Source: Agaricicola taiwanensis (GTDB lineage: Bacteria > Pseudomonadota > Alphaproteobacteria > Rhizobiales > Methylopilaceae). From it: 64,000 nt of DNA. The position numbers and the translations under genes are program-made. The stretch is taken from positions 558,001-622,000 of the forward strand of contig NZ_BMCP01000002.1 of the NCBI RefSeq assembly GCF_014635245.1, read 5' to 3'. Below are positions 1 through 64,000 of the stretch, piece after piece. Positions within the stretch are counted from its first letter, which is position 1. Each line of letters opens with the position of its first letter. Under the pieces are notes generated by a model. It worked only from the letters and a program-made list of their open reading frames with translations, searched no databases and was not told the origin of the DNA.

Positions 1-1
1 G

Positions 2-658
2 ACTGTCATCGGTTATGCCGCGCCGCTCATCACCATCGTGCTTGCCTATTTCATCCTGAAGGAGCGCATCGGCATCTATCGCTGGAGCGCGGTCGGTGTC
101 GGTCTGATCGGCGTCCTCATCTTGCTGTGGCCGCATCTGTCAGGCGGCACCCTTGCGGAGGCTTTTGGTGGTGTGGGCGGGGAGGCGCGCGTGTCGCAGG
201 GCGCACTTTTCGCCCTGGCCGGAGCCTTTTGTTCGGCCTGCGCCATGATCCAGGTGCGGCGGCTTGCGCAGACGGAGAAGGCGGGCGCGATCGTCTTCTA
301 CTTCTCCTTGTTCTCGGCGGTCCTTAGCTTCCTGTCGATCCCCTTCGGCTGGGTGATGCCGGACCTCACGGTCATGGGCGTCCTGCTTCTGACAGGCATT
401 TTCGGCGGTATCGGCCAACTCCTGATGACCCAATCCTACCGGTATGCGGATGCGTCGTTGATCGCCGTTTTCGAATACACAACCATCATCTGGTCGGTCG
501 CTCTCGGTTGGGCGCTGTTTGGCGACGTGCCGCAGTCCACCGTCTATATCGGCGCTGCGATCATCATCGGCTCCGGCGTCTATGTAATCTTCCGAGAGCA
601 TCGGCTGGGCATCAAGAGGGCCCGGGCCAGAAAGGCCAGTGCCCCCCCGTCGACCTGA
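2..658 (+). CDS. DMT-family (EamA) transporter, 5' truncated by window edge
   Basis: The reading frame is open from the first bases of the window to a TGA at 656-658, so only the C-terminal part (about 218 residues) is present. It shows five to six hydrophobic segments and the pattern of a second EamA domain: a segment ending in LKERIG, then a later run with TQSYRYADAS and FEYTTIIWS, typical of 10-TM drug/metabolite transporters. The C-terminus is a short basic cytoplasmic tail. The substrate cannot be told. The next gene has its own riboswitch leader, so the two are probably separate transcripts. Confidence 0.85.
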   Translation, partial: TVIGYAAPLITIVLAYFILKERIGIYRWSAVGVGLIGVLILLWPHLSGGTLAEAFGGVGGEARVSQGALFALAGAFCSACAMIQVRRLAQTEKAGAIVFYFSLFSAVLSFLSIPFGWVMPDLTVMGVLLLTGIFGGIGQLLMTQSYRYADASLIAVFEYTTIIWSVALGWALFGDVPQSTVYIGAAIIIGSGVYVIFREHRLGIKRARARKASAPPST

Positions 659-695
659 TCTTGAGACCAACCGTCAAAGATGCTCTAACACACCC

Positions 696-789
696 AAGTC
701 TCCTTGGGGTGCCCTTCCACCGAAGGGCTGAGAGGCCACGAGCGCCAACCCATGAACCTGATCCGGATCGCACCGGCGGAGGGAAGCGA
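696..789 (+). promoter_or_regulatory. TPP riboswitch (THI box) in front of thiD
   Basis: The stretch carries the THI-box landmarks in order: GGGGTGCCC at 706-714, GGCTGAGA at 726-733, an ACCC motif, then GAACCTGATCCGGAT at 755-769 and a closing ACCGGCGGAGGGA. The last element contains GGAGGG (778-783), which is also the Shine-Dalgarno of the next ATG at 791. Ligand binding would therefore hide the ribosome site, giving translational control. No terminator hairpin or U-run lies between it and the ATG. Confidence 0.93.
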
Positions 790-790
790 G

Positions 791-1639
791 ATGCTGAAAT
801 CACCCATGCCTGAACACGACGTGCCTTACCCGATTGCAGTGACCATCGCCGGATCGGATTCCTCGGGAGGGGCCGGTATTCAGGCCGATCTCAAGACGTT
901 CTCCGCGCTGGGAGTTTATGGCGCATCGGTCATTGTTGCGCTAACGGCGCAAAACACCCGGGGCGTTACCGCCATCCATCCTGTGCCGCCGGCCTTTGTC
1001 GCCGAGCAGATCGATGCCGTCTTCACCGACCTTGATGTGGCCGCCGTCAAGATCGGGATGTTGGGCAACGCTGAATTGATCGAGACGGTGGCCGACGGCG
1101 TTAGCCGCCACGGCGCGCGCAACATCGTGCTGGACCCGGTCATGGTGGCCGCGACGGGCGCACGGTTGCTGGAAGAAAGCGCCATCGTCGCGGTGCGGGA
1201 TCGGCTGATGCCGCTCACCAATCTCGTCACGCCGAACCTCATGGAAGCCGCAGCCCTGCTGGACGCGCCTCTGGCGTTGGAGGAACGCGAGATGGCGGTG
1301 CAGGCCGAACGCCTCCGCTCTTACGGGGCCCGCGCCGTGCTCATCAAGGGCGGGCACGGGCAAGGGCCCAACAGTGTCGATGTCTTTGCCGCGAAGGAAC
1401 GGGCTCGCCATTTCACCTCGCCCCGCATCGACACGATGAACACCCACGGCACCGGATGCACCCTGTCCTCGGCCATCGCTGCCGGCCTTGCGAAGGGACT
1501 GCCGCTGGAAGATGCGATCGAGATGGCCAAGCGTTTCGTAACAGAGGCCATCCGCTGCTCCGGTGAGCTTGCCGTGGGGCAGGGATACGGCCCGGTGCAC
1601 CACTTTCATGCCCTGTGGCCGGCTGCAGCTCAGCAGTGA
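791..1639 (+). CDS. thiD: Bifunctional hydroxymethylpyrimidine kinase/phosphomethylpyrimidine kinase
   Basis: This cytoplasmic ribokinase-fold enzyme phosphorylates HMP and then HMP-P in thiamine biosynthesis. The 282 residues match the family length. The N-terminus has GSDSSGGAG (about residues 21-29) followed by QADLKTFSALGVYG. The C-terminal NTHGTGCT block near residue 220 is the anion hole and catalytic region of this family. ATG 791 is chosen because it lies 7 bases after GGAGGG at the end of the TPP riboswitch; an in-frame ATG at 806 is possible. No other thiamine gene is nearby, so it looks like a single-gene TPP-controlled unit. Confidence 0.95.
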   Translation: MLKSPMPEHDVPYPIAVTIAGSDSSGGAGIQADLKTFSALGVYGASVIVALTAQNTRGVTAIHPVPPAFVAEQIDAVFTDLDVAAVKIGMLGNAELIETVADGVSRHGARNIVLDPVMVAATGARLLEESAIVAVRDRLMPLTNLVTPNLMEAAALLDAPLALEEREMAVQAERLRSYGARAVLIKGGHGQGPNSVDVFAAKERARHFTSPRIDTMNTHGTGCTLSSAIAAGLAKGLPLEDAIEMAKRFVTEAIRCSGELAVGQGYGPVHHFHALWPAAAQQ

Positions 1640-1730
1640 TACTTGATCGTCCTATCTGCTTGCGTCTCCTGCGCCCGCCAGCTAGCGTCCGCCCGGGCGT
1701 ACGAATGTTCGGATTGCGGAACGGGTGACC

Positions 1731-2342
1731 ATGGAACGTGAGGGGCGGCGAGGCGACATCGAGAAGGGCGCACAGGTTCTTTCCGGCCAGCTGGGGAAAA
1801 CCGTGCAGCGGCTGCGCAAGGCCTATAATCTTTCGCTCTCCGAACTTGCCGAGCAGTCGGGCGTTGCGAAATCGATCATCAGCCAGATCGAACGCAACGA
1901 GACCAATCCCACCTTGGCCACGATCTGGCGACTGTCGAAAGCTCTTGATGTGTCCATCGAGGGCGTCCTTGCCGATACCGACGACAGGCCGATCCTTCAG
2001 AAGCAGAGCCGGGCGGACACGCCGCTTCTCGTCTCAAACGACGGCAAGGTGCGGCTGACCATCATCGGCTGGATCAAGACGGTCGAATGGCTGCAATGGT
2101 ATGAGATTTCGGCGGAGCCCGGCGGGGCGCTGGAATCGGAAGGGCATCAACGGGGCTCGGTCGAGAATCTCTCGGTCATCACCGGTGAAGCGGAAGTCGA
2201 TGTTTCCGGCGTCGTGGAGCGGGTGAGAGCGGGAGAGACGTTACGCTATCGCTGCGATCGGCCACACGTCATCCGGTCCGTGGGCGATACGACGCTGCAG
2301 GCGGTCATGGTCAATATCATGAAGGCGGCTGTCCTCGACTGA
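1731..2342 (+). CDS. XRE-type transcriptional regulator with C-terminal cupin domain
   Basis: The protein has 203 residues. An N-terminal HTH_3 domain (about 20-75) contains the signature SLSELAEQSGVAKSIISQIER. A C-terminal cupin_2 domain (about 115-200) contains a GEAEV turn and a late RCDRPHVIRS strand, where a small ligand would bind. This is the usual layout of one-component regulators controlling amino-acid, sugar or transport genes. A GTG six bases upstream (1725) is an alternative start. Its target is unknown; neighbours are thiD and an outer-membrane porin in the same direction, both separated by spacers. Confidence 0.88.
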   Translation: MEREGRRGDIEKGAQVLSGQLGKTVQRLRKAYNLSLSELAEQSGVAKSIISQIERNETNPTLATIWRLSKALDVSIEGVLADTDDRPILQKQSRADTPLLVSNDGKVRLTIIGWIKTVEWLQWYEISAEPGGALESEGHQRGSVENLSVITGEAEVDVSGVVERVRAGETLRYRCDRPHVIRSVGDTTLQAVMVNIMKAAVLD

Positions 2343-2496
2343 CAATTACTGGTCAGCATGCCTGACTTGTGATTCTTCGGCCACATACGTTGCGAAAGCT
2401 TCGGCTGCTACAACCTCTCCAACCATCTGAGATTGCTGTGGCACGCGGCTTTGGGCAGCATGTGGGCAACGGGAATCGTTAGGGGCAGGAAAACGC

Positions 2497-3807
2497 ATGT
2501 CACACCATCTGAAGACACTGGCCTTCGCGGCAACGAGCGTTGCCGGTGTCCTGGCCACGCTGGGGGCGGCAGAGGCAGGCGGTTTCGCACTGCGTGAGCA
2601 GAGCGCCTATGGACAGGGCTGGTCCTTCGCGGGCTCCGCCGCCGGAGGCCCCGGCGTATCCGGCATGTTCTGGAATCCGGCGCTCGTCACGAATTCCATG
2701 GCCAAGGTGACCATCGATTCCAGCTATTCGCTTGTTGCTCCTATCGTGGAGCTTGAAGGCGTGGGCAATTACCCGAGCATCCTGTCGCCGACGCCCTTCT
2801 TTGGCGAAAGTGGCGACATGGGCCAGGATGCTCTTGTTCCCGCCACCTCCGGCAGCATCCGCCTGACCGACGATCTTTATCTCGGCCTTTCGCTCAGCGG
2901 TCCCTTCGGCCTGGTAACGAAACCGAATCCAGGCTGGGTCGGGTCTTACGACAGCTATTCCTCGCGCATCTTCTCCATCAACGCGACCCCAACGATCGGT
3001 TATCGCATCAACGATTGGATCAGCATCGGTGCCGGCATCCAGTTCCAGTACCTGAAGGCCGACCTGAAGAATTTCCTGCCCGTCGGTCTGACCAATCAGC
3101 TGCTCGACATCAATGCCGAGGACGATCTTGGCATCGGTTTCACCGCTGGTGTCCAACTGCGGCCGACACCAACAACCGAGGTCGGCATTGGCTTCCGCTC
3201 GTCAGTCACGCATGAACTGGATTCCGACGCGCGCCTCGGCGCCGCGCCCGTTCTGCCCTTCGATACCAAGCTGCATACGCCGGAGGTGGTCACGCTCGGC
3301 GTGCGCCAGCGCATCGGCGATGCCTTCACCGTGGCGGGCACGGTCGAATGGACCAACTGGAGCAGGCTCGGCACGCTTCGTGGCGAGGGACCTGGTGCCG
3401 CCTATATTCCGGGTGCTGCCCTGCCGTTTGAATATGATGACGGCTGGTTCTTCTCTGGCGGTGTTGAATATCAGTACTCGCCGGAGTTCAGCTTGCGCGC
3501 GGGCATCGGCTACGAGATTTCCCCGATCTCCGATGAGGATCGCTCCACCCGCCTGCCGGACAGCGATCGACTGTGGCTCAGCGCTGGCGGCAGCTACAAC
3601 TGGTCGGAAAGGCTGTCCTTCGACCTGGGCTATTCTTTCATCACCGCGCTCGGCGATGGCGATATCAACCGCACGGTAGACGTCGCTGGTCTGGGCACCC
3701 GGGCCTTGTTCGTCGGCGAGACCGATGCCGTCACCCATGTGGTGTCGGTCGGCATCCGCTATAAATTCGGCAATCCGGAACCGGCGGCGGTCGTCGCGAA
3801 ATACTGA
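2497..3807 (+). CDS. OmpP1/FadL-family outer-membrane transporter
   Basis: The 436-residue precursor has a signal peptide (about 1-27, hydrophobic core then AEAGGFA). The mature N-terminus FALREQSAYGQG is the characteristic FadL hatch start. The rest is alternating amphipathic beta strands rich in aromatic and glycine residues and ends in a barrel-type strand (IRYKFGN). FadL proteins pass long-chain fatty acids and other hydrophobic compounds across the outer membrane; the exact substrate cannot be told. An intrinsic terminator follows the stop codon. Confidence 0.9.
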   Translation: MSHHLKTLAFAATSVAGVLATLGAAEAGGFALREQSAYGQGWSFAGSAAGGPGVSGMFWNPALVTNSMAKVTIDSSYSLVAPIVELEGVGNYPSILSPTPFFGESGDMGQDALVPATSGSIRLTDDLYLGLSLSGPFGLVTKPNPGWVGSYDSYSSRIFSINATPTIGYRINDWISIGAGIQFQYLKADLKNFLPVGLTNQLLDINAEDDLGIGFTAGVQLRPTPTTEVGIGFRSSVTHELDSDARLGAAPVLPFDTKLHTPEVVTLGVRQRIGDAFTVAGTVEWTNWSRLGTLRGEGPGAAYIPGAALPFEYDDGWFFSGGVEYQYSPEFSLRAGIGYEISPISDEDRSTRLPDSDRLWLSAGGSYNWSERLSFDLGYSFITALGDGDINRTVDVAGLGTRALFVGETDAVTHVVSVGIRYKFGNPEPAAVVAKY

Positions 3808-3833
3808 TCTTTGCTTTGCCGCAATGCTCGCAG

Positions 3834-3862
3834 AAAAAGCCGACCTGAGGGTCGGCTTTTTT
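3834..3862 (+). terminator. Rho-independent terminator after the FadL-type gene
   Basis: Stem AGCCGACC (3838-3845), loop TGAG, stem GGTCGGCT (3850-3857), then a run of T. Flanking A residues extend the pairing. Confidence 0.9.
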
Positions 3863-3887
3863 GCTGCACCCTGTTCGGGGAGGTCAC

Positions 3888-4754
3888 ATGACGATCGAAG
3901 TCAGTCGCCGTGTCTGGATCGGCGGTGCCATATCGATGTTGGCCATGCCCGCCGTGGCGCAGCCGAGCCCCGTTGAGGCACGGGTGCGGGTTTTGGAGGA
4001 ACGCACCGGCGGGCGTCTCGGCTTCGCGATCTTCGATATGGCGCGCGGACTCCGTAACCACTGGCGCGCAGACGAGCGCTTTCCCATGGCCAGCACCTTC
4101 AAGTTCCTCGCGGTAGCGCATGTGCTGTGGCGCGTTGAGCAGGATCAGGAGAGGCTGGACCGCCGCGTCGTCTTCGGCCGGAAGGATCTCGTGACCTATT
4201 CGCCCGCAACCGAGAAGCACATCGGCGGGCGTGGCATGACCATGGCTGATCTGTGCAAGGCGGCGGTCACGCTCAGCGATAACACCGCCGGCAATCTGCT
4301 GCTTGCCAGCTTCGGCGGCCCGGAGGGATTGACGGCCTTCGCCCGAAGGCTGGGCGATACGCAGACCCGTCTGGATCGAACCGAGCCCAAGCTCAACGAG
4401 GCCGGTGTCGGTGATCCACGTGACACGACCACGCCGCGGGCCATGCTCGAGAATATGCGCAAGCTCCTGTTCGGCGACATCTTGTCGGAGCCCTCGCAAC
4501 GTCAGTTGGCTCGATGGCTCTTGGAGAACACCACGGGAGACAGGCGCCTGCGGGCCGGCGCGCCGCCGTCGTGGCGCGTCGGCGATAAGACCGGCACAGG
4601 CCGCAACGGCGTTACCAACGACATCGGGTTGATGCTTCCGCCGAAGGACAGCCCGATCCTTGTGACGGCATATTTCATGGGGTCGAAACTGCCGCAGGCC
4701 GAACGGGATGAGGTGATCGCGGAGGTCGGCCGCATCGCCGCTTCCATCGACTAG
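3888..4754 (+). CDS. Class A beta-lactamase with Tat-type signal peptide
   Basis: The 288-residue serine beta-lactamase carries all class A motifs: STFK (residues 69-72, catalytic Ser and Lys), SDN (130-132), ExxLN with Glu166, and KTG (234-236). The N-terminus SRRVWIGG followed by a moderately hydrophobic stretch and AVAQ looks like a twin-arginine signal, implying folded export to the periplasm. ATG 3888 has a GGGGAGG Shine-Dalgarno five bases upstream. The neighbours are unrelated and no mobile element is seen, so it is probably a chromosomal, species-typical enzyme. No LysR-type ampR is adjacent. Substrate range cannot be read from sequence. Confidence 0.93.
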   Translation: MTIEVSRRVWIGGAISMLAMPAVAQPSPVEARVRVLEERTGGRLGFAIFDMARGLRNHWRADERFPMASTFKFLAVAHVLWRVEQDQERLDRRVVFGRKDLVTYSPATEKHIGGRGMTMADLCKAAVTLSDNTAGNLLLASFGGPEGLTAFARRLGDTQTRLDRTEPKLNEAGVGDPRDTTTPRAMLENMRKLLFGDILSEPSQRQLARWLLENTTGDRRLRAGAPPSWRVGDKTGTGRNGVTNDIGLMLPPKDSPILVTAYFMGSKLPQAERDEVIAEVGRIAASID

Positions 4755-4768
4755 AACAACCCCACATG

Positions 4769-4797
4769 AAAAAAGCCCCGGCAGTTGCCGGGGCCTT
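4769..4797. terminator. Bidirectional terminator between convergent genes
   Basis: Stem GCCCCGGC (4775-4782), loop AGTT, stem GCCGGGGC (4787-4794), with an A-run on the left. It lies between the stop of the beta-lactamase and the stop of the convergent BI-1 gene. The A-run makes it strongest for the minus strand. Confidence 0.8.
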
Positions 4798-4821
4798 CGT
4801 AAGTGCGGTTCGTCGTGCTGC

Positions 4822-5607
4822 TTACTCGCGATTTCCGAGAAGCGACAGCAGCATGGTGAAGAGGTTGATGAAGTTCAGGTAGAGCGACAGGGCGCCCATG
4901 ACCGCCTTGCGGCCTGCCACGGCAACGTCGTCACCGAAGAAATACATCTCCTTGATCCGCTGCGTGTCGTAGGCGGTGAGGCCTGCGAAGATCAGCACGC
5001 CGGCGACCGAGACCACGAACTGCAGCATGGACGAGCCGAGGAAGATGTTGACCACGCTGGCGATGATGATGCCGAAGAGGCCCATGATCAGGAAGCTGCC
5101 CATGGCCGTGAGGTCACGCTTCGTGGTGTAGCCATAGAGGCTGAGCGCACCAAAGGACGCGGCTGTGATGAAGAACACCCGGGCGATGGAGGCTCCCGTG
5201 TAGACCATGAAGATCGACGACAGCGACATTCCCATGAGAGCGGAGAAGATCCAGAACGTGGTCTGCGCCGCGCCCACGCTCATGGTGCCGATCCTGGCGG
5301 ACAGGAAGAAGACGAGGCCAAGAGGTGCCAGCATCACCAGCCATTTTAGGGGGCTGACGAACATGGCGTAGCCGAAGTTGGTCAGATACATGCCTTCGCG
5401 CACCTGCGCGGCCGCGCCTGCCGGGTCGCTGGTAACGGAAGCCATGAAGATGCCGATGGCGAACAGGCCGGTGATGGCCAGGCCAAAGGTCATGTAGTTG
5501 TAGACAGAGAGCATATAGGAGCGCAGGCCCTGATCGACCGCGCCCGCTTCAGCGCGCGCGACCCCAGCTCCATAGCGGGCCGTGGCGTTGCGATCAAAGT
5601 CGGACAT
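4822..5607 (-). CDS. Bax inhibitor-1/YccA family integral membrane protein
   Basis: The 261-residue protein has a short polar N-terminus followed by seven hydrophobic segments. It has the UPF0005/BI-1 hallmarks: TFGLAITG in TM1, the AYDTQRIKEMY motif near the C-terminus, and a final SLYLNFINLF segment. Bacterial members are inner-membrane proteins linked to FtsH (YccA) or to calcium leak; the role here is inferred from family only. ATG 5607 is preferred over a GTG three codons upstream because AAGGG lies at a suitable distance. It is a single gene with a shared terminator downstream. Confidence 0.92.
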   Translation of the reverse strand: MSDFDRNATARYGAGVARAEAGAVDQGLRSYMLSVYNYMTFGLAITGLFAIGIFMASVTSDPAGAAAQVREGMYLTNFGYAMFVSPLKWLVMLAPLGLVFFLSARIGTMSVGAAQTTFWIFSALMGMSLSSIFMVYTGASIARVFFITAASFGALSLYGYTTKRDLTAMGSFLIMGLFGIIIASVVNIFLGSSMLQFVVSVAGVLIFAGLTAYDTQRIKEMYFFGDDVAVAGRKAVMGALSLYLNFINLFTMLLSLLGNRE

Positions 5608-5777
5608 GTGTTCCACCCTTTGTGTTGATCCAGGCGAAAGCCAGGATTCCTACGTCTCAATATGGCGTCGTTTCGCACGCGCACAAGTCTATGCCAACGC
5701 CATGCTTTCGCAGCATGACACGGAAATCGGCGCGCCGCCATGTTCGGCACATGAAATTTTGGTAAGGCCCTGCTGCT

Positions 5778-8345
5778 TCAAAGATTTCTAAGGTGCCGCG
5801 CCGGCGTTTCGCCAAGAATTCGCCAGGTGCCGACAAGGCCCAGAAAAACGGTCAGCAGCAGCGCCGCAAAAGCCGCAATGGCCGCGCCCGTAATGTCGGG
5901 GAAGAAGGCGAGATTCATGACCTGGGTGACCACAGCATAGGCCGCGACACTGCCAGCCAGGACGCCGAAGAGGGCTGTGGTGGCACCCAGCATGAGATAC
6001 TCCAGCGAAAAAGCGGCCAGCAGGCGCTTTCGCGTCGCGCCCAGCGTCTTGAGCACCACCGCGTCATAGACACGGTGCCGATGGCCGGCCGCCAATGCTC
6101 CTGCGAGCACAAGTATGCTGGAGACGAGCGTGACGCCACTGGCCGAGCGGATCGCAAGAGCGAGATCACCGACGAGCGCGTTCACGGTGTCCAGCGCCTC
6201 TTTCACCCGCACGGCAGTGACGTTGGGGAAGGCATCTGCGACGGCACGCAGAAGGCCGCGCTCCTGCTCCGCGCCGGCGCCATCAGGATAGGAGAGGGTG
6301 GCGAGGTATGTGTAGGGCGCGCCGCGGAAGGCGTTGGGCGAGAAGACCATGACAAAGTTGATGCCGAGCCGCTCCCACTGAATGTCCCGCAGGTTGGCGA
6401 TCCGAGCGGTGATGGTGCGGCCGAGCACATTGACCTGGACTTCGTCACCAATGGAAAGCTGCAGTTCCCGCGCTAGCTCCGCGCCAAAGGAGACTTGAGG
6501 CGGGCCGTCGTAATCGGCGGGCCACCAGCTTCCCTCGGTGACGGTGGAACCTTCCGGCGGTGCGGAGGAAAAGGTGATGCCCCGGTCTCCGCGTAGGACC
6601 CATTCCGATTCCGGCGTCGTCGGGTACTCCGCCGCGGCAATGCCCTTGAGGCTGACGACACGGCCGCGCAGCATCGGCACACGCTCGATCTGAGGATCGG
6701 CGCCGCGCTCCCGCAGAAAAGTCTCGAAGCGATCGCCGTCGGTGTTGGCCACATCGAGAAAGAAGAAGCTGGGAGCCATCTCCGGCAGGTTGCCGGTGAG
6801 CTGCCGGCGCAGCGAACCTTCGATCAGCACGACCGTGACCATGAGGGAGAGGCCGAGGCCCAGCGACAGCACAACCGAAGGCGTCAAGGCTCCAGGACGG
6901 TGGATGTTCGTCAGCGCCAGCCGCAGTTCGGTCTGGCGCGGGCGCGGCAGCTTGCGCGCCGCCCAGGTGATCAGGCTGGCGATGAGGCGGAGGCCGAGAA
7001 AAATCGCGGCAGCGGCACCGACAAAAAGGATGGCGATGTAGCGATCGTAGGCGGCCGCGATGGCGAGCGCGACCAAGGCCGTGAGCGCGAGGGCACCGGT
7101 CAGGCGATAGCGCAGGCGCGGCAAGCCCTTCACCCCGCCGATGCGTTCGCGGAAGAGGGCGGAGACGGCAACGTCGTGCGCGCGCCCGAGAGGCCAGAGG
7201 GCGAAGGCGAGGGCGGTCAGGAGGCCATATGATGCGCCAAGGGCGAGGTTAAGGCCGTCGACCGAGGGTGTGAACGGCACCGGGATCATGGCGCCGAGAC
7301 CCCAGGCAACCGCGAAGGGCATAGCCGCGCCCAATACCAGGCCGATCACGACGCCGACCAGCGCCAGCGCCATGATCTGCACGAGGTGGACGAGGACGAC
7401 GAAACCGCCGGATGCACCCAGGCATTTGAGGCTCGCAATGGTCTCGCGCTTCCGATCGACGAAGCCGCCGACGGCATTGACCACGCCCACACCGCCCACC
7501 ATCAGCGCTGTCAGCCCCACGAGCGTCAGAAACTGGGTGAAGCGTTCGATATTACGCTCCAGGCGCGGCGAGACATTCTGGCGGTCACGGATCCGCCAGC
7601 CCGCATCCGGAAAGGCAGAGGACACAGCCTCGCGCGTCGTCCGAATCGCGTCGTCCGACGCACCTTCCGGCAAGGCCAGACGGTAACTCCACTCGACGAG
7701 GCTGCCGGGCTGGATCAAGCCGCTTGCAGCAAGGCCCGCGTCGGACATCAGAATGCGAGGGCCGAAATCGATCCCGCCAGCAATGGCATCTGGTTCCTTT
7801 GCAAGTGTCGCCCGTACCTCGTATTCGGCGTTTCCGATGCGGATACGAGCGCCGGTTTCGATGCCGAGACGGTCGAGCAAGGCGGGCGCGGCCAGAACGC
7901 CGAAGCTGCCGTTTTGCTCGGACAAGGCATCCTCAATCGCAACCGGCGGATTTGTTTCCACGGCGCCGACCAGCGGATAGGCGCCATCGACGGCTTTGAG
8001 TTCCGAAAGCGTCGCCTCTCCGTTACCGCCACGCGCCATGGCGCGGATGGATGCGACCCGGGATACGGTCCCGCGGCTTTCCAAGAAGGCCCGCTGTTCG
8101 GGTGTTGCTTCCTGGTGGTTGAGTTCGAACTCCAGATCGCCGCCCAGAAGGACACGTCCTTCGGAGGCGAGGCCGTCGGTCATGCCGCGCGCGAGACCAC
8201 CGACGCCGGCGATGGCGGCGACACCCAACGCCAAGCAGGCAAGGAATACGCGAAAGCCCGAGACACCCGCGCGTAACTCCCGAAGAGCGAAACGGACCGC
8301 AAGTCCCAGGCCGGGCTTCTGGCAAGGCGGCGCGAAGGCGCTCAT
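5778..8345 (-). CDS. FtsX-type ABC transporter permease (YbbP-like)
   Basis: The 855-residue inner-membrane protein starts at ATG 8345, overlapping the stop of the ATPase gene by ATGA, so the two are translationally coupled. One TM segment near residues 30-50 is followed by a large periplasmic domain. Three TM helices (about 255-400) form a first FtsX core, more TM segments lie around 425-490, then a second periplasmic domain and a final FtsX block (SGVTLVSSILVLAGALAAG and later). This double-FtsX layout is that of YbbP, the partner of the YbbA-type ATPase. YbbAP next to tesA is a well-known arrangement across Proteobacteria. The transported substrate is not established. Confidence 0.9.
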   Translation of the reverse strand: MSAFAPPCQKPGLGLAVRFALRELRAGVSGFRVFLACLALGVAAIAGVGGLARGMTDGLASEGRVLLGGDLEFELNHQEATPEQRAFLESRGTVSRVASIRAMARGGNGEATLSELKAVDGAYPLVGAVETNPPVAIEDALSEQNGSFGVLAAPALLDRLGIETGARIRIGNAEYEVRATLAKEPDAIAGGIDFGPRILMSDAGLAASGLIQPGSLVEWSYRLALPEGASDDAIRTTREAVSSAFPDAGWRIRDRQNVSPRLERNIERFTQFLTLVGLTALMVGGVGVVNAVGGFVDRKRETIASLKCLGASGGFVVLVHLVQIMALALVGVVIGLVLGAAMPFAVAWGLGAMIPVPFTPSVDGLNLALGASYGLLTALAFALWPLGRAHDVAVSALFRERIGGVKGLPRLRYRLTGALALTALVALAIAAAYDRYIAILFVGAAAAIFLGLRLIASLITWAARKLPRPRQTELRLALTNIHRPGALTPSVVLSLGLGLSLMVTVVLIEGSLRRQLTGNLPEMAPSFFFLDVANTDGDRFETFLRERGADPQIERVPMLRGRVVSLKGIAAAEYPTTPESEWVLRGDRGITFSSAPPEGSTVTEGSWWPADYDGPPQVSFGAELARELQLSIGDEVQVNVLGRTITARIANLRDIQWERLGINFVMVFSPNAFRGAPYTYLATLSYPDGAGAEQERGLLRAVADAFPNVTAVRVKEALDTVNALVGDLALAIRSASGVTLVSSILVLAGALAAGHRHRVYDAVVLKTLGATRKRLLAAFSLEYLMLGATTALFGVLAGSVAAYAVVTQVMNLAFFPDITGAAIAAFAALLLTVFLGLVGTWRILGETPARHLRNL

Positions 8346-9028
8346 GCAGACACCGGCTCGCTGGTCTCGATGCGGCCGGAGCGCATGCGAATGGTGCGGG
8401 CGCATCTTTGAGCGAGCGAGGGATCGTGGGTAACGAGAACCAGGGTGGCGCCGCGTTCGGCCGTCTTGGCGAAGAGAAGGTCCGCGATCTGACGGCCGGT
8501 TGCTTCGTCGAGATTGCCGGTCGGTTCATCAGCGATAAGGACATCCGGTCGTGGTGCCAGTGCCCGTGCCAAAGCCACGCGCTGCTGCTCGCCGCCTGAA
8601 AGCTCGGACGGATAATGCGTTACCCGCTCCTTCAACCCGACAGCGGCGAGTTCGGCTTCCGCAAGCGAAAAGGCGCCGGGCACGCCGGCAAGCTCCAGCG
8701 GCACGGCGACGTTTTCCAGCGCGGTCATGGTCGGGATCAGGTGAAAGGATTGGAAGACAACGCCGATATGGCGGCCGCGGAAGCGGGCAAGCCCATCCTC
8801 ATCCAGCTTCGCAAAATCTTGATCGAGCAGCCGTACCGTTCCAGAATCAGCACGTTCCAAGCCGCCAAGGACCATCAGGAGCGTCGATTTCCCGGATCCG
8901 GAGGGGCCGACAAGGCCAACGCTCTCGCCGCGATCTATATGAAGGGTGACCCCTTTGAGGATATGAACGCGGCTGGCGCCGCGGCCAAGACTTAGATCAA
9001 CACCGCCAAGCTCGACCGCCTTCGCCAT
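8342..9028 (-). CDS. ABC transporter ATP-binding protein (YbbA/LolD type)
   Basis: The 228-residue ATPase has Walker [10 protein letters not shown] (about 41-49), a Q-loop in [11 protein letters not shown], signature [15 protein letters not shown], Walker [13 protein letters not shown] and an H-loop VTHD. These are typical of the MacB/LolD subfamily that pairs with FtsX-like permeases. It is first in a two-gene operon with the permease and is divergent from tesA. Confidence 0.93.
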
Positions 9029-9082
9029 GTGCCCTCTGTCATAGATCTTTCATGCCGGCCGAGATATGGAGCCTTTCCTCGT

Positions 9083-9724
9083 ATGATCCAACGCCTGTTT
9101 CTTCCCGCTATCGCGATCGTGACCGCGCTCCTTGCCAGCTCTGTCGTCGCCCACGCGCAGCCCGTCAAGATCGTGGCCCTGGGCGACAGCCTCACGGCGG
9201 GTTACCAGCTGCCGCCGAACCAGGGTTTCGCGCCCCGACTGCAGGCCGCGCTGCAAGCCAGGGGCTATGAGGTCGTCATCGAAAATGCCGGTGTGTCCGG
9301 CGATACCGCCAGCGGCGGTGCGGATCGCCTGGATTGGGCCGTGGGAGAGAACGTCGATGGGGTGATCGTCGAGCTCGGTGCCAACGATGCGCTGCGTGGC
9401 GTCGACCCCGACGTGACGCGAAAGGCGCTGGACCGGATCCTGTCGCGTCTCAAGGAGCGCAACATCCCGGTTTTGCTTGCCGGCATGTATGCGCCGCGCA
9501 ACATGGGGCCTGAATATGTCCAGGCTTTTGATCGCATCTATCCTGAGCTGGCGGTGAAATACGACGTCCCGCTCTATCCGTTTTTTCTCGACGGTGTGGC
9601 AGGCGACCGAACGCTCAACCTGGGGGATGGCGTTCATCCCAATGAGGCGGGTGTCGGCGAGATCGTTGAACGCATCCTGCCCATGGTGGAAGACTTCGTG
9701 GATGAACTGAAGGGGAAGGGATAG
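9083..9724 (+). CDS. tesA: SGNH-hydrolase arylesterase / lysophospholipase TesA
   Basis: The 213-residue periplasmic esterase has a signal peptide ending around AHA-QP (residues 23-27). Family blocks are present: GDSL with nucleophile Ser36, the block II glycine in NAGVSGDT, GAND near residue 100, and DGVHP with catalytic Asp/His near 181-184. ATG 9083 is chosen because it starts the signal peptide; an upstream in-frame GTG at 9029 would add 18 non-signal residues. It is divergent from the ybbA-like gene. Confidence 0.93.
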   Translation: MIQRLFLPAIAIVTALLASSVVAHAQPVKIVALGDSLTAGYQLPPNQGFAPRLQAALQARGYEVVIENAGVSGDTASGGADRLDWAVGENVDGVIVELGANDALRGVDPDVTRKALDRILSRLKERNIPVLLAGMYAPRNMGPEYVQAFDRIYPELAVKYDVPLYPFFLDGVAGDRTLNLGDGVHPNEAGVGEIVERILPMVEDFVDELKGKG

Positions 9725-9861
9725 CGTTACCGCCTCCAGGTCATTCACCTTGTCCACATTCATCCTGTCTTCCCCCGTGACCGAGATTGCCGAACGCGTC
9801 ATGCTGAGGGGAAGGGCCGTGCGAATCGCGCCGGTCTGTTGTCCGAACGAGGGAGGTCATC

Positions 9862-10395
9862 ATGCCCCGGCTCTTTATCGGACTTGAAGTGCCTGACCAC
9901 GTCAGTCAGAGCCTCTCGTTCCTGCGCGGCGGACTGCCCGGAGCACGCTGGATCGACGCCGAAAACTATCACGTCACCCTGCGCTTCCTCGGCGATATCG
10001 ACGATCGCACCGCCAATGAGGTGGAGCTTCTGTTGGGCGGCATCCGACACGGTGACGTGGAAATCGTGCTGGACGGGTTGGATGTCTTTGGCGGGACCCG
10101 GCCGCGGTCGCTCTTCGTACGTGTCCGGCCGTCGCCTCAGTTGACTGAATTGCAGGCCGATCTGGAACGGCTGGCGCGGCGGGCCGGCCTGCCAGCCGAG
10201 ACGCGAAAGTTCACGCCCCACATCACGCTCGCCCGCCTGCGCGATGTGTCATCCCGCACCGCGGCGGATTGGCTTTCGATGAAGGGCGGGTTTTTCGGTC
10301 AGAGTTTCAAACCTGAAAGCTTTGTGCTGTTCTCGTCGCGGGCTTCGATCGGCGGCGGTCCCTACATCGCGGAAGCGAGCTACCCGCTCTGGTGA
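9862..10395 (+). CDS. thpR: RNA 2',3'-cyclic phosphodiesterase (2H superfamily)
   Basis: The 177-residue protein has the two HxT motifs of the 2H family: HVT at residues 37-39 and HIT at about 120-122, each in a hydrophobic strand (YHVTLRFLGD, PHITLARL). These histidines form the cyclic phosphodiesterase site of LigT/ThpR enzymes, which open 2',3'-cyclic phosphates on RNA. ATG 9862 follows GGGAGG at a good distance. Confidence 0.93.
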   Translation: MPRLFIGLEVPDHVSQSLSFLRGGLPGARWIDAENYHVTLRFLGDIDDRTANEVELLLGGIRHGDVEIVLDGLDVFGGTRPRSLFVRVRPSPQLTELQADLERLARRAGLPAETRKFTPHITLARLRDVSSRTAADWLSMKGGFFGQSFKPESFVLFSSRASIGGGPYIAEASYPLW

Positions 10396-10419
10396 TCCCC
10401 ATAGGAAGGCAGATTCCCC

Positions 10420-11199
10420 ATGGACCTCGGAATTTCCGGCCGCACGGCCATCGTCTGCGCTTCCAGCCGAGGGCTCGGCCGGGCTTGTGCTCTTGCGTTG
10501 GCGAAGGAGGGATGCCGCGTCGTCATCAATGGGCGCGATGCGGCAGCGCTTGACGAAACCGCCTCGGAGATCTCACGGCTGAGCGGCTCCGATGTGGTCG
10601 GGGTTGCCGCCGATGTCAGCACCCATGAGGGGCAGAACGCTCTGCTGGCGGCAGCGCCCGCGGCCGATATCCTCATCAATAACAATGGCGGGCCGCCGCG
10701 CAGGGATTTTCGCGAGCTTGATCGAGAGGCCGTGCTGAAAGGAGTGACCGCGAATATGGTCACGCCGATCGAGCTCATTCAGCGTGTGATCGACGGCATG
10801 GTGGAACGGCGCTTCGGACGTATCGTCAACATCACCTCCGCCTCTGTGAAGATGCCGCTCACAGGCCTCGATCTGTCCAGCGGCGCCCGTGCCGGTCTCA
10901 CCGCCTTTCTTGCCGGTGTGGCGCGCGAGGTCGCGGCGTACAACGTCACCATCAACAACGTCCTTCCCGGTATGTTCGATACTGATCGGCTGCGCAGTGG
11001 ATTTCCGGCCGAAGCAAAGCTTCTCGGCGTGACGGCCGAGGAGGTGGCGGAGCGCCGACGGTCCCATGTGCCGGCCAAACGCTTTGGGGATCCGGACGAA
11101 TTTGGACGACTCTGCGCTTTCCTGTCGTCCGCTCACGCCGGCTACATCACCGGCCAGAACGTCCTGATCGACGGCGGCAACTTCCCGGCCGCTTTCTAG
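10420..11199 (+). CDS. SDR-family oxidoreductase, BKR-like, lacking canonical catalytic Tyr/Lys
   Basis: The 259-residue Rossmann protein starts with GRTAIVCASSRGLGRACA, where the usual TGxxxGIG is CASSRGLG. NNNGGPP replaces the usual NNAG. In the active site the Ser of the triad is present (ITSAS). The expected YxxxK position, about residues 152-160, reads LSSGARAGL, so Tyr and Lys appear replaced by Ser and Arg. From memory, a BKR-like SDR subgroup with an imperfect catalytic tetrad exists, so this is probably a real subfamily and not a damaged gene. The C-terminus GQNVLIDGG is normal. Substrate unknown. It lies 24 bases after thpR and may be co-transcribed. Confidence 0.88.
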   Translation: MDLGISGRTAIVCASSRGLGRACALALAKEGCRVVINGRDAAALDETASEISRLSGSDVVGVAADVSTHEGQNALLAAAPAADILINNNGGPPRRDFRELDREAVLKGVTANMVTPIELIQRVIDGMVERRFGRIVNITSASVKMPLTGLDLSSGARAGLTAFLAGVAREVAAYNVTINNVLPGMFDTDRLRSGFPAEAKLLGVTAEEVAERRRSHVPAKRFGDPDEFGRLCAFLSSAHAGYITGQNVLIDGGNFPAAF

Positions 11200-11255
11200 G
11201 ATCATGGCCTCTCTGCCGAAAGCTTACGGTCTCCAAGCGGGCCCCATGAGGCCAG

Positions 11256-11633
11256 CTAGTTGACCAGCTTCAGCTTGCGGTCCAGCACGGCCAGCACGCG
11301 GCTGAGATCATGGCCGCGCTTCAGGATCAGACCCGTGGCGGCGATCACGCTGTAGGCGCCTTGCTTGCGCGCGAGCTTGGGATCCTTTTCGATCCGATAG
11401 ATCGGCACCTCTGAGGTGCGGCGAAAAATGGAGAAGATCGCCTTGTCCTTCAGAATATCGATGGCGTAGTCCCGCCATTCGCCCTCGGCGACTTGCCGGC
11501 CATAGACGTTCAGGATTTCACGAAGTTCATCGCGATTGAAGCTGATGCGCGCGGGTGCCGGTGGCTTGGGAGGCTCCGCAACCGCAGGTGGGTCCCTGCG
11601 AAGCGACAGGCGTATCGGTTCATCTTCGAGCAA
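11256..11633 (-). CDS. DUF2794 domain-containing protein
   Basis: The 125-residue protein has a proline-rich N-terminal stretch (about 14-28), then the DUF2794 block: ISFNRDEL, LNVYGRQVAEGEWRDYAID, IFRRTSEVPIYRIEK, and GLILKRGHDLSRVL. The family is widespread in Alphaproteobacteria and has no known function. The start codon is TTG at 11633; it is supported by AGGAGGG five bases upstream and no better ATG exists. Confidence 0.9.
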   Translation of the reverse strand: MLEDEPIRLSLRRDPPAVAEPPKPPAPARISFNRDELREILNVYGRQVAEGEWRDYAIDILKDKAIFSIFRRTSEVPIYRIEKDPKLARKQGAYSVIAATGLILKRGHDLSRVLAVLDRKLKLVN

Positions 11634-11734
11634 AAGGCCCTCCTTTCCGATCTCGCTGGCTCATGATCGCGCCAGATACTTGCGTCTGCAAGTCAAAACG
11701 CGCGCATCAATCAATAGATTAAAAGTGGGTGCAA

Positions 11735-11938
11735 AAAAACATACTTTCGCCTGAGTTCGGCCCTTCGCCCGCCCTAGTGGTGGGGTCATATACCCACAGT
11801 TGCCTCGGAGCCCGATGCTGTCGCGCTCCAAACCCCAGCCCCCCAGCCCCGCGGGGCGTGCCGGTGTCGGGACCTCCGAGTAGCAACGGTTCATCCCAAA
11901 GCAAGACCCTCGGGCCGGTTCTACCGGCCCTTTTCTTT
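11735..11938 (+). ncRNA. Candidate structured small RNA, family not recognised
   Basis: The 317-base gap between two minus-strand genes (11634-11950) has no convincing ORF but strong RNA-like structure on the plus strand. A small hairpin (GTGGG/CCCAC, about 11780-11797) is followed by a long imperfect hairpin: GTTGC, CTCGGAG and CCCGA (11799-11815) pair with TCGGG, CTCCGAG and GCAAC (11867-11887). Its loop is very C-rich (11829-11850). A perfect intrinsic terminator closes the unit. The 5' end is not defined; I see no clear promoter. It does not match 6S, tmRNA, SRP or RNase P signatures that I know. A C-rich loop could pair with Shine-Dalgarno-like G-runs, but that is inference. Confidence 0.55.
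11912..11938 (+). terminator. Intrinsic terminator of the candidate RNA
   Basis: Stem GGGCCGGT (11912-11919), three-base loop TCT, stem ACCGGCCC (11923-11930), then TTTTCTTT. It is oriented for plus-strand transcription, while both flanking genes are on the minus strand. Confidence 0.85.
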
Positions 11939-11950
11939 GCGCTCTGCAGC

Positions 11951-12697
11951 TCAGTGTTCAGAGACCCACGCCGCGCCCAGGATTGCTCCTGGCATGCCGC
12001 CATTTCCCGCCTGCACCACCACAAGCACCCGATCCGCGTCCTTGGTCATGGCGTCGTCGCGGGCAACGGCAAAGCGGCAAGGCTTGCCCTTCCAAGGGCC
12101 AAGGCGCGTCATCTTACGCACCACATTGGAATAGCTCACTTTTCGCTCGGCGTTCTCACCACGCTCGATGGCAACCTGCTGCTTGCTGGCAACGGCGATG
12201 AGCCAGATCTCGCCCTTCGGCGATGACGGGTGTTCGTCGAGTTCCACCTCGATGCGGCCGTCGTGTTCGCGCGCCCTGACGGGGAGGCTCAGAACCTCCT
12301 CTCGCCGCGACGTGGAAGTGATGGCGGCTTCGATGGCGTCAAGATCGCTGCCCAGGGCATGGGTGACGCCATTCACAACGGTCTGAGGTGTGTAGACCTG
12401 CCGATCACCGCGCTCCATGGCATAGGCGCGTTGCCTGGCGGAAAACATCGGCGAGGCGAGGGTGTCCTTCCAGCCGAGATAATCCCAATAATCCACCGGA
12501 AGCGACAGGACGACCACGTCGGGGCGTTCGGCCAATGTCTCCAGCAGGACATCCGCCGGCGGACAGGATGAGCAGCCCTGGCTTGTGAAGAGTTCGATCA
12601 CCGCCCGCGGAGGTTTTGACGCATCCCCCCCTGCCGCAGCGGCGCTGGCGGACAAAGACAAGAGGGCGGCGAGGGCGGTGCGATACGCTGTGATCAT
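11951..12697 (-). CDS. DUF1223 domain-containing thioredoxin-fold protein, exported
   Basis: The 248-residue protein has a signal peptide (about 1-22, ending ASAAAAGG). It continues with AVIELFTSQGCSSCPPAD, the DUF1223 hallmark with a CxxC pair at Cys42 and Cys45. Further family blocks are LSLPVDYWDYLGWKD, SARQRAYA and YTPQTVVNG. The family is thioredoxin-like and probably periplasmic; its substrate is unknown. Single gene on the minus strand, downstream of acnA. Confidence 0.9.
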   Translation of the reverse strand: MITAYRTALAALLSLSASAAAAGGDASKPPRAVIELFTSQGCSSCPPADVLLETLAERPDVVVLSLPVDYWDYLGWKDTLASPMFSARQRAYAMERGDRQVYTPQTVVNGVTHALGSDLDAIEAAITSTSRREEVLSLPVRAREHDGRIEVELDEHPSSPKGEIWLIAVASKQQVAIERGENAERKVSYSNVVRKMTRLGPWKGKPCRFAVARDDAMTKDADRVLVVVQAGNGGMPGAILGAAWVSEH

Positions 12698-12767
12698 GAG
12701 ACAAGTGATAGGTGCTGCATGGGAAAGCGACCAGTCACGAGCATGCGAGGAGAGGGAAAGTGAAGAG

Positions 12768-12798
12768 CCCGTGGCCGGAAGAGAACTCCGGCCACGGG
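12768..12798 (-). terminator. Strong hairpin downstream of acnA, probable terminator
   Basis: A 12-bp perfect stem, CCCGTGGCCGGA (12768-12779) with TCCGGCCACGGG (12787-12798), and a 7-base loop lie just after the acnA stop codon. The minus-strand sequence after the stem is pyrimidine-rich but has no clean T-run. Confidence 0.65.
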
Positions 12799-12811
12799 GA
12801 TGACTGCGGGA

Positions 12812-15496
<2,685 letters not shown>

Positions 15497-15669
15497 GACG
15501 GCACAATCCTCTTGGAATGGTGACGATCAGCTTTTGGAGCGCGGACGCGCGCGCCGTTTCGGGTGTGCCCGAGCTCCCGCATGATGCGAACGACGCAGCC
15601 GGGAGTGCTATAGCCCACTTTCCTTAAGAGCGCCATAAGAACGAGAGCAATTCTAAAGAGGAATCGCCG

Positions 15670-16332
15670 TTGACGTCCCCATCCGGTCATCTGTTCCCTC
15701 GGCAACGGCTGATAATCCAAGGTGTAAACTGTATGCGCGGCGGACGGTCGCTGGTCCGCGATTTCTCGCTCGTGCTTGGCGGAGGAGAAGCTTTGGTGCT
15801 GACGGGCCCGAACGGCGTGGGCAAGACGAGCCTGTTGCGCCTCATGGCCGGGCTTCTGGCTCCCGCGGATGGGACGATCCGCTTTGATGCCGAGCCGGGC
15901 AGGACGGATCGCACGCTTTCCGAAGACTGTCATTTTGTCGGTGCACAGGATGCTCTGACACCGGAACTGAGTGTCATCGAGCACATCCGCTTCTGGGCAC
16001 GCCTTCTGGGTGATGACACGGGATCTGAAGCGGCCGCTTTTTCAATCCTCGATGCGTTGGGTATCGGCCATCTGGAGACCATGCCGGCCGGCTATCTCTC
16101 CTCCGGGCAGCGCCGCCGCCTGTCTCTCGCCCGGCTGCTCGCCGTACCGCGGCCGCTGTGGCTTCTGGATGAGCCGACCAATGCACTCGATACCGCCGGA
16201 CGCGAACGCCTCAGGATCTTGATCGCGCGGCATCGCGCCCTCGGCGGCATGGTGGTGGCGGCAACACATGACCCCCTTGAGTTGCCTGACGCCATGGAAC
16301 TCGATCTTATTTCGATGGCAGGCGTGCGATGA
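15670..16332 (+). CDS. ccmA: Heme exporter ATP-binding protein CcmA
   Basis: The 220-residue ABC ATPase has Walker A GPNGVGKTS, a signature variant LSSGQRRRLSLARLL, Walker B LWLLDEPTNALD and an H-loop THD. The short length, the opening VNCMRGGRSLVRDFS and the ccmB that follows identify CcmA. With CcmB it drives release of holo-CcmE during cytochrome c maturation. The start is TTG 15670, with AGAGGA 8 bases upstream. Confidence 0.93.
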   Translation: MTSPSGHLFPRQRLIIQGVNCMRGGRSLVRDFSLVLGGGEALVLTGPNGVGKTSLLRLMAGLLAPADGTIRFDAEPGRTDRTLSEDCHFVGAQDALTPELSVIEHIRFWARLLGDDTGSEAAAFSILDALGIGHLETMPAGYLSSGQRRRLSLARLLAVPRPLWLLDEPTNALDTAGRERLRILIARHRALGGMVVAATHDPLELPDAMELDLISMAGVR

Positions 16333-16994
16333 GCGGGATGATGGCCCTTTTTCGTCGCGACCTCCTGCTCGCACTTCGAGGCGGGGGAGGACCCGGTCTC
16401 GCGCTCGTGTTCTTTGCAAGCGTCATCGCCGTCGCGCCGTTCGCGCTCGGTCCGGACCTTGTCCTTCTAGCGCGGATAGGACCGGCGCTGATCTGGCTCG
16501 CGGCACTTCTCGCCACATTGCTCGGGCTCGACCGGCTGTTTGCGCGAGACGCGGAGGAAGGCACCCTGGACCTTCTCTTTGCCTCACCTTCGGCGCTGGA
16601 ACTGCTTGTGCTGGCAAAGGCCGCCGCTCACTGGATGACAACCGGTCTGCCGCTCGCCGTCGTGTCGCTGTTGCTCTCGCTCATGCTGAACATGTCCGTG
16701 GCGACAGGCTTCGCAACGGCCTTGACCCTTCTCATCGGCACTCCCGCGCTCACCTTGATCGGCGTGATCGGCGCCTCGCTGACGGTTGGCCTGCGGCGCG
16801 GCGGGTTGCTCATTCCGGTGCTTGTCCTGCCGCTGGCTGTGCCGGTGCTGATTTTCGGCGTTGCCGCTGTCGAAGGCGTGGCACAGCACGGATTCATGGC
16901 TCCAGCTTTTCTGGTTCTTGCAGGGTTGGTGCTCGCCACACTCGCACTGATTCCCTTCGCGGCGGCGGCGGCGCTCCGCGCGGGCAGAAATTAG
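16329..16994 (+). CDS. ccmB: Heme exporter membrane protein CcmB
   Basis: The 221-residue protein has six hydrophobic segments and the CcmB N-terminus FRRDLLLALRGGGG, followed by DRLFARDAEEGTLDLL, a strongly conserved CcmB block. It overlaps ccmA by ATGA, so the two are translationally coupled. Usually ccmC and ccmD follow; here the next gene (17086) is a metallophosphatase, so the rest of the system must lie elsewhere. Confidence 0.95.
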   Translation: MSGMMALFRRDLLLALRGGGGPGLALVFFASVIAVAPFALGPDLVLLARIGPALIWLAALLATLLGLDRLFARDAEEGTLDLLFASPSALELLVLAKAAAHWMTTGLPLAVVSLLLSLMLNMSVATGFATALTLLIGTPALTLIGVIGASLTVGLRRGGLLIPVLVLPLAVPVLIFGVAAVEGVAQHGFMAPAFLVLAGLVLATLALIPFAAAAALRAGRN

Positions 16995-17085
16995 CGAGCA
17001 ATATTCGCAGCTTACGCGCTGTCACAATGGTGAAATCTTATCCAAGCTATCTGCTCCTCATGGATCATCCACGAGGGACCCGCTG

Positions 17086-17880
17086 ATGGCGCGGCAGGAC
17101 ATCCAATCCTTTCGGACCCTTTTTCTGTCCGACATCCATCTTGGCACCAAAGGGTGCCAGGCTGATCTCCTTCTCGACTTCCTCCGTGTGCATGAAGCGG
17201 AGACGATCTATCTTGTCGGCGACATCGTCGACGGCTGGCGACTGAAAACCGGCTGGTATTGGCCCCAGACGCACAACGACGTGGTGCAAAAGCTCTTGCG
17301 CAAAACCCGTAAGGGCGCGCGGCTCATCTATGTGCCGGGCAACCACGACGAGTTTCTCCGTGACTACTACGGCGTTCATTTCGGCGGCATCGAAGTGGTG
17401 GAGCAGATCGTCCACGAAGCAGCCGACGGCAAACGCTATCTCGTCATTCATGGCGATGTGTTCGATGTGGTGGTGCGCCATGCCAAATGGCTGGCCTTCC
17501 TTGGCGACTGGGCCTACACGGCCGCCCTTGGGATCAACACTTACGTCAATATGATACGGCGTCGTCTGGGCCTGACCTATTGGTCGCTTTCGGCCTGGGC
17601 GAAGCTGCGGGTCAAGAACGCCGTCAACTTCATCGGCGATTTCGAAGACACTCTGTCGGCGGAAGCCAGGAAGCTCGAAGTGGATGGCGTGATCTGCGGG
17701 CACATCCACCACGCCGCCATGCGCGACATCAACGGCGTGCGCTACATCAACACCGGCGATTGGGTGGAAAGCTGCACGGCCGTCGGCGAACGGCATGACG
17801 GAACCATGGAGATCATCCGCTGGAGCAACCCTGCTCATGAGAGGCTGCCTCTTGCCGCGCCGGTCCCGGAGGCCGCGTGA
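17086..17880 (+). CDS. UDP-2,3-diacylglucosamine diphosphatase-family metallophosphatase (LpxH-like)
   Basis: The 264-residue calcineurin-fold phosphoesterase shows metal-binding blocks in order: DIH (16-18), GDIVDGW, GNHDE (85-89), VIHGDVFD and GHIHH (205-209). The region WRLKTGWYWPQTHNDVVQ is shared with the LpxH-like family annotated as UDP-2,3-diacylglucosamine diphosphatase. It is fused by a TGATG overlap to a glycosyltransferase gene, which suggests a shared envelope glycolipid pathway. It need not be the lipid A enzyme, since many alphaproteobacteria use LpxI for that step. Confidence 0.85.
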   Translation: MARQDIQSFRTLFLSDIHLGTKGCQADLLLDFLRVHEAETIYLVGDIVDGWRLKTGWYWPQTHNDVVQKLLRKTRKGARLIYVPGNHDEFLRDYYGVHFGGIEVVEQIVHEAADGKRYLVIHGDVFDVVVRHAKWLAFLGDWAYTAALGINTYVNMIRRRLGLTYWSLSAWAKLRVKNAVNFIGDFEDTLSAEARKLEVDGVICGHIHHAAMRDINGVRYINTGDWVESCTAVGERHDGTMEIIRWSNPAHERLPLAAPVPEAA

Positions 17881-18953
17881 TGCGCATTTTGATCGCGAGC
17901 GACGCGTGGCAGCCGCAGATAAACGGCGTGGTGCGCACACTCGAGCGGCTGGGCCAGGAACTGCCGGCGCTGGGGGCGCAGGTGGACTATCTGACGCCTC
18001 AGGACTACCGCACCCTGCCGATGCCAACCTATCCTGACATCCGGATGGCGCTCACATCGCCGGCGAATGTCGCAAGGCGCATCGCGCAGCACGATCCCGA
18101 ACACGTTCATATCGCCACGGAAGGCCCTCTGGGCATCATGGCCCGGCGCGCGTGCCTTGCGTCCGGCCGCGCCTTTACAACCAGCTATCACACCCGTTTT
18201 CCCGAATATCTGCGGGCGCGGGTGCCGGTGCCGGAAGCCTGGACCTATGCCTGGCTCCGGCGCTTCCACAACGACGGCTCAGCAACCCTTGCCGCCACGC
18301 CGACGCTGGTATCGGACCTGCGCGCACGCGGTTTCGACAATGTCGTTCTGTGGTCGCGGGGGGTGGATGGCGATCTGTTCCGGCCGCGGGATCGCCGGGT
18401 GCTCGATCTTCCCGGACCTATCTTCCTGTCTGTCGGCCGGATTGCGATCGAGAAGAACCTGGAAGCGTTCCTTTCGCTCGATCTGCCCGGCAGCAAGGTG
18501 GTTGTCGGCGACGGTCCGGCTCTCGCGCAACTGAAGGCGCGTTATCCCGACACCGTATTCCTCGGCGCCCGCACCGGAGAAGATCTCGCCGCGATCTACG
18601 CCTCGGCCGACGTCTTTGTTTTCCCTAGCCTGACCGATACGTTCGGCATTGTGCTTCTTGAAGCGCTGGCCTCGGGACTGCCGGTGGCGGCCTATCCTGT
18701 GATGGGGCCCATCGATGTGATCGGTGGAACGGAGGCGGGCGTTCTTGATGCCGATCTGAAAACGGCATGTCTCGCGGCGCTCAACCTCTCCAGGGAGAAG
18801 GCGCGAGAGCTTGCGCTTCGCCACAGCTGGACCGCCTGTGCGCAGCTCTTCCTTGACGAGGCACGGGCCGCGAAGTTCAGCCGCGCCGTCAGGCAAAGAG
18901 GACGGATTTTGCCTCGAATGACAATGCGTCGATATCGGACGACGGACCTCTGA
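17880..18953 (+). CDS. Glycosyltransferase family 4 (GT-B fold)
   Basis: The 357-residue protein has the N-terminal motif IASDAWQPQINGVVRTL, typical of GT4 enzymes acting on lipid-linked acceptors (SqdX/PimB-like). A central YHTRFPEYLRAR leads into the nucleotide-sugar domain with LSVGRIAIEKNLEAFL and the ExxxxxxxE region TDTFGIVLLEALASGLPVAA. ATG 17880 overlaps the previous stop (TGATG), indicating coupling with the metallophosphatase. Its 3' end overlaps the convergent gene by 65 bases. Donor and acceptor are unknown; a membrane glycolipid is a reasonable guess. Confidence 0.87.
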   Translation: MRILIASDAWQPQINGVVRTLERLGQELPALGAQVDYLTPQDYRTLPMPTYPDIRMALTSPANVARRIAQHDPEHVHIATEGPLGIMARRACLASGRAFTTSYHTRFPEYLRARVPVPEAWTYAWLRRFHNDGSATLAATPTLVSDLRARGFDNVVLWSRGVDGDLFRPRDRRVLDLPGPIFLSVGRIAIEKNLEAFLSLDLPGSKVVVGDGPALAQLKARYPDTVFLGARTGEDLAAIYASADVFVFPSLTDTFGIVLLEALASGLPVAAYPVMGPIDVIGGTEAGVLDADLKTACLAALNLSREKARELALRHSWTACAQLFLDEARAAKFSRAVRQRGRILPRMTMRRYRTTDL

Positions 18954-19683
18954 CCTGCGCGATGGCAGCGCGCAACGTTGTTGCCAGATGCTCGTGATTG
19001 TCGAGGCGCGGCAGGGCCGCTTTCGGCACGTTCACACGCGGTGAGGGTTCACGGCCTTCTGGTTCATCACCAAAGAGTTCATCTTCGATAACATTATCGC
19101 CGTCTGCCGCGATTTCCCCGGATGGTTGCGCTGACGTGATCGCTTCCGGTAGAGCAGCCTTGGCCAGTGCGCCACTCTCTGCGAAACTTGCCGCATCGGC
19201 GTCTGAACGCTCCCGCTTTTCGGCAGGTGAGGGAGCTGCCACGTCGGTTATCTCGGTCGCTTCCTTCACCGGCTCAGGACCGGAAAAGGCGTCCATGCCA
19301 GCCTGACCCATGATGATCTGGATGCGGTTTTCCAGATATCGCAATGCCGTGGCTGCCCTCTGCGCGGCGGCTGCGCGTGATTCTCCCGGAGCGGCTGAGG
19401 CTTTTGACTTGGTGACGCCGAAGGCCGTCATCACATCATTGCGGGCCTGATGAATGGCGCGTGCGAGATCGATGAGTTCGATCTGTATCCGTTCCATTTC
19501 CTGAGACGAGCGCTGCGTCAGAAGACGGGTTTCGAGGCGTTCGATCGCTTGGGCCAGATCCGCGGTTTCGGCAAGCCTCTGACGGCGCGCGTATTCGGCG
19601 AGGAACCACCGACCACGTGCTGTTTCCAGCACGGCAGCTTCGATCGTTTCGAAGTCCTCGTCCTTGAGAGGATTGTCTCTCAT
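18889..19683 (-). CDS. Conserved hypothetical protein with ARGRWFLAEYARR N-terminal motif
   Basis: The 264-residue acidic protein has no signal peptide or TM segment. The N-terminal half (1-150) is helical, with ARGRWFLAEYARRQR near residues 22-36 and long amphipathic helices that could form a coiled coil (to about 145). The middle (about 150-215) is low-complexity Ala/Glu/Pro, probably disordered. The C-terminus (about 220-264) is conserved-looking (LPRLDNHEHLATTLRAAIAQV). I recall the N-terminal motif from unannotated Hyphomicrobiales proteins but know no function. Its end overlaps the convergent glycosyltransferase by 65 bases. Confidence 0.75.
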   Translation of the reverse strand: MRDNPLKDEDFETIEAAVLETARGRWFLAEYARRQRLAETADLAQAIERLETRLLTQRSSQEMERIQIELIDLARAIHQARNDVMTAFGVTKSKASAAPGESRAAAAQRAATALRYLENRIQIIMGQAGMDAFSGPEPVKEATEITDVAAPSPAEKRERSDADAASFAESGALAKAALPEAITSAQPSGEIAADGDNVIEDELFGDEPEGREPSPRVNVPKAALPRLDNHEHLATTLRAAIAQVRGPSSDIDALSFEAKSVLFA

Positions 19684-19799
19684 GCCTGTCCCGCCGACGC
19701 TTCCCAGCGCGTTTCCGAATCGCTTTTCAGCACAACGCCTTGCTGAGTTTAAAGCCTATCGGGCGCGCGCGGAATGGCATCCCGGCTGCGATCAGCCGC

Positions 19800-20783
19800 T
19801 CATCCCCAGATGTCGGGTGAAGGAGGATGCATCAGACTGTCCTCGAATCTGATGCCGCCGGGCCGATCGGCGCTCAGGAGCAGCGGCCCATCAAGGTCGA
19901 TGAAGCGCGCCGTCTGCGCGAGGAGGAAGGCGGGCGCCATGGCAAGCGAAGTCGCCAGCATGCAGCCGACCATGACCTGCAGCCCCGCCGCCTCGGCGTC
20001 CTTCTGAAGCGCCAGCGCTTCGGTGAGACCTCCGGTCTTGTCGAGCTTGATGTTGATGGCGTCATACTTGCCCGACAGTTTGGATAGGCCGGCCCGATCG
20101 TGAGCGCTTTCGTCAGCGCATACAGGCACCGGCCGCCGCAGGCTCATCAGGGCGTCGTCCTCGGTGGCGGGCAGAGGCTGCTCGATCAGGATGACCCCGG
20201 CGGCGGCGCAGGCGGTCAGATTTTGTTCAAGCAGGGCGCCGGTCCAGCCTTCATTGGCATCGACGATGAGTTCCGCCTTTGGCGCGGCCTTGCGGATGGC
20301 GGCGATGCGCTCCGGGTCACCGGCTGCGCCGAGCTTGACCTTGAGCAGCGGCCGATGCGCGGCCTTTGCCGCGGCTTCCGCCATCTCATCCGGTGTGCCG
20401 AGACTGAGCGTGTAGGCGGTGGTGCGCGGCTGCGGCTCGGGCAATCCCGCGAGCGACCACGCCGGTTTTCCGGACAGCTTGGCTTCGAGATCCCAGAAGG
20501 CGCAGTCGAGGGCATTTCGTGCGGCGCCTGACGGCAGCGTCTTTTGCAACTCGTTCCGCGTCATGCCGTCCGCAACGGCCTGGGCGAGCCCCAGAATGTC
20601 GGCGGCGGTACCCTCGACCGTTTCGCCATAGCGCGCGTAGGGAACGCATTCCCCTCGGCCGATGTGGGTTCCGTCGCTGATCTCGGCCACCACGACCACC
20701 GCCTCCGTCTTGGAGCCGCGGGCGATGGTGAAGCGGCCGGCGATGGGCCACCGCTCTGTCCGGATGGAAAGCCGCCGTGTCAT
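19800..20783 (-). CDS. dgcA: N-acetyl-D-glutamate racemase DgcA / dipeptide epimerase-type enolase-superfamily enzyme
   Basis: The 327-residue member of the enolase superfamily has a two-domain layout: an N-terminal capping domain and a TIM barrel. Active-site elements are KVK (about 147-149), the metal ligand in VDANEGW (about 174), IEQPLP, CADES (about 221-225) and the second lysine in NIKLDKTGG (about 246). This set is shared by L-Ala-D/L-Glu epimerases and by DgcA, which racemises N-acetyl-D-glutamate. DgcA is preferred because the gene overlaps (ATGA) a DUF1611/DgcN gene, the known partner. Without that neighbour, dipeptide epimerase would be the default call. Confidence 0.85.
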   Translation of the reverse strand: MTRRLSIRTERWPIAGRFTIARGSKTEAVVVVAEISDGTHIGRGECVPYARYGETVEGTAADILGLAQAVADGMTRNELQKTLPSGAARNALDCAFWDLEAKLSGKPAWSLAGLPEPQPRTTAYTLSLGTPDEMAEAAAKAAHRPLLKVKLGAAGDPERIAAIRKAAPKAELIVDANEGWTGALLEQNLTACAAAGVILIEQPLPATEDDALMSLRRPVPVCADESAHDRAGLSKLSGKYDAINIKLDKTGGLTEALALQKDAEAAGLQVMVGCMLATSLAMAPAFLLAQTARFIDLDGPLLLSADRPGGIRFEDSLMHPPSPDIWG

Positions 20784-21796
20784 GATGTGCCGAATTCCTT
20801 GTGGAGCCGGTCGACGATGGGCTCCACACCAAAGCGTACGGGGTCGCAGGCGGGCAGGCCATGAGCCTCGCCAACATCAGCGAGCATGGCTTGCGCTGCG
20901 GCCTCATCCAGCGCCGAGGTGTTGATGGCGATCCCGATGCAGCGGATGGCAGGATTGGTGAGCTTGCCGCACTGAATGGTGAGGTCGATCACCTCCTGTA
21001 TGGACGGCAACGGGTGAGACACCCCGCGCATGGTGGTGCGGGTGGGTTCATGACACACCACGAAGGCATCGGGCTGGCTGCCATGGAGGAGGCCCAACGT
21101 CACACCGGCAAAAGAGGGGTGGAAGAGGGAGCCCTGGCCTTCGACGACATCCCAGTGCCGAGGGTCGTCCGCTTCCGGACTGATCCATTCGGCGGCGCCG
21201 GAAATGAAATCGGCCACTACAGCGTCGACGGCCGCTCCCCTTCCGGAGATGAACACACCTGTTTGTCCCGTGGCCCGAAAATCCGCATCATAGCCCCGGT
21301 TGCGCATGGCGGTTTCCAGCGCCAGCGCCGTATATTTCTTCCCCACGGAGCAATCGGTGCCAACGGTCAGGAGGCGCATTCCGCTCCGTTTGGTGCCTTT
21401 GCCGGTGGCGAAGCGCTGTGGCGGGTGGCGGGCGTCGAAAAGCTGCCGCCCATTGGCCTCCGCCGCCTCGGCGATGGCCGGCACCTCCTTCAATCGCATA
21501 TGCAGGCCGCTGGCGACGTCCAGCCCCGCGTTCAGCGCTTCCACGATGGCGCCGATCCAGCTGTCGGGGAGCACGCCTCCGGCGTTGACCACACCGATGA
21601 TCATGGTGCGGGCGCCCAGCGCCCGGGCGTCCATGATCGACAAATCCTGCAATCCGACATCCGCTTTGCAGCCCGGCAGCCGATGTTGACCGACGCACCA
21701 GTCCCGCCGCCAGTCAACGATGCCCGCCGCGGTCTTCACCGCGAGCTGGTCCGGCGCGTCACCCAGGAAAAGCAGGTAAGGCTTGGTGATGTCCAT
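20780..21796 (-). CDS. dgcN: D-glutamate N-acetyltransferase DgcN (DUF1611)
   Basis: The 338-residue protein has the DUF1611 features: N-terminal PYLLFLGDAPDQLAVKTAAG, then GVVNAGG, and a P-loop-like GTDCSVGKKYTALAL near the middle, followed by ATGQTGVFI and VVEGQGSLFHPSF. DgcN acetylates D-glutamate in a D-amino-acid catabolic route; DgcA then converts the product to N-acetyl-L-glutamate. ATG 21796 (MDITKPYL) is chosen over a start 14 codons upstream because it begins the conserved domain. It is first in a two-gene operon with dgcA. Confidence 0.86.
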   Translation of the reverse strand: MDITKPYLLFLGDAPDQLAVKTAAGIVDWRRDWCVGQHRLPGCKADVGLQDLSIMDARALGARTMIIGVVNAGGVLPDSWIGAIVEALNAGLDVASGLHMRLKEVPAIAEAAEANGRQLFDARHPPQRFATGKGTKRSGMRLLTVGTDCSVGKKYTALALETAMRNRGYDADFRATGQTGVFISGRGAAVDAVVADFISGAAEWISPEADDPRHWDVVEGQGSLFHPSFAGVTLGLLHGSQPDAFVVCHEPTRTTMRGVSHPLPSIQEVIDLTIQCGKLTNPAIRCIGIAINTSALDEAAAQAMLADVGEAHGLPACDPVRFGVEPIVDRLHKEFGTS

Positions 21797-21902
21797 GAGG
21801 TCCGTCCCACTGTTGTGTGTAAGGCATAGCATGGGCATTTCGTTCGAACCAACCGAACGCTGCTCGACAATAAACCCATACCTCCGCTAGGGATGAAGGC
21901 GG

Positions 21903-23057
21903 ATGAACCAGGATTCGACCCAGTCCCGTGCAGAACCCTCGCTCGCCATCGAGCCAGGGAAGGATGCGCTCGTTCTGCGCGCCGATGGCGATTGGACGAA
22001 AACGGCCGCGCGGGATCTGGAGCAGATGGCCGATGAGGCGTCCTCGCATCTGGCCCAGGCGTCAAACGTCGTTCTCGATCTCGATCAGCTCGACCGTATG
22101 GATTCAGTCGGCGCCATCATGCTGGGGCGGCTTCTTCACGATGCGGAGGGAGCTGGGGCCTCAATCACCGTGCGCGGGGCGAGCAAGGAGCAGGAGACGC
22201 TGATCGAATCCGCCCAGCGGACACAGGCTCTTCCTGAGCCAAAGCGGGGGGGCGGATCCATCGTTGATGTCCTGGAGGACATCGGCCACGGCGTCGTCGG
22301 CGCGTTCAGCGATGTCAAGGCGAGCGTCGGCTTTCTGGGCTCGATCGTGGCTGGCATGGGTGGCGTGCTCCTGCGTCCCCGCACGTTCCGCGGAACATCT
22401 GTGGTGTTCCATCTGGAGCAGGTCGCTTTCCGCTCGTTGCCGATCATCGGCCTCATCTCCTTCGTTGTCGGCGCGATCGTCTCCCAGCAATCCATTTTTC
22501 AGCTGCGCGGGTTTGGCGCCGAGATCTTCGTGGTGGATCTCATCGGCATCCTCACCGTGCGCGAGCTTGGCGTGCTACTGACGGCCATCATGATGGCGGG
22601 ACGGTCGGGCAGCGCCTTCACCGCCGAAATCGGCTCCATGAAAATGCGCGAGGAGATCGATGCCCTGCGCACCATGGCGCTCGATCCCATCGCTGTCCTG
22701 GTTCTGCCGCGCCTCTTCGCGTTGGTGATCGGGCTCACCTTGATGGCCTTCATGGCCTCCTTGTTCTCGATCCTTGGGGGCGGCGTCGTCGCCTGGATCT
22801 ACGGTAACATCAGCCCGGAAATCTTTCTTAACCGGCTCAAGGAGACGCTGACCGTCTCCAGTTTCATGGTCGGCATCATCAAGGCGCCTTTCATGGGCAT
22901 CGTTATCGGCATCATCGCCACCGTCGAAGGCTTGCGTGTGGAGGGCTCAGCCGAGTCGCTCGGCCAGCGCACCACCGCCTCCGTGGTGAAGGCGATTTTC
23001 GTCGTGATCGTACTCGACGGCCTCTTTGCCATGTTCTTCGCGGCTCTCGGATGGTGA
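21903..23057 (+). CDS. mlaE: MlaE-family lipid ABC transporter permease with N-terminal STAS domain
   Basis: The 384-residue protein carries an N-terminal STAS domain (about 15-100, with NVVLDLDQLDRMDSVGA) fused to the MlaE permease (about 125-384). MlaE landmarks are SLPIIGLISFVVGAIVSQQ, ELGVLLTAIMMAGRSGSAFTAEI and MKMREEIDALRTM, with about five TM helices. In E. coli the STAS function is a separate protein (MlaB); the fusion is common in other groups. It is first gene of a four-gene operon that trafficks phospholipid across the envelope. Confidence 0.94.
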   Translation: MNQDSTQSRAEPSLAIEPGKDALVLRADGDWTKTAARDLEQMADEASSHLAQASNVVLDLDQLDRMDSVGAIMLGRLLHDAEGAGASITVRGASKEQETLIESAQRTQALPEPKRGGGSIVDVLEDIGHGVVGAFSDVKASVGFLGSIVAGMGGVLLRPRTFRGTSVVFHLEQVAFRSLPIIGLISFVVGAIVSQQSIFQLRGFGAEIFVVDLIGILTVRELGVLLTAIMMAGRSGSAFTAEIGSMKMREEIDALRTMALDPIAVLVLPRLFALVIGLTLMAFMASLFSILGGGVVAWIYGNISPEIFLNRLKETLTVSSFMVGIIKAPFMGIVIGIIATVEGLRVEGSAESLGQRTTASVVKAIFVVIVLDGLFAMFFAALGW

Positions 23058-23827
23058 CCGTGGCGCAGACGGGCGAGACCATCATCAAAGTGCGCGACCT
23101 GGCCGTGGGCTTTGACGACCGGCTCGTCATCGATGGCCTCGATCTTGACCTTTTCCGCGGTGAGATCCTTGGCGTCGTCGGGGGCTCGGGCTCGGGAAAG
23201 TCGGTGTCGCTGCGCGCCATTGTCGGTCTTTTGCCCAAGCGGCGCGGCAGCATCGAGATTTTCGGCGTCGATGTGGATGAAGCCAAGGAGATCGAGCGCA
23301 GGGCGCTGGAACGCCGCTGGGGCATCCTGTTCCAGCAGGGTGCGCTTTTTTCCTCCATGACCGTGCAGCAGAACGTCGAGATGCCGCTGCGCGAGCATAC
23401 CGATCTCAGCCCTGCGCTGCGTGAGGAGATCGCGCGGTACAAGATCGCGCTCGTGGGACTCAAGCCGGAGGCCGCCAGCCGGTTCCCGTCCGAACTTTCC
23501 GGCGGCATGATCAAGCGCGCGGCGCTGGCCCGCGCTTTGGCGCTTGATCCGGAAATCGTTTTCCTGGATGAGCCCACGTCGGGTCTCGATCCGATCAGTG
23601 CGGGCGATTTCGATGAACTCTTGTTGACCCTGCGGGAGGCTTTGGGGCTCACCGTTTATATGGTAACCCACGACATCGACAGCCTTGTGCGGATCACTGA
23701 TCGCATCGCTGCGCTCGGCGAAGGGAAGATGCTTGCCACCGGGCCCATTGCTGACATGCGTAAATCTGAACAACCCTGGATCAAGACCTACTTCCGGGGC
23801 CCGCGTGCTCGTGCGGCGGGTGTGTGA
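23051..23827 (+). CDS. mlaF: Lipid ABC transporter ATP-binding protein MlaF
   Basis: The 258-residue ATPase overlaps mlaE by 7 bases. It has Walker A GGSGSGKS, Q-loop LFQQGALFSSMTV (typical of MlaF), signature LSGGMIKRAALARAL with the MlaF-type GGM, Walker B IVFLDEPTSGLD and H-loop VTHD. It powers the MlaE permease at the inner membrane. Confidence 0.95.
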   Translation: MVTVAQTGETIIKVRDLAVGFDDRLVIDGLDLDLFRGEILGVVGGSGSGKSVSLRAIVGLLPKRRGSIEIFGVDVDEAKEIERRALERRWGILFQQGALFSSMTVQQNVEMPLREHTDLSPALREEIARYKIALVGLKPEAASRFPSELSGGMIKRAALARALALDPEIVFLDEPTSGLDPISAGDFDELLLTLREALGLTVYMVTHDIDSLVRITDRIAALGEGKMLATGPIADMRKSEQPWIKTYFRGPRARAAGV

Positions 23828-23847
23828 GTGATGACAGGACGTAATTG

Positions 23848-25158
23848 ATGGAAACCCGCGCCAATCACGCTCTCATCGGTCTCTTCACGCTTGCCGTCGT
23901 CCTTTGCGGGTTCGGCTTTGTGTGGTGGTTCGCCGGAGCGGCCGATTCCGGCCAGCGCAACGCCTATAACGTGATCTTTCAGGGGTCCGTCTCGGGTCTG
24001 ACGCGGGGTTCCGGCGTGCTGTTCAACGGCATCCGGGTGGGCGAGGTGGTGAGCCTCGCGCTCGATCCGCAGAATCCGCAGCGTGTGACGGCCCGCATCA
24101 CCACCGAGCCCACGACGCCTATTCGAACGGATACCAAGGCACGGCTTGAATATCAGGGCCTGACCGGTGTCGCGGCGATCCAGCTTGAAGGTGGCAAGAC
24201 GGATGCGCCGGTGCTGGCCACCAGCAGCAGCGAGCCGGGCGTCATCATCGCTGAACGTTCCGCCGTTCAGGACCTTCTGGAAGGCGCGCGCAAGGTCATG
24301 ACGCGCGCCGATGGCATCATGGCGACGGTGGAGGAATTCATCGTCGAGGCGCGCCAGCCGCTGACCAACTCGCTGAACAATGTGGAGCGCTTCACGACGG
24401 CCGTGGCCGGCAATTCCGACCAGATCGATCGCTTCCTGCGGGCGACCGGCGATGCCGCCACCCGCATCACGGAACTGGCAGGCCGGCTGGAAGGCCTGAC
24501 CGATGACCTGCGTAACATCGTGCAGGCGGTTAATCCGCAGGAAGTTGACGCCATCGTCGGCAACTTCCAGACCTTTTCCGATGGCCTTGCCAAGGCTGCG
24601 CCGCGCATCGATTCGATCTCCGCCGACGCCTCCGCCGTGACCCGTGACATCCGGGAAGTGACGGGCCGGCTGCAGAACACCTTCACTCATGTGGATCGTG
24701 TGATCGCGGCGGTCGATGCGGACCAGGTGCGCAGCACGGTCAACAGCTTCTCATCTTTTGCCCGCACGCTGGAATCCAACCGAGGCAATGTCGACGACAT
24801 CGTGGAGGACGCGCGTGAACTGACAGAGCGTCTCAACGAGGCCTCGAAAAGGCTCGACAGCATTCTGGAAGGTGCGGATTCACTCATCGGCAGCAATGGC
24901 CAGGGCGGCGGCTTCGGTGAGTTTACCGAGACGGCGAAGGCCATCCGGATCCTCGCCGAGAACCTCGATGAGCGCACGCAGCTCTTGTCGCGCGACATCT
25001 CCGGCTTCACCGGTCGCGGGCTGCGCCAGATTGATGCCTTCACCAGCCAGGGCACCCGGACGCTGACGGAAATTGAGCGTGTGCTGCGTTCGTTCGAGCG
25101 GAATCCGCGCCAGTTTCTCTTCGGCGGGTCCAGCATCCCCGAGTTTAGGGGCCGTTGA
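23848..25158 (+). CDS. mlaD: MCE-domain lipid-binding protein (MlaD family)
   Basis: The 436-residue protein has one N-terminal TM anchor (about 7-28), then an MCE domain (about 36-115) with FQGSVSGLTRGSGVLFNGIRVGEV and LEYQGLTGVAAIQLEGG. A long helical C-terminal region (about 150-400) of repeated amphipathic segments follows. That is much longer than E. coli MlaD (about 180 residues) and nearer to the extended MCE proteins that form tubes or needles across the periplasm. ATG 23848 is preceded by AGGA; a TTG three bases upstream is less likely. Third gene of the operon. Confidence 0.92.
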   Translation: METRANHALIGLFTLAVVLCGFGFVWWFAGAADSGQRNAYNVIFQGSVSGLTRGSGVLFNGIRVGEVVSLALDPQNPQRVTARITTEPTTPIRTDTKARLEYQGLTGVAAIQLEGGKTDAPVLATSSSEPGVIIAERSAVQDLLEGARKVMTRADGIMATVEEFIVEARQPLTNSLNNVERFTTAVAGNSDQIDRFLRATGDAATRITELAGRLEGLTDDLRNIVQAVNPQEVDAIVGNFQTFSDGLAKAAPRIDSISADASAVTRDIREVTGRLQNTFTHVDRVIAAVDADQVRSTVNSFSSFARTLESNRGNVDDIVEDARELTERLNEASKRLDSILEGADSLIGSNGQGGGFGEFTETAKAIRILAENLDERTQLLSRDISGFTGRGLRQIDAFTSQGTRTLTEIERVLRSFERNPRQFLFGGSSIPEFRGR

Positions 25159-25216
25159 GGACAACGATGATTTGCAATCGCGTATCAGTCAGTCAGACGA
25201 GCAGAAAGAGGGCATC

Positions 25217-25816
25217 GTGAGGGGTCGGGGAGCCGGAGTGAGAGTCGCGAGCGTGGCGCTGGCCGCATTTCTCCTTGGCGGATGCGCGCTGTTATCGACG
25301 CCTACGCCGCCCGACACATATACGCTGACCGCGCCGAGCTTCACCAAATCCTCGCGTGCACCCCGTGGCCTTCTCGTCATCGCCCAGCCGACGGCGATCT
25401 CCGCAATCGACAGTGAGCGCATCGTCGCGAGACCGGCGACAGGGGAGATCACCTATGTGCAGGAGTCGCAGTGGTCTGACGGACTGACCCGGCTGCTGCA
25501 GGCGCGGATCCTGGAATCCTTTGAGAATGCCAGTCGGCTGTCGGCGGTTGGCCGGGTTGGCGATCGCCTGAGCTCGGATTTTCAGCTGGCGACAGACGTG
25601 CGTTCCTTCGAAGTGGATGCGGGCAGCGGCATGGCTGTGGTTGAGATTTCCGCCAAGATCATCAATGAGCGGAATGGGCGTATCGCAGCCGGCAAGATCT
25701 TCCGTGGAACGGCACCTGTCGGAGCCATCAACGGCGCTGAAGCCTCACGCGCGCTGGACACGGCCCTTCACCAGGTGCTCCGCGATCTGGTTGAATGGAC
25801 CACCAGCCGGATCTGA
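25217..25816 (+). CDS. ABC-type transport auxiliary lipoprotein (PqiC/YmbA-like)
   Basis: The 199-residue precursor has a signal peptide and lipobox LLGGC (Cys near residue 24), so it is a lipoprotein, probably outer-membrane. The mature part has PDTYTLTAP near the start and SQWSDGLTRLLQARILESFENA, typical of the DUF330/ABC auxiliary lipoprotein family that works with MCE transporters. The start is GTG 25217 behind AAAGAGGG. Fourth and last gene of the operon, followed by a terminator. Confidence 0.9.
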   Translation: MRGRGAGVRVASVALAAFLLGGCALLSTPTPPDTYTLTAPSFTKSSRAPRGLLVIAQPTAISAIDSERIVARPATGEITYVQESQWSDGLTRLLQARILESFENASRLSAVGRVGDRLSSDFQLATDVRSFEVDAGSGMAVVEISAKIINERNGRIAAGKIFRGTAPVGAINGAEASRALDTALHQVLRDLVEWTTSRI

Positions 25817-25833
25817 GAGATATGGCGTGATTT

Positions 25834-25866
25834 AGGGCGGGCTTCAGATCGAAGCTCGCCCTTTTT
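25834..25866 (+). terminator. Intrinsic terminator of the mla operon
   Basis: An imperfect stem (GGGCG, G bulge, GCTTC pairing with GAAGC, T bulge, CGCCC) spans 25835-25861, followed by TTTTT. Confidence 0.88.
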
Positions 25867-25945
25867 GCCGTCCAGGCATCGCCTTGCGCGAATGCCGGCC
25901 GAAAGGCGACGAGTTGGTGTCCGTGGAACGCGAGTGGGCTAACGA

Positions 25946-25973
25946 AAAAACGGGCGCCTGAGGCGCCCGTTTT
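25946..25973 (-). terminator. Terminator of the giant coiled-coil gene
   Basis: Stem CGGGCGCC (25951-25958), loop TGA, stem GGCGCCCG (25962-25969), flanked by AAAAAA on the left and TTTT on the right. It can work in both directions and lies just after the minus-strand gene's stop codon. Confidence 0.88.
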
Positions 25974-25985
25974 CTTTCAATTGGA

Positions 25986-28900
25986 TCAGTCGAACCTGCC
26001 GGCCGCATGGGCGAGCATGGTGTAGACCTTGCCCGTCTCGGACGTCAGGTAGCTCTGGCCGACCGAGGGGTCGCTGCCGTCGCGGGCAACCTCGTCGAGC
26101 AGGCGCTCGAATTCGCCGATGTAGCGTTCCACCGTGCGGCGGAATTCGCCGTCGGCCGCATATTTCTTGCGTACCTCGTCGAAGGTCTTCTGGCCCTGCA
26201 GCGTGTATAGGCGGCGGGTGAAGACATTGCGCTCGCCGCGGCGGTAGCGATCCCAGAGCTCCATCACCGCCTGATGATCAATCATGCGGGCGATGTCCAC
26301 CGACAGGCTGTCGAGCGACTCCAGTGCGAAGCGGACGTTTCGCTCGCCTGCCGGCTGCTTTGCCGGTGTGGGCGCCGGTGCCGGTGCCGGCGCGGCGTTG
26401 TTGTTGGCGAGCGGCTCGCGTGACGCGCGGGCAAGCAGGCCGGACAGCCAGCTGCCGTCCTCGTTGTCACTCTCGAAAGGTGACGGGCTGCGTGTCGGCA
26501 GCGGCTGAGGATTTGCCTCACGGGCGCGGTTCAGCGGAGCCGGTGCCGGAGTGGGGGCAGGTTGCTGTACGGCCGGCTTGGCACGCAGGTCTTCGGCAGC
26601 CTGCGAGGCCGACGCCACCGCTGCTGCATAGTCGACGCGGCGATTTTCCCCGACGTCATGCAGGCCGCCGTGGCGTGCCGCGATCTCCGTCAGCGCATTG
26701 AGTGCCTTCAGCTGATCAGACACGACGCGACGCATCGCGGCGGTGCTCTCCTCAGTCTCCTGCGGAAGAGCCATGATGCCCTTGCGGAGTTCGTCACGGG
26801 TCGTCTGCAACTCCGTCTGGATCGACGACGTCGTCATACGCATGTTCTTGGCGAGATCGCTGAAGCCGTCGTTGGCGCTGCGGAGCAGGGAGGTGACCTC
26901 ACCGATCGCCTGCTCATAGGTGCGGCGCAGAGCCTCTGTGGTCTTCTCACGCTCCTCGCCACTGGTGGCGCGGATCTTGTCGAAGCTTTCGGTGATAGCC
27001 CGCCCGGCTTCAGCGACTTCCTGGGCCATGCTTGAGGAGGCATTGCGGGCGCGGGTTTCGGCGCTCGACAGCGACTCGTCGATCAGGCGGACGAAGCCGC
27101 GCAGCAGGACATCGAGATCGTCGGTCTGAGAGGCGAGGCCGCTGGCAGTATCCTCCAGCGATTTCCTCCGGCTTTCCAGCGTGGATTCCAGACGCGCCTG
27201 GGATTCGTCGAGCGCGGTGCTCGCCTGACCGAGGGCGCGCCCCTGATCGTCGAGCCGGTCCGCGAGCTTGGAAACGTCCGCAAGCACCGAATTCGAGACC
27301 GTTTTGAGCGCAGCGATCTGTTCGCTGATCTGCGCGTTGGTGCGGTCACTGGTGCTGGCAACCGCCTCGACTGTGGCCTCCAGCGATTTGGTTCGTTCGC
27401 CGAGGCCAGCCTCGATAAGTACCAGGCTGTCACGGGCACGGGAGACGATGCCGGAGAGTTCGACGCTGGTGCGTCCAAGGCTTCCGAGCGTGTCGGAGAT
27501 GGAGCCCTTGAGATCCTCACCACTGGTCTTCAGATCGTCCACCAGCTTGCTGGTCTCGGCGCCGAAGGCCGTGGCCAGTTCTTCCGCAGCGTTGAGGAAG
27601 AGAGCGCGGGCTTCGCTGCCCCGGGCTGACAGAGCGTCGCCCAACCGGGTGCTGCTATCCTCGAAGGCGCGGATAACGGAGGCGCTGGTCTTCTGGAGGG
27701 TATCGCTCAGCTCTTCGCTGCGCTCGGTGATGCTGGTGATGAACTGGCCGCTGTTGTCATTGAGGACGCGTTCGATCTCCGCCGTCCGCTGGGTCAGCGT
27801 CGTGTTGATTTCACCGGTTCGGGCGGCCAGCGTCTCCAGCATACGGCCGCCGTTGTCATTCAGTACGCGTTCGATTTGAGCTGTCGTCTCGCCGAGAGCG
27901 GTGCCGATCTGTGCCGAACGTTCGGTGAGAAGTTCAACGAGACGGCCGCCGTTGTCATTGAGGACGCGCTCGATTTCCGCCGTGCGGTATCCAAGCGTCG
28001 AACCGATGTCGCCAGCGCGGGCGGTGAGGGTATCGACGACATCGCTGGAGAGCTTCTCCAGGGAGCGTTCGACTTCGCCGGCAGCGCCCTTGAGGGCGTC
28101 GGTGACATTCTGCACCTTGTCCGACAGGCGATCGGCGAGGGCCGTTCCCCGCGTCTCCAGATCGGCCGAGACGGTGTCGAGGCGGCCGACGACGACCATC
28201 TCGAAGCGTGCGGCACGACTGTCGAGACTTTCCGCGATCTCCATGGCCTTGGTGCCGAGGACGCGATTGACCTCCTCGGTCTTGCCGGCGAGCACATCGA
28301 TGACCTCGGTCGCCCGGCGGGTAACCTCATCGGCATAGTTCTGGGACTTGGCCGCCAGCGACTCGGTGATCATCTGCTCGCCGTCGTTGAGCGTGCGTGC
28401 GAGCTCGATGGTCCGCGTGGCCAGAACCTCGTTGAGGTTGTTGGCGCGGGCGTCCAGTCCGTCGTTCACTCGGGCCAGGCGGCCGTCCATGCTGTCGCCC
28501 ACGGAGCTGATCTTGTCGGTCAGCGAGCGCTCGAAATCCTCCAAGCGGTTCGACAGGGCCGACTCGATCTCGCGGGTGCGGTCGGTCAGGATGGTCTCCA
28601 GAGCGCGGGTGCGCTCGGCAACGGTGTCGCCGAGGGTGGCCGTGCGGGCCGCGAGCGATTCCATGATCGCGGCGCCGCGATTGCCCAGCACGTCTTCGGC
28701 GCGGCTGAAGTGATCCTCCAGGGTCGAGGAGAAGCCAACCATGTCGTGGCTGATGCGGTTGGCGAGCTCCATACCGCGTCCGCCGATGATGTGATCGAGC
28801 TCGCCGATCTTCATGGCAAGCAAGTCGTTCACCGAAGAGCCACGGGTGGTGATGCTCTCCGCGAGCTGCATGGTGCTCTCGACAATGGCGTCGTTGACCT

Positions 28901-31658
28901 TCGAGCTGCGCTCGGAAATGGACTCGATCAGGCCTTCGCCGCTGGCGTTGATCTCGCGGCTCATATCGCCGATACGCTCCATCAGCAGGCGCGAGGTGGT
29001 TTCCACCGCATCGGTGAGCGCGGACTCCGTGCGCTGCATTTCAGAGGTAACAGCACTGGACAGGCGCTCGGCGACGTTGTCGAAGCGGCCCTCGAGCGAA
29101 TAGGCCTCTTCCACGAGACGCGCGCTGGTGCGCTCGGCTGCGCCAACGAGGTGGGATTCCACTTCCTTGGAACGCGCGCCGAGAGTCTCGCCGATGCGTT
29201 CGATGGATTCCGCGAGCCGCTGTTCGGCAAGATCGGTCTCCTGCCGGATGAGGTCGGTCATGCGCGAGCCGCTGTCGCCGAGGCGTGCCTCGAGCTCGGA
29301 GCCGCGCACCACGATCGCGTCGTGAATGTCGGTTGCCGTGGAGCGCAGGTCACGGGCAAGAGCGCCGCCGTGCTCGACGATGGCTTCGCCCAGCCGCTCG
29401 CGGGCCTTGGCGAAGACGCTCTCGAAGGTGAGGCTGCGTTCATGGAGCGCGCGGTCGATCTCGAACGTGGCCGTTTCGAGCGAATTGCGGACGTCGGTCG
29501 TGCGCGTCGTAATGGTGTCGAGCACGCGGTTGGCCGCGAACTCGATGCTTTCCTCGATGCCACCGCCACGCACGACCACAGCCTCGTGGATGCGTTGGCT
29601 GGAGCCGTCGATGCGGTCGGCGATGGCCATGCCGCGGGTGTCGAGCAACTCGGCCACACGCTCGCCTGTCTCGCCAATGCGGCGATCGATCTCGACGCCG
29701 CGGATGGCGATGGTCTCGTAAATGCGATCGCCGGTGGCGGCGAGCCGCTCAGCGAGCTCTCCACCGCGCGTCGTGATGACTTCGGCAATGCGGCTGCCGG
29801 TGTCGTCGAGGCGGCTGGTGACCTCCGCGCCGCGCATGGAGAGGTCAACGACGAGGCTCTCACCGGTCGCCTTCAGTGTCTCGGTGACGGTGCCGGTGCG
29901 CTCCGTGATCATATCGGCAATGCGATGGGCGGTATCGCCCAAGGTGCCGGCAAGGGTCTCGCCTGTGCGTTCCAGCGTGTCGTTGGCTTCGATGGAGCGG
30001 GCGGCGATCGCTTCCGCGATGCGGGTGCCGGTGTCGGCCAGCGTATGCGTGACCTCGCGGGCCCGAAGCGTGAGGCTTTCGGTCAGGTCGGCGGAGGTGC
30101 GGGTGAGGGCGTCGGACACCGCGTTGGCACGCTCGTTGAGCGTATCGGTCACATCGGTGCTGGTTCGCGACAGCTGATCGGCGATGGCAATGGCGCGGTC
30201 GGCGAGAGCTTCCGTCAGATCCGCGCTGGTCTGGGCCAGAGCCTCGGTGATCATCTGCGCGCGGCCGGTGAGGCCTTCGGTGACGTCCGTGCTGGTGCGA
30301 TTAAGGGCGTCCGTGATCGCCGTGGCGCGCTCCGACAGCGTATAGGTGGTGGTCTCGCTGGCGCGGGTTAGCTCCTCGCTGATGGCATGCGCGCGCATGG
30401 CCATGGTCTCGCTGAGGCGCGCGCTGCTGTCTGCGAGCGTATCGGTAATCGTCTGGGCGCGGTCCTCGAAGGAGCGTATCATGCCCGAACTGGTTTCAGT
30501 CAGGGTCTCGGTGATGCTGCGGGCACGATCTTCGAGTGACTGGGTGAGGTCGCGGCTGGAATTGACGAAGGTCTCGTGGAAGGCGGAGGCCTTTTCTTCG
30601 AGGTTGACGGTTACCTCGGTGCTGACGCGGGTCAAGGTGCCGTTGACGTCGTTGCCGGTGCTGGAAAGACGGTCGATGATCTCGTGCGCCTGCGTGGTGA
30701 CCGACTGGATCAGGTTTTCGCCGGCCGAGCCGACAGCCTCGGTGATCTGGATGCTCCTCTCGCCGAGGTTCTGCGTGGCGCGGTTACCGGCTTCGGTGAT
30801 GCTGGTGGTGAGATATTCGGTGGCGTTGGCGAGTTCGCGAGCAAGGTCGCTGTGCGTGGCGGTCAGCGTATGGCGCAGCTGTTCAGCATTGGCGACAAGG
30901 CCTTCGCGCTGATTGCGCAGTTCCTCGACGATGGAGCGCACGCGCACTTCATTGTCCTGGAACGAGCGTTCAAGAGCGGTGATCTCGCCCCGGACCATGG
31001 CCTCAAGTTCAGTGGCGCGGCTAAAGGCGCGTTCGATACCATCATCGATGGCGGAAACTTCACGGCGCACGGCCTGCCCGATAGACAGAACGCCATCTCG
31101 GGCGGTGGACTCAGGCTCGGCCAGACGAAGGGCGACTTCCGTCATGGAGCGGGAGACGAGCCACATCTCATTCGCACGGCGCGTCAACGCGGCCAGCATG
31201 AAGAAGATGAAGATCGGCGCGACGATGCCAAGGGTCACCGCGGCCAGCGGGGCGAGGGCCGCCGGATCGGAGAGGGCACCTGGAGCAATTGGGAGCAGAC
31301 CGGCGCTGAAGGCATAGGCGACGCCGAGGGCGGCCCAGCCAAGCGATGCGAGGGTAGCAAGGACGTAAGGGGTGCGCGACGGGCGCTTCTGCAATGCATA
31401 GGCGATATGCGCGAAGGAGCGGGTGTCGTCATTGGCAGGCAAGGGCCCTGCGGTTTCGATGCGTGGCTGCGGGCGAGGCGCCTGAGGCGCGCGAGCGAAG
31501 GGCGCGGACTGGTTTGGCTCCCTGAACACTTCCTCGTCCTTCACCGGACGATTTTCCTGAACCTCGGCCTCCTGCTCGCCGACGAGGTTCAACGCTTCCT
31601 CGATGGCGGAGAGAGCTGCCTCGGCCGGGTCCTTCATCTTACGTGGATTATTAGCCAT
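25986..31658 (-). CDS. Growth pole ring (GPR/RgsE)-like giant coiled-coil membrane protein
   Basis: The 1890-residue protein has a short polar N-terminus, two TM segments close together (about residues 95-150, with TLASLGWAALGVAYAFSAGL and then VTLGIVAPIFIFFMLAAL), and about 1400 residues of amphipathic helical repeats. It ends in a disordered Pro/Ala stretch and a compact C-terminal domain with LWDRYRRGERNVFTRRLYTLQGQ. Many repeats are 22 residues long (TSADLTEAL-type, later TGxRIAE-type). A C-terminal set repeats every 33 residues (IERVLNDNGG three times, about 27750-27980). Apolipoprotein-like repeats, N-terminal TM and about 2000 residues match Agrobacterium GPR and Sinorhizobium RgsE, which organise the polar growth zone. 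ATG 31658 has GAGGCG upstream; an in-frame ATG at 31691 would add 11 residues. Confidence 0.85.
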   Translation of the reverse strand: MANNPRKMKDPAEAALSAIEEALNLVGEQEAEVQENRPVKDEEVFREPNQSAPFARAPQAPRPQPRIETAGPLPANDDTRSFAHIAYALQKRPSRTPYVLATLASLGWAALGVAYAFSAGLLPIAPGALSDPAALAPLAAVTLGIVAPIFIFFMLAALTRRANEMWLVSRSMTEVALRLAEPESTARDGVLSIGQAVRREVSAIDDGIERAFSRATELEAMVRGEITALERSFQDNEVRVRSIVEELRNQREGLVANAEQLRHTLTATHSDLARELANATEYLTTSITEAGNRATQNLGERSIQITEAVGSAGENLIQSVTTQAHEIIDRLSSTGNDVNGTLTRVSTEVTVNLEEKASAFHETFVNSSRDLTQSLEDRARSITETLTETSSGMIRSFEDRAQTITDTLADSSARLSETMAMRAHAISEELTRASETTTYTLSERATAITDALNRTSTDVTEGLTGRAQMITEALAQTSADLTEALADRAIAIADQLSRTSTDVTDTLNERANAVSDALTRTSADLTESLTLRAREVTHTLADTGTRIAEAIAARSIEANDTLERTGETLAGTLGDTAHRIADMITERTGTVTETLKATGESLVVDLSMRGAEVTSRLDDTGSRIAEVITTRGGELAERLAATGDRIYETIAIRGVEIDRRIGETGERVAELLDTRGMAIADRIDGSSQRIHEAVVVRGGGIEESIEFAANRVLDTITTRTTDVRNSLETATFEIDRALHERSLTFESVFAKARERLGEAIVEHGGALARDLRSTATDIHDAIVVRGSELEARLGDSGSRMTDLIRQETDLAEQRLAESIERIGETLGARSKEVESHLVGAAERTSARLVEEAYSLEGRFDNVAERLSSAVTSEMQRTESALTDAVETTSRLLMERIGDMSREINASGEGLIESISERSSKVNDAIVESTMQLAESITTRGSSVNDLLAMKIGELDHIIGGRGMELANRISHDMVGFSSTLEDHFSRAEDVLGNRGAAIMESLAARTATLGDTVAERTRALETILTDRTREIESALSNRLEDFERSLTDKISSVGDSMDGRLARVNDGLDARANNLNEVLATRTIELARTLNDGEQMITESLAAKSQNYADEVTRRATEVIDVLAGKTEEVNRVLGTKAMEIAESLDSRAARFEMVVVGRLDTVSADLETRGTALADRLSDKVQNVTDALKGAAGEVERSLEKLSSDVVDTLTARAGDIGSTLGYRTAEIERVLNDNGGRLVELLTERSAQIGTALGETTAQIERVLNDNGGRMLETLAARTGEINTTLTQRTAEIERVLNDNSGQFITSITERSEELSDTLQKTSASVIRAFEDSSTRLGDALSARGSEARALFLNAAEELATAFGAETSKLVDDLKTSGEDLKGSISDTLGSLGRTSVELSGIVSRARDSLVLIEAGLGERTKSLEATVEAVASTSDRTNAQISEQIAALKTVSNSVLADVSKLADRLDDQGRALGQASTALDESQARLESTLESRRKSLEDTASGLASQTDDLDVLLRGFVRLIDESLSSAETRARNASSSMAQEVAEAGRAITESFDKIRATSGEEREKTTEALRRTYEQAIGEVTSLLRSANDGFSDLAKNMRMTTSSIQTELQTTRDELRKGIMALPQETEESTAAMRRVVSDQLKALNALTEIAARHGGLHDVGENRRVDYAAAVASASQAAEDLRAKPAVQQPAPTPAPAPLNRAREANPQPLPTRSPSPFESDNEDGSWLSGLLARASREPLANNNAAPAPAPAPTPAKQPAGERNVRFALESLDSLSVDIARMIDHQAVMELWDRYRRGERNVFTRRLYTLQGQKTFDEVRKKYAADGEFRRTVERYIGEFERLLDEVARDGSDPSVGQSYLTSETGKVYTMLAHAAGRFD

Positions 31659-32077
31659 GTCTTTCGCCTCGCGCCCGTACTCAAAACTCATCGGCGGTCA
31701 AACTTCATCACAATGAAGCGTCCCGCCGTCGAACACGCGCCGACCCCAAATCATCAGGACGTATGAAGGTCATGGACATGTCCCCTCCCGCCTTTCCCCA
31801 CCGGTGCAAACACGCCGGCTTTGGGGCATTCTTCGCCGCGGGGGCGATCCTAAACGGGCCAGAGGCGAAAGAAAACACGTCGGCTGTGGAAATCGCAAGT
31901 TTCGTTAACGTCTTTTTTACCATAAATTTCAACGACTTTTAATTTCCACGCTTGAAATGTGAATTTGAGGGGCGCGACGAGATCCTGCGCCACCGCAAAA
32001 AATATTTTGCTAAAGGGAATAGTTTCCTGAGAGTTAAGGGCGGCGGCTGCCGTGAATAGCGCCTCGGGACGTGCCGA
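31659..32077. other. Intergenic region upstream of the giant coiled-coil gene
   Basis: A 419-base gap between the start of the GPR-like gene and the stop of the ferredoxin reductase gene, both on the minus strand. The part from 31890 to 32050 is clearly more AT-rich than its surroundings and should hold the GPR-like promoter. It contains a CtrA-like site (31905-31919) and a small palindrome, GCAAAA-AATA-TTTTGC (31995-32010). I see no convincing gene; a 74-codon minus-strand frame (31708-31932) has no family resemblance. Confidence 0.6.
31905..31919 (-). promoter_or_regulatory. Possible CtrA-binding site (one mismatch)
   Basis: TTAA-N7-TTTA, one base off the CtrA consensus TTAA-N7-TTAA, lies about 250 bases upstream of the GPR-like start codon. 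A single near-match in AT-rich DNA is weak evidence, but control of a polar-growth gene by CtrA would make sense. Confidence 0.3.
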
Positions 32078-33522
<1,445 letters not shown>

Positions 33523-33545
33523 GACGTCCCGGCTCATTCAAAGCA

Positions 33546-33576
33546 GAAAGGCGTCGCACAAGATGCACGACGCCTC
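33546..33576 (-). terminator. Probable terminator after the Hpt gene
   Basis: On the minus strand, GGCGTCG pairs with CGACGCC across an 11-base loop (33550-33574), followed by a T-rich run (TTTCTGCTTT). It lies between the Hpt stop and the ferredoxin start. Confidence 0.65.
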
Positions 33577-33631
33577 GGTTTCTTAGGGGCCTTCGGCAAT
33601 CGATGCTAGACTTCGATGCGCCGATGCGGCG

Positions 33632-33997
33632 TCAGGCCGCGAGAAGCGTGTCGATTTCCTGCGTGGCTTCGGCCACGGTCTCGGCGACGGCTTCGAGGGC
33701 GCTGCCGGTGTTGCCAACACCCTTTGCCGCGCGTTCCAGTTCCTCGGCAGCGGCGGCAACGCGCCATGCACCCACGCCGCGGGCGGACCCGACGAGAGCA
33801 TGCGCAATTTCAGCGCGCCCGGTGGGGTCGGTCGTTCCCTCCAAGCGGATCATGAAGAGGCGGGTCTGCCGACGGAAGATGGCGAGCACTTCGCGCTCCA
33901 CCGCGCGATCGCCCGCAGTCTGGCGGGAGAGGTGGACGAGATCGATCGGGCGGGTGGGGATGGCGGCTGTTGCCTGATCGCTGGCTGACACTAACAT
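33632..33997 (-). CDS. Hpt-domain phosphotransfer protein, orphan
   Basis: The 121-residue all-helical protein has the Hpt core AHALVGSARGVGAWRVAAAAEELERAA, with the phospho-accepting His near residue 66. The family usually reads HxLKG; here the Lys position is Val, although the His and Gly are kept. No histidine kinase or response regulator is adjacent. It may relay phosphate between proteins encoded elsewhere. Divergent from sixA, whose family removes phosphate from Hpt domains, which makes the pairing suggestive. Confidence 0.8.
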   Translation of the reverse strand: MLVSASDQATAAIPTRPIDLVHLSRQTAGDRAVEREVLAIFRRQTRLFMIRLEGTTDPTGRAEIAHALVGSARGVGAWRVAAAAEELERAAKGVGNTGSALEAVAETVAEATQEIDTLLAA

Positions 33998-34180
33998 GAC
34001 TAGTTAACCTCAAATGGACCTGATGCTCTCAACTCACGAGCATGCTTGAGTTTGAATCCTGCTACGGCCAATTTAAGGCAAATACTTCCTCCAATCGGTA
34101 AACGGACTGCGGAATCGTTATGTAACACTTTTGTTGTAGCGAGCTTGCCACATGCCGATTCCTACCCAAGTGAAAGATAT

Positions 34181-34699
34181 ATGCGTCGGTTGATCCTGTT
34201 CAGACATGCCAAAGCTCTCTCGCCCGAAGGACTTGCGGACCGCGAACGGCCACTCGATCCCATCGGGGTCCGGGCCGTACCTGTGATGGCCCGTTGGTTG
34301 GCGGATCAGGGTTTCATCCCTGATCTCGCGCTTGTTTCACCGGCGCTTCGCACCATGGAAACTTGGGCTCTGGCGGCGCCTGCCTTCGATCGGACCATCA
34401 AGGCACATTCTGAAGCCGCGCTCTACGACGCACGCGTGACCACTATCCTGAGCCTGGTCCGCTCGGTGGGCGCGGAGGTGGCCTCCCTGGTCGTCGTCGG
34501 GCACAACCCCGGACTTGAAGAGCTTGCAGGACAGCTTTCCGGCCTCTCAGAAGCCAGTGCCCGGCGTCGCCTGGCGACCGGATTTCCACCGGGGGCCATC
34601 GCCGTTCTCAATTGCCCTGACGGAAAGTGGAGCGATCTGCAGCCTGGAGGCGCTGAGCTTACCCACATCGTCACCCCGGCAGATCTTGGGGCGAGGTGA
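34181..34699 (+). CDS. SixA-type histidine phosphatase (RHG family)
   Basis: The 172-residue protein has the phosphohistidine motif LILFRHAKA at residues 4-12, LVSPALRTMET, and a second catalytic His in VVVGHNPGLEEL. The short length and the RHAK variant are typical of SixA. E. coli SixA dephosphorylates a phosphohistidine domain, but the target here is unknown. ATG 34181 places the motif at the N-terminus; an upstream in-frame start adds 45 residues that do not look like the family. Its stop overlaps the next start (TGATG). Confidence 0.88.
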   Translation: MRRLILFRHAKALSPEGLADRERPLDPIGVRAVPVMARWLADQGFIPDLALVSPALRTMETWALAAPAFDRTIKAHSEAALYDARVTTILSLVRSVGAEVASLVVVGHNPGLEELAGQLSGLSEASARRRLATGFPPGAIAVLNCPDGKWSDLQPGGAELTHIVTPADLGAR

Positions 34700-36168
34700 T
34701 GGGGATTATCGGCAACATTGGCCATGAGGCGCGCATCACGGCCCGGAGCCTGCTGGACGCGGCAAGCGGCATGGTCGAGCCAAGTCTTCGGCTGGGTGTC
34801 ACCGGACTTTCCCGCGCGGGAAAGACGGTGTTCATCACCTCGCTCGTGCACGCACTGACGGTTGGCGCCCGCATGCCGCTCTTCCGCGCGGCAGGAGAAG
34901 GGCGCATAGCCTCGGCCCGCCTCGCACCCCAGCCGGATGACGCCGTACCCCGTTTCGAAATCGAAAAACATCTGTCGGCCTTCACCGGTGCCGAACGCCA
35001 CTGGCCGGAATCCACACGGCGGATCGCCGAGCTTCGCGTGGTGATCGACTACCAGAGCCAGGGGTTCTGGGGGCGGCAGTTTGGCCCTTCCAAGCTCAAT
35101 CTTGATATCGTCGATTATCCTGGCGAGTGGCTCCTTGACCTTGGCCTCATGGGCAAGAGTTTTGAACGCTGGTCATCCGAGACAGTGGCGCAGGCGCGGA
35201 TCGGCGCGCGTGCCGCGATCGCCGCCGACTGGCTGGAGGCGACAGCCGCAACCGATCCCGGAACCCGGGAGAGCGAGGATGTGGCGCGCCGAAACGCGGC
35301 TCTCTTCACCAGCTATCTGCGCTCCGCCCGAGACGCCCGCCATGCCTTGTCGGCGCTACCGCCCGGGCGCTTCCTCATGCCCGGCGATCTTGAGGGATCG
35401 CCGGCGCTGACTTTCGCGCCGTTGGACGTTCCCGCAGATGGCACGGCTCCGGCAGGATCGATCTGGGCCCTGATGGGGCGGCGGTATGATGCCTACGTCC
35501 AGCATGTTGTCCGTCCGTTTTTCCGGGACCACTTCGCCCGCCTCGACCGGCAGATCGTCCTCGTGGATGCCTTGACCGCGCTCAATGCCGGGCCGGACGC
35601 GGTGATGGATCTGGAGAATGCCCTGGCTGATGTCCTGACGGCCTTCCGCCACGGCGGCCCGTCCTGGCTGGGAGTTCTGCGGCCCCGGATCGACAGGCTC
35701 CTGTTCGCAGCCACGAAGGCAGATCACCTCCACCACACTAGCCATGACCGGCTCGAGGCGATCCTCGCCAAGCTGGTGGAGCGGGCATCTGTCCGCGCTG
35801 GTGCTGCGGGCGCGATGGTCGACATTCTCGCTCTGGCTTCGGTGCGTGCGACGCGGGAAGGGCAGGTCAGGCGTGGCGGCGTGGAATATCCCGTTATCAT
35901 TGGCGTACCTGAGGCTGGTGAACAGGCCGGAGATGAGATTTTCGATGGCGAGCGCGAGATGGCCTTCTTCCCAGGTGATCTTCCGGCGGACCCGTCCCAG
36001 GCGCTTGCCGCGGGCGGCTTTCGTGGGCGCTTGAGCGGGGCAGAGGCGGATATGCGTTTCGTCAACTTCCGCCCGCCGCAGATCGAGCCCGCGCCCTGGG
36101 GCATGCGGCTGCCCCATATCCGTCTCGATCGCGCGCTGGAATTCCTGATCGGCGATGCCCTCGCATGA
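34699..36168 (+). CDS. YcjX-family P-loop protein (DUF463)
   Basis: The 489-residue predicted nucleotide-binding protein has Walker A GLSRAGKTVF (about 32-41) and the DUF463 blocks LNLDIVDYPGEWLLDLGLM, WALMGRRYDAYVQHVVRPFFRDHFARLDRQIVLVD and ATKADHLHH (NKxD-like). The family resembles a large GTPase and travels with DUF697 membrane proteins, as in E. coli ycjX-ycjF, a stress operon. It is coupled to sixA by TGATG and followed 18 bases later by the DUF697 gene. Confidence 0.92.
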   Translation: MGIIGNIGHEARITARSLLDAASGMVEPSLRLGVTGLSRAGKTVFITSLVHALTVGARMPLFRAAGEGRIASARLAPQPDDAVPRFEIEKHLSAFTGAERHWPESTRRIAELRVVIDYQSQGFWGRQFGPSKLNLDIVDYPGEWLLDLGLMGKSFERWSSETVAQARIGARAAIAADWLEATAATDPGTRESEDVARRNAALFTSYLRSARDARHALSALPPGRFLMPGDLEGSPALTFAPLDVPADGTAPAGSIWALMGRRYDAYVQHVVRPFFRDHFARLDRQIVLVDALTALNAGPDAVMDLENALADVLTAFRHGGPSWLGVLRPRIDRLLFAATKADHLHHTSHDRLEAILAKLVERASVRAGAAGAMVDILALASVRATREGQVRRGGVEYPVIIGVPEAGEQAGDEIFDGEREMAFFPGDLPADPSQALAAGGFRGRLSGAEADMRFVNFRPPQIEPAPWGMRLPHIRLDRALEFLIGDALA

Positions 36169-36186
36169 CCCCGGATAGATGATCTG

Positions 36187-37185
36187 ATGAACACAACGCG
36201 CAGGCCGACGACCTTCCATCTCGATGAAGCGGAGATCATCGAAGCGGCACCCGTGCCCGATGATCTCGTGCTGCTGAATGATCCCGCGGCGCTACCTCCT
36301 GTTCCAGTTGAGCCGAAGTCTTCAGGCCGTTGGAAATTAGGTAGAATTTTTTGGTCTGGTCTCGGCATTCTTGGCTCGATGGCGCTCGGACTGGCCGTGA
36401 CCCATCTGATCGAGGATCTCTATGCGCGGGCCGATTGGCTGGGCTGGGCAGGACTTGCCGTCGCAGGCGTCACGGCTGTTGCCGGTATGGGCTTTGTCGC
36501 GCGGGAGATGCTTGCCATCCGCCGGCTGGCCGCGATCGATGATCTCAGGAACGACGCGACCGAAGTGCTGCGAACGGATGAACTCGCCGGGGCCAAACGG
36601 ATCGCGGAACGCCTGACGGGTCTTTATGCCGCCGTGCCGGAAACGGCGCGTGGCCGTTCCGCCGTCACACGACACGCGGCGGATATTTTCGACGGCTCCG
36701 ACCTTTTGCGGTTGTCGGAGCGCGAAATCCTCGCACCGCTGGATGCCGCCGCGGCCCGTGCGGTGGCTCAGGCGGCGCAGCGCGTCTCAATCGTCACGGC
36801 AGTGGCGCCGCGTGCCTTCATCGACATCGCCGTTGTTGCGGGTGTTTCCATCAGCCTTATCCGCCGCATTGCCACGATCTATGGCGCGCGGCCGGGCACA
36901 CTCGGATTTTTCACGCTCCTGCGCCACGTGATGTCGCATCTGGCCGTGACCGGCGGCATGGCTGCCGGTGAGAGCATGATCGATCAGGTGGTTGGACACG
37001 GGCTGGCGGCGCGGATCTCCGCCAAGCTAGGTGAGGGCGTCATCAATGGCATCCTCACGGCTCGTGTCGGCCTTGCAGCTATGGCCGTATGCCGACCACT
37101 GCCGTTTGATGCCGTGCGGGCGCCCACCGTACGGGATGTGGCCGGCAGGCTCTTCGAACGGGCGGAGAAGAAGACAGACGGCTGA
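36187..37185 (+). CDS. TIGR01620/YcjF-family membrane protein (DUF697)
   Basis: The 332-residue protein has an N-terminal soluble region, two TM helices (about 55-110, with GLGILGSMALGLAVTHLI and WLGWAGLAVAGVTAVAGMGF), then a DUF697 domain. That domain includes LAIRRLAAIDDLRNDA and a further hydrophobic helix (FIDIAVVAGVSISLIRRIA). It is the partner of the upstream YcjX protein and third gene of the sixA-ycjX-ycjF-like operon. Function is unknown beyond stress and envelope association. Confidence 0.9.
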   Translation: MNTTRRPTTFHLDEAEIIEAAPVPDDLVLLNDPAALPPVPVEPKSSGRWKLGRIFWSGLGILGSMALGLAVTHLIEDLYARADWLGWAGLAVAGVTAVAGMGFVAREMLAIRRLAAIDDLRNDATEVLRTDELAGAKRIAERLTGLYAAVPETARGRSAVTRHAADIFDGSDLLRLSEREILAPLDAAAARAVAQAAQRVSIVTAVAPRAFIDIAVVAGVSISLIRRIATIYGARPGTLGFFTLLRHVMSHLAVTGGMAAGESMIDQVVGHGLAARISAKLGEGVINGILTARVGLAAMAVCRPLPFDAVRAPTVRDVAGRLFERAEKKTDG

Positions 37186-37196
37186 TTTCAGCCGTC
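37177..37196. repeat. Inverted repeat containing both stop codons of convergent genes
   Basis: GACGGCTGA (37177-37185) and TCAGCCGTC (37188-37196) are perfect complements separated by TT. The left arm ends in the plus-strand TGA and the right arm begins with the minus-strand stop. No T-run follows on either side, so it is at best a weak terminator. Confidence 0.6.
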
Positions 37197-38492
37197 CGCG
37201 ATCTCGGTGTTCTCGATCTCGATGCCAAAACCGGAGAGCCCGACGTAGTGACGCTCACGCGATGCGAGGAGGTTGATTGAGCCGACGCCGAGATCCTTGA
37301 GGATCTGCGCGCCAAGCCCGACCTCGCGCCAGAGCTTGTGGCGCGCGCTTTCGCTCTCCGTCTTGTCCTCGCTGCCCGCCACGTTCAGCGGAACGCCCGC
37401 CGCACCGTCACGCAGGTAGACCAGAACGCCGCGACCTTCCGATTTGAAGTGTGATAACGCCTGGTGGATCGCCTTGGCACCGCCGAAAACATCGGTGATG
37501 GCATCAGCCCGGTGAAGCCGGGCAGGAACGTTGCGGCCATCGCCCACCCGTCCATAGACGAAGGCGAGATGCTGCACCCGGTCGAAGGGCGTCACATAGG
37601 CATAGCCCTGAAGCTGGCCAATCTCCGTGTCGACCGTGAATTCAGAAATGCGTTCGACGAGCTTTTCCCGAGCCTGACGGTAGGCAATGAGATCGGCCAC
37701 CGAGATGTGCTTGAGTTTGTGCCGTGCGGCAAATTCCGCGACCTGAGGTCCGCGCATGACGGACCCGTCGTCATTCACCATCTCGCAGATGACGCCCACG
37801 GGATCGAGGCTGGCCAGCTTGCACAGATCCACCGCTGCTTCGGTATGGCCGGAACGGATGAGCACACCACCATCCTTGGCGATGAGCGGGAAGATGTGTC
37901 CCGGGCGCACGAAATCGGCAGCGCCTGCGTTGTTGTTGGCAAGCCCGCGTACCGTGGCCGTCCTGTCATCAGCCGAGATCCCCGTCGTCGTACCATGGCG
38001 GTAGTCGACCGAAACCGTAAAGGCCGTGGAATGCGGCGCATCGTTATCGGCCACCATGGGCGAAAGGCGCAGCCGCCTTGCCGTATCCGACGTGATGGGG
38101 GCACAGACGATGCCGGAGGTATAACGGACGATGAAGGCCATCTTTTCCGGTGTGGCGTGAACCGCAGCGACGATCAGATCGCCCTCGTTCTCGCGGTCAT
38201 AGTCATCGGTGACCACAAGGATTTCGCCTTGAGCGAAAGCCTCGACGGCGCTTTGCACCCTCTTTTCGATCGTGTCCATGCTGTCGTCTTTCATGTCTGC
38301 AGCCAGTCCGAGAAGATCATTGGGTGTGACCTCGCCCTTGGTTTGGCGCGTGATTTTCTCCGCCATCTCTCTGGAGATCCAGGCAGAGGGATCATTGCAG
38401 AGCGCCGTGACCGTGGCCGGTGCGATACCGAGCGAACGGGCGAAGGAGCTGCGGGAAATGTTGTGCCGCGTGAGCCAGTCGTTGAGCTTCAT
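37188..38492 (-). CDS. ribB: HTH-RibBX fusion: 3,4-dihydroxy-2-butanone-4-phosphate synthase with N-terminal helix-turn-helix and degenerate RibA domain
   Basis: The 434-residue protein has three parts. Residues 1-62 look like an XRE-type helix-turn-helix (SRSSFARSLGIAPATVTALC). Residues about 75-275 are RibB, which makes the four-carbon riboflavin precursor from ribulose 5-phosphate: acidic loop DDYDRENEGDL and later SGHTEAAVDL are intact. Residues about 285-434 resemble GTP cyclohydrolase II, but the three zinc Cys expected in the SECLTGD...RCDC region are absent (the region reads RADAITDVFGG), so this part is probably inactive, as in RibBX proteins. The HTH is in frame with no internal stop. 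A start at Met67 would give a normal RibBX. No FMN riboswitch is visible upstream. Confidence 0.9.
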   Translation of the reverse strand: MKLNDWLTRHNISRSSFARSLGIAPATVTALCNDPSAWISREMAEKITRQTKGEVTPNDLLGLAADMKDDSMDTIEKRVQSAVEAFAQGEILVVTDDYDRENEGDLIVAAVHATPEKMAFIVRYTSGIVCAPITSDTARRLRLSPMVADNDAPHSTAFTVSVDYRHGTTTGISADDRTATVRGLANNNAGAADFVRPGHIFPLIAKDGGVLIRSGHTEAAVDLCKLASLDPVGVICEMVNDDGSVMRGPQVAEFAARHKLKHISVADLIAYRQAREKLVERISEFTVDTEIGQLQGYAYVTPFDRVQHLAFVYGRVGDGRNVPARLHRADAITDVFGGAKAIHQALSHFKSEGRGVLVYLRDGAAGVPLNVAGSEDKTESESARHKLWREVGLGAQILKDLGVGSINLLASRERHYVGLSGFGIEIENTEIADG

Positions 38493-38548
38493 ACCGCTTC
38501 TTAGCCGAGCGACTTTTCAGTATCAATGAAAAGATCGTGCTGTTGTTG

Positions 38549-39064
38549 TCAGCCGATACCCTGCTCCCGCTGAAAGAGGATCAGGTCCAGCGAAGGGGCG
38601 GCGCCTTTTCCGGCTATGGCTGTCAGCAGGCCATGGATCTGGCCGCGATGGTGGGTCTGATGGTTGAAGAGGTGTGCCAGGGCGGATGAAAGGCTTTGGG
38701 CCACCGGCTTTGGGTTGGACACCGGACGGTACTGCACGATCGCGCCGAGATCCGCTTCGGCAAGACTTTCAATCCAGGCCGTGATCCTGCGATCCTCGGC
38801 CTCCCGTGCGGTGCGAAGTTCGTTCAACCTCTCGTGAAGGATGGCGTCGAGGCGGTCCGGCGCCGTGCCCTGTTGTGCAAGCCGCACCATCCAGATGCGG
38901 TCTGTCACCAGAAGATGGTTCAAGGTCCTGTGGACCGAACCAAAGAAGGCGCCACGGTCGGCGCGGTAGTCCTCATCTCGCAAGGCCGCTGCTGCATCAT
39001 AGATGCGCCCGTTCGCCCAGGCGTTATAGCGCGCGAACATGATGTAGTGCTGGGAGAGGGACAT
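38549..39064 (-). CDS. DinB-family protein
   Basis: The 171-residue four-helix-bundle protein has the DinB metal-site histidines: one in [17 protein letters not shown] and two in [17 protein letters not shown]. The N-terminus [16 protein letters not shown] is typical. The family is metal-binding and DNA-damage- or thiol-linked in some bacteria; here function is unknown. ATG 39064 is preferred over a start 17 codons upstream. It lies 56 bases upstream of ribB on the same strand and may be co-transcribed. Confidence 0.9.
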
Positions 39065-39201
39065 CGTGTGCTGTTCCTTGGCGGTGGCTACGATCGGAGA
39101 TGTCGTTCGTTTCAATCATAAGACGGCTCGTGCTGTCTTGCCGCCTTCAAGTGCCGTCGCTATACACGCGCCACATCCAACAACGATCGGAAAATCAACA
39201 T

Positions 39202-39624
39202 ATGGCCATCGAGCGCACCTTCTCGATCATCAAGCCCGACGCCACTCGTCGCAACATCACCGGCAAGATCATCGACCGTATCGAAAGTGCGGGCCTGCGG
39301 GTCATCGCCTCCAAGCGTCTCCACCTCACCCGCGAGCAGGCGGAGGGCTTCTATGCCGTTCACAAGGAGCGGCCCTTCTTCAACGATCTCGTCTCCTTCA
39401 TGATCTCAGGCCCGGTCGTGGTCCAGGTGCTGGAAGGGGAAAATGCGGTCGCCAAGTACCGCGAAGTGATGGGTGCGACCAATCCCGCCAATGCCGACGC
39501 CGGCACCATCCGGAAGGACTTTGCCGAATCTATCGAGGCAAATTCCGTCCACGGCTCCGACGCCCAGGACACGGCGAAGGAGGAGATTGCCTATTTCTTC
39601 AAGGATGAAGAGATCGTCGGCTGA
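39202..39624 (+). CDS. ndk: Nucleoside-diphosphate kinase
   Basis: The 140-residue enzyme transfers gamma-phosphate between nucleotides through a phosphohistidine in NSVHGSDA. Other blocks are [35 protein letters not shown] and the [13 protein letters not shown] loop. The length is exactly that of the family. A promoter-like pair TTGCCG (39138) and CTATAC (39160), with a 16-base spacer, lies just upstream. Confidence 0.97.
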
Positions 39625-39650
39625 CGACTAGACCGAGGCGGGAGAACGGA

Positions 39651-39956
39651 ATGCGCAAAACCAGTCTGGCGGTTGCGATTATAGCTGCGATGGTGCCGTT
39701 CGCCGCTCAGTCGCAGACAGCTCCCGCTTCCATCTCCCGCGATCAGGTCCGCACACGGCTGCTGGACGGCTGTGTCTATGACATGTCGCGGGAAGCGGAT
39801 CCGTTGAAGAACCGGATCGTGCCGAAATGCTCCTGCTACGGCAAGGGCGTCTCGGCGCTCATGAGCCCGGAAGAGATCGCGGCGTTCGGCCGCGATCCCT
39901 CCGTACCGCGACGGATCAAAGCCGAGGCTGAAAAGCTGTTCGCCAGTTGTTCTTGA
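39651..39956 (+). CDS. Small exported Cys-containing protein, hypothetical
   Basis: The 101-residue precursor has a signal peptide (about 1-25, ending AAQSQTAP) and a mature domain of about 75 residues. Four cysteines are visible (GCVYD, KCSCYG, and the penultimate residue in ASCS), suggesting disulfides or metal binding. ATG 39651 has GGGAG upstream. It lies 26 bases after ndk and may be on the same transcript. I do not recognise a family. Confidence 0.75.
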   Translation: MRKTSLAVAIIAAMVPFAAQSQTAPASISRDQVRTRLLDGCVYDMSREADPLKNRIVPKCSCYGKGVSALMSPEEIAAFGRDPSVPRRIKAEAEKLFASCS

Positions 39957-39999
39957 GCAGGCACAAGGCTGTCGCCGGCTAACAACGCTGAAGTTCTGC

Positions 40000-40641
40000 T
40001 CAGACGATGATCATTTGCGGCAGGACCGCCTCCGCATCCACCCTGACCCTTTCGCCTTCCACGATGGCGCGCCCGGAGGCGATCAACGCGAGAGCGTGCG
40101 GGTAGAGGCGATGTTCCGCGCCGAGCACGCGTGCGGCCAGACTTTCGGCCGTATCCTGTGACGAGACCGGGACGGCGGCTTGGGCGACGATGGGTCCGTC
40201 ATCCATTTCCGCGCGAACGATGTGTACCGTGCAGCCGTGAACCCTTACACCGGCAGCAAGCGCGCGCGCGTGGGTATCGAGGCCTTTGAAACTTGGGAGC
40301 AGGGAAGGGTGGATGTTCAGCGTTCTGTCGCGCCAGGCGTCGACAAACCAGGGGCTGAGCAACCGCATGAAGCCTGCGAGGCAGATGAGATCGATCCCCG
40401 CCTCCCGCAGACGCTCGTCCATGGCTTCCTCGAAGGATCGCTTGTCGGCAAAATCGCGATGACTGATCACACCGGTGGCAATGCCCGCGTCCGTTGCGTG
40501 CCGCAGGCCCGCGGCCTCCGGTCGGTTGGACAGAACGAGGGCGATTTCCGCGGGATAATCCGGTTGCTTTGCTGCCTCGATGAGGGCGCTCATGTTGGAG
40601 CCGCGCCCGGAGATCAGGATGCCGACCTTGCGTTTCGTCAT
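40000..40641 (-). CDS. purN: Phosphoribosylglycinamide formyltransferase
   Basis: The 213-residue enzyme transfers the formyl group from 10-formyl-THF to GAR in purine synthesis. It has [17 protein letters not shown] at the N-terminus, the catalytic region [39 protein letters not shown] (catalytic Asn and His) and [15 protein letters not shown]. Its start overlaps the purM stop by ATGA. Confidence 0.97.
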
Positions 40642-41723
40642 GACGGCTGGGCGGTGTCCAGCTTGAGATTGCCGCTGGCGATGACCCTCTCGTTGCCGGA
40701 GGCAAGGACCTCGCCAAGCATGATGGCCGGTTCACCGGCCTCACGGAAGCTCTGGGCCACCCGTTCGGCTTCCGATGCGGCCACGACAGCGACCAAGCCG
40801 ATGCCGCAGTTGAAGGTGCGGAGCATTTCCGCTTCCGCCACATTGCCGGTCTGTGCAAGCCAGCCGAACACAGGCGGTACGGCAATCGTGCCAAGATCGA
40901 TGCGGGCGCCGAGGCCATCGGGCAGGACCCGGGGAATGTTGTCTGGGAAACCGCCGCCGGTGATATGCGCCAGTGCCTTGATGGCTCCGGTCTTGCGCAG
41001 GACCTCGAGCACGGGACGAACATAGATCTTCGTCGGGCTCAACAAGGCGCGACCGAGTGATGTGCTATGCGCGAAAGGCGCGGGCGCGTCCCAGGCAAGG
41101 CCGGACACTTCGACGATCTTGCGGACGAGTGAATAGCCGTTGGAATGCACGCCTGAGGAGGACAGGCCGAGCAGCACGTCGCCCTCTTGGACATCTCCCT
41201 TGGGCAACAGTTGATCCCGTTCGGCCGCGCCGACGGCGAAGCCGGCAAGGTCATACTCGCCGTCCTTGTAATGGCCCGGCATTTCGGCCGTCTCGCCGCC
41301 TATGAGGGCGCAGCCGGCATCGAAGCATCCTGTCGCGATGCCTTTGACCACGTCGACCGCGACGCCGGATTCCAGCCGGCCGCAGGCGAAATAGTCGAGA
41401 AAGAACAGCGGCTCGGCGCCTTGAACGATAAGATCATTGACGCACATGGCGACGAGATCGACGCCGATGCTGTCGTGGATGTTCGTCGCGGCGGCTATCT
41501 TCAGCTTCGTGCCGACCCCATCCGTGGCAGAGACGAGAATGGGATCTTTGAACCCGGCGGCTTTCAAATCGAACAGGCCGCCAAATCCGCCGATCTCGGC
41601 ATCCGCTCCGGCACGGCGCGTGGCGCGCACCAGCGGCTTGATCTTGTCGACAAGGGCATTGCCTGCATCGATGTCAACGCCGGCATCGCGATAGGTGAGG
41701 CCGGATGTGGGAAGCTGCGCCAT
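40638..41723 (-). CDS. purM: Phosphoribosylformylglycinamidine cyclo-ligase
   Basis: The 361-residue AIR synthase has [13 protein letters not shown] at the N-terminus, [35 protein letters not shown], and [17 protein letters not shown]. These are the PurM ATP- and FGAM-binding blocks. First gene of the purM-purN operon, a standard arrangement. Confidence 0.97.
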
Positions 41724-41867
41724 CGAGGGGCTCCGTCGTTCGAGAGGCTTCGCTTAGCGCGGCGGCCGCCTCTTTTCAACGCCGCGCTCCGGAAGAAGCG
41801 GAAAGCTCACGGTTTTCTTTGACGAAAGCGGCCTTCGCATGCCACCCATTCGTCGGGAGAAACGCAC

Positions 41868-42410
41868 GTGAACATACCGACGCTGATAACGATCGGGCGT
41901 ATTCTGGCGGTGCCGATCGCGATCTGGCTTATCCTCGCCGACCATCTCATGGCGGCTTTTTGGGTCTTCGTGCTCGCTGGCATCACCGACGGCATCGACG
42001 GCTTCCTGGCGCGGCGGTGGAATCAGCGGACCGAGCTCGGCGCCTATCTCGACGCCATCGCCGACAAGGCGCTGCTGGTGTCGATCTACATCACGCTGGC
42101 TGTGGCGGGGCAGATCCCGGCTCTTCTCGCGATCACCGTCGTGTCACGCGATCTGATGATCGTGGGCGCGGTCCTGCTGTGCTGGGTGATCGGGCGGCCG
42201 CTCACGATCCGACCGACCGTCCTGTCCAAGGCCAACACGCTTGCGCAGATCACTTTCGCGGCGCTTGTGCTGGCGGCGGGCGGCTATGGTTATGAGACGG
42301 GCTGGCCCTATAGTGCAGGCGTCTGGATCGTTGCACTCTTGACGGTTGCTTCGGCAGGATCATACCTCGCCATATGGGCTCGCCACATGGCGGGCCATGA
42401 CGGCGAATGA
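41868..42410 (+). CDS. CDP-alcohol phosphatidyltransferase (PgsA-like)
   Basis: The 180-residue membrane protein has the family motif D-G-x2-D-G-x2-A-R-x8-G-x3-D-x3-D (TDGIDGFLARRW then GAYLDAIADK, about residues 43-68) and about five TM segments. PgsA makes phosphatidylglycerol phosphate; this short member could be PgsA or another CDP-alcohol transferase such as cardiolipin synthase. ATG 41868 is the first in frame. Confidence 0.88.
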   Translation: MNIPTLITIGRILAVPIAIWLILADHLMAAFWVFVLAGITDGIDGFLARRWNQRTELGAYLDAIADKALLVSIYITLAVAGQIPALLAITVVSRDLMIVGAVLLCWVIGRPLTIRPTVLSKANTLAQITFAALVLAAGGYGYETGWPYSAGVWIVALLTVASAGSYLAIWARHMAGHDGE

Positions 42411-42420
42411 GGGTGCGCGA

Positions 42421-43512
42421 GTGACGCTTCAGCGGCAGGCTTTTTTCTGGGGCGTGGCCCTGGTCGTTTCCGTTCTTCTACTGTGGCTGCTCAGTGATAT
42501 CCTGCTGCCATTCGTCGCCGGTATGGCGCTGGCCTATCTGCTCGATCCCGTCGCGGACCGCCTGCAGCGCGTGGGTATGAGCCGGCTGGTGGCGACACTC
42601 TTCATCCTGCTCGGCTTTATCGTCCTGCTGGTCATTGTTCTTGTCGTTGTAGTGCCGTTGATGGTCGAGCAGCTCGGGCAGTTCATCGCCAAGATACCGG
42701 ACTATGTGAATACGCTGCAACAAACCTTCGCCGGTCCGGGACAGGCCTGGCTGCGGGATCTTCTCGGCAGCAATCTTGAAGAGGTGCAAGGCTCGCTCGG
42801 GGAGGTCGTCAGCCAGGGCGCCTCTTATCTCACCTCATTCCTGACGCAGCTCTGGGCCGGCAGCCAGGCCATTATCAGTTTGGTTTCCCTTGTGGTGGTC
42901 ACGCCCGTTGTCACCTTCTACATGCTGGTCGACTGGGACCGCATGGTGGGCAGCATCGATCGCTTCCTTCCGCTTGAGCATCGCGAGACGATCCGGCAGC
43001 TCGCCCGCGAGATCAACCGCGCCGTGTCCGGCTTTCTACGCGGGCAAGCGGTGGTGTGCTTCTTCCTGGGAGCGTTCTACGGCGTGGGCTTGACTTTGGT
43101 GGGCCTCAACTTCGGGCTCCTGATCGGCATCGGCGCCGGCGCGCTCAGCTTCATTCCCTATGTGGGTTCCATCACCGGCTTCGTGGTGGCGATCGCCGTT
43201 GCTCTCGCTCAGTTCTGGCCGGACTGGGTATCCGTCTTCCTTGTCGCCGCCGTCTTCGGTGTGGGGCAGTTCATCGAAGGCAATATCCTGCAGCCGAAGC
43301 TGGTCGGCAATGCGGTTGGCCTGCATCCGGTCTGGCTGATGTTCGCGCTTTTCGCCTTCGGCGCGCTGTTCGGTTTCGTCGGGCTTCTTCTGGCCGTACC
43401 CATCTCGGCGGCCATTGCCGTGCTCGTCCGGTTCGGCCTCATGCACTATCAGCAGAGCCGCTTCTACGACAGCCGCTTCGGCCAACCCCTGACCGACGAC
43501 CCCGTGACCTGA
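42421..43512 (+). CDS. AI-2E/PerM-family transporter
   Basis: The 363-residue inner-membrane protein has about eight hydrophobic segments. Family blocks are LLPFVAGMALAYLLDPVADRLQ near the start, VVTPVVTFYMLVDWD, and PYVGSITGF near the C-terminal half. Members have been linked to AI-2 export and to Na+/H+ exchange; the substrate here is unknown. GTG 42421 is chosen, with GAGGG eight bases upstream; an ATG at 42397, overlapping the previous gene, is the alternative. hdaA starts one base after the stop. Confidence 0.88.
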   Translation: MTLQRQAFFWGVALVVSVLLLWLLSDILLPFVAGMALAYLLDPVADRLQRVGMSRLVATLFILLGFIVLLVIVLVVVVPLMVEQLGQFIAKIPDYVNTLQQTFAGPGQAWLRDLLGSNLEEVQGSLGEVVSQGASYLTSFLTQLWAGSQAIISLVSLVVVTPVVTFYMLVDWDRMVGSIDRFLPLEHRETIRQLAREINRAVSGFLRGQAVVCFFLGAFYGVGLTLVGLNFGLLIGIGAGALSFIPYVGSITGFVVAIAVALAQFWPDWVSVFLVAAVFGVGQFIEGNILQPKLVGNAVGLHPVWLMFALFAFGALFGFVGLLLAVPISAAIAVLVRFGLMHYQQSRFYDSRFGQPLTDDPVT

Positions 43513-43513
43513 C

Positions 43514-44206
43514 ATGGCCCGCGTTCCCCCGCGCCAGCTTGTGCTGGATCTGGCGCTGGCGCCGCGTTATGGCGCCGACGATTATCTTGTGACCGCCTCG
43601 ATCGCGCCGGCTCATGATCTGGTCATGGGCTGGCCGCGCTGGCCGGGTCCCGCCCTGCTTCTCTGCGGCCCGGAGGGAGCCGGCAAATCCCATCTTGCCG
43701 CCGTCTGGGCGGAAAACGCCGCGGCCGATGTCTATGCCGCAAGCGAGCTCGACATGGCTTCTCTGGACGCGGCCGCCGGCGGCAGCCGCTTCGTCGTTGA
43801 GAACATCGACGCTGCCGACGTCAGTGAAACGGCGCTCTTTCACCTGCTCAACCTGGCACGGGAGAGACCCTTCTCGGTGCTGCTGACGAGCAGGCGCGGG
43901 CCTGACGCCACTTGGCCGCGATTGAAGGACCTTTCATCCCGGCTTAGGGCCCTGCCGGTGGCCCGCATCGCCCCGCCTGATGATGCCCTGGTTCGGGCGG
44001 TATTGGTCAAACTCTTCGATGACCGACAGCTGATCGTGGACGAGGGCGTGGTGGACTACATCGCCCGCCGCATAGAGCGTTCGATCGGCGCGGCCCGCCA
44101 TGTTGTGGGCAATATCGACAGGGAATCTCTGGCGGCCAACCGGCGTATCACCCGGGCTGTTGCCGCAGCTGTCCTTGAGCGTCTCGAAACCGACAAGGAT
44201 CTGTAG
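43514..44206 (+). CDS. hdaA: HdaA, DnaA-related replication regulator
   Basis: The 230-residue AAA+ protein resembles DnaA domain III: P-loop [14 protein letters not shown] (about 54-67), a Walker B-like [11 protein letters not shown], sensor region [22 protein letters not shown], and a C-terminal lid with [21 protein letters not shown]. The DNA-binding domain of DnaA is missing, as in Hda/HdaA. It promotes hydrolysis of DnaA-ATP after initiation (RIDA). It begins one base after the AI-2E gene and precedes ppk. Confidence 0.92.
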
Positions 44207-44252
44207 CAATCTTGACGTATCATGCGCCTTCCGAAGAGAGATGAGGCGAAAA

Positions 44253-46460
44253 ATGCAGAGTGAACCGCAAGCCAGCAAAGTCGTGGCGTTGGATGTTGAG
44301 CGCGCGCAGGCTGCGGCCGCGGTGAAGGTGGGAGACCCTGATCTTCGGACCCGCCACGATCGCTTCATCAACCGGGAGCTTTCATGGCTTCAGTTCAACC
44401 GCCGTGTGCTCGAGGAAGCAGCCAATCCCGATCATCCGCTGCTGGAGCAATTGCGTTTCCTGTCGATATCGGCCGCCAACCTCGATGAATTCTTCATGGT
44501 GCGTGTTGCGGGCCTCAAGGGGCAGGTCCGGTCAGGCGTCGCCATACGCAGCCCGGACGGGCTGGCTCCGTCCGAACAGCTCAAGGCCATTTCCGAGGTC
44601 GTCAGCCTGCTTGCGGCCGATCAGCAATCACGCTGGCTGGAACTGCGGAAGGACCTGAAGGAGGCCGATATCGTCCTCACAGACGGAACGACGCTCAAGC
44701 ATGATGAAAAGCGATGGCTGGAAGAGTATTTCCTTCAGTACATATTCCCGGTTCTGACGCCTTTGGCGATCGATCCAGCCCATCCCTTTCCCTTCATCCC
44801 GAACTTCGGATTTTCGCTGGCGCTGCATCTGGCGCGCCAAACGGACGGGCGAACCCTCAATGCTCTGATCCGGATTCCAGCCAAGATCGACCGGTTCATC
44901 AGCCTGCCGGATCGCGGCGGCGGCACTACGCGCTTCGTACTGCTGGAGCAGGTTATCGGGCTGTTCATCGGCCGCCTGTTCCCCGGCTATATGGTCAAGG
45001 GGCAGGGCGCGTTCCGGATCCTTCGCGACAGCGATCTGGAAGTCGAAGAGGAGGCCGAAGACCTCGTCCGCCTGTTTGAGACAGCCCTGAAGCGCCGCCG
45101 CCGCGGATCCGTGATCCGGCTTGAGGTCGAACAGGCCATGCCGGAAACGCTGCGGACGTTCGTGGCGGAAGCCCTGGATGTGGCCGACGATGAGATTTTC
45201 CTTATTGATGGCGTGCTTGCACTCGACGAGCTGTCACAGATCGTGTCGCTCGACCGGCCCGAACTGAAGTTCACGCCTTATAATCCGCGTTTTCCCGAGC
45301 GGATCCGCGAGCACGGCGGGGACAGTTTCGCCGCCATCCGGGAGAAGGACATCATCGTCCATCATCCGTATGAATCCTTCGATGCCGTGGTGCAGTTCCT
45401 GCATCAGGCGGCGCGCGACCCCAACGTGGTTGCTATCAAGCAGACGCTCTATCGCACCTCAGCCGACAGCCCCATCATCAAGGCGCTGATGGAAGCCGCC
45501 GAGGCCGGCAAGTCGGTCACGGCGCTCGTGGAGCTGAAGGCACGGTTCGATGAAGAGGCCAACATCCGCTGGTCGCGCGACCTGGAACGCGCGGGCGTGC
45601 AGGTGGTGTTCGGGTTCCTGGAGCTGAAGACACATTCAAAGCTGTCGCTGGTGGTGCGGCGGGAGGCGGGTTCGCTGGTATCCTACTGCCATCTGGGCAC
45701 CGGCAATTATCATCCCATCACCGCCCGGATTTATACGGATCTCTCGTTCTTTACCGCTGATCCCGTGATCGCGCGCGATGTGGCACGGCTGTTCAACTTC
45801 ATCACCGGCTACGCGCAACCTGCGGAGCTGGAAGCCATGGCTGCCTCGCCCCATACGCTGCGCAAGCGGATTCTCGATCACATCATGATGGAGATTGAGC
45901 ACGCCAAGGCCGGCCGACCAGCCGAAATCTGGTGCAAGGCGAACAGCCTCGTAGATCCCATCATCATCGATGCGCTCTATGACGCAAGCCGGGCGGGGGT
46001 GTCGATCGACCTCATCGTGCGTGGCATCTGCTGCCTGCGTCCGGGGGTGCCCGGACTGTCGGAGAATATCCGCGTCAAATCAATCGTTGGCCGCTTTCTG
46101 GAGCACAGCCGCATCTACTGCTTCGGGAACGGATTCGGGCTGCCGCACCCCGACGCTGCGGTCTATATTTCCTCGGCAGACCTCATGCCGCGCAATCTGG
46201 ACCGGCGCGTCGAGGCACTTGTCCCCATAATGAATCCCACGGTTCACGCGCAGGTTCTCGACCAAATCATGGTCGCTAATCTTAAAGATAATCAGCAGAG
46301 CTGGACCGTCTTGCCCGACGGCACATCCCGGCGCATATTCCCGGCCCCTGGCGAGGAGCCCTTCAATGCTCATCGCTACTTCATGACCAATCCAAGTCTG
46401 TCGGGGCGCGGGAAATCCTTGAAGGATAACCGTCCACAGCAGCTTGAAGAGCCAAGCTGA
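44253..46460 (+). CDS. ppk: Polyphosphate kinase 1
   Basis: The 735-residue enzyme polymerises phosphate from ATP. N-terminal [19 protein letters not shown], head-domain [28 protein letters not shown], the catalytic-histidine block [18 protein letters not shown] and [18 protein letters not shown] are all present. ATG 44253 follows GAGGCG; ATG 44241 is an alternative. ppx follows eight bases later, so synthesis and breakdown of polyphosphate are encoded together. Confidence 0.97.
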
Positions 46461-46468
46461 GGCTATGC

Positions 46469-47971
46469 ATGATCGCTCCGGGACGCTTGTCCTTGGCCGC
46501 TCCTGTCGCGGTGATCGATATCGGTTCGAATTCGGTGCGCCTTGTGGTGTACGAGGCGCTCAGCCGCAGCCCGACGCCCATCTTCAACGAGAAGGTGCTG
46601 TGCGGTCTCGGCCGTGAAGTGGCAACCACCGGGCGACTGGCCGAGGACGCTGTCGTCAGCGCCCTTCAGGCATTAAGGCGCTTTCGCACGCTGTGCGACA
46701 TCATGCAGGTGGGCAACCTTCACGTCCTTGCAACGGCTGCCGCGCGTGATGCGAAGAATGGTGAGGATTTCGTCGCGGCGGCCGCTGATATCTGCCGTGC
46801 CGAGATCCAGATTCTGTCCGGCAAGCGGGAAGCGCGGCTTTCCGCCTACGGGATCATCGCAGGCTTTCACAATCCCGATGGTCTTGTGGGCGATCTCGGC
46901 GGTGGAAGTCTGGAACTGATCGACGTCAAGAAGAGCAGGCTCAGCGGTGGAGCGACCTTTCCGCTGGGCGGCCTCGCGCTGCGAGACGCATCGGAACAAT
47001 CCATAGAGAAGGCGGAAAAGATTGTCCGTCAGACGTTGGGCAGAACCGATCAATTGCAATGCGGCAACGAGCGACCCTTCTTCGCGGTCGGCGGTACATG
47101 GCGCGCTCTTGCACGCCTGCATATGACCCAGAAGGGATATCCGCTGCGTGTCATGCACGGCTATAAGATTCCCGCGCGGGAAGCTCTGGACTTCTGCCGC
47201 ATGGTGCATGTCGCCGACACAGAGGCTCTCAGCTCGATCAAGGCGGTGTCGGCGGAGCGTCGGCCTCTGCTCGCGTACGGCGCACTTGTCCTGGAACAGA
47301 TCATCCTGGCGGCCAAACCATCGGAAATCGTGACCTCCGCCCTTGGGGTGCGTGAGGGGCTGCTTTACGAACTTCTGGACGAAAAGACGCGCCATGAAGA
47401 CGCTCTTCTCACAGCGGCGCGCGAACTGGGATATCTGCGGGCACGCTGGCCGGAGCACGGTACCGACCTCATCGAGTGGACGGACCGGTTGTTTCATGCG
47501 GCCAAAATCGACGAGACCAAGGATGAGCGCCGTCTGCGTCACGCCGCCTGTTATCTCTCCGATGTCGGCTGGCGGGCCCATCCTGACTATCGGGGCGAGC
47601 AGAGCCTCAACATCATTGCCAACGCCGCCTTTGTCGGCATCGATCATCCAGGCCGGGCTTTCCTGGCTCTGGCAATCTTTTACAGGCATGAAGGTCTCGT
47701 GGACGAGGAGCTGAGCCCGCGCATCCGGGAGCTTGCCTCCACCCGGATGATGGAGTTGACCCGCATTCTCGGGGCGGCATTGCGCCTCGCGTTCCTCATC
47801 ACCGCCGGCATGCCGGGCGTGTTGCCGCGTGTGGGCTGCAAAGTAAAAAAGGGCAGGCTGGATCTGGAGCTGCCGCCGGACCTGAGTGGTCTGGGCGGCG
47901 ACAGGCTAGAAAACCGTTTGACGAAGCTCGCCAAGATCCTGGGGCGCTCGGGTGTAACGATGGCTGCCTGA
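46469..47971 (+). CDS. ppx: Exopolyphosphatase (Ppx/GppA family)
   Basis: The 500-residue ASKHA-fold phosphatase has VIDIGSNSVRLVVYEAL (about residues 14-30), LATAAARDAKNG, and VGDLGGGSLELI, the phosphate-binding loops of Ppx/GppA. The C-terminal half has an HD-like helical domain (AACYLSDVGWRAHPDYRGEQ). It releases phosphate from polyP or pppGpp; the exact preference is unknown. Confidence 0.95.
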   Translation: MIAPGRLSLAAPVAVIDIGSNSVRLVVYEALSRSPTPIFNEKVLCGLGREVATTGRLAEDAVVSALQALRRFRTLCDIMQVGNLHVLATAAARDAKNGEDFVAAAADICRAEIQILSGKREARLSAYGIIAGFHNPDGLVGDLGGGSLELIDVKKSRLSGGATFPLGGLALRDASEQSIEKAEKIVRQTLGRTDQLQCGNERPFFAVGGTWRALARLHMTQKGYPLRVMHGYKIPAREALDFCRMVHVADTEALSSIKAVSAERRPLLAYGALVLEQIILAAKPSEIVTSALGVREGLLYELLDEKTRHEDALLTAARELGYLRARWPEHGTDLIEWTDRLFHAAKIDETKDERRLRHAACYLSDVGWRAHPDYRGEQSLNIIANAAFVGIDHPGRAFLALAIFYRHEGLVDEELSPRIRELASTRMMELTRILGAALRLAFLITAGMPGVLPRVGCKVKKGRLDLELPPDLSGLGGDRLENRLTKLAKILGRSGVTMAA

Positions 47972-48016
47972 GGTCGAGCAGGCCGCCTGGACACAATCCT
48001 TTATCTGCAAATGTGT

Positions 48017-48041
48017 GGAACCTCGCGGTGCGTGGCTCGTT
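48017..48041 (+). promoter_or_regulatory. EcfG-type general stress promoter
   Basis: Perfect GGAAC (48017-48021), 16-base spacer, CGTT (48038-48041). This is the consensus of EcfG/SigT, the alphaproteobacterial general stress sigma factor. The start codon of the DUF4142 gene lies 38 bases after the -10 element. Confidence 0.85.
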
Positions 48042-48079
48042 GGCTCTGACATCAACGACTGCACTTCGTGGAGGAAATA

Positions 48080-48592
48080 ATGATCTATAAATCGCTCCTG
48101 GCGGGCGCGATGATGATGGCTGCCGTGCCCGCTGTCGCACAGAGCGGGGGTAGTACAAGCACGCAGGCTATGACCGGTGCTCAATTCGTCGAAGTTGCCA
48201 CCATCTCCAACTTGTTCGAAATCCAGTCGAGCCAGGCAGCGCTCGAAAAGGCGCAGACCGAAGAGGTCAAAGCCTTTGCGCAGCAGATGATCGACGATCA
48301 TACCAAAGCCGCCAACGACATGAAGGCCGCAGTCGCAAAGGCGGGCGGCGACATGAAGATGCCAACCGCCTTGGATGCTGAGCATCAGAAGATACTGGAC
48401 GATCTCAACGCGGAGACCGGCGATGACTTCGATGAGGAGTATGTGGACGCCCAGGTAGACGCTCACGAAAAGGCGGTCGCCCTCTTCACCACCTATTCGA
48501 AATCAGGCGATCAGCCGGCTCTCAAGGATTTTGCGACGAAGACCCTGCCTGTTTTGCAGAAGCACTACGACCACATCCAGAAGATGGACTGA
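48080..48592 (+). CDS. DUF4142 exported protein
   Basis: The 170-residue precursor has a signal peptide (about 1-21, ending AVAQS). The mature DUF4142 four-helix bundle includes FVEVATISNLFEIQSSQAAL, VKAFAQQMIDDHTKAANDMK and a C-terminal TLPVLQKHYDHIQKM. The family resembles ferritin-like bundles and is often stress-induced in Hyphomicrobiales; biochemical function is unknown. GGAGG lies six bases before ATG 48080. It is first in a two-gene unit behind a perfect EcfG promoter. Confidence 0.9.
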   Translation: MIYKSLLAGAMMMAAVPAVAQSGGSTSTQAMTGAQFVEVATISNLFEIQSSQAALEKAQTEEVKAFAQQMIDDHTKAANDMKAAVAKAGGDMKMPTALDAEHQKILDDLNAETGDDFDEEYVDAQVDAHEKAVALFTTYSKSGDQPALKDFATKTLPVLQKHYDHIQKMD

Positions 48593-48616
48593 CCCAACAA
48601 GAATGAGGATCTACCA

Positions 48617-49099
48617 ATGAAGACAATGGATGACCTTTTCCTTCACATGCTGAAAGACGTCTACCACGCAGAAAAGCAGCTGGTGCGCGCGCTGAAGCAG
48701 ATGGCGAAGCAGGCGAAAGACGATCAGCTCAAACAGGCCTTTGAAAAGCACCGCGAGGAGACCATCGGCCAGATCGAGCGGCTCGATCAAGTGTTCGAGA
48801 TGCTGGACAAGGCGGCGCGCGGTGTGCCGTGCGAAGCCATGCAGGGCTTGGTGGCTGAAGCCAAGGAAGTCATCGAAGAGGCCGAGGACAAGGAAGTCCT
48901 GGACGCAGGCCTCCTCGCTGCAGCGCAGGCCGTCGAGCACTATGAGATCGCCCGGTACGGCACCTTGGTTGCCTGGGCCAACCAGCTGGGGCTGAAAGAT
49001 GCCGCCAAGCTGTTTGAACAAACACTGGCTGAAGAGAAGAAGACGGACGAACTGCTGTCCAAGCTCGCTCTTCAGAACGTCAACAAGAAGGCCGCCTGA
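48617..49099 (+). CDS. YciE/YciF-family ferritin-like protein (DUF892), copy 1
   Basis: The 160-residue four-helix protein has DLFLHMLKDVYHAEKQLVRALKQMA at the N-terminus, KHREETIGQIERLDQVFEML, and AAQAVEHYEIARYGTLVAWA, the DUF892 blocks. Acidic and His residues at the bundle core could bind a di-iron site. Family members are stress-induced (osmotic, desiccation, stationary phase). It follows the DUF4142 gene by 24 bases and is a paralogue of the protein at 60763-61269. Confidence 0.93.
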   Translation: MKTMDDLFLHMLKDVYHAEKQLVRALKQMAKQAKDDQLKQAFEKHREETIGQIERLDQVFEMLDKAARGVPCEAMQGLVAEAKEVIEEAEDKEVLDAGLLAAAQAVEHYEIARYGTLVAWANQLGLKDAAKLFEQTLAEEKKTDELLSKLALQNVNKKAA

Positions 49100-49113
49100 T
49101 TCCTCTGCAACTG

Positions 49114-49145
49114 CCTCGCCGGGCAACCGGCGAGGTCTTTTATTT
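49114..49145 (+). terminator. Intrinsic terminator of the DUF4142-DUF892 operon
   Basis: Stem CCTCGCCGG (49114-49122), loop GCAA, stem CCGGCGAGG (49127-49135), followed by TCTTTTATTT, which runs into the end of aspS on the other strand. Confidence 0.9.
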
Positions 49146-50930
49146 CTCCGGAAGGTTCTGCCGGATGTGCAACTCGCGCAGCTGCTTCGGCGTCACATGA
49201 GCCGGCGCACCCATCATCAGATCCTCGGCGCGCTGGTTCATGGGGAACAGCACCACTTCGCGAATGTTCGGCTCGTTGCAGAGCATCATCACGATCCGAT
49301 CGACGCCCGGCGCGATGCCACCATGCGGCGGTGCGCCAAGCTCCAACGCGTGCAGCATCCCACCGAACTTCTCCTCCAGAACATCTTCGCCGTAGCCCGC
49401 TAAGGCAAAGGCCTTCTTCATGATGTCCGGGCGGTGGTTTCGGATGGCGCCGGATGACAATTCGATGCCGTTGCAGACGATGTCGTACTGATAGGCCAGA
49501 ATATCGAGCGGATCCTTGCTCTCGAGCGCTTCCAGGCCGCCCTGCGGCATCGAGAAGGGGTTGTGCGAGAAGTCGACCTTCTTGTCGTCGTCGTTCCACT
49601 CGTACATCGGAAAATCGACGATCCAGCAGAATTTGAACTCGCCCTCTGGAATAAGGCTGAGTTCGGTGCCGACGCGCGTGCGGGCGGCACCCGCCAGCTT
49701 GGCGGCTTTCAATTCGGTATCGCAGGCGAAGAACACCGCATCTCCAGCCTGCAATCCGGCCTTTGAGACGATCTGCTGCTGAATCTCGGCGGGCACGAAC
49801 TTGGCGATCGGGCCTTTGCCCTCCAGTCCGCCGGCACCGGCCTCGAAGACGATGTAGCCCAGCCCGGGGGCACCTTCGCCGCGCGCCCAGTCATTCAGTT
49901 TGTCGAAGAACGACCGCGGCTGGGATCCGGCGCCGGGCGCGGGGATGGCACGGACGACGCCGCCGTCGGCGATGACGCGCTTAAAGGCGTTGAAAGTGAC
50001 GCTCTCGTGGTTGAACTCGTCAGTCACGTCCACGATCACGATCGGATTGCGCAGGTCCGGCTTGTCCGTGCCGTATTTCAGCATGGCTTCGCGGTAGGGG
50101 ATACGCGGGAACTTCTGCGTGACGGATTTGCCTTCGGCAAACTCCTCGAACACGCCGCGCAGCACCGGCTCCACCGCCTGGAAGACGTCTTCCTGCTCGA
50201 CGAAGCTCATCTCGATGTCTAGCTGGTAGAACTCGCCCGGTGAACGATCGGCACGCGCGTCTTCGTCGCGGAAGCAGGGCGCGATCTGGAAGTAGCGGTC
50301 AAAGCCCGCGATCATGGTGAGCTGCTTGAACTGCTGCGGAGCCTGTGGCAGCGCATAGAACTTGCCAGGATGCAGACGCGACGGCACCAGGAAGTCACGC
50401 GCTCCTTCCGGCGAAGAGGCGGTGAGGATGGGCGTCTGGAACTCGAAAAAGCCCTGATCCTTCATGCGCTGGCGCAGGCTGTCGATGATCTGGCCGCGCT
50501 TGATGATGTTCCGGTGGATGCGCTCGCGGCGCAGGTCCAGGAACCTGTATTTGAGGCGGATGTCCTCGGGATATTCCTGATCGCCGAACACCGGCATGGG
50601 CAGTTCCGCCGCCTGGCCCAGCACTTCCACGTCAGTGATATAGAGTTCGATCTGACCCGTGGGCAACTCACTGTTGGAGGTGCCTTCGGGGCGCTGGCGC
50701 ACTTTGCCGTCGATGCGGATCACCCATTCGGAGCGGACGGCTTCGACCTGGCTGAAGGAAGACGAGTCGGGATCGGCCACACATTGGGTGATGCCATAAT
50801 GGTCGCGCAGATCGATGAAGAGCACACCGCCATGGTCACGAACGCGATGAACCCAGCCGGAAATGCGAACCTCCTGGCCGATGTGGCTTTCACGAAGCTC
50901 TCCGCAGGTATGCGTGCGGTAGCGATGCAT
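49140..50930 (-). CDS. aspS: Aspartate--tRNA ligase
   Basis: The 596-residue class II synthetase has an N-terminal OB fold ([23 protein letters not shown]), motif 2 region [31 protein letters not shown], a bacterial GAD insertion domain, and motif 3 [14 protein letters not shown] near the C-terminus. ATG 50930 gives the usual bacterial length. I did not determine whether it is discriminating or also charges tRNA-Asn. Confidence 0.97.
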
Positions 50931-51128
50931 GGTACGATCCTTCAAGGAAATAATATGGGGAGGCCGGGGCCGACCGTCGGCGCGTAGAGCGCATAGGGGC
51001 GCCCGATTTGTCAAGGCGGCTAGGGCTTTTTGGCCCGCTCGGGTTGAGCCCTGCGGCAGAATCCGGCAGGTTGCGGCTTTGGTGTCTCCTTGAACAGGAG
51101 CCAACGCTGTTGTGAGTGACCGCAGCCG

Positions 51129-52298
51129 ATGATGCTGATTGATACGACCGATGCTTTGGCTGCCGCCTGTGACCGCCTGAAACAATCCAGCTTCGTCACC
51201 GTCGACACCGAATTCCTGCGCGAAACCACCTATTGGCCAAAGCTCTGTGTCATCCAGATGGCGGATGACGAGGGCGCCGTCATGGTCGACGCACTGGCTG
51301 CCGGCCTGGACTTCGCACCGTTCTTCGCGCTGATGGCGGATGAGAGTGTGCTGAAGGTGTTTCACGCGGCCCGGCAAGACATCGAGATCATCTGGCACTT
51401 GGCCGGCATCATCCCACATCCGCTGTTCGACACCCAGGTCGCCGCCATGGTCCTCGGCCATGGCGATTCCATTTCCTACGATCAGCTCGTCCAGCGGCTG
51501 ACGGGGGCGCAGCTCGACAAATCATCCCGCTTTACCGACTGGAGCCGGCGGCCGCTATCGGATGCGCAGCTCTCCTATGCCGCCGCGGATGTGACCCATC
51601 TGCGGAAGGTCTATGTCAAGCTGGCGGAAGGATTGGCCAAGCGCGACCGGGCCGATTGGGTGGGCGAGGAAATGGCTGTGCTGACCTCTCCCTCGACTTA
51701 TCGGCAGGAGCCCGAAGAGGCTTGGCGGCGCCTGAAGGCCCGCATAAAAAAGCCGAAGGAACTTGCTGTTCTCATTGAAGTTTGTTCTTGGAGAGAACGA
51801 GAGGCGCAAAGCCGCGATGTACCCCGATCCCGGGTGCTCAAGGACGAGGCCCTGGCCGAGATCGCCCAGCGGCAGCCGACCAGCGTGGAGGCTCTCGGCC
51901 ATCTCCGCATGATCCCGAGCGGCTTTGAACGTTCACGCGTCGGCGGCGATATTCTTGAGGCGGTTGCGCGAGGCCTTGCCCGCAATCCGAAGCAACTTCC
52001 CGACATTGGCGACGGCCGCCGCCCCAACGCCAATGGCGCCAGCGCAACGGTCGAACTGCTCAAGGTGCTGCTGAAGCTCATTTCCGAAAAGCATGGCGTT
52101 GCGGCGAAGGTCATCGCCACGGTGGATGATCTCGATCGCCTGGCCAGCGATGACGATGCGGACATCCCGGCCATGCGTGGGTGGCGGCGAGATCTTTTCG
52201 GCGAGGCGGCGCTTCAGCTGAAACGCGGCGAACTTTCGCTCGGGCTCGACGGCGGGCGGGTTACCATGATCGAGCAGATGGCATCGTCCCAGGCTTGA
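51129..52298 (+). CDS. rnd: Ribonuclease D
   Basis: The 389-residue 3'-exonuclease has DEDD motifs: [34 protein letters not shown] and [21 protein letters not shown]-terminal HRDC domain (about 210-290) includes [22 protein letters not shown]. It trims tRNA precursors. In many Hyphomicrobiales rnd is near aspS and ppx, as here. Confidence 0.95.
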
Positions 52299-52324
52299 TC
52301 ACGCACGAGGCCTTTGTCTGGCGC

Positions 52325-54208
52325 TCACTCCGCAACAGCCTCGAAGTCGAGCAGATTGGGGATATTCTGCGGGCCTTCGTGGAGAGACCGATAGAGTTCG
52401 GCGGCTGGTTGAGCGTCATTTTTAGGGCGAGCTGTCACCGTGATCGATTTGGGATCCTCGATGAATTTCAAAAGCGCGGGCATCACCTCCACGGCGCTCC
52501 CGCCGAGAAAGAGAACGCCCATCACCTGAGCCTTGACGACAAGTTCATCCTTGAGGGTCTGAAGATCACCTCCGCGTTCCTCGGCGGTTTTCTCCATGAG
52601 GCGTGTGATGCCGCCATTGCGGTCGCTGATCTTGACCTGAGCTTTGGTGAAGGTTGCCTCGCCCAGACTTTCAGCGAAGGCCTCAGGGGAATCAATCAGC
52701 TTGGTCATGTCGATCTTGCCGAGCGTCAGTTTTCCCTCGAGCGCTGCGAGCTGATCTAGATCGGCTGTGACACTGTCGATCTTGAGCGCTGATGCCGAGT
52801 CATCATAGGACATGATGTAAGCGAGGCGGCCGCGCAGCGTCTCGATCCCGAAGTCCTTGAGGATATCCATCCGCGGGTCGTCCGCCGGCACAGGAACGCT
52901 GAAGCCTTCCATGGCGAATGCGAAGCGGGAGGGAAGGCCGCCGCGGGGACCCGTCAACGCCAGGCTTTGCTGTGCGACCTCCAGCACCGCATCTCCGTTC
53001 TCCTGCTGCACAAGGCCTTCCAGCACCACTTCGAAGCGCGGCAGCATACGCAGGATATCTCCCGGTGAAATCTGCTTTTCGGCGATCGCATTGAGCATGT
53101 CCTTGTCACGGAGGAAGGCAAGGGTTCCGCTGAAATCGGCGTTCTTCAGCTGGTACCGCGACGCTTTCAAAGATCGGCGTCCCCGTGCCTCGAAGTGCAA
53201 ATCACGCATGTCCAGCATGAGAAGCGCGCCATCCTTAAGTCCCTGGATGGTTATTGGACCGAGGTCGACATCCCCCGGCTGATCGCCTCCCACCGTCATC
53301 TTGAAACTGTCGATGGCTAACCGATCCATTTCCACGCCCAGCAAGGCATCCGTAACCGCGGTGAGGACTTGATGTGTGGCATCCTCGGGCGGTGTTTCTC
53401 CGCGGGCCTCGGCACTTTCGATGGCCGACACGGCACTCATCATGCGTTCGGCATCAAAGGCTGATGGCCTCACCCGCATCTCGTCAGAGGTCATTCCGCC
53501 AATTTCCAGAGTCAGGGCCACATCACCGGCCTTGCCCTTCATGATGATCGGTTCCGAGGTGAAGCTCCGGAACAGCGGCCGCATTTCGTCACCGCGCGGC
53601 GCATTCGGGGCCAAGAGGGCAAGGTTCAGGCCGATGTCGATCCCTTCATAGCGCATGCTGCCGAACGTCATCGGTTCAAACGTTATGTTCTCGTCAGGGG
53701 GCACCTGGGTTTCGGCGCTCGCGATCGACAGAGACGCGGCGATACCGTTCTTTAGATCGGTTATAATCGTTTCGCGATAGGTGCTCTTGCCGACCTCTCC
53801 GGGAAGCGAGCGGTCTTCCACCTCAATGGTCGGAGCATAGACGCGCGCCGCAGAGAATCGCCGAACCGCATCCACGGCATCGACGGGGGCAGGCTGGCCG
53901 CTGAAGATCTCTGCGGTGAGGGCAAGAACATTGATGCCTTCGATGGTCAGCTTCGGCACGACGACCTTTGCCGCGTAGGCCGAAGCCTGTTCGTAGACCA
54001 GATCGTCTATCTCGAGACGGCGGCTCCAAAGATCGAAGCGGCTTGTTTTGCGGCTTACCTTCACGCTCTCGTGTTGGTTCGCCTGCAGCAAGGCAGCGTC
54101 GAGCGCTGAATTCACGCAGCTTTCGATGATCGGCGGCGCGGCCAGGAAGGTTCCGATGCCCAGCAAGGCAACCATGCCTGCTCCAATCAACAGTGCTTTC
54201 TTTGCCAT
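52325..54208 (-). CDS. Large membrane-anchored hypothetical protein, AsmA-like in character
   Basis: The 627-residue protein has one N-terminal TM anchor (about 5-27, GAGMVALLGIGTFLAAPPII) and a long periplasmic-type region. That region is rich in beta strands and repeated phrases such as ITIQGLKDGALLMLDMRDLHFEARG and LTLGKIDMTKL. This resembles AsmA or DUF945-type proteins that handle lipids or anchor in the envelope, but I cannot assign the family with confidence. ATG 54208 is chosen because the TM anchor follows at once. Isolated minus-strand gene between rnd and maeB. Confidence 0.75.
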   Translation of the reverse strand: MAKKALLIGAGMVALLGIGTFLAAPPIIESCVNSALDAALLQANQHESVKVSRKTSRFDLWSRRLEIDDLVYEQASAYAAKVVVPKLTIEGINVLALTAEIFSGQPAPVDAVDAVRRFSAARVYAPTIEVEDRSLPGEVGKSTYRETIITDLKNGIAASLSIASAETQVPPDENITFEPMTFGSMRYEGIDIGLNLALLAPNAPRGDEMRPLFRSFTSEPIIMKGKAGDVALTLEIGGMTSDEMRVRPSAFDAERMMSAVSAIESAEARGETPPEDATHQVLTAVTDALLGVEMDRLAIDSFKMTVGGDQPGDVDLGPITIQGLKDGALLMLDMRDLHFEARGRRSLKASRYQLKNADFSGTLAFLRDKDMLNAIAEKQISPGDILRMLPRFEVVLEGLVQQENGDAVLEVAQQSLALTGPRGGLPSRFAFAMEGFSVPVPADDPRMDILKDFGIETLRGRLAYIMSYDDSASALKIDSVTADLDQLAALEGKLTLGKIDMTKLIDSPEAFAESLGEATFTKAQVKISDRNGGITRLMEKTAEERGGDLQTLKDELVVKAQVMGVLFLGGSAVEVMPALLKFIEDPKSITVTARPKNDAQPAAELYRSLHEGPQNIPNLLDFEAVAE

Positions 54209-54398
54209 GTCTGCCGCTCCCCCGCGATGCTTCCGCACGTGTGTTGCTCGTGCTTTAGGGGATCGACAGACCTCCGGCAATCGCAAGGTCGCAACGGCAG
54301 AGGCAAGCTGTCGCGGTCGCGCATCACCTTTGCAACAGAAGCGCTCTTTTCCTTGGTCGCTCCCGGCGATAAGAGGGGCATGCACGGGAGGACATCAC

Positions 54399-56681
54399 AT
54401 GGCATCTCTGACTGACGATCTGAAGGCGGCCGCACTTGCCTATCACCGGCTGCCCAAGCCCGGAAAGCTGGAGATCCAGGCCACCAAGCCGCTGGCCACA
54501 CAGCGGGATCTCGCTCTGGCCTATTCGCCGGGTGTTGCTGCTGCCTGCGAAGCCATCGCGGAAGATCCGGAGACGGCCGCGGAACTGACAGCGCGGCAGA
54601 ATCTCGTTGCTGTCATTTCCAATGGCACAGCGGTTCTCGGCCTTGGTGCGATCGGCCCGCTCGCGTCCAAGCCGGTGATGGAAGGCAAGGCTGTTCTCTT
54701 CAAGAAGTTCGCCGGCATCGATGTCTTCGATATCGAGATCGATGCCGATGAGGTCTCGCGCATTGTCGACGTGGTCGCGGCGCTGGAGCCAACCTTTGGC
54801 GGGATCAATCTCGAGGATATCAAGGCGCCGGAATGCTTCGAGGTGGAGGAGCAGCTCAAGGCGCGCATGTCCATTCCGGTTTTTCATGACGATCAGCATG
54901 GCACGGCCATCATCGTGGGCGCGGCGGTTCGCAACGCTCTCGAACTGGCCGGGAAAAAGATCGAAGATGCCAAGATCGTCACATCAGGAGCCGGCGCTGC
55001 GGCCCTTGCCTGCCTCAATCTTCTCGTCTCGCTCGGTGCGCGGCGAGAAAACATCTGGGTCACGGACCTGGAGGGCGTGGCCTATGAGGGGCGCGAGGCG
55101 CTGATGGACCGCTGGAAGGCGGTCTATGCTCAAAAGACCGATCTTCGCACCCTGGCCGAAGTGATCGAAGGGGCCGATGTCTTCCTGGGCCTCTCGGCTG
55201 GCGGCGTGCTGAAGGCCGACATGGTGGCGCGCATGGCAGAAAAGCCTCTGATCATGGCACTCGCCAATCCCAATCCGGAGATCATGCCGGAGGAAGCGCG
55301 TGCGGTGCGGCCGGATGCCATGATCTGCACCGGCCGTTCGGACTTCCCGAACCAGGTCAACAATGTCCTCTGCTTTCCCTACATCTTCCGTGGCGCACTC
55401 GACGTGGGTGCCCGCGCCATCAACGAGGAGATGAAGCGCGCCGCCGTGGAGGCAATCGCCGGGCTCGCCCGCGAGGCCTCGTCCGAGGTGGCCGCCCAGG
55501 CCTATGGCGGTGAGACGCGTCTGTTCGGGCCCGACTCGCTCATCCCAAGCCCGTTTGACCCGCGCCTGATCCTGCGGATTGCGCCGGCCGTCGCCAAGGC
55601 GGCGCAGGACACGGGCGTCGCGCGCCGGCCCATCACAGATTTCGAGGCTTACGAGGAGCGCCTGTCGCGCTTCGTGTTCCGCTCCGGCCTTGCCATGAAG
55701 CCGGTCTTCGCGGCAGCCAAGCGTTCGCCCAAGCGTGTCGCCTATGCCGAGGGTGAGGACGAACGCGTGCTGCGCGCCGCCCAGATCGCCATCGAGGAGA
55801 AGATCGCCGTTCCCATCCTGATCGGACGCCCGCATGTCATTGAGGTTCGCGCCAAGCGTTACGGCCTGTCGATCCGGCCTGGCATTGACTTCGAGATCAT
55901 CGATCCGGAAGACGATCCTCGCTACCGCGACTATGTTGCGCTCTATCTGGAGCGGGCAGGGCGCTGCGGCGTGACGCCCGACCGTGCCCGCACGGTGGTG
56001 CGCACCAACTTCACAGTGATCGCGGCCCTGGCAGTTCAGCGCGGCGATGCCGACGCCATGATCTGCGGCCTCGAAGGACGCTATCACGGCCATCTGCGCG
56101 CCATCGACGAGGTGATCGGCCAAGCCGGCGGCATCGACGACTATTCCGCGCTTAGTCTCGTCATCACCTCGCGCGGCGTGCACTTCATCGCCGACACCTA
56201 TGTGACGCCGGATCCGACAGCGCCAGAACTCGCTGACATGACCATGCGCTGCGCGGACTATGTGCGCCGCTTTGGCCTCGAGCCCAAGGTCGCATTGCTC
56301 TCGCACTCCAACTTCGGCTCTTTCAACTCGCCGTCGTCGGAAAAGATGCGCGAGACGCTGGCGATCCTCCGTCGCGAAGCTCCCGAGCTTGAGGTCGACG
56401 GCGAGATGCACGCTGACGCTGCTCTCAACGAGGCGCAGCGGGCTCGCAACTTCCCGGCATCGACGCTGAAAGGAGAGGCAAATCTGCTGATCATGCCGAA
56501 CCTCGATGCCGCCAACATCTCGTATCAGCTCATCAAGGCGGTCGCCGATGCCTTGCCGGTCGGCCCGATGTTGCTCGGCCCGGCCAAGCCTGCACACATC
56601 CTCACGCCGTCGGTGACAGCACGTGGCCTCGTCAACATGACAGCCATCGCCGTGACCGACGTGCAGGCTCAGTCGGCATGA
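54399..56681 (+). CDS. maeB: NADP-dependent malic enzyme with C-terminal phosphotransacetylase-like domain
   Basis: The 760-residue protein is a MaeB-type fusion. The N-terminal malic enzyme (about 1-425) has [51 protein letters not shown] and an NAD(P) motif [14 protein letters not shown]. The C-terminal PTA-like domain (about 435-760) has [15 protein letters not shown] and ATSQ-like phosphate-binding regions; in characterised MaeB it is regulatory. It decarboxylates malate to pyruvate. GGGAGGA lies seven bases before ATG 54399. Confidence 0.96.
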
Positions 56682-56684
56682 TGC

Positions 56685-56709
56685 GGTGCCGGCTCGCGAG
56701 GCCGGCACC
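56685..56709. repeat. Inverted repeat between convergent maeB and PfkB genes
   Basis: GGTGCCGGC (56685-56693) and GCCGGCACC (56701-56709) are perfect complements with a 7-base loop. No T-run follows either way, so terminator function is uncertain. Confidence 0.55.
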
Positions 56710-56720
56710 CGATATTTGGA

Positions 56721-57614
56721 TCACACCGTTTCGCTGGCGTCCGCCAGCATGGCCTTGACGTCGTCGAGCGTGGGCAGGCCGGCTTCATTGCCCAGGCGCT
56801 GGATCTTGTGGGCGGAGGCAGCCCGGGAGAACTGGAAGTGGCTCTCCCAACTGGCGTCGGGGTTCTGCAGATAGGAGAAGACATAGGCGCCGTGGAACAC
56901 GTCACCGGCGCCGTTGGTATCGATGACCTTCTCCTTTGGGATTGCGAGCGAGGGCATTTCGCGGCGCTGGCCCGTTTCATCATACCAGACGAGACCGCGC
57001 TCACCGAGGGTGATGCCGCCGATCTTGCAGCCCTTCTCCCTGAGATGGTCGAGCATGCCGGAATGTGACAGCTTCATCTGCTCGCACATGCGGTCGGAAA
57101 CAATGGCGACATCGATGAACTCCAGCAATTCCTCCGTGTTGGATCGCACAGCGCCACCGTCAAGCGACGTCAGTCGCCCGGCTTCGCGGAACGCCTTGGC
57201 ATAGTGAAGCGCGGCATCGGGTTGGTGCCCATCGACATGCAGTGCGCGAGCCTCCCGGATGTTGAGATTCGGGAAGGGGTGGAGATAGTCATCGTCGCGG
57301 CACCGGACGATGGCGCGTTTGCCATTGTTCGGCATGATGAAGGATAGAGAGGATTCCCGGACCTTTCTGGCGTGGATGGGAATGCTGTATTTGGCGGCCA
57401 TGTCCATGAACATGCGGCCGAGCCAGTCATCGGCATAAGAGCACAGAAGGTCCGGCGCGATGCCAAGTCTGGCGCAGCAGAAAGCGGCGGTGACCGCGTT
57501 GCCGCCGAAACTGACGGCGTAATCATGAGCGATTGTCTTCTCGTCGCCTGTCGGCAGGCGGTCGGTCAGGAAGGTGACGTCGATGTAAGTCTGACCGATG
57601 AACAGAGCCTGCAT
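56721..57614 (-). CDS. PfkB-family carbohydrate kinase
   Basis: The 297-residue ribokinase-fold kinase has N-terminal SFGGNAVTAAFCCARLG (sugar-binding GG motif) and C-terminal VIDTNGAGDVFHGAY with the catalytic Asp and anion hole. A GITLGERGLVWYDETG strand precedes it. The substrate is not clear. It is divergent from the EAL gene. Confidence 0.9.
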   Translation of the reverse strand: MQALFIGQTYIDVTFLTDRLPTGDEKTIAHDYAVSFGGNAVTAAFCCARLGIAPDLLCSYADDWLGRMFMDMAAKYSIPIHARKVRESSLSFIMPNNGKRAIVRCRDDDYLHPFPNLNIREARALHVDGHQPDAALHYAKAFREAGRLTSLDGGAVRSNTEELLEFIDVAIVSDRMCEQMKLSHSGMLDHLREKGCKIGGITLGERGLVWYDETGQRREMPSLAIPKEKVIDTNGAGDVFHGAYVFSYLQNPDASWESHFQFSRAASAHKIQRLGNEAGLPTLDDVKAMLADASETV

Positions 57615-57654
57615 ATCGTGATCCCTACTTTAATTGCGCGATGCAACGGCGCGG

Positions 57655-57669
57655 TTAACGTCTGGTTAA
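57655..57669. promoter_or_regulatory. Perfect CtrA-binding site
   Basis: TTAA (57655-57658), seven bases, TTAA (57666-57669) is an exact match to the full CtrA box. It sits in the 94-base region between the divergent PfkB and EAL genes, 39 bases before the EAL start codon and 41 bases before the PfkB start. Confidence 0.75.
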
Positions 57670-57708
57670 TGGTCCGATCCTCTAATCAGCCCGGCTAGAG
57701 GATAGTGC

Positions 57709-59304
57709 ATGATTGAGCGAAGACGAGCGAAGTGGTTACCGCTTATGGCAGCGGCCGTCATTTCGGTCGTTCCGTTGATCGGTTTGAACGCTCTTCTCTG
57801 GCTCCATATCAAGGCGAATGAGGATCGGCAGGTGGAGGATGCCGCCGAGGCTATCATGTCCCAGGTTCATGGGCGGCTCGATTCTGCCATGACCGCGCTG
57901 ATCAGCCTTGGCGTGAAAGATGTGAGATCCTGCTCGCAGGAGAATCGAGATCATATCTCTCAAGCGGCGGCGCGGGCGCCCTTCTCTCAGGAGATCGCGA
58001 TCGTTGATCCGGAGGGGGAGGTGAGATGCTCCAGCGTCGGCCGTTCGCGCGTCCTGCGGGAGATCTCGCCGCAGCACGACACGCTGCATCCGAAGGTGAC
58101 GATGGATGTCGTCGACCATGGTGGCGACAACGGACCAACGCACATCCGCCTAGCATGGAACTATGCCGACGGAAGCTCAATACGCGTCGTGATCCCCGGT
58201 TCTGAGCTCATTCCGCCGATCATCGTGGGCAAGCTCCAATCCGGCTTTCTTACCCAGCTGATGTTGGCGGATGGCACGTTAATAGCGGGAAGGCTGAGCT
58301 CACAGGACATCAGCATCAGCGAATCAACACCTCGCGTCTTCGAAGCGAGCCGCGGATCGGAACGCTATCCCCTGGCGATCAAAATTAGCATTCCGTCGAC
58401 CGCATTGCTGCGGACCTATCAAGAGCTGTTCATTTATGGAAACGCCGGCGGAGCGGTGATGGCGCTCTTTGCCGTCCTGCTGGCCTGGGGCGTGTCTCGC
58501 CGGATCGAGGGACCGGAGCGCGAGATCGCGGAGGGCATCCGCAAGGGCCAATTCATCGCCTACTACCAGCCCGTGATCGACATCTCGAACGGGAACCTCC
58601 TTGGCTGCGAAGCCTTGGTTCGGTGGCGCAAAGCCGATGGCACCATCATATCGCCCGCCGGTTTTATCGCCCTGGCGGAAAAGTCCGGCCAGATCTACGA
58701 CATCACGCGATCCGTCATGAAGCGCGGGCGCGAGGATCTGGAGCGGGTCTATGAGGGCCGCCCCGAGTTGAAGTTATCATTCAACCTGATTGCCGGACAC
58801 TTCGCGTCCTTCGATGTCATCAATGACGTATCCACCGTCTTCGCCGACTCGCGCATCAGAATGAATCAGCTGGTTTTCGAGGTGACAGAACGCGAAGAAC
58901 TGCCGAACATCGCCCGCGCACGCGTGGTCATTGCCCGATTGCAGGAACTCGGAGCTCAGGTGGCGTTGGACGATGTGGGGACCGGGCACGGCGGCCTGTC
59001 ATATCTTCTGAAACTGGGGGTCGATCAGATGAAGATCGACAAGATGTTTGTCGATGCCATCGGAACCGATCGCTATTCCACGGCAATCATCGACAGTCTC
59101 GTGCGCCTTGCTTCCGAGATGTCGATGGATCTCGTGGCTGAGGGTGTGGAAACCCAGGAGCAGGTGGAGTATCTGCGGGCAAAGGGCGTTCGAGCCGCCC
59201 AAGGCTACATCTTCGCGCCGCCGCTGCCAGCAAAAGCCTATGCCGCGTTGGCAGAAGCGATGTGCCCGCTTAAGCAACGCGGCCAGGCTTCGGATGCCGC
59301 CTGA
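57709..59304 (+). CDS. CSS-motif EAL-domain c-di-GMP phosphodiesterase, membrane-bound
   Basis: The 531-residue protein has a TM helix (about 10-32), a periplasmic CSS-motif domain (about 35-240, with RCSSVGRS) whose redox-sensitive cysteines sense the envelope in E. coli homologues, a second TM (about 240-262) and a cytoplasmic EAL domain (about 275-520). EAL catalytic elements look intact: CEALVRW, LDDVGTGHGGL, KIDKMFV, AEGVETQEQ and QGY. It should cleave c-di-GMP and so influence motility or attachment. There is no GGDEF domain. A perfect CtrA box lies upstream. Confidence 0.93.
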   Translation: MIERRRAKWLPLMAAAVISVVPLIGLNALLWLHIKANEDRQVEDAAEAIMSQVHGRLDSAMTALISLGVKDVRSCSQENRDHISQAAARAPFSQEIAIVDPEGEVRCSSVGRSRVLREISPQHDTLHPKVTMDVVDHGGDNGPTHIRLAWNYADGSSIRVVIPGSELIPPIIVGKLQSGFLTQLMLADGTLIAGRLSSQDISISESTPRVFEASRGSERYPLAIKISIPSTALLRTYQELFIYGNAGGAVMALFAVLLAWGVSRRIEGPEREIAEGIRKGQFIAYYQPVIDISNGNLLGCEALVRWRKADGTIISPAGFIALAEKSGQIYDITRSVMKRGREDLERVYEGRPELKLSFNLIAGHFASFDVINDVSTVFADSRIRMNQLVFEVTEREELPNIARARVVIARLQELGAQVALDDVGTGHGGLSYLLKLGVDQMKIDKMFVDAIGTDRYSTAIIDSLVRLASEMSMDLVAEGVETQEQVEYLRAKGVRAAQGYIFAPPLPAKAYAALAEAMCPLKQRGQASDAA

Positions 59305-59380
59305 TTGTTGCAGCGACGCATCTGAGCCCGGTTTTGAACCAAATATAGCCTCCAACGCCTGTCATGCCTTCCACTCGACG

Positions 59381-59405
59381 GGAACCATCTCTTATGGCAA
59401 GCGTT
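59381..59405 (+). promoter_or_regulatory. EcfG-type general stress promoter
   Basis: Perfect GGAAC (59381-59385), 16-base spacer, CGTT (59402-59405). It is oriented toward the glycine-zipper lipoprotein gene; the leader would be about 100 bases long. Confidence 0.75.
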
Positions 59406-59513
59406 TACGCGTCGACTGCTTCGCTGTAAGGGCATTTTCCGCTCAGGCGTCAGGCGCTGGATATGCCGCCCCTGTGGGACGGCTAATGTAACGGGACAGT
59501 TTTGGAGGTTTCG

Positions 59514-59777
59514 ATGAAGAAAATCTTGGCTCTCGGAGTTGTGGCACTCGGTCTTGCCGCCTGTGCAACGGAACAGCAGAACAGGGCTCTTGCAGGTGGC
59601 GCGATCGGCGCTGGTGCCGGCGCTCTCGTGGGCGGTCTTGCGACCGGCTCGAGCGGTGGCGCTCTCGCAGGTGCTGCTATCGGCGGCGCGGGCGGCGCGA
59701 TCGTTGGCGCTTCAACCGCCCCGCGCACCTGCCGTGGCTACGATCGCTACGGCCGGCCGGTCGCCTACCGCTGCTGA
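59514..59777 (+). CDS. Glycine-zipper lipoprotein
   Basis: The 87-residue precursor has a signal peptide with lipobox LAAC (Cys20). The body (about 28-72) is almost entirely Gly/Ala/Leu with GxxxG repeats (GAIGAGAGALVGG, GAAIGGAGGAIVG), forming a glycine-zipper membrane-insertion segment. The C-terminus is short and basic with two further Cys (TCRGYDRYG and the final residue). GGAGG lies five bases before ATG 59514. Probably an outer-membrane stress lipoprotein; the precise role is unknown. Confidence 0.88.
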   Translation: MKKILALGVVALGLAACATEQQNRALAGGAIGAGAGALVGGLATGSSGGALAGAAIGGAGGAIVGASTAPRTCRGYDRYGRPVAYRC

Positions 59778-59797
59778 TCTGCCGCGCATCAATCAAG

Positions 59798-59829
59798 AGC
59801 CGGACGGGTTTTCCGTCCGGCTTTTTTTG
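59798..59829 (+). terminator. Intrinsic terminator after the lipoprotein gene
   Basis: Stem AGCCGGACGG (59798-59807), loop GTTTT, stem CCGTCCGGCT (59813-59822), then seven T. Confidence 0.92.
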
Positions 59830-59855
59830 CGGCCGATGAAATGCGTCGTACATGT

Positions 59856-59891
59856 AAAAAAGCCGCCGATCATAAATCGGCGGCTTTTTTC
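59856..59891. terminator. Bidirectional terminator serving the BA14K gene
   Basis: Stem AGCCGCCGAT (59861-59870), loop CATAA, stem ATCGGCGGCT (59876-59885), with an A-run before and a T-run after, so it can stop transcription from either side. Confidence 0.9.
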
Positions 59892-59909
59892 TTATCGTAT
59901 CGGCCTGTC

Positions 59910-60332
59910 TTACTGGCAGTAATGGCGAAGTCCGTCATAGCCGAGATAGGTGCCGGTCCGCGCGTCATACGACCGGTACTTGGAGTAGCAGTAGGCATGA
60001 CGGTCAGAATACGCCGGCGCGGGGGCATAGCGCGGCTGCGCCAGAGCCTGCCCCGCGAGAACGCCGGCGGCGAGGCCGACGACACCTGCTGCGACAGCAG
60101 CGCCCCCGTTATCACGGCGGTAGTAGCGTCGATCGCGGTAGTATCGGCGCGAACCATGATAACGATGACCATGATAACGCCGGCCATGACGATACTGCAC
60201 ATCCTCAACGGCGGACTGATTCACTCCTGCCAGGCTTTTCAGCGGACTGGCTTGGACGGCAGACGGCATCCCGAAACCGGACACCGCGATGGCTGCCGCC
60301 ACCATTAACGAGAGGGCCTTCCTCATTCTCAT
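59910..60332 (-). CDS. BA14K-family exported protein
   Basis: The 140-residue precursor has a signal peptide (about 1-28, ending VQASP) and an Arg/Tyr/His-rich segment (about 48-75, YRRDN-type). A hydrophobic Gly/Ala segment (about 76-95) leads to the BA14K signature AYCYSKYRSYDARTGTYLGY near the C-terminus. The Brucella member is an immunoreactive, lectin-like envelope protein. A perfect EcfG promoter lies 55 bases upstream. Confidence 0.9.
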   Translation of the reverse strand: MRMRKALSLMVAAAIAVSGFGMPSAVQASPLKSLAGVNQSAVEDVQYRHGRRYHGHRYHGSRRYYRDRRYYRRDNGGAAVAAGVVGLAAGVLAGQALAQPRYAPAPAYSDRHAYCYSKYRSYDARTGTYLGYDGLRHYCQ

Positions 60333-60386
60333 CTCCTCGTGCTCCAGATGCCTTTATCGGCTCGAGCTCACTTATACCCGCTGGTC

Positions 60387-60412
60387 AACGTTGAAGAGGA
60401 CATGAATGTTCC
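60387..60412 (-). promoter_or_regulatory. EcfG-type general stress promoter
   Basis: On the minus strand, GGAAC (60412-60408), 17-base spacer, CGTT (60390-60387). It faces the BA14K gene. Confidence 0.83.
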
Positions 60413-60461
60413 TCAGGGCGGGCTCTAAGGCTTTAACGATAAGGATGGCCAATTCCGTCGC

Positions 60462-60635
60462 CTAATCACTATCTTCTTCCAGAAGATGCTCGACGGCGCC
60501 GATCGCAACCTCCAGATCGGCTATTTTTCGTATCAAGCTGTCAGGCGGCGTCGCGTCAGTTCGGGCTGCGACGAGAACCAAGTCGCGTTGCGCCGCTTTC
60601 AGACGGTTCAACAGCCGCTGCACATTTTCATTCAT
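60462..60635 (-). CDS. Small hypothetical protein, 57 residues
   Basis: A complete ATG-to-TAG frame reads MNENVQRLLNRLKAAQRDLV and ends in a very acidic VEHLLEEDSD. The composition is helical and amphipathic, unlike random frames of this GC-rich DNA. GGGAG lies about nine bases before the ATG. It lies between the second DUF892 gene and the BA14K gene on the same strand. No family recognised; possibly a stress-related small helical protein. Confidence 0.65.
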   Translation of the reverse strand: MNENVQRLLNRLKAAQRDLVLVAARTDATPPDSLIRKIADLEVAIGAVEHLLEEDSD

Positions 60636-60671
60636 TCCTGCAGTCTCCCAATGCGAAAGGGAGGCATAAGG

Positions 60672-60706
60672 GATCGCCGCGGCTTTCGCAATCAGCCGCG
60701 GCGATC
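60672..60706. repeat. Strong inverted repeat downstream of DUF892 copy 2
   Basis: A 13-bp perfect stem, GATCGCCGCGGCT (60672-60684) with its complement (60694-60706), and a 9-base loop. No clear T-run on the minus strand, but the position suggests a transcription end or mRNA-stabilising hairpin after the ferritin-like gene. Confidence 0.6.
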
Positions 60707-60762
60707 GTCATCGAGGCGCCGCGGCAAAGTTCGTCCGTTTTCGGACATGGAGATTTCGCCGG

Positions 60763-61269
60763 TTACGCGGCTGCAAGTCTGTTCACGCGCTTTTCCGCCA
60801 ACGATGTCAATGTTTTGTCGGTGGCATATTCCTCATTGAGGTTTGCCTCCAGAGGCTTCACTGCGGCGGTGTAGCCAAGTTCCTTGGCCCAGGCGATCAA
60901 CGTGCCATAGCGCGTGATCTCATAATGTTCGACGGCCTGCGCCGACGCGAGCAGCGCGGCATCCAGCACTTCCTTGTCGTCTACATTCTTGGCGACATGT
61001 TTGGCTTCCTTGATGATGCCGTCGATGGCTTCGCAATCCACGCCTTTGGCCTCTTTGCCAATCACGGCGAATACCTGCTCAAGGCGCTGAACGTGGGTAC
61101 GTGTCTCCCGCAGATGTTTCTCAAATCCAGCCTTGAGTTCCGGGCTGGTGGCTTTTTCAGCCATGGTGGGCAGGTTCTTCTCGATCTGCTGCTCGGCGTA
61201 ATAGATATCTTCGAGCTGGTGCTGGAAGAGGTCTTCCATGCTTTTTATGTCTTTTGAAAAAAGACCCAT
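60763..61269 (-). CDS. YciE/YciF-family ferritin-like protein (DUF892), copy 2
   Basis: The 168-residue four-helix protein has the same blocks as copy 1: MEDLFQHQLEDIYYAEQQIEKNL, KHLRETRTHVQRLEQVF, and ASAQAVEHYEITRYGTLIAWA. It differs in having a short N-terminal extension (MGLFSKDIKS) and a longer C-terminus. A perfect EcfG promoter lies upstream. The paralogue at 48617-49099 has the same promoter class, suggesting two stress-controlled copies. Confidence 0.93.
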   Translation of the reverse strand: MGLFSKDIKSMEDLFQHQLEDIYYAEQQIEKNLPTMAEKATSPELKAGFEKHLRETRTHVQRLEQVFAVIGKEAKGVDCEAIDGIIKEAKHVAKNVDDKEVLDAALLASAQAVEHYEITRYGTLIAWAKELGYTAAVKPLEANLNEEYATDKTLTSLAEKRVNRLAAA

Positions 61270-61320
61270 TTGCTGATCTCCCTTGGATTATTCAGGCCGC
61301 TTCCGCGGCGTCGGTTGAGC

Positions 61321-61345
61321 AACGCTCCCGAGCGGGTGAGGTTCC
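61321..61345 (-). promoter_or_regulatory. EcfG-type general stress promoter
   Basis: On the minus strand, GGAAC (61345-61341), 16-base spacer, CGTT (61324-61321). The start codon of DUF892 copy 2 is 52 bases beyond the -10. The promoter touches the broken end of the SelW remnant. Confidence 0.85.
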
Positions 61346-61582
61346 GGCTGGCGCGGGAGGCTTGACCGGCAGATCGGGGAGGTCGCGCTTGTTCCGGGCA
61401 CCGGAGGAGGTGTCTTCCAGATCAACGCCGGTGACAGGCTGATCTGGGACCGCAAGACCGACGGCGGCTTTCCCGACATAAAAACGCTGAAGCAGCCTGC
61501 GCGGGACGAACTCTGGCCTGACCAGAAGCTTGGGCACATCGCCGCTGATGCCGCACAATGTCGATTGCACGGGCGCAATTAG
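61340..61582 (+). pseudogene. Remnant of a SelT/SelW/SelH (Rdx)-family gene
   Basis: The plus-strand frame from 61340 to the TAG at 61582 encodes EVALVPGTGGVFQINAGD, LIWDRKTDGGFPDIKTLKQ and then ARDELWPDQKLGH, matching the C-terminal half of Rdx/SelW-like proteins. The N-terminal part with the CxxC (or CxxU) redox motif is missing. The frame is blocked by TGA at 61337 and no ATG, GTG or TTG start lies in the remaining frame. The other two frames upstream show no CxxC either, so this is a truncation and not a simple frameshift. The TGA is not in a CxxU context. Confidence 0.75.
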
Positions 61583-61662
61583 TGGACCATAGCAGTTATG
61601 CTTTCTTGCATCTAAGTTATGGAGGAACACACGCGGACATGTGCCCGCGACAGGAGGCTTCC

Positions 61663-62589
61663 ATGGGAAATAGCATCCATCATGTAACCGCTATCGCGGG
61701 ACCGGCGCGGCGCAACCTCGATTTCTATACTGACGTCCTAGGTCTGCGACTGGTGAAGAAGACCGTCAATTTCGACGATCCCACCACCTATCATCTCTAC
61801 TATGGGGATGAGGTTGGAACTCCCGGGACAGTCCTGACCTTCTTTCCCTGGGAGCATGCCGCACCGGGTCGTCTTGGTCCGGGAGAAACTGATGAAATCC
61901 TGCTTCGGATTCCCGAGGGATCACTCGGCTTCTGGACCCACCGGTTGCTCGAGAAGGGGGTGAACTACGATCCGTCCGTAAAGCGGTTCGGGGAAACTCT
62001 GTTGCCGTTCAAGGATCCTGACGGCATGCGCCTGGCGTTCGCCGCCATCCCCGGCCTCACGCCATCAGACATGCCAGGAACCCCGGAGGTTCCTTCGGAG
62101 CATGCCATCCTTGGTCTTCACGGAGTAAGTCTTCTGCTTGAAACGGCGAGGCCGACCGCTGCAATCCTGACCGATGTCTTCGGTTTTCGCGAGATCGGCC
62201 GGGAGGGCGCGTTCATACGCTACAGAACGGGCAAGGGCGTCGGCAGCACGATCGACCTTCGGGAGGTCGGTGGCTTTCCCCGGGGCCGCTCGGGAAGGGG
62301 TACTGTGCATCATGTAGCCTTCCGGGCGGCTGATGATCGCGAGCAGCAGGCTATGGTCGCCAAGCTTGTCGAGCAGCATGGCCGCCATGTCACAGAGCAG
62401 AAGGACCGGAACTATTTCCGCTCCGTCTACTTCCGTGAGCCGGGCGGTGTGCTATTCGAAATCGCCACGGACGCCCCGGGCTTTGCGGTGGATGAGCCGG
62501 CGGATCGCTTGGGCGAAGACCTGAAACTGCCGCCGGGTCTGGAAGAACATCGCGGCAAGATCGAAGCGGTTCTGCCCGCCTTGGACTGA
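61663..62589 (+). CDS. VOC-family ring-cleaving dioxygenase (MhqO-like)
   Basis: The 308-residue protein has two tandem VOC/glyoxalase modules. Likely Fe ligands are the His in SIHHVTAIAG near the N-terminus, the His in GTVHHVAFRA around residue 210, and the Glu in GVLFEIATD near 265. The block FYTDVLGLRLVKKTVNFDDP is typical of the MhqO/MhqE ring-cleaving dioxygenases that act on hydroquinone-type compounds. CAGGAGG lies five bases before ATG 61663. Confidence 0.88.
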   Translation: MGNSIHHVTAIAGPARRNLDFYTDVLGLRLVKKTVNFDDPTTYHLYYGDEVGTPGTVLTFFPWEHAAPGRLGPGETDEILLRIPEGSLGFWTHRLLEKGVNYDPSVKRFGETLLPFKDPDGMRLAFAAIPGLTPSDMPGTPEVPSEHAILGLHGVSLLLETARPTAAILTDVFGFREIGREGAFIRYRTGKGVGSTIDLREVGGFPRGRSGRGTVHHVAFRAADDREQQAMVAKLVEQHGRHVTEQKDRNYFRSVYFREPGGVLFEIATDAPGFAVDEPADRLGEDLKLPPGLEEHRGKIEAVLPALD

Positions 62590-62614
62590 TTTCACCGACT
62601 GCATTGGATGACGT

Positions 62615-62824
62615 ATGGCCGTTCGCGCCGATTTTTCAGATGAGGAATGGGAAGCCTTGCTTCGGGTAAGCCGCGGCTTGCCCGAAGCGGGGTTGGTTCC
62701 AAGCGTTCTCGTCGATATTCTCGCCGACGCAGGAGTGGTGAGCCGTCGGGGGCGGAAACCTGTCCTCAGCGAGAAGGGGAAGCGGCTGATCCTGAAGGAG
62801 AAGCAGTGGCACGGCCTGGGTTAG
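62615..62824 (+). CDS. Small hypothetical protein, 69 residues
   Basis: The frame encodes ADFSDEEWEALLRVSRGLPE, a mixed hydrophobic middle (VPSVLVDILADAGVV) and a basic C-terminus (RRGRKPVLSEKGKRLILKEKQW). The composition is protein-like. It starts 25 bases after the dioxygenase stop and may be on the same transcript. The basic tail suggests nucleic-acid or membrane-surface contact, but no family is recognised. Confidence 0.65.
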   Translation: MAVRADFSDEEWEALLRVSRGLPEAGLVPSVLVDILADAGVVSRRGRKPVLSEKGKRLILKEKQWHGLG

Positions 62825-62991
62825 GGCGAGCCCTGCGCGCAGCTTGCCGGCATAGTGAAGGAAACCAGCAAAAACTGCCTGATTTATGAGATAATCCGGG
62901 CCTTCCGTCGCCGCTTTGGACGTGCATTATAGGTCTACGCTTCAAGCGTCCCGACGTCTATCACCCCGCAAACCCTTTACAAGGGCGGCAG

Positions 62992-63441
62992 ATGCTTATG
63001 CAGGAGACCAGTGTGCAGGATCAGCCGCACTACAGCGGAAGTGCATTTCTCGAATTCGTTGGAACGCAGTTGGAGGAATGGCGCGACGGCTATGTGCGCA
63101 TCAGCCTTGAACTGAAGCCTCATCATCTCAACCGTGCCGGTGTCGTCCATGGTGGCCTCTTGTCAACGCTGATGGATCACGCGGGCGGGTTCTGCGGCCT
63201 GTGGTGCAGTGTGCCGGGAAACAGGCGCGTCGGCATGACGCTCTCGATGACCTGCAACTTCATCGCTCAAAGCAAGACCGGCGTGCTGACGGCTGTCGGC
63301 GAGCGCGTCAGAGGCGGCGGCAAGATCTATTTCTCCAAGACGGCAGTTTACACCGCCGACGGGCTTTTAGTGGCAACCAGCACGAATGTGCATCGCTACC
63401 GCTCGGGCAGTGAATCGGTCGAAGGCACGCCGCCCGCATAA
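62992..63441 (+). CDS. PaaI-family hotdog-fold thioesterase
   Basis: The 149-residue protein has the hotdog signature LNRAGVVHGGLLSTLMDHAGGF (about 45-66), where Gly-Gly and Asp lie at the acyl-CoA site. The later strands TMTCNFIAQSKTGVLTA and the C-terminal VATSTNVHRY also match. It hydrolyses acyl- or phenylacetyl-type CoA esters; the substrate is unknown. ATG 62998 or GTG 63011 are possible shorter starts. Confidence 0.9.
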   Translation: MLMQETSVQDQPHYSGSAFLEFVGTQLEEWRDGYVRISLELKPHHLNRAGVVHGGLLSTLMDHAGGFCGLWCSVPGNRRVGMTLSMTCNFIAQSKTGVLTAVGERVRGGGKIYFSKTAVYTADGLLVATSTNVHRYRSGSESVEGTPPA

Positions 63442-63487
63442 GCGGCGACATCACGGCAGCTCTGGCGGCGGGGCGGCCATTCCATGA

Positions 63488-64000
63488 ATGGGCGGTTTCG
63501 TGCTCGCATCTACCGGACGATTCACGATCGCCATGCTGGTCGGCGCCTTGGGCGGCGCAGCGTTCTATGCGCTGGGGCTGCCTCTGCCCTGGACCTTGGG
63601 CGCCATGGTCGCATCGGCGGTTGTCTCCATCGCAGGCCATGATTTCGGCGTGCCACTCTCGGTCCGGGATTTCGCGCGCCCGGTGGTTGGCGTCATGGCG
63701 GGAAGCGCGTTCTCGCCCGCCGTCATCGCCTCACTCGCCGCCTGGTGGCCGGCCATCCTCGTGATGCTCGGATATACTCTGGTTACGATCTTCCTGGGCG
63801 GGCTGTTCTTTCGAAAGCTCGTCGGCCTCGATCGCACCACTGCCTTCTTCGCGTCATCGCCCGGAGGGCTGGCTGAACTGACGCTGCTTGGCGGTTCCCT
63901 GGGAGGGGACCTGCGGAGCCTTGTGCTAATCCATTCGATGCGGGTGGTCGTCACGGTGTTCTCGGCGCCCTTTATCGTGCAATTCTTGTCAGGGTTGCCC
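63488..64000 (+). CDS. AbrB-family membrane protein, 3' truncated by window edge
   Basis: The frame from ATG 63488 stays open to the window end (171 codons). It shows at least five TM segments with GALGGAAFYALGLPLPWTLGAM and FFASSPGGLAELTLLGGSLGGD, the repeated AbrB (COG3180, once called ammonia monooxygenase) pattern. Members are putative transporters or regulators of unknown function. The C-terminal repeat is cut off. Confidence 0.85.
   Translation, partial: MGGFVLASTGRFTIAMLVGALGGAAFYALGLPLPWTLGAMVASAVVSIAGHDFGVPLSVRDFARPVVGVMAGSAFSPAVIASLAAWWPAILVMLGYTLVTIFLGGLFFRKLVGLDRTTAFFASSPGGLAELTLLGGSLGGDLRSLVLIHSMRVVVTVFSAPFIVQFLSGLP

Follow-up and report, generated by a model that had tools for sequence, protein, structure and literature searches.

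The window, a 64,000-nucleotide stretch of Agaricicola taiwanensis DNA, contains on its minus strand (31658..25986) a gene for 1890 residues plus stop that, on the basis of sequence comparison, is this organism's GPR/RgsE ortholog. The protein is a fresh member of an already known family, in which the strict hendecad frame and the quantized evolution described here appear to be new; in a literature search confined mostly to papers free of subscription, hendecads were not linked to the growth pole ring, RgsE, or TipN. With a probability of about 0.7, the gene encodes a cytoplasmic growth-pole scaffold that is anchored in the membrane and contains a hendecad coiled-coil rod. We infer the oligomeric state, the geometry of the rod, the polar location, and the role in this species, the rod itself from the sequence together with an AF2 monomer model of the first 330 residues (24 sequences). 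A scaffolding role in envelope growth has been proposed for GPR in the Rhizobiales, an order mostly without MreB (PMC8262873), and published work on relatives describes six foci arranged in a ring at the growth pole and cells that become round upon depletion. The features of the gene and its upstream neighbors are as follows.

25986..31658, minus strand: gpr/rgsE ortholog, start placed by the conserved ortholog N terminus; the ORF could reach 31691
31587..31631, minus strand: conserved N-terminal helix, residues ~10-24, DPAEAALSAIEEALN, from the ortholog alignment; AF2 helix 11-35
31308..31364, minus strand: first transmembrane helix (predicted), residues ~99-117, from hydropathy; AF2 helix 96-118
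31185..31241, minus strand: second transmembrane helix (predicted), residues ~140-158, from hydropathy; AF2 helix 132-180
27468..30899, minus strand: unbroken hendecad array, residues 254-1397, 104 x 11, from autocorrelation, cyclic profile, and period 3.665
29109..30899, minus strand: part of the array with strongest 22-residue identity, residues ~254-850
27468..28325, minus strand: part of the array with strongest 33-residue identity, residues ~1112-1397
27678..27974, minus strand: three 33-residue units starting IERVLND, at residues 1229, 1262, and 1295
26766..27467, minus strand: helical region past the array, mixed periodicity, residues 1398-1631 (peak 3.60 over ~1410-1709, phase drift)
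26352..26576, minus strand: proline-rich linker, residues ~1695-1769, from proline positions
25989..26345, minus strand: conserved C-terminal helical domain, residues ~1772-1890, from profile matches and AF2 helices
32078-33109, same strand as gpr, upstream: FAD/NAD(P) reductase gene
33202..33537, minus strand: 2Fe-2S ferredoxin gene (PF00111, 48.5 bits)
33632..33997, minus strand: Hpt-domain gene (PF01627, 27.9 bits; cut-off 24.6)

The 1890-residue reading frame that the initial annotation had placed at 25986-31658 lies on the minus strand, which is open for 1901 codons (31691..25986), whereas the plus-strand translation is broken by stops. The start was set at 31658, with an extension to 31691 possible, because the conserved N terminus of the orthologs (consensus of 24, MAxxPKKxKDPTEAALSAIEEAL) begins there. 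An 831-residue ORF antisense to the array (27876-30371, plus strand) is probably a shadow of repetitive, stop-poor sequence and not a gene.

The N-terminal part of the protein is identical to S. meliloti RgsE at 107 of 226 positions (score 385, against at most 65 in 100 shuffles) and the C-terminal part at 133 of 255 positions (score 574, against at most 69 in 100 shuffles). A lack of similarity in the transmembrane and C-terminal regions had been named in advance as an observation that would overturn the GPR/RgsE assignment; the similarity found in both, the PF01442 match, and synteny uphold it. The apolipoprotein A1/A4/E family PF01442, the repeat match expected of GPR/RgsE, is reached with 203.5 bits (cut-off 90) over eight stretches. 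Four 19-residue hydropathy windows lie above threshold, the outermost at 99-117 and 140-158 (1890-aa numbering), and with the AF2 helices at 96-118 and 132-180 they agree with the two N-terminal transmembrane helices, ahead of the bulk of the protein, that had been predicted initially. The NCBIfam models for ZorA (Zorya) were not reached (43.7 of 700 and 41.8 of 190 bits); their best stretches lie inside the repeat array, and the weak match perhaps stems from long helical repeats common to both proteins. The RgsE sequence used for comparison was taken from S. meliloti record CP090106.1, where a protein of 2,089 aa, the published length of RgsE (PMC7327166), has the product name 'kinesin'. A motor protein, as that database name would suggest, is extremely improbable, no motor domain being present among the Pfam and NCBIfam matches of the window protein. 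The same record (L071) is titled pSymB and looks like a mislabelled chromosome because it is 3.7 Mb long and bears rgsE, petA, and fol genes; records of 3.5-4.6 Mb from Sinorhizobium and Shinella may likewise be mislabelled chromosomes.

The gene is convergent with MlaD-type ABC transporter genes (MlaD, 23845-25158; ABC_trans_aux, 25073-25816). Beyond the Hpt gene, the plus strand carries a histidine-phosphatase-like gene (Pfam 19.8 bits, slightly under the cut-off of 21.7), followed by YcjX-like (DUF463) and DUF697 genes. The 2Fe-2S protein and Hpt that characterize the GPR/RgsE neighborhood are both found here and beside S. meliloti rgsE. Among 41 loci of the order, ferredoxin is a neighbor at at least 40, Hpt at at least 32 (and at at least 9 of 21 loci outside the order), and YcjX at at least 23, these counts being lower bounds because the loci were cut at different distances. 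The recurring Hpt neighbor makes a functional link of GPR-like genes to a phosphorelay possible. Hpt sequences beside GPR-like genes lie at 33632-33997 (minus strand) in the window, at 5102-5470 in the S. meliloti record, and at 6637-6930 in a Sphingomonas record (L072), the last scoring 16.6 bits, under the Pfam cut-off of 24.6.

Identity autocorrelation of the protein has peaks at lags 11, 22, 33, 44, 55, 66, and 77 (z of 8-15 relative to shuffles), so that the periodicity check proposed with the initial annotation gave a result far beyond chance. Hydrophobicity has a period of 3.67 (11/3) over residues 201-1720 of the 1901-codon frame, and its local phase is nearly constant from residue ~242 to 1342 and drifts past the array. 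A cyclic 11-state profile, trained on these orthologs with the window protein included, finds a single run from residue 254 to 1397, 1144 residues or 104 hendecads with zero register breaks, and no run in any of 20 shuffled copies; the autocorrelation, the hydrophobic period, and the span and gap counts given below are all independent of this profile. Along the seam of the array, all 104 hendecads have a hydrophobic residue at position a and 95 have one at position h, and position e is Gly, Ala, Ser, or Thr in 88. Two hydrophobic positions and a small one in the core, at a period of 3.665, make up the register of a hendecad coiled coil. The strongest identity lag is 22 at residues ~254-850, where the 22-residue repeats described initially are thus found, no lag is clear at ~850-1110, and 33 prevails at ~1112-1397. 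Since the 1144 residues keep a single 11-residue register, the 22- and 33-residue repeats are superimposed on an 11-residue frame. The 33-residue repeats had been called exact, which they are not: 19, 16, and 14 of 33 residues and 62, 59, and 54 of 99 nucleotides are identical between units. Of the three copies of IERVLNDNGG claimed for them, two are present and the third reads IERVLNDNSG. Tandem Repeats Finder reports just one array, of 6 bp, at 26361-26390, and for that reason the protein repeats look old. A 33-residue zone closing the longest run was rejected as a general feature: of 25 proteins, six, among them the window protein, have a 33-residue lag stronger than the 22-residue lag there. 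Across the order the hydrophobic period is 3.655-3.670 in 38 of 41 proteins, and unbroken runs of 126, 137, and 150 hendecads occur beside the 104 found here. Several proteins of the same family are split into eight or more runs, and an unbroken rod appears dispensable in some species because register breaks are common elsewhere (10 runs in RgsE).

Apolipoproteins are built from 22-residue helices with proline punctuation, and apolipoprotein A-IV has 11- and 22-residue periodicity. The Zambryski group proposed an apolipoprotein-like lipid role for GPR, and amphipathic repeats of 11, 22, and 33 residues could accordingly lie on membrane lipid and organize the polar membrane. The PF01442 match, apoA-IV as the sole sequence match in the PDB (E values 1.3e-8 and 5.2e-9), and published deletions of the A-IV-like regions of GPR that disturb shape and localization (PMC8262873) favor such a role, but the seam is narrow, strongly hydrophobic at just 2 of 11 positions with a third that is small, the array has no proline in 1144 residues where the aligned 162-residue stretch of apoA-IV has six, and lipid binding has no obvious need for 104 units in a single register. 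No Pro, Cys, or Trp occurs within residues 254-1397, and the proline-free stretch of the protein extends to 1,450 residues. We therefore regard a lipid-organizing role as very unlikely; the repeats called apolipoprotein-like initially match PF01442 and have 22-residue periodicity, but their seam is narrow and they contain no proline punctuation. A hendecad coiled-coil rod accounts for the array better than an apolipoprotein punctuated by prolines does. In PMC8262873, GPR was modeled as an apolipoprotein, and PCOILS, which is presumably tuned to heptads, gave two predicted coiled coils of 21 residues each in the A-IV-like domains studied.

The length of the rod evolves through in-register gain and loss of whole hendecads. 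Array spans, taken from an anchor past the transmembrane helices to an anchor beyond the array, could be placed gap-free in 117 of 137 non-redundant proteins, and the length of the adjoining proline-rich linker served as the control in 114. Taken modulo 11, all 117 spans together are strongly non-uniform (p = 1e-18), whereas the linkers are not (p = 0.99). The Bosea-type set comprises 22 proteins, 19 of them titled Bosea, one Boseaceae, and two otherwise titled with the same N terminus; three further entries titled Bosea (L178, L183, and L187) were excluded as being cut, absent from the expected strand, or of another type. Twenty of the 22 spans fall in one class modulo 11; they take 15 distinct lengths between 1466 and 1785 residues, and 13 of these lengths share one class (p = 2e-19 versus uniform), and the linkers of this set, with 16 distinct lengths, are spread evenly (p = 0.82). 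The 12 Microvirga genes occupy classes 2 (nine genes) and 9 (three genes) exclusively. In a set of 19 from Xanthobacteraceae, Pseudolabrys, Rhodoplanes, and similar taxa, 11 are in class 10 and four in class 6 (p = 3e-7 over distinct lengths), and in the Methylopilaceae (n = 15) the effect is weak (p = 0.04). The minor class is offset from the main class by 7 modulo 11 in both Bosea and Microvirga.

Close pairs of genes bear this out. Among 41 pairs of 0.88 DNA identity or above, the only pairs used, drawn from 80 usable genes of 90, 52 of 58 gap lengths are divisible by 33 nt, although the 58 gaps represent fewer independent events because pairs share genes. The sizes are 66 nt (21 gaps), 132 nt (18), 264 nt (7), 99 nt (4), and 198 nt (2); the exceptions are 12 nt (5) and 87 nt (1), that is, 4 residues (11 - 7) and 29 residues (22 + 7), which would roughly keep the seam. 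Among 17 hand-picked pairs, some of them much less alike, the 33-nt step fits 22 of 37 gaps. The 22- and 33-residue units are real event sizes because close-pair gaps fall at those sizes, and the quantum is 11 because spans differ by odd as well as even numbers of units. The expansion by 11-residue units suggested at the outset is thus strongly supported by the spans and the close-pair gaps, and repeat slippage by itself would likewise favor multiples of 11.

In the proposed arrangement, two predicted transmembrane helices would anchor the N terminus in the inner membrane, and from residue ~187 a long helix would run into the 104 hendecads of single register; the placement of the bulk in the cytoplasm follows the literature. 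The AF2 model has a transmembrane hairpin followed by an unbroken helix at 187-329, with pLDDT of 85-97 from residue 211 and 50-81 before it. Large hydrophobic residues at a and h and the small residue at e would allow two or more chains to pair as an almost straight rod, ~172 nm long if fully extended (0.15 nm per residue); packing may be loose because e holds Gly, Ser, and Thr besides Ala. Packing rules for hendecads, including a small core residue in dimers, have been described (PMC9858780), and the core spacing here, a-e-h (4-3-4), is near to the a-d-h scheme given there but not identical. The far end of the rod would bear the proline-rich linker and the conserved helical domain, which may recruit partners.

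Polar growth in this organism, which the initial annotation took to be implied, is suggested by homology together with the lack of MreB, MreC, and PBP2. MreB is absent from the genome that contains the window: three proteins exceed Pfam's low cut-off for PF06723 (best, 59 bits), but at 25-54 bits they fall far under the cut-off of the MreB model, and they were identified instead as DnaK (1074.5 bits), FtsA (349.1 bits), and, with 285.2 bits against a model cut-off of 331, a DnaK-like chaperone. True MreB, at 379-485 bits, is present in 9 of 60 relatives. The same genome gave no match to MreC and none over the cut-off for PBP2 (best, 125.6 versus 455 bits). A GPR-like protein alone does not prove polar growth because its C-terminal domain is class-wide and is also present in all 48 MreB-bearing genomes among 397 of the order (MreB at E 1e-40 or better). 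This last count differs from the statement in PMC7327166 that the four MreB-bearing Rhizobiales considered there have no Rgs homologs.

The length of the GPR frame differs with MreB status. Frames of at least 1500 aa were found in 1 of 44 MreB-bearing and 171 of 214 MreB-lacking genomes sampled from the order (medians, 1,060 and 1,920 residues) after frames under 500 aa were dropped (4 and 14, respectively); the MreB-lacking rows, 228 of 349, comprise the 148 best-scoring C termini among the matches listed and 80 further genomes. By family medians the association has p = 0.023. On a tree of 62 proteins of the order and five outgroup proteins, MreB changes at least six times, and well-supported branches give three independent pairs, of which one combines MreB with a short array, the predicted direction, none is opposite, and two have no difference. 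The link between a short array and MreB is not separable from common descent because three independent comparisons are too few. Counterexamples go both ways, some MreB-less families having short GPR-like proteins and one genome (G386) having a divergent MreB (268 bits) together with a 2,010-residue GPR frame, and for MreB loss as the driver of array expansion no claim beyond descent is made.

The C-terminal 118 residues are matched in 59 of 61 relatives, and a profile of this domain finds 389 of 397 genomes of the order and 114 of 289 genomes of the class, four of those 114 being from the order. AF2 models the domain as helices (mean pLDDT, 66.2), for which the best VIA-align hits (Z up to 6.1) are unrelated helical proteins. 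Five genomes of genus g62 (G082, G139, G202, G286, and G378), 93-100% complete, gave no match to the domain, nor did three others of the 397; the growth mode of the g62 genomes would be informative. Six genomes (G239, G300, G311, G322, G333, and G344) have a second site for the domain, with frames of 434-476 residues (966 with a partial match in G311), possibly a short paralogue in one family.

Among 20 proteins of the class from outside the order, two have weak hendecad runs and the other 18 none. Their hydrophobic period is 3.545-3.625, and when lags of 3 to 100 were compared, 25 or one of its multiples was strongest in 10 of the 20 (25 = 7 + 7 + 11; 25/7 = 3.571). The C-terminal domain family is thus class-wide, with strict hendecads seen in the order. 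Strong 25-residue repeats, with best z of 10-19, are present in three outside-order proteins (L081, L085, and L088) and are a different repeat solution within the same domain family. In Sphingomonas parapaucimobilis (L072, 7033-9357), a 774-residue protein carries the GPR C-terminal domain without a hendecad run and has hydrophobic segments at ~60-91 and 93-117; the 880-kb record is labelled plasmid. PLSDB queried with outside-order C termini returned the same six records and nothing further.

This distribution bears on whether the protein is a polarity landmark more than a growth scaffold: it may belong to a class-wide family, perhaps together with Caulobacter TipN, and as this order's representative mark the new pole while others organize growth. 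The presence of the domain in 114 of 289 class genomes and in every MreB-bearing genome of the order, at least two hydrophobic windows near the N terminus in 17 of the 20 outside-order proteins, and the printed statement that GPR resembles TipN (PMC8546619) are consistent with a landmark. Agrobacterium cells depleted of GPR, however, become round, and cells that have lost RgsE grow more slowly and are misshapen (PMC8262873, PMC7327166); we consider a role mainly as landmark unlikely. For the growth scaffold, a reading of the whole family may tentatively be offered, at a little under even odds: GPR/RgsE proteins would be giant membrane-anchored hendecad rods of up to 150 units, their length drifting by 11s with the register kept, which act as straight, species-specific spacers from the polar membrane to a C-terminal hub, convergent with Scy, and which arose in the Hyphomicrobiales when a class-wide ancestor with 25-residue (7 + 7 + 11) repeats was rebuilt into pure hendecads. 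If a continuous hendecad rod is correct, its geometry is predictable, nearly straight at ~0.15 nm per residue, and old deletions can be reread, those of 20 or 21 residues shifting the register and those of 22 not. Rod length could also be altered in steps of 11 residues, with the ring and the growth zone as the readout.

Among known systems, GPR of A. tumefaciens (Atu1348) and RgsE of S. meliloti (SMc00190) likewise have two N-terminal transmembrane helices, a giant helical repeat region, apolipoprotein-type matches, a conserved C-terminal domain, and order-wide orthology, direct alignment having been made with S. meliloti RgsE alone. The window protein is shorter (1890 aa versus published lengths of 2,115 for GPR and 2,089 for RgsE), and its hendecads form one unbroken array of 104 as compared with 10 runs, the longest of 51, in S. 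meliloti RgsE. Apolipoprotein A-IV (PF01442) gives a weak sequence match and shares the 11- and 22-residue periodicity but differs in its six prolines per 162 residues. Scy and FilP of Streptomyces serve polar growth. Like the window protein they are long hendecad coiled-coil proteins, likened to it by function and not by homology; they are described as having a DivIVA-like N terminus, and the Pfam scan of the window protein returned none. TipN of Caulobacter crescentus, with a printed length of 882 aa versus 1890 aa here, has been called similar or analogous to GPR (PMC8546619, PMC13170164), a likeness by description alone. A published parallel to the array itself is Streptomyces Scy, with a rod of more than 1000 residues made nearly entirely of hendecads (PMC9858780).
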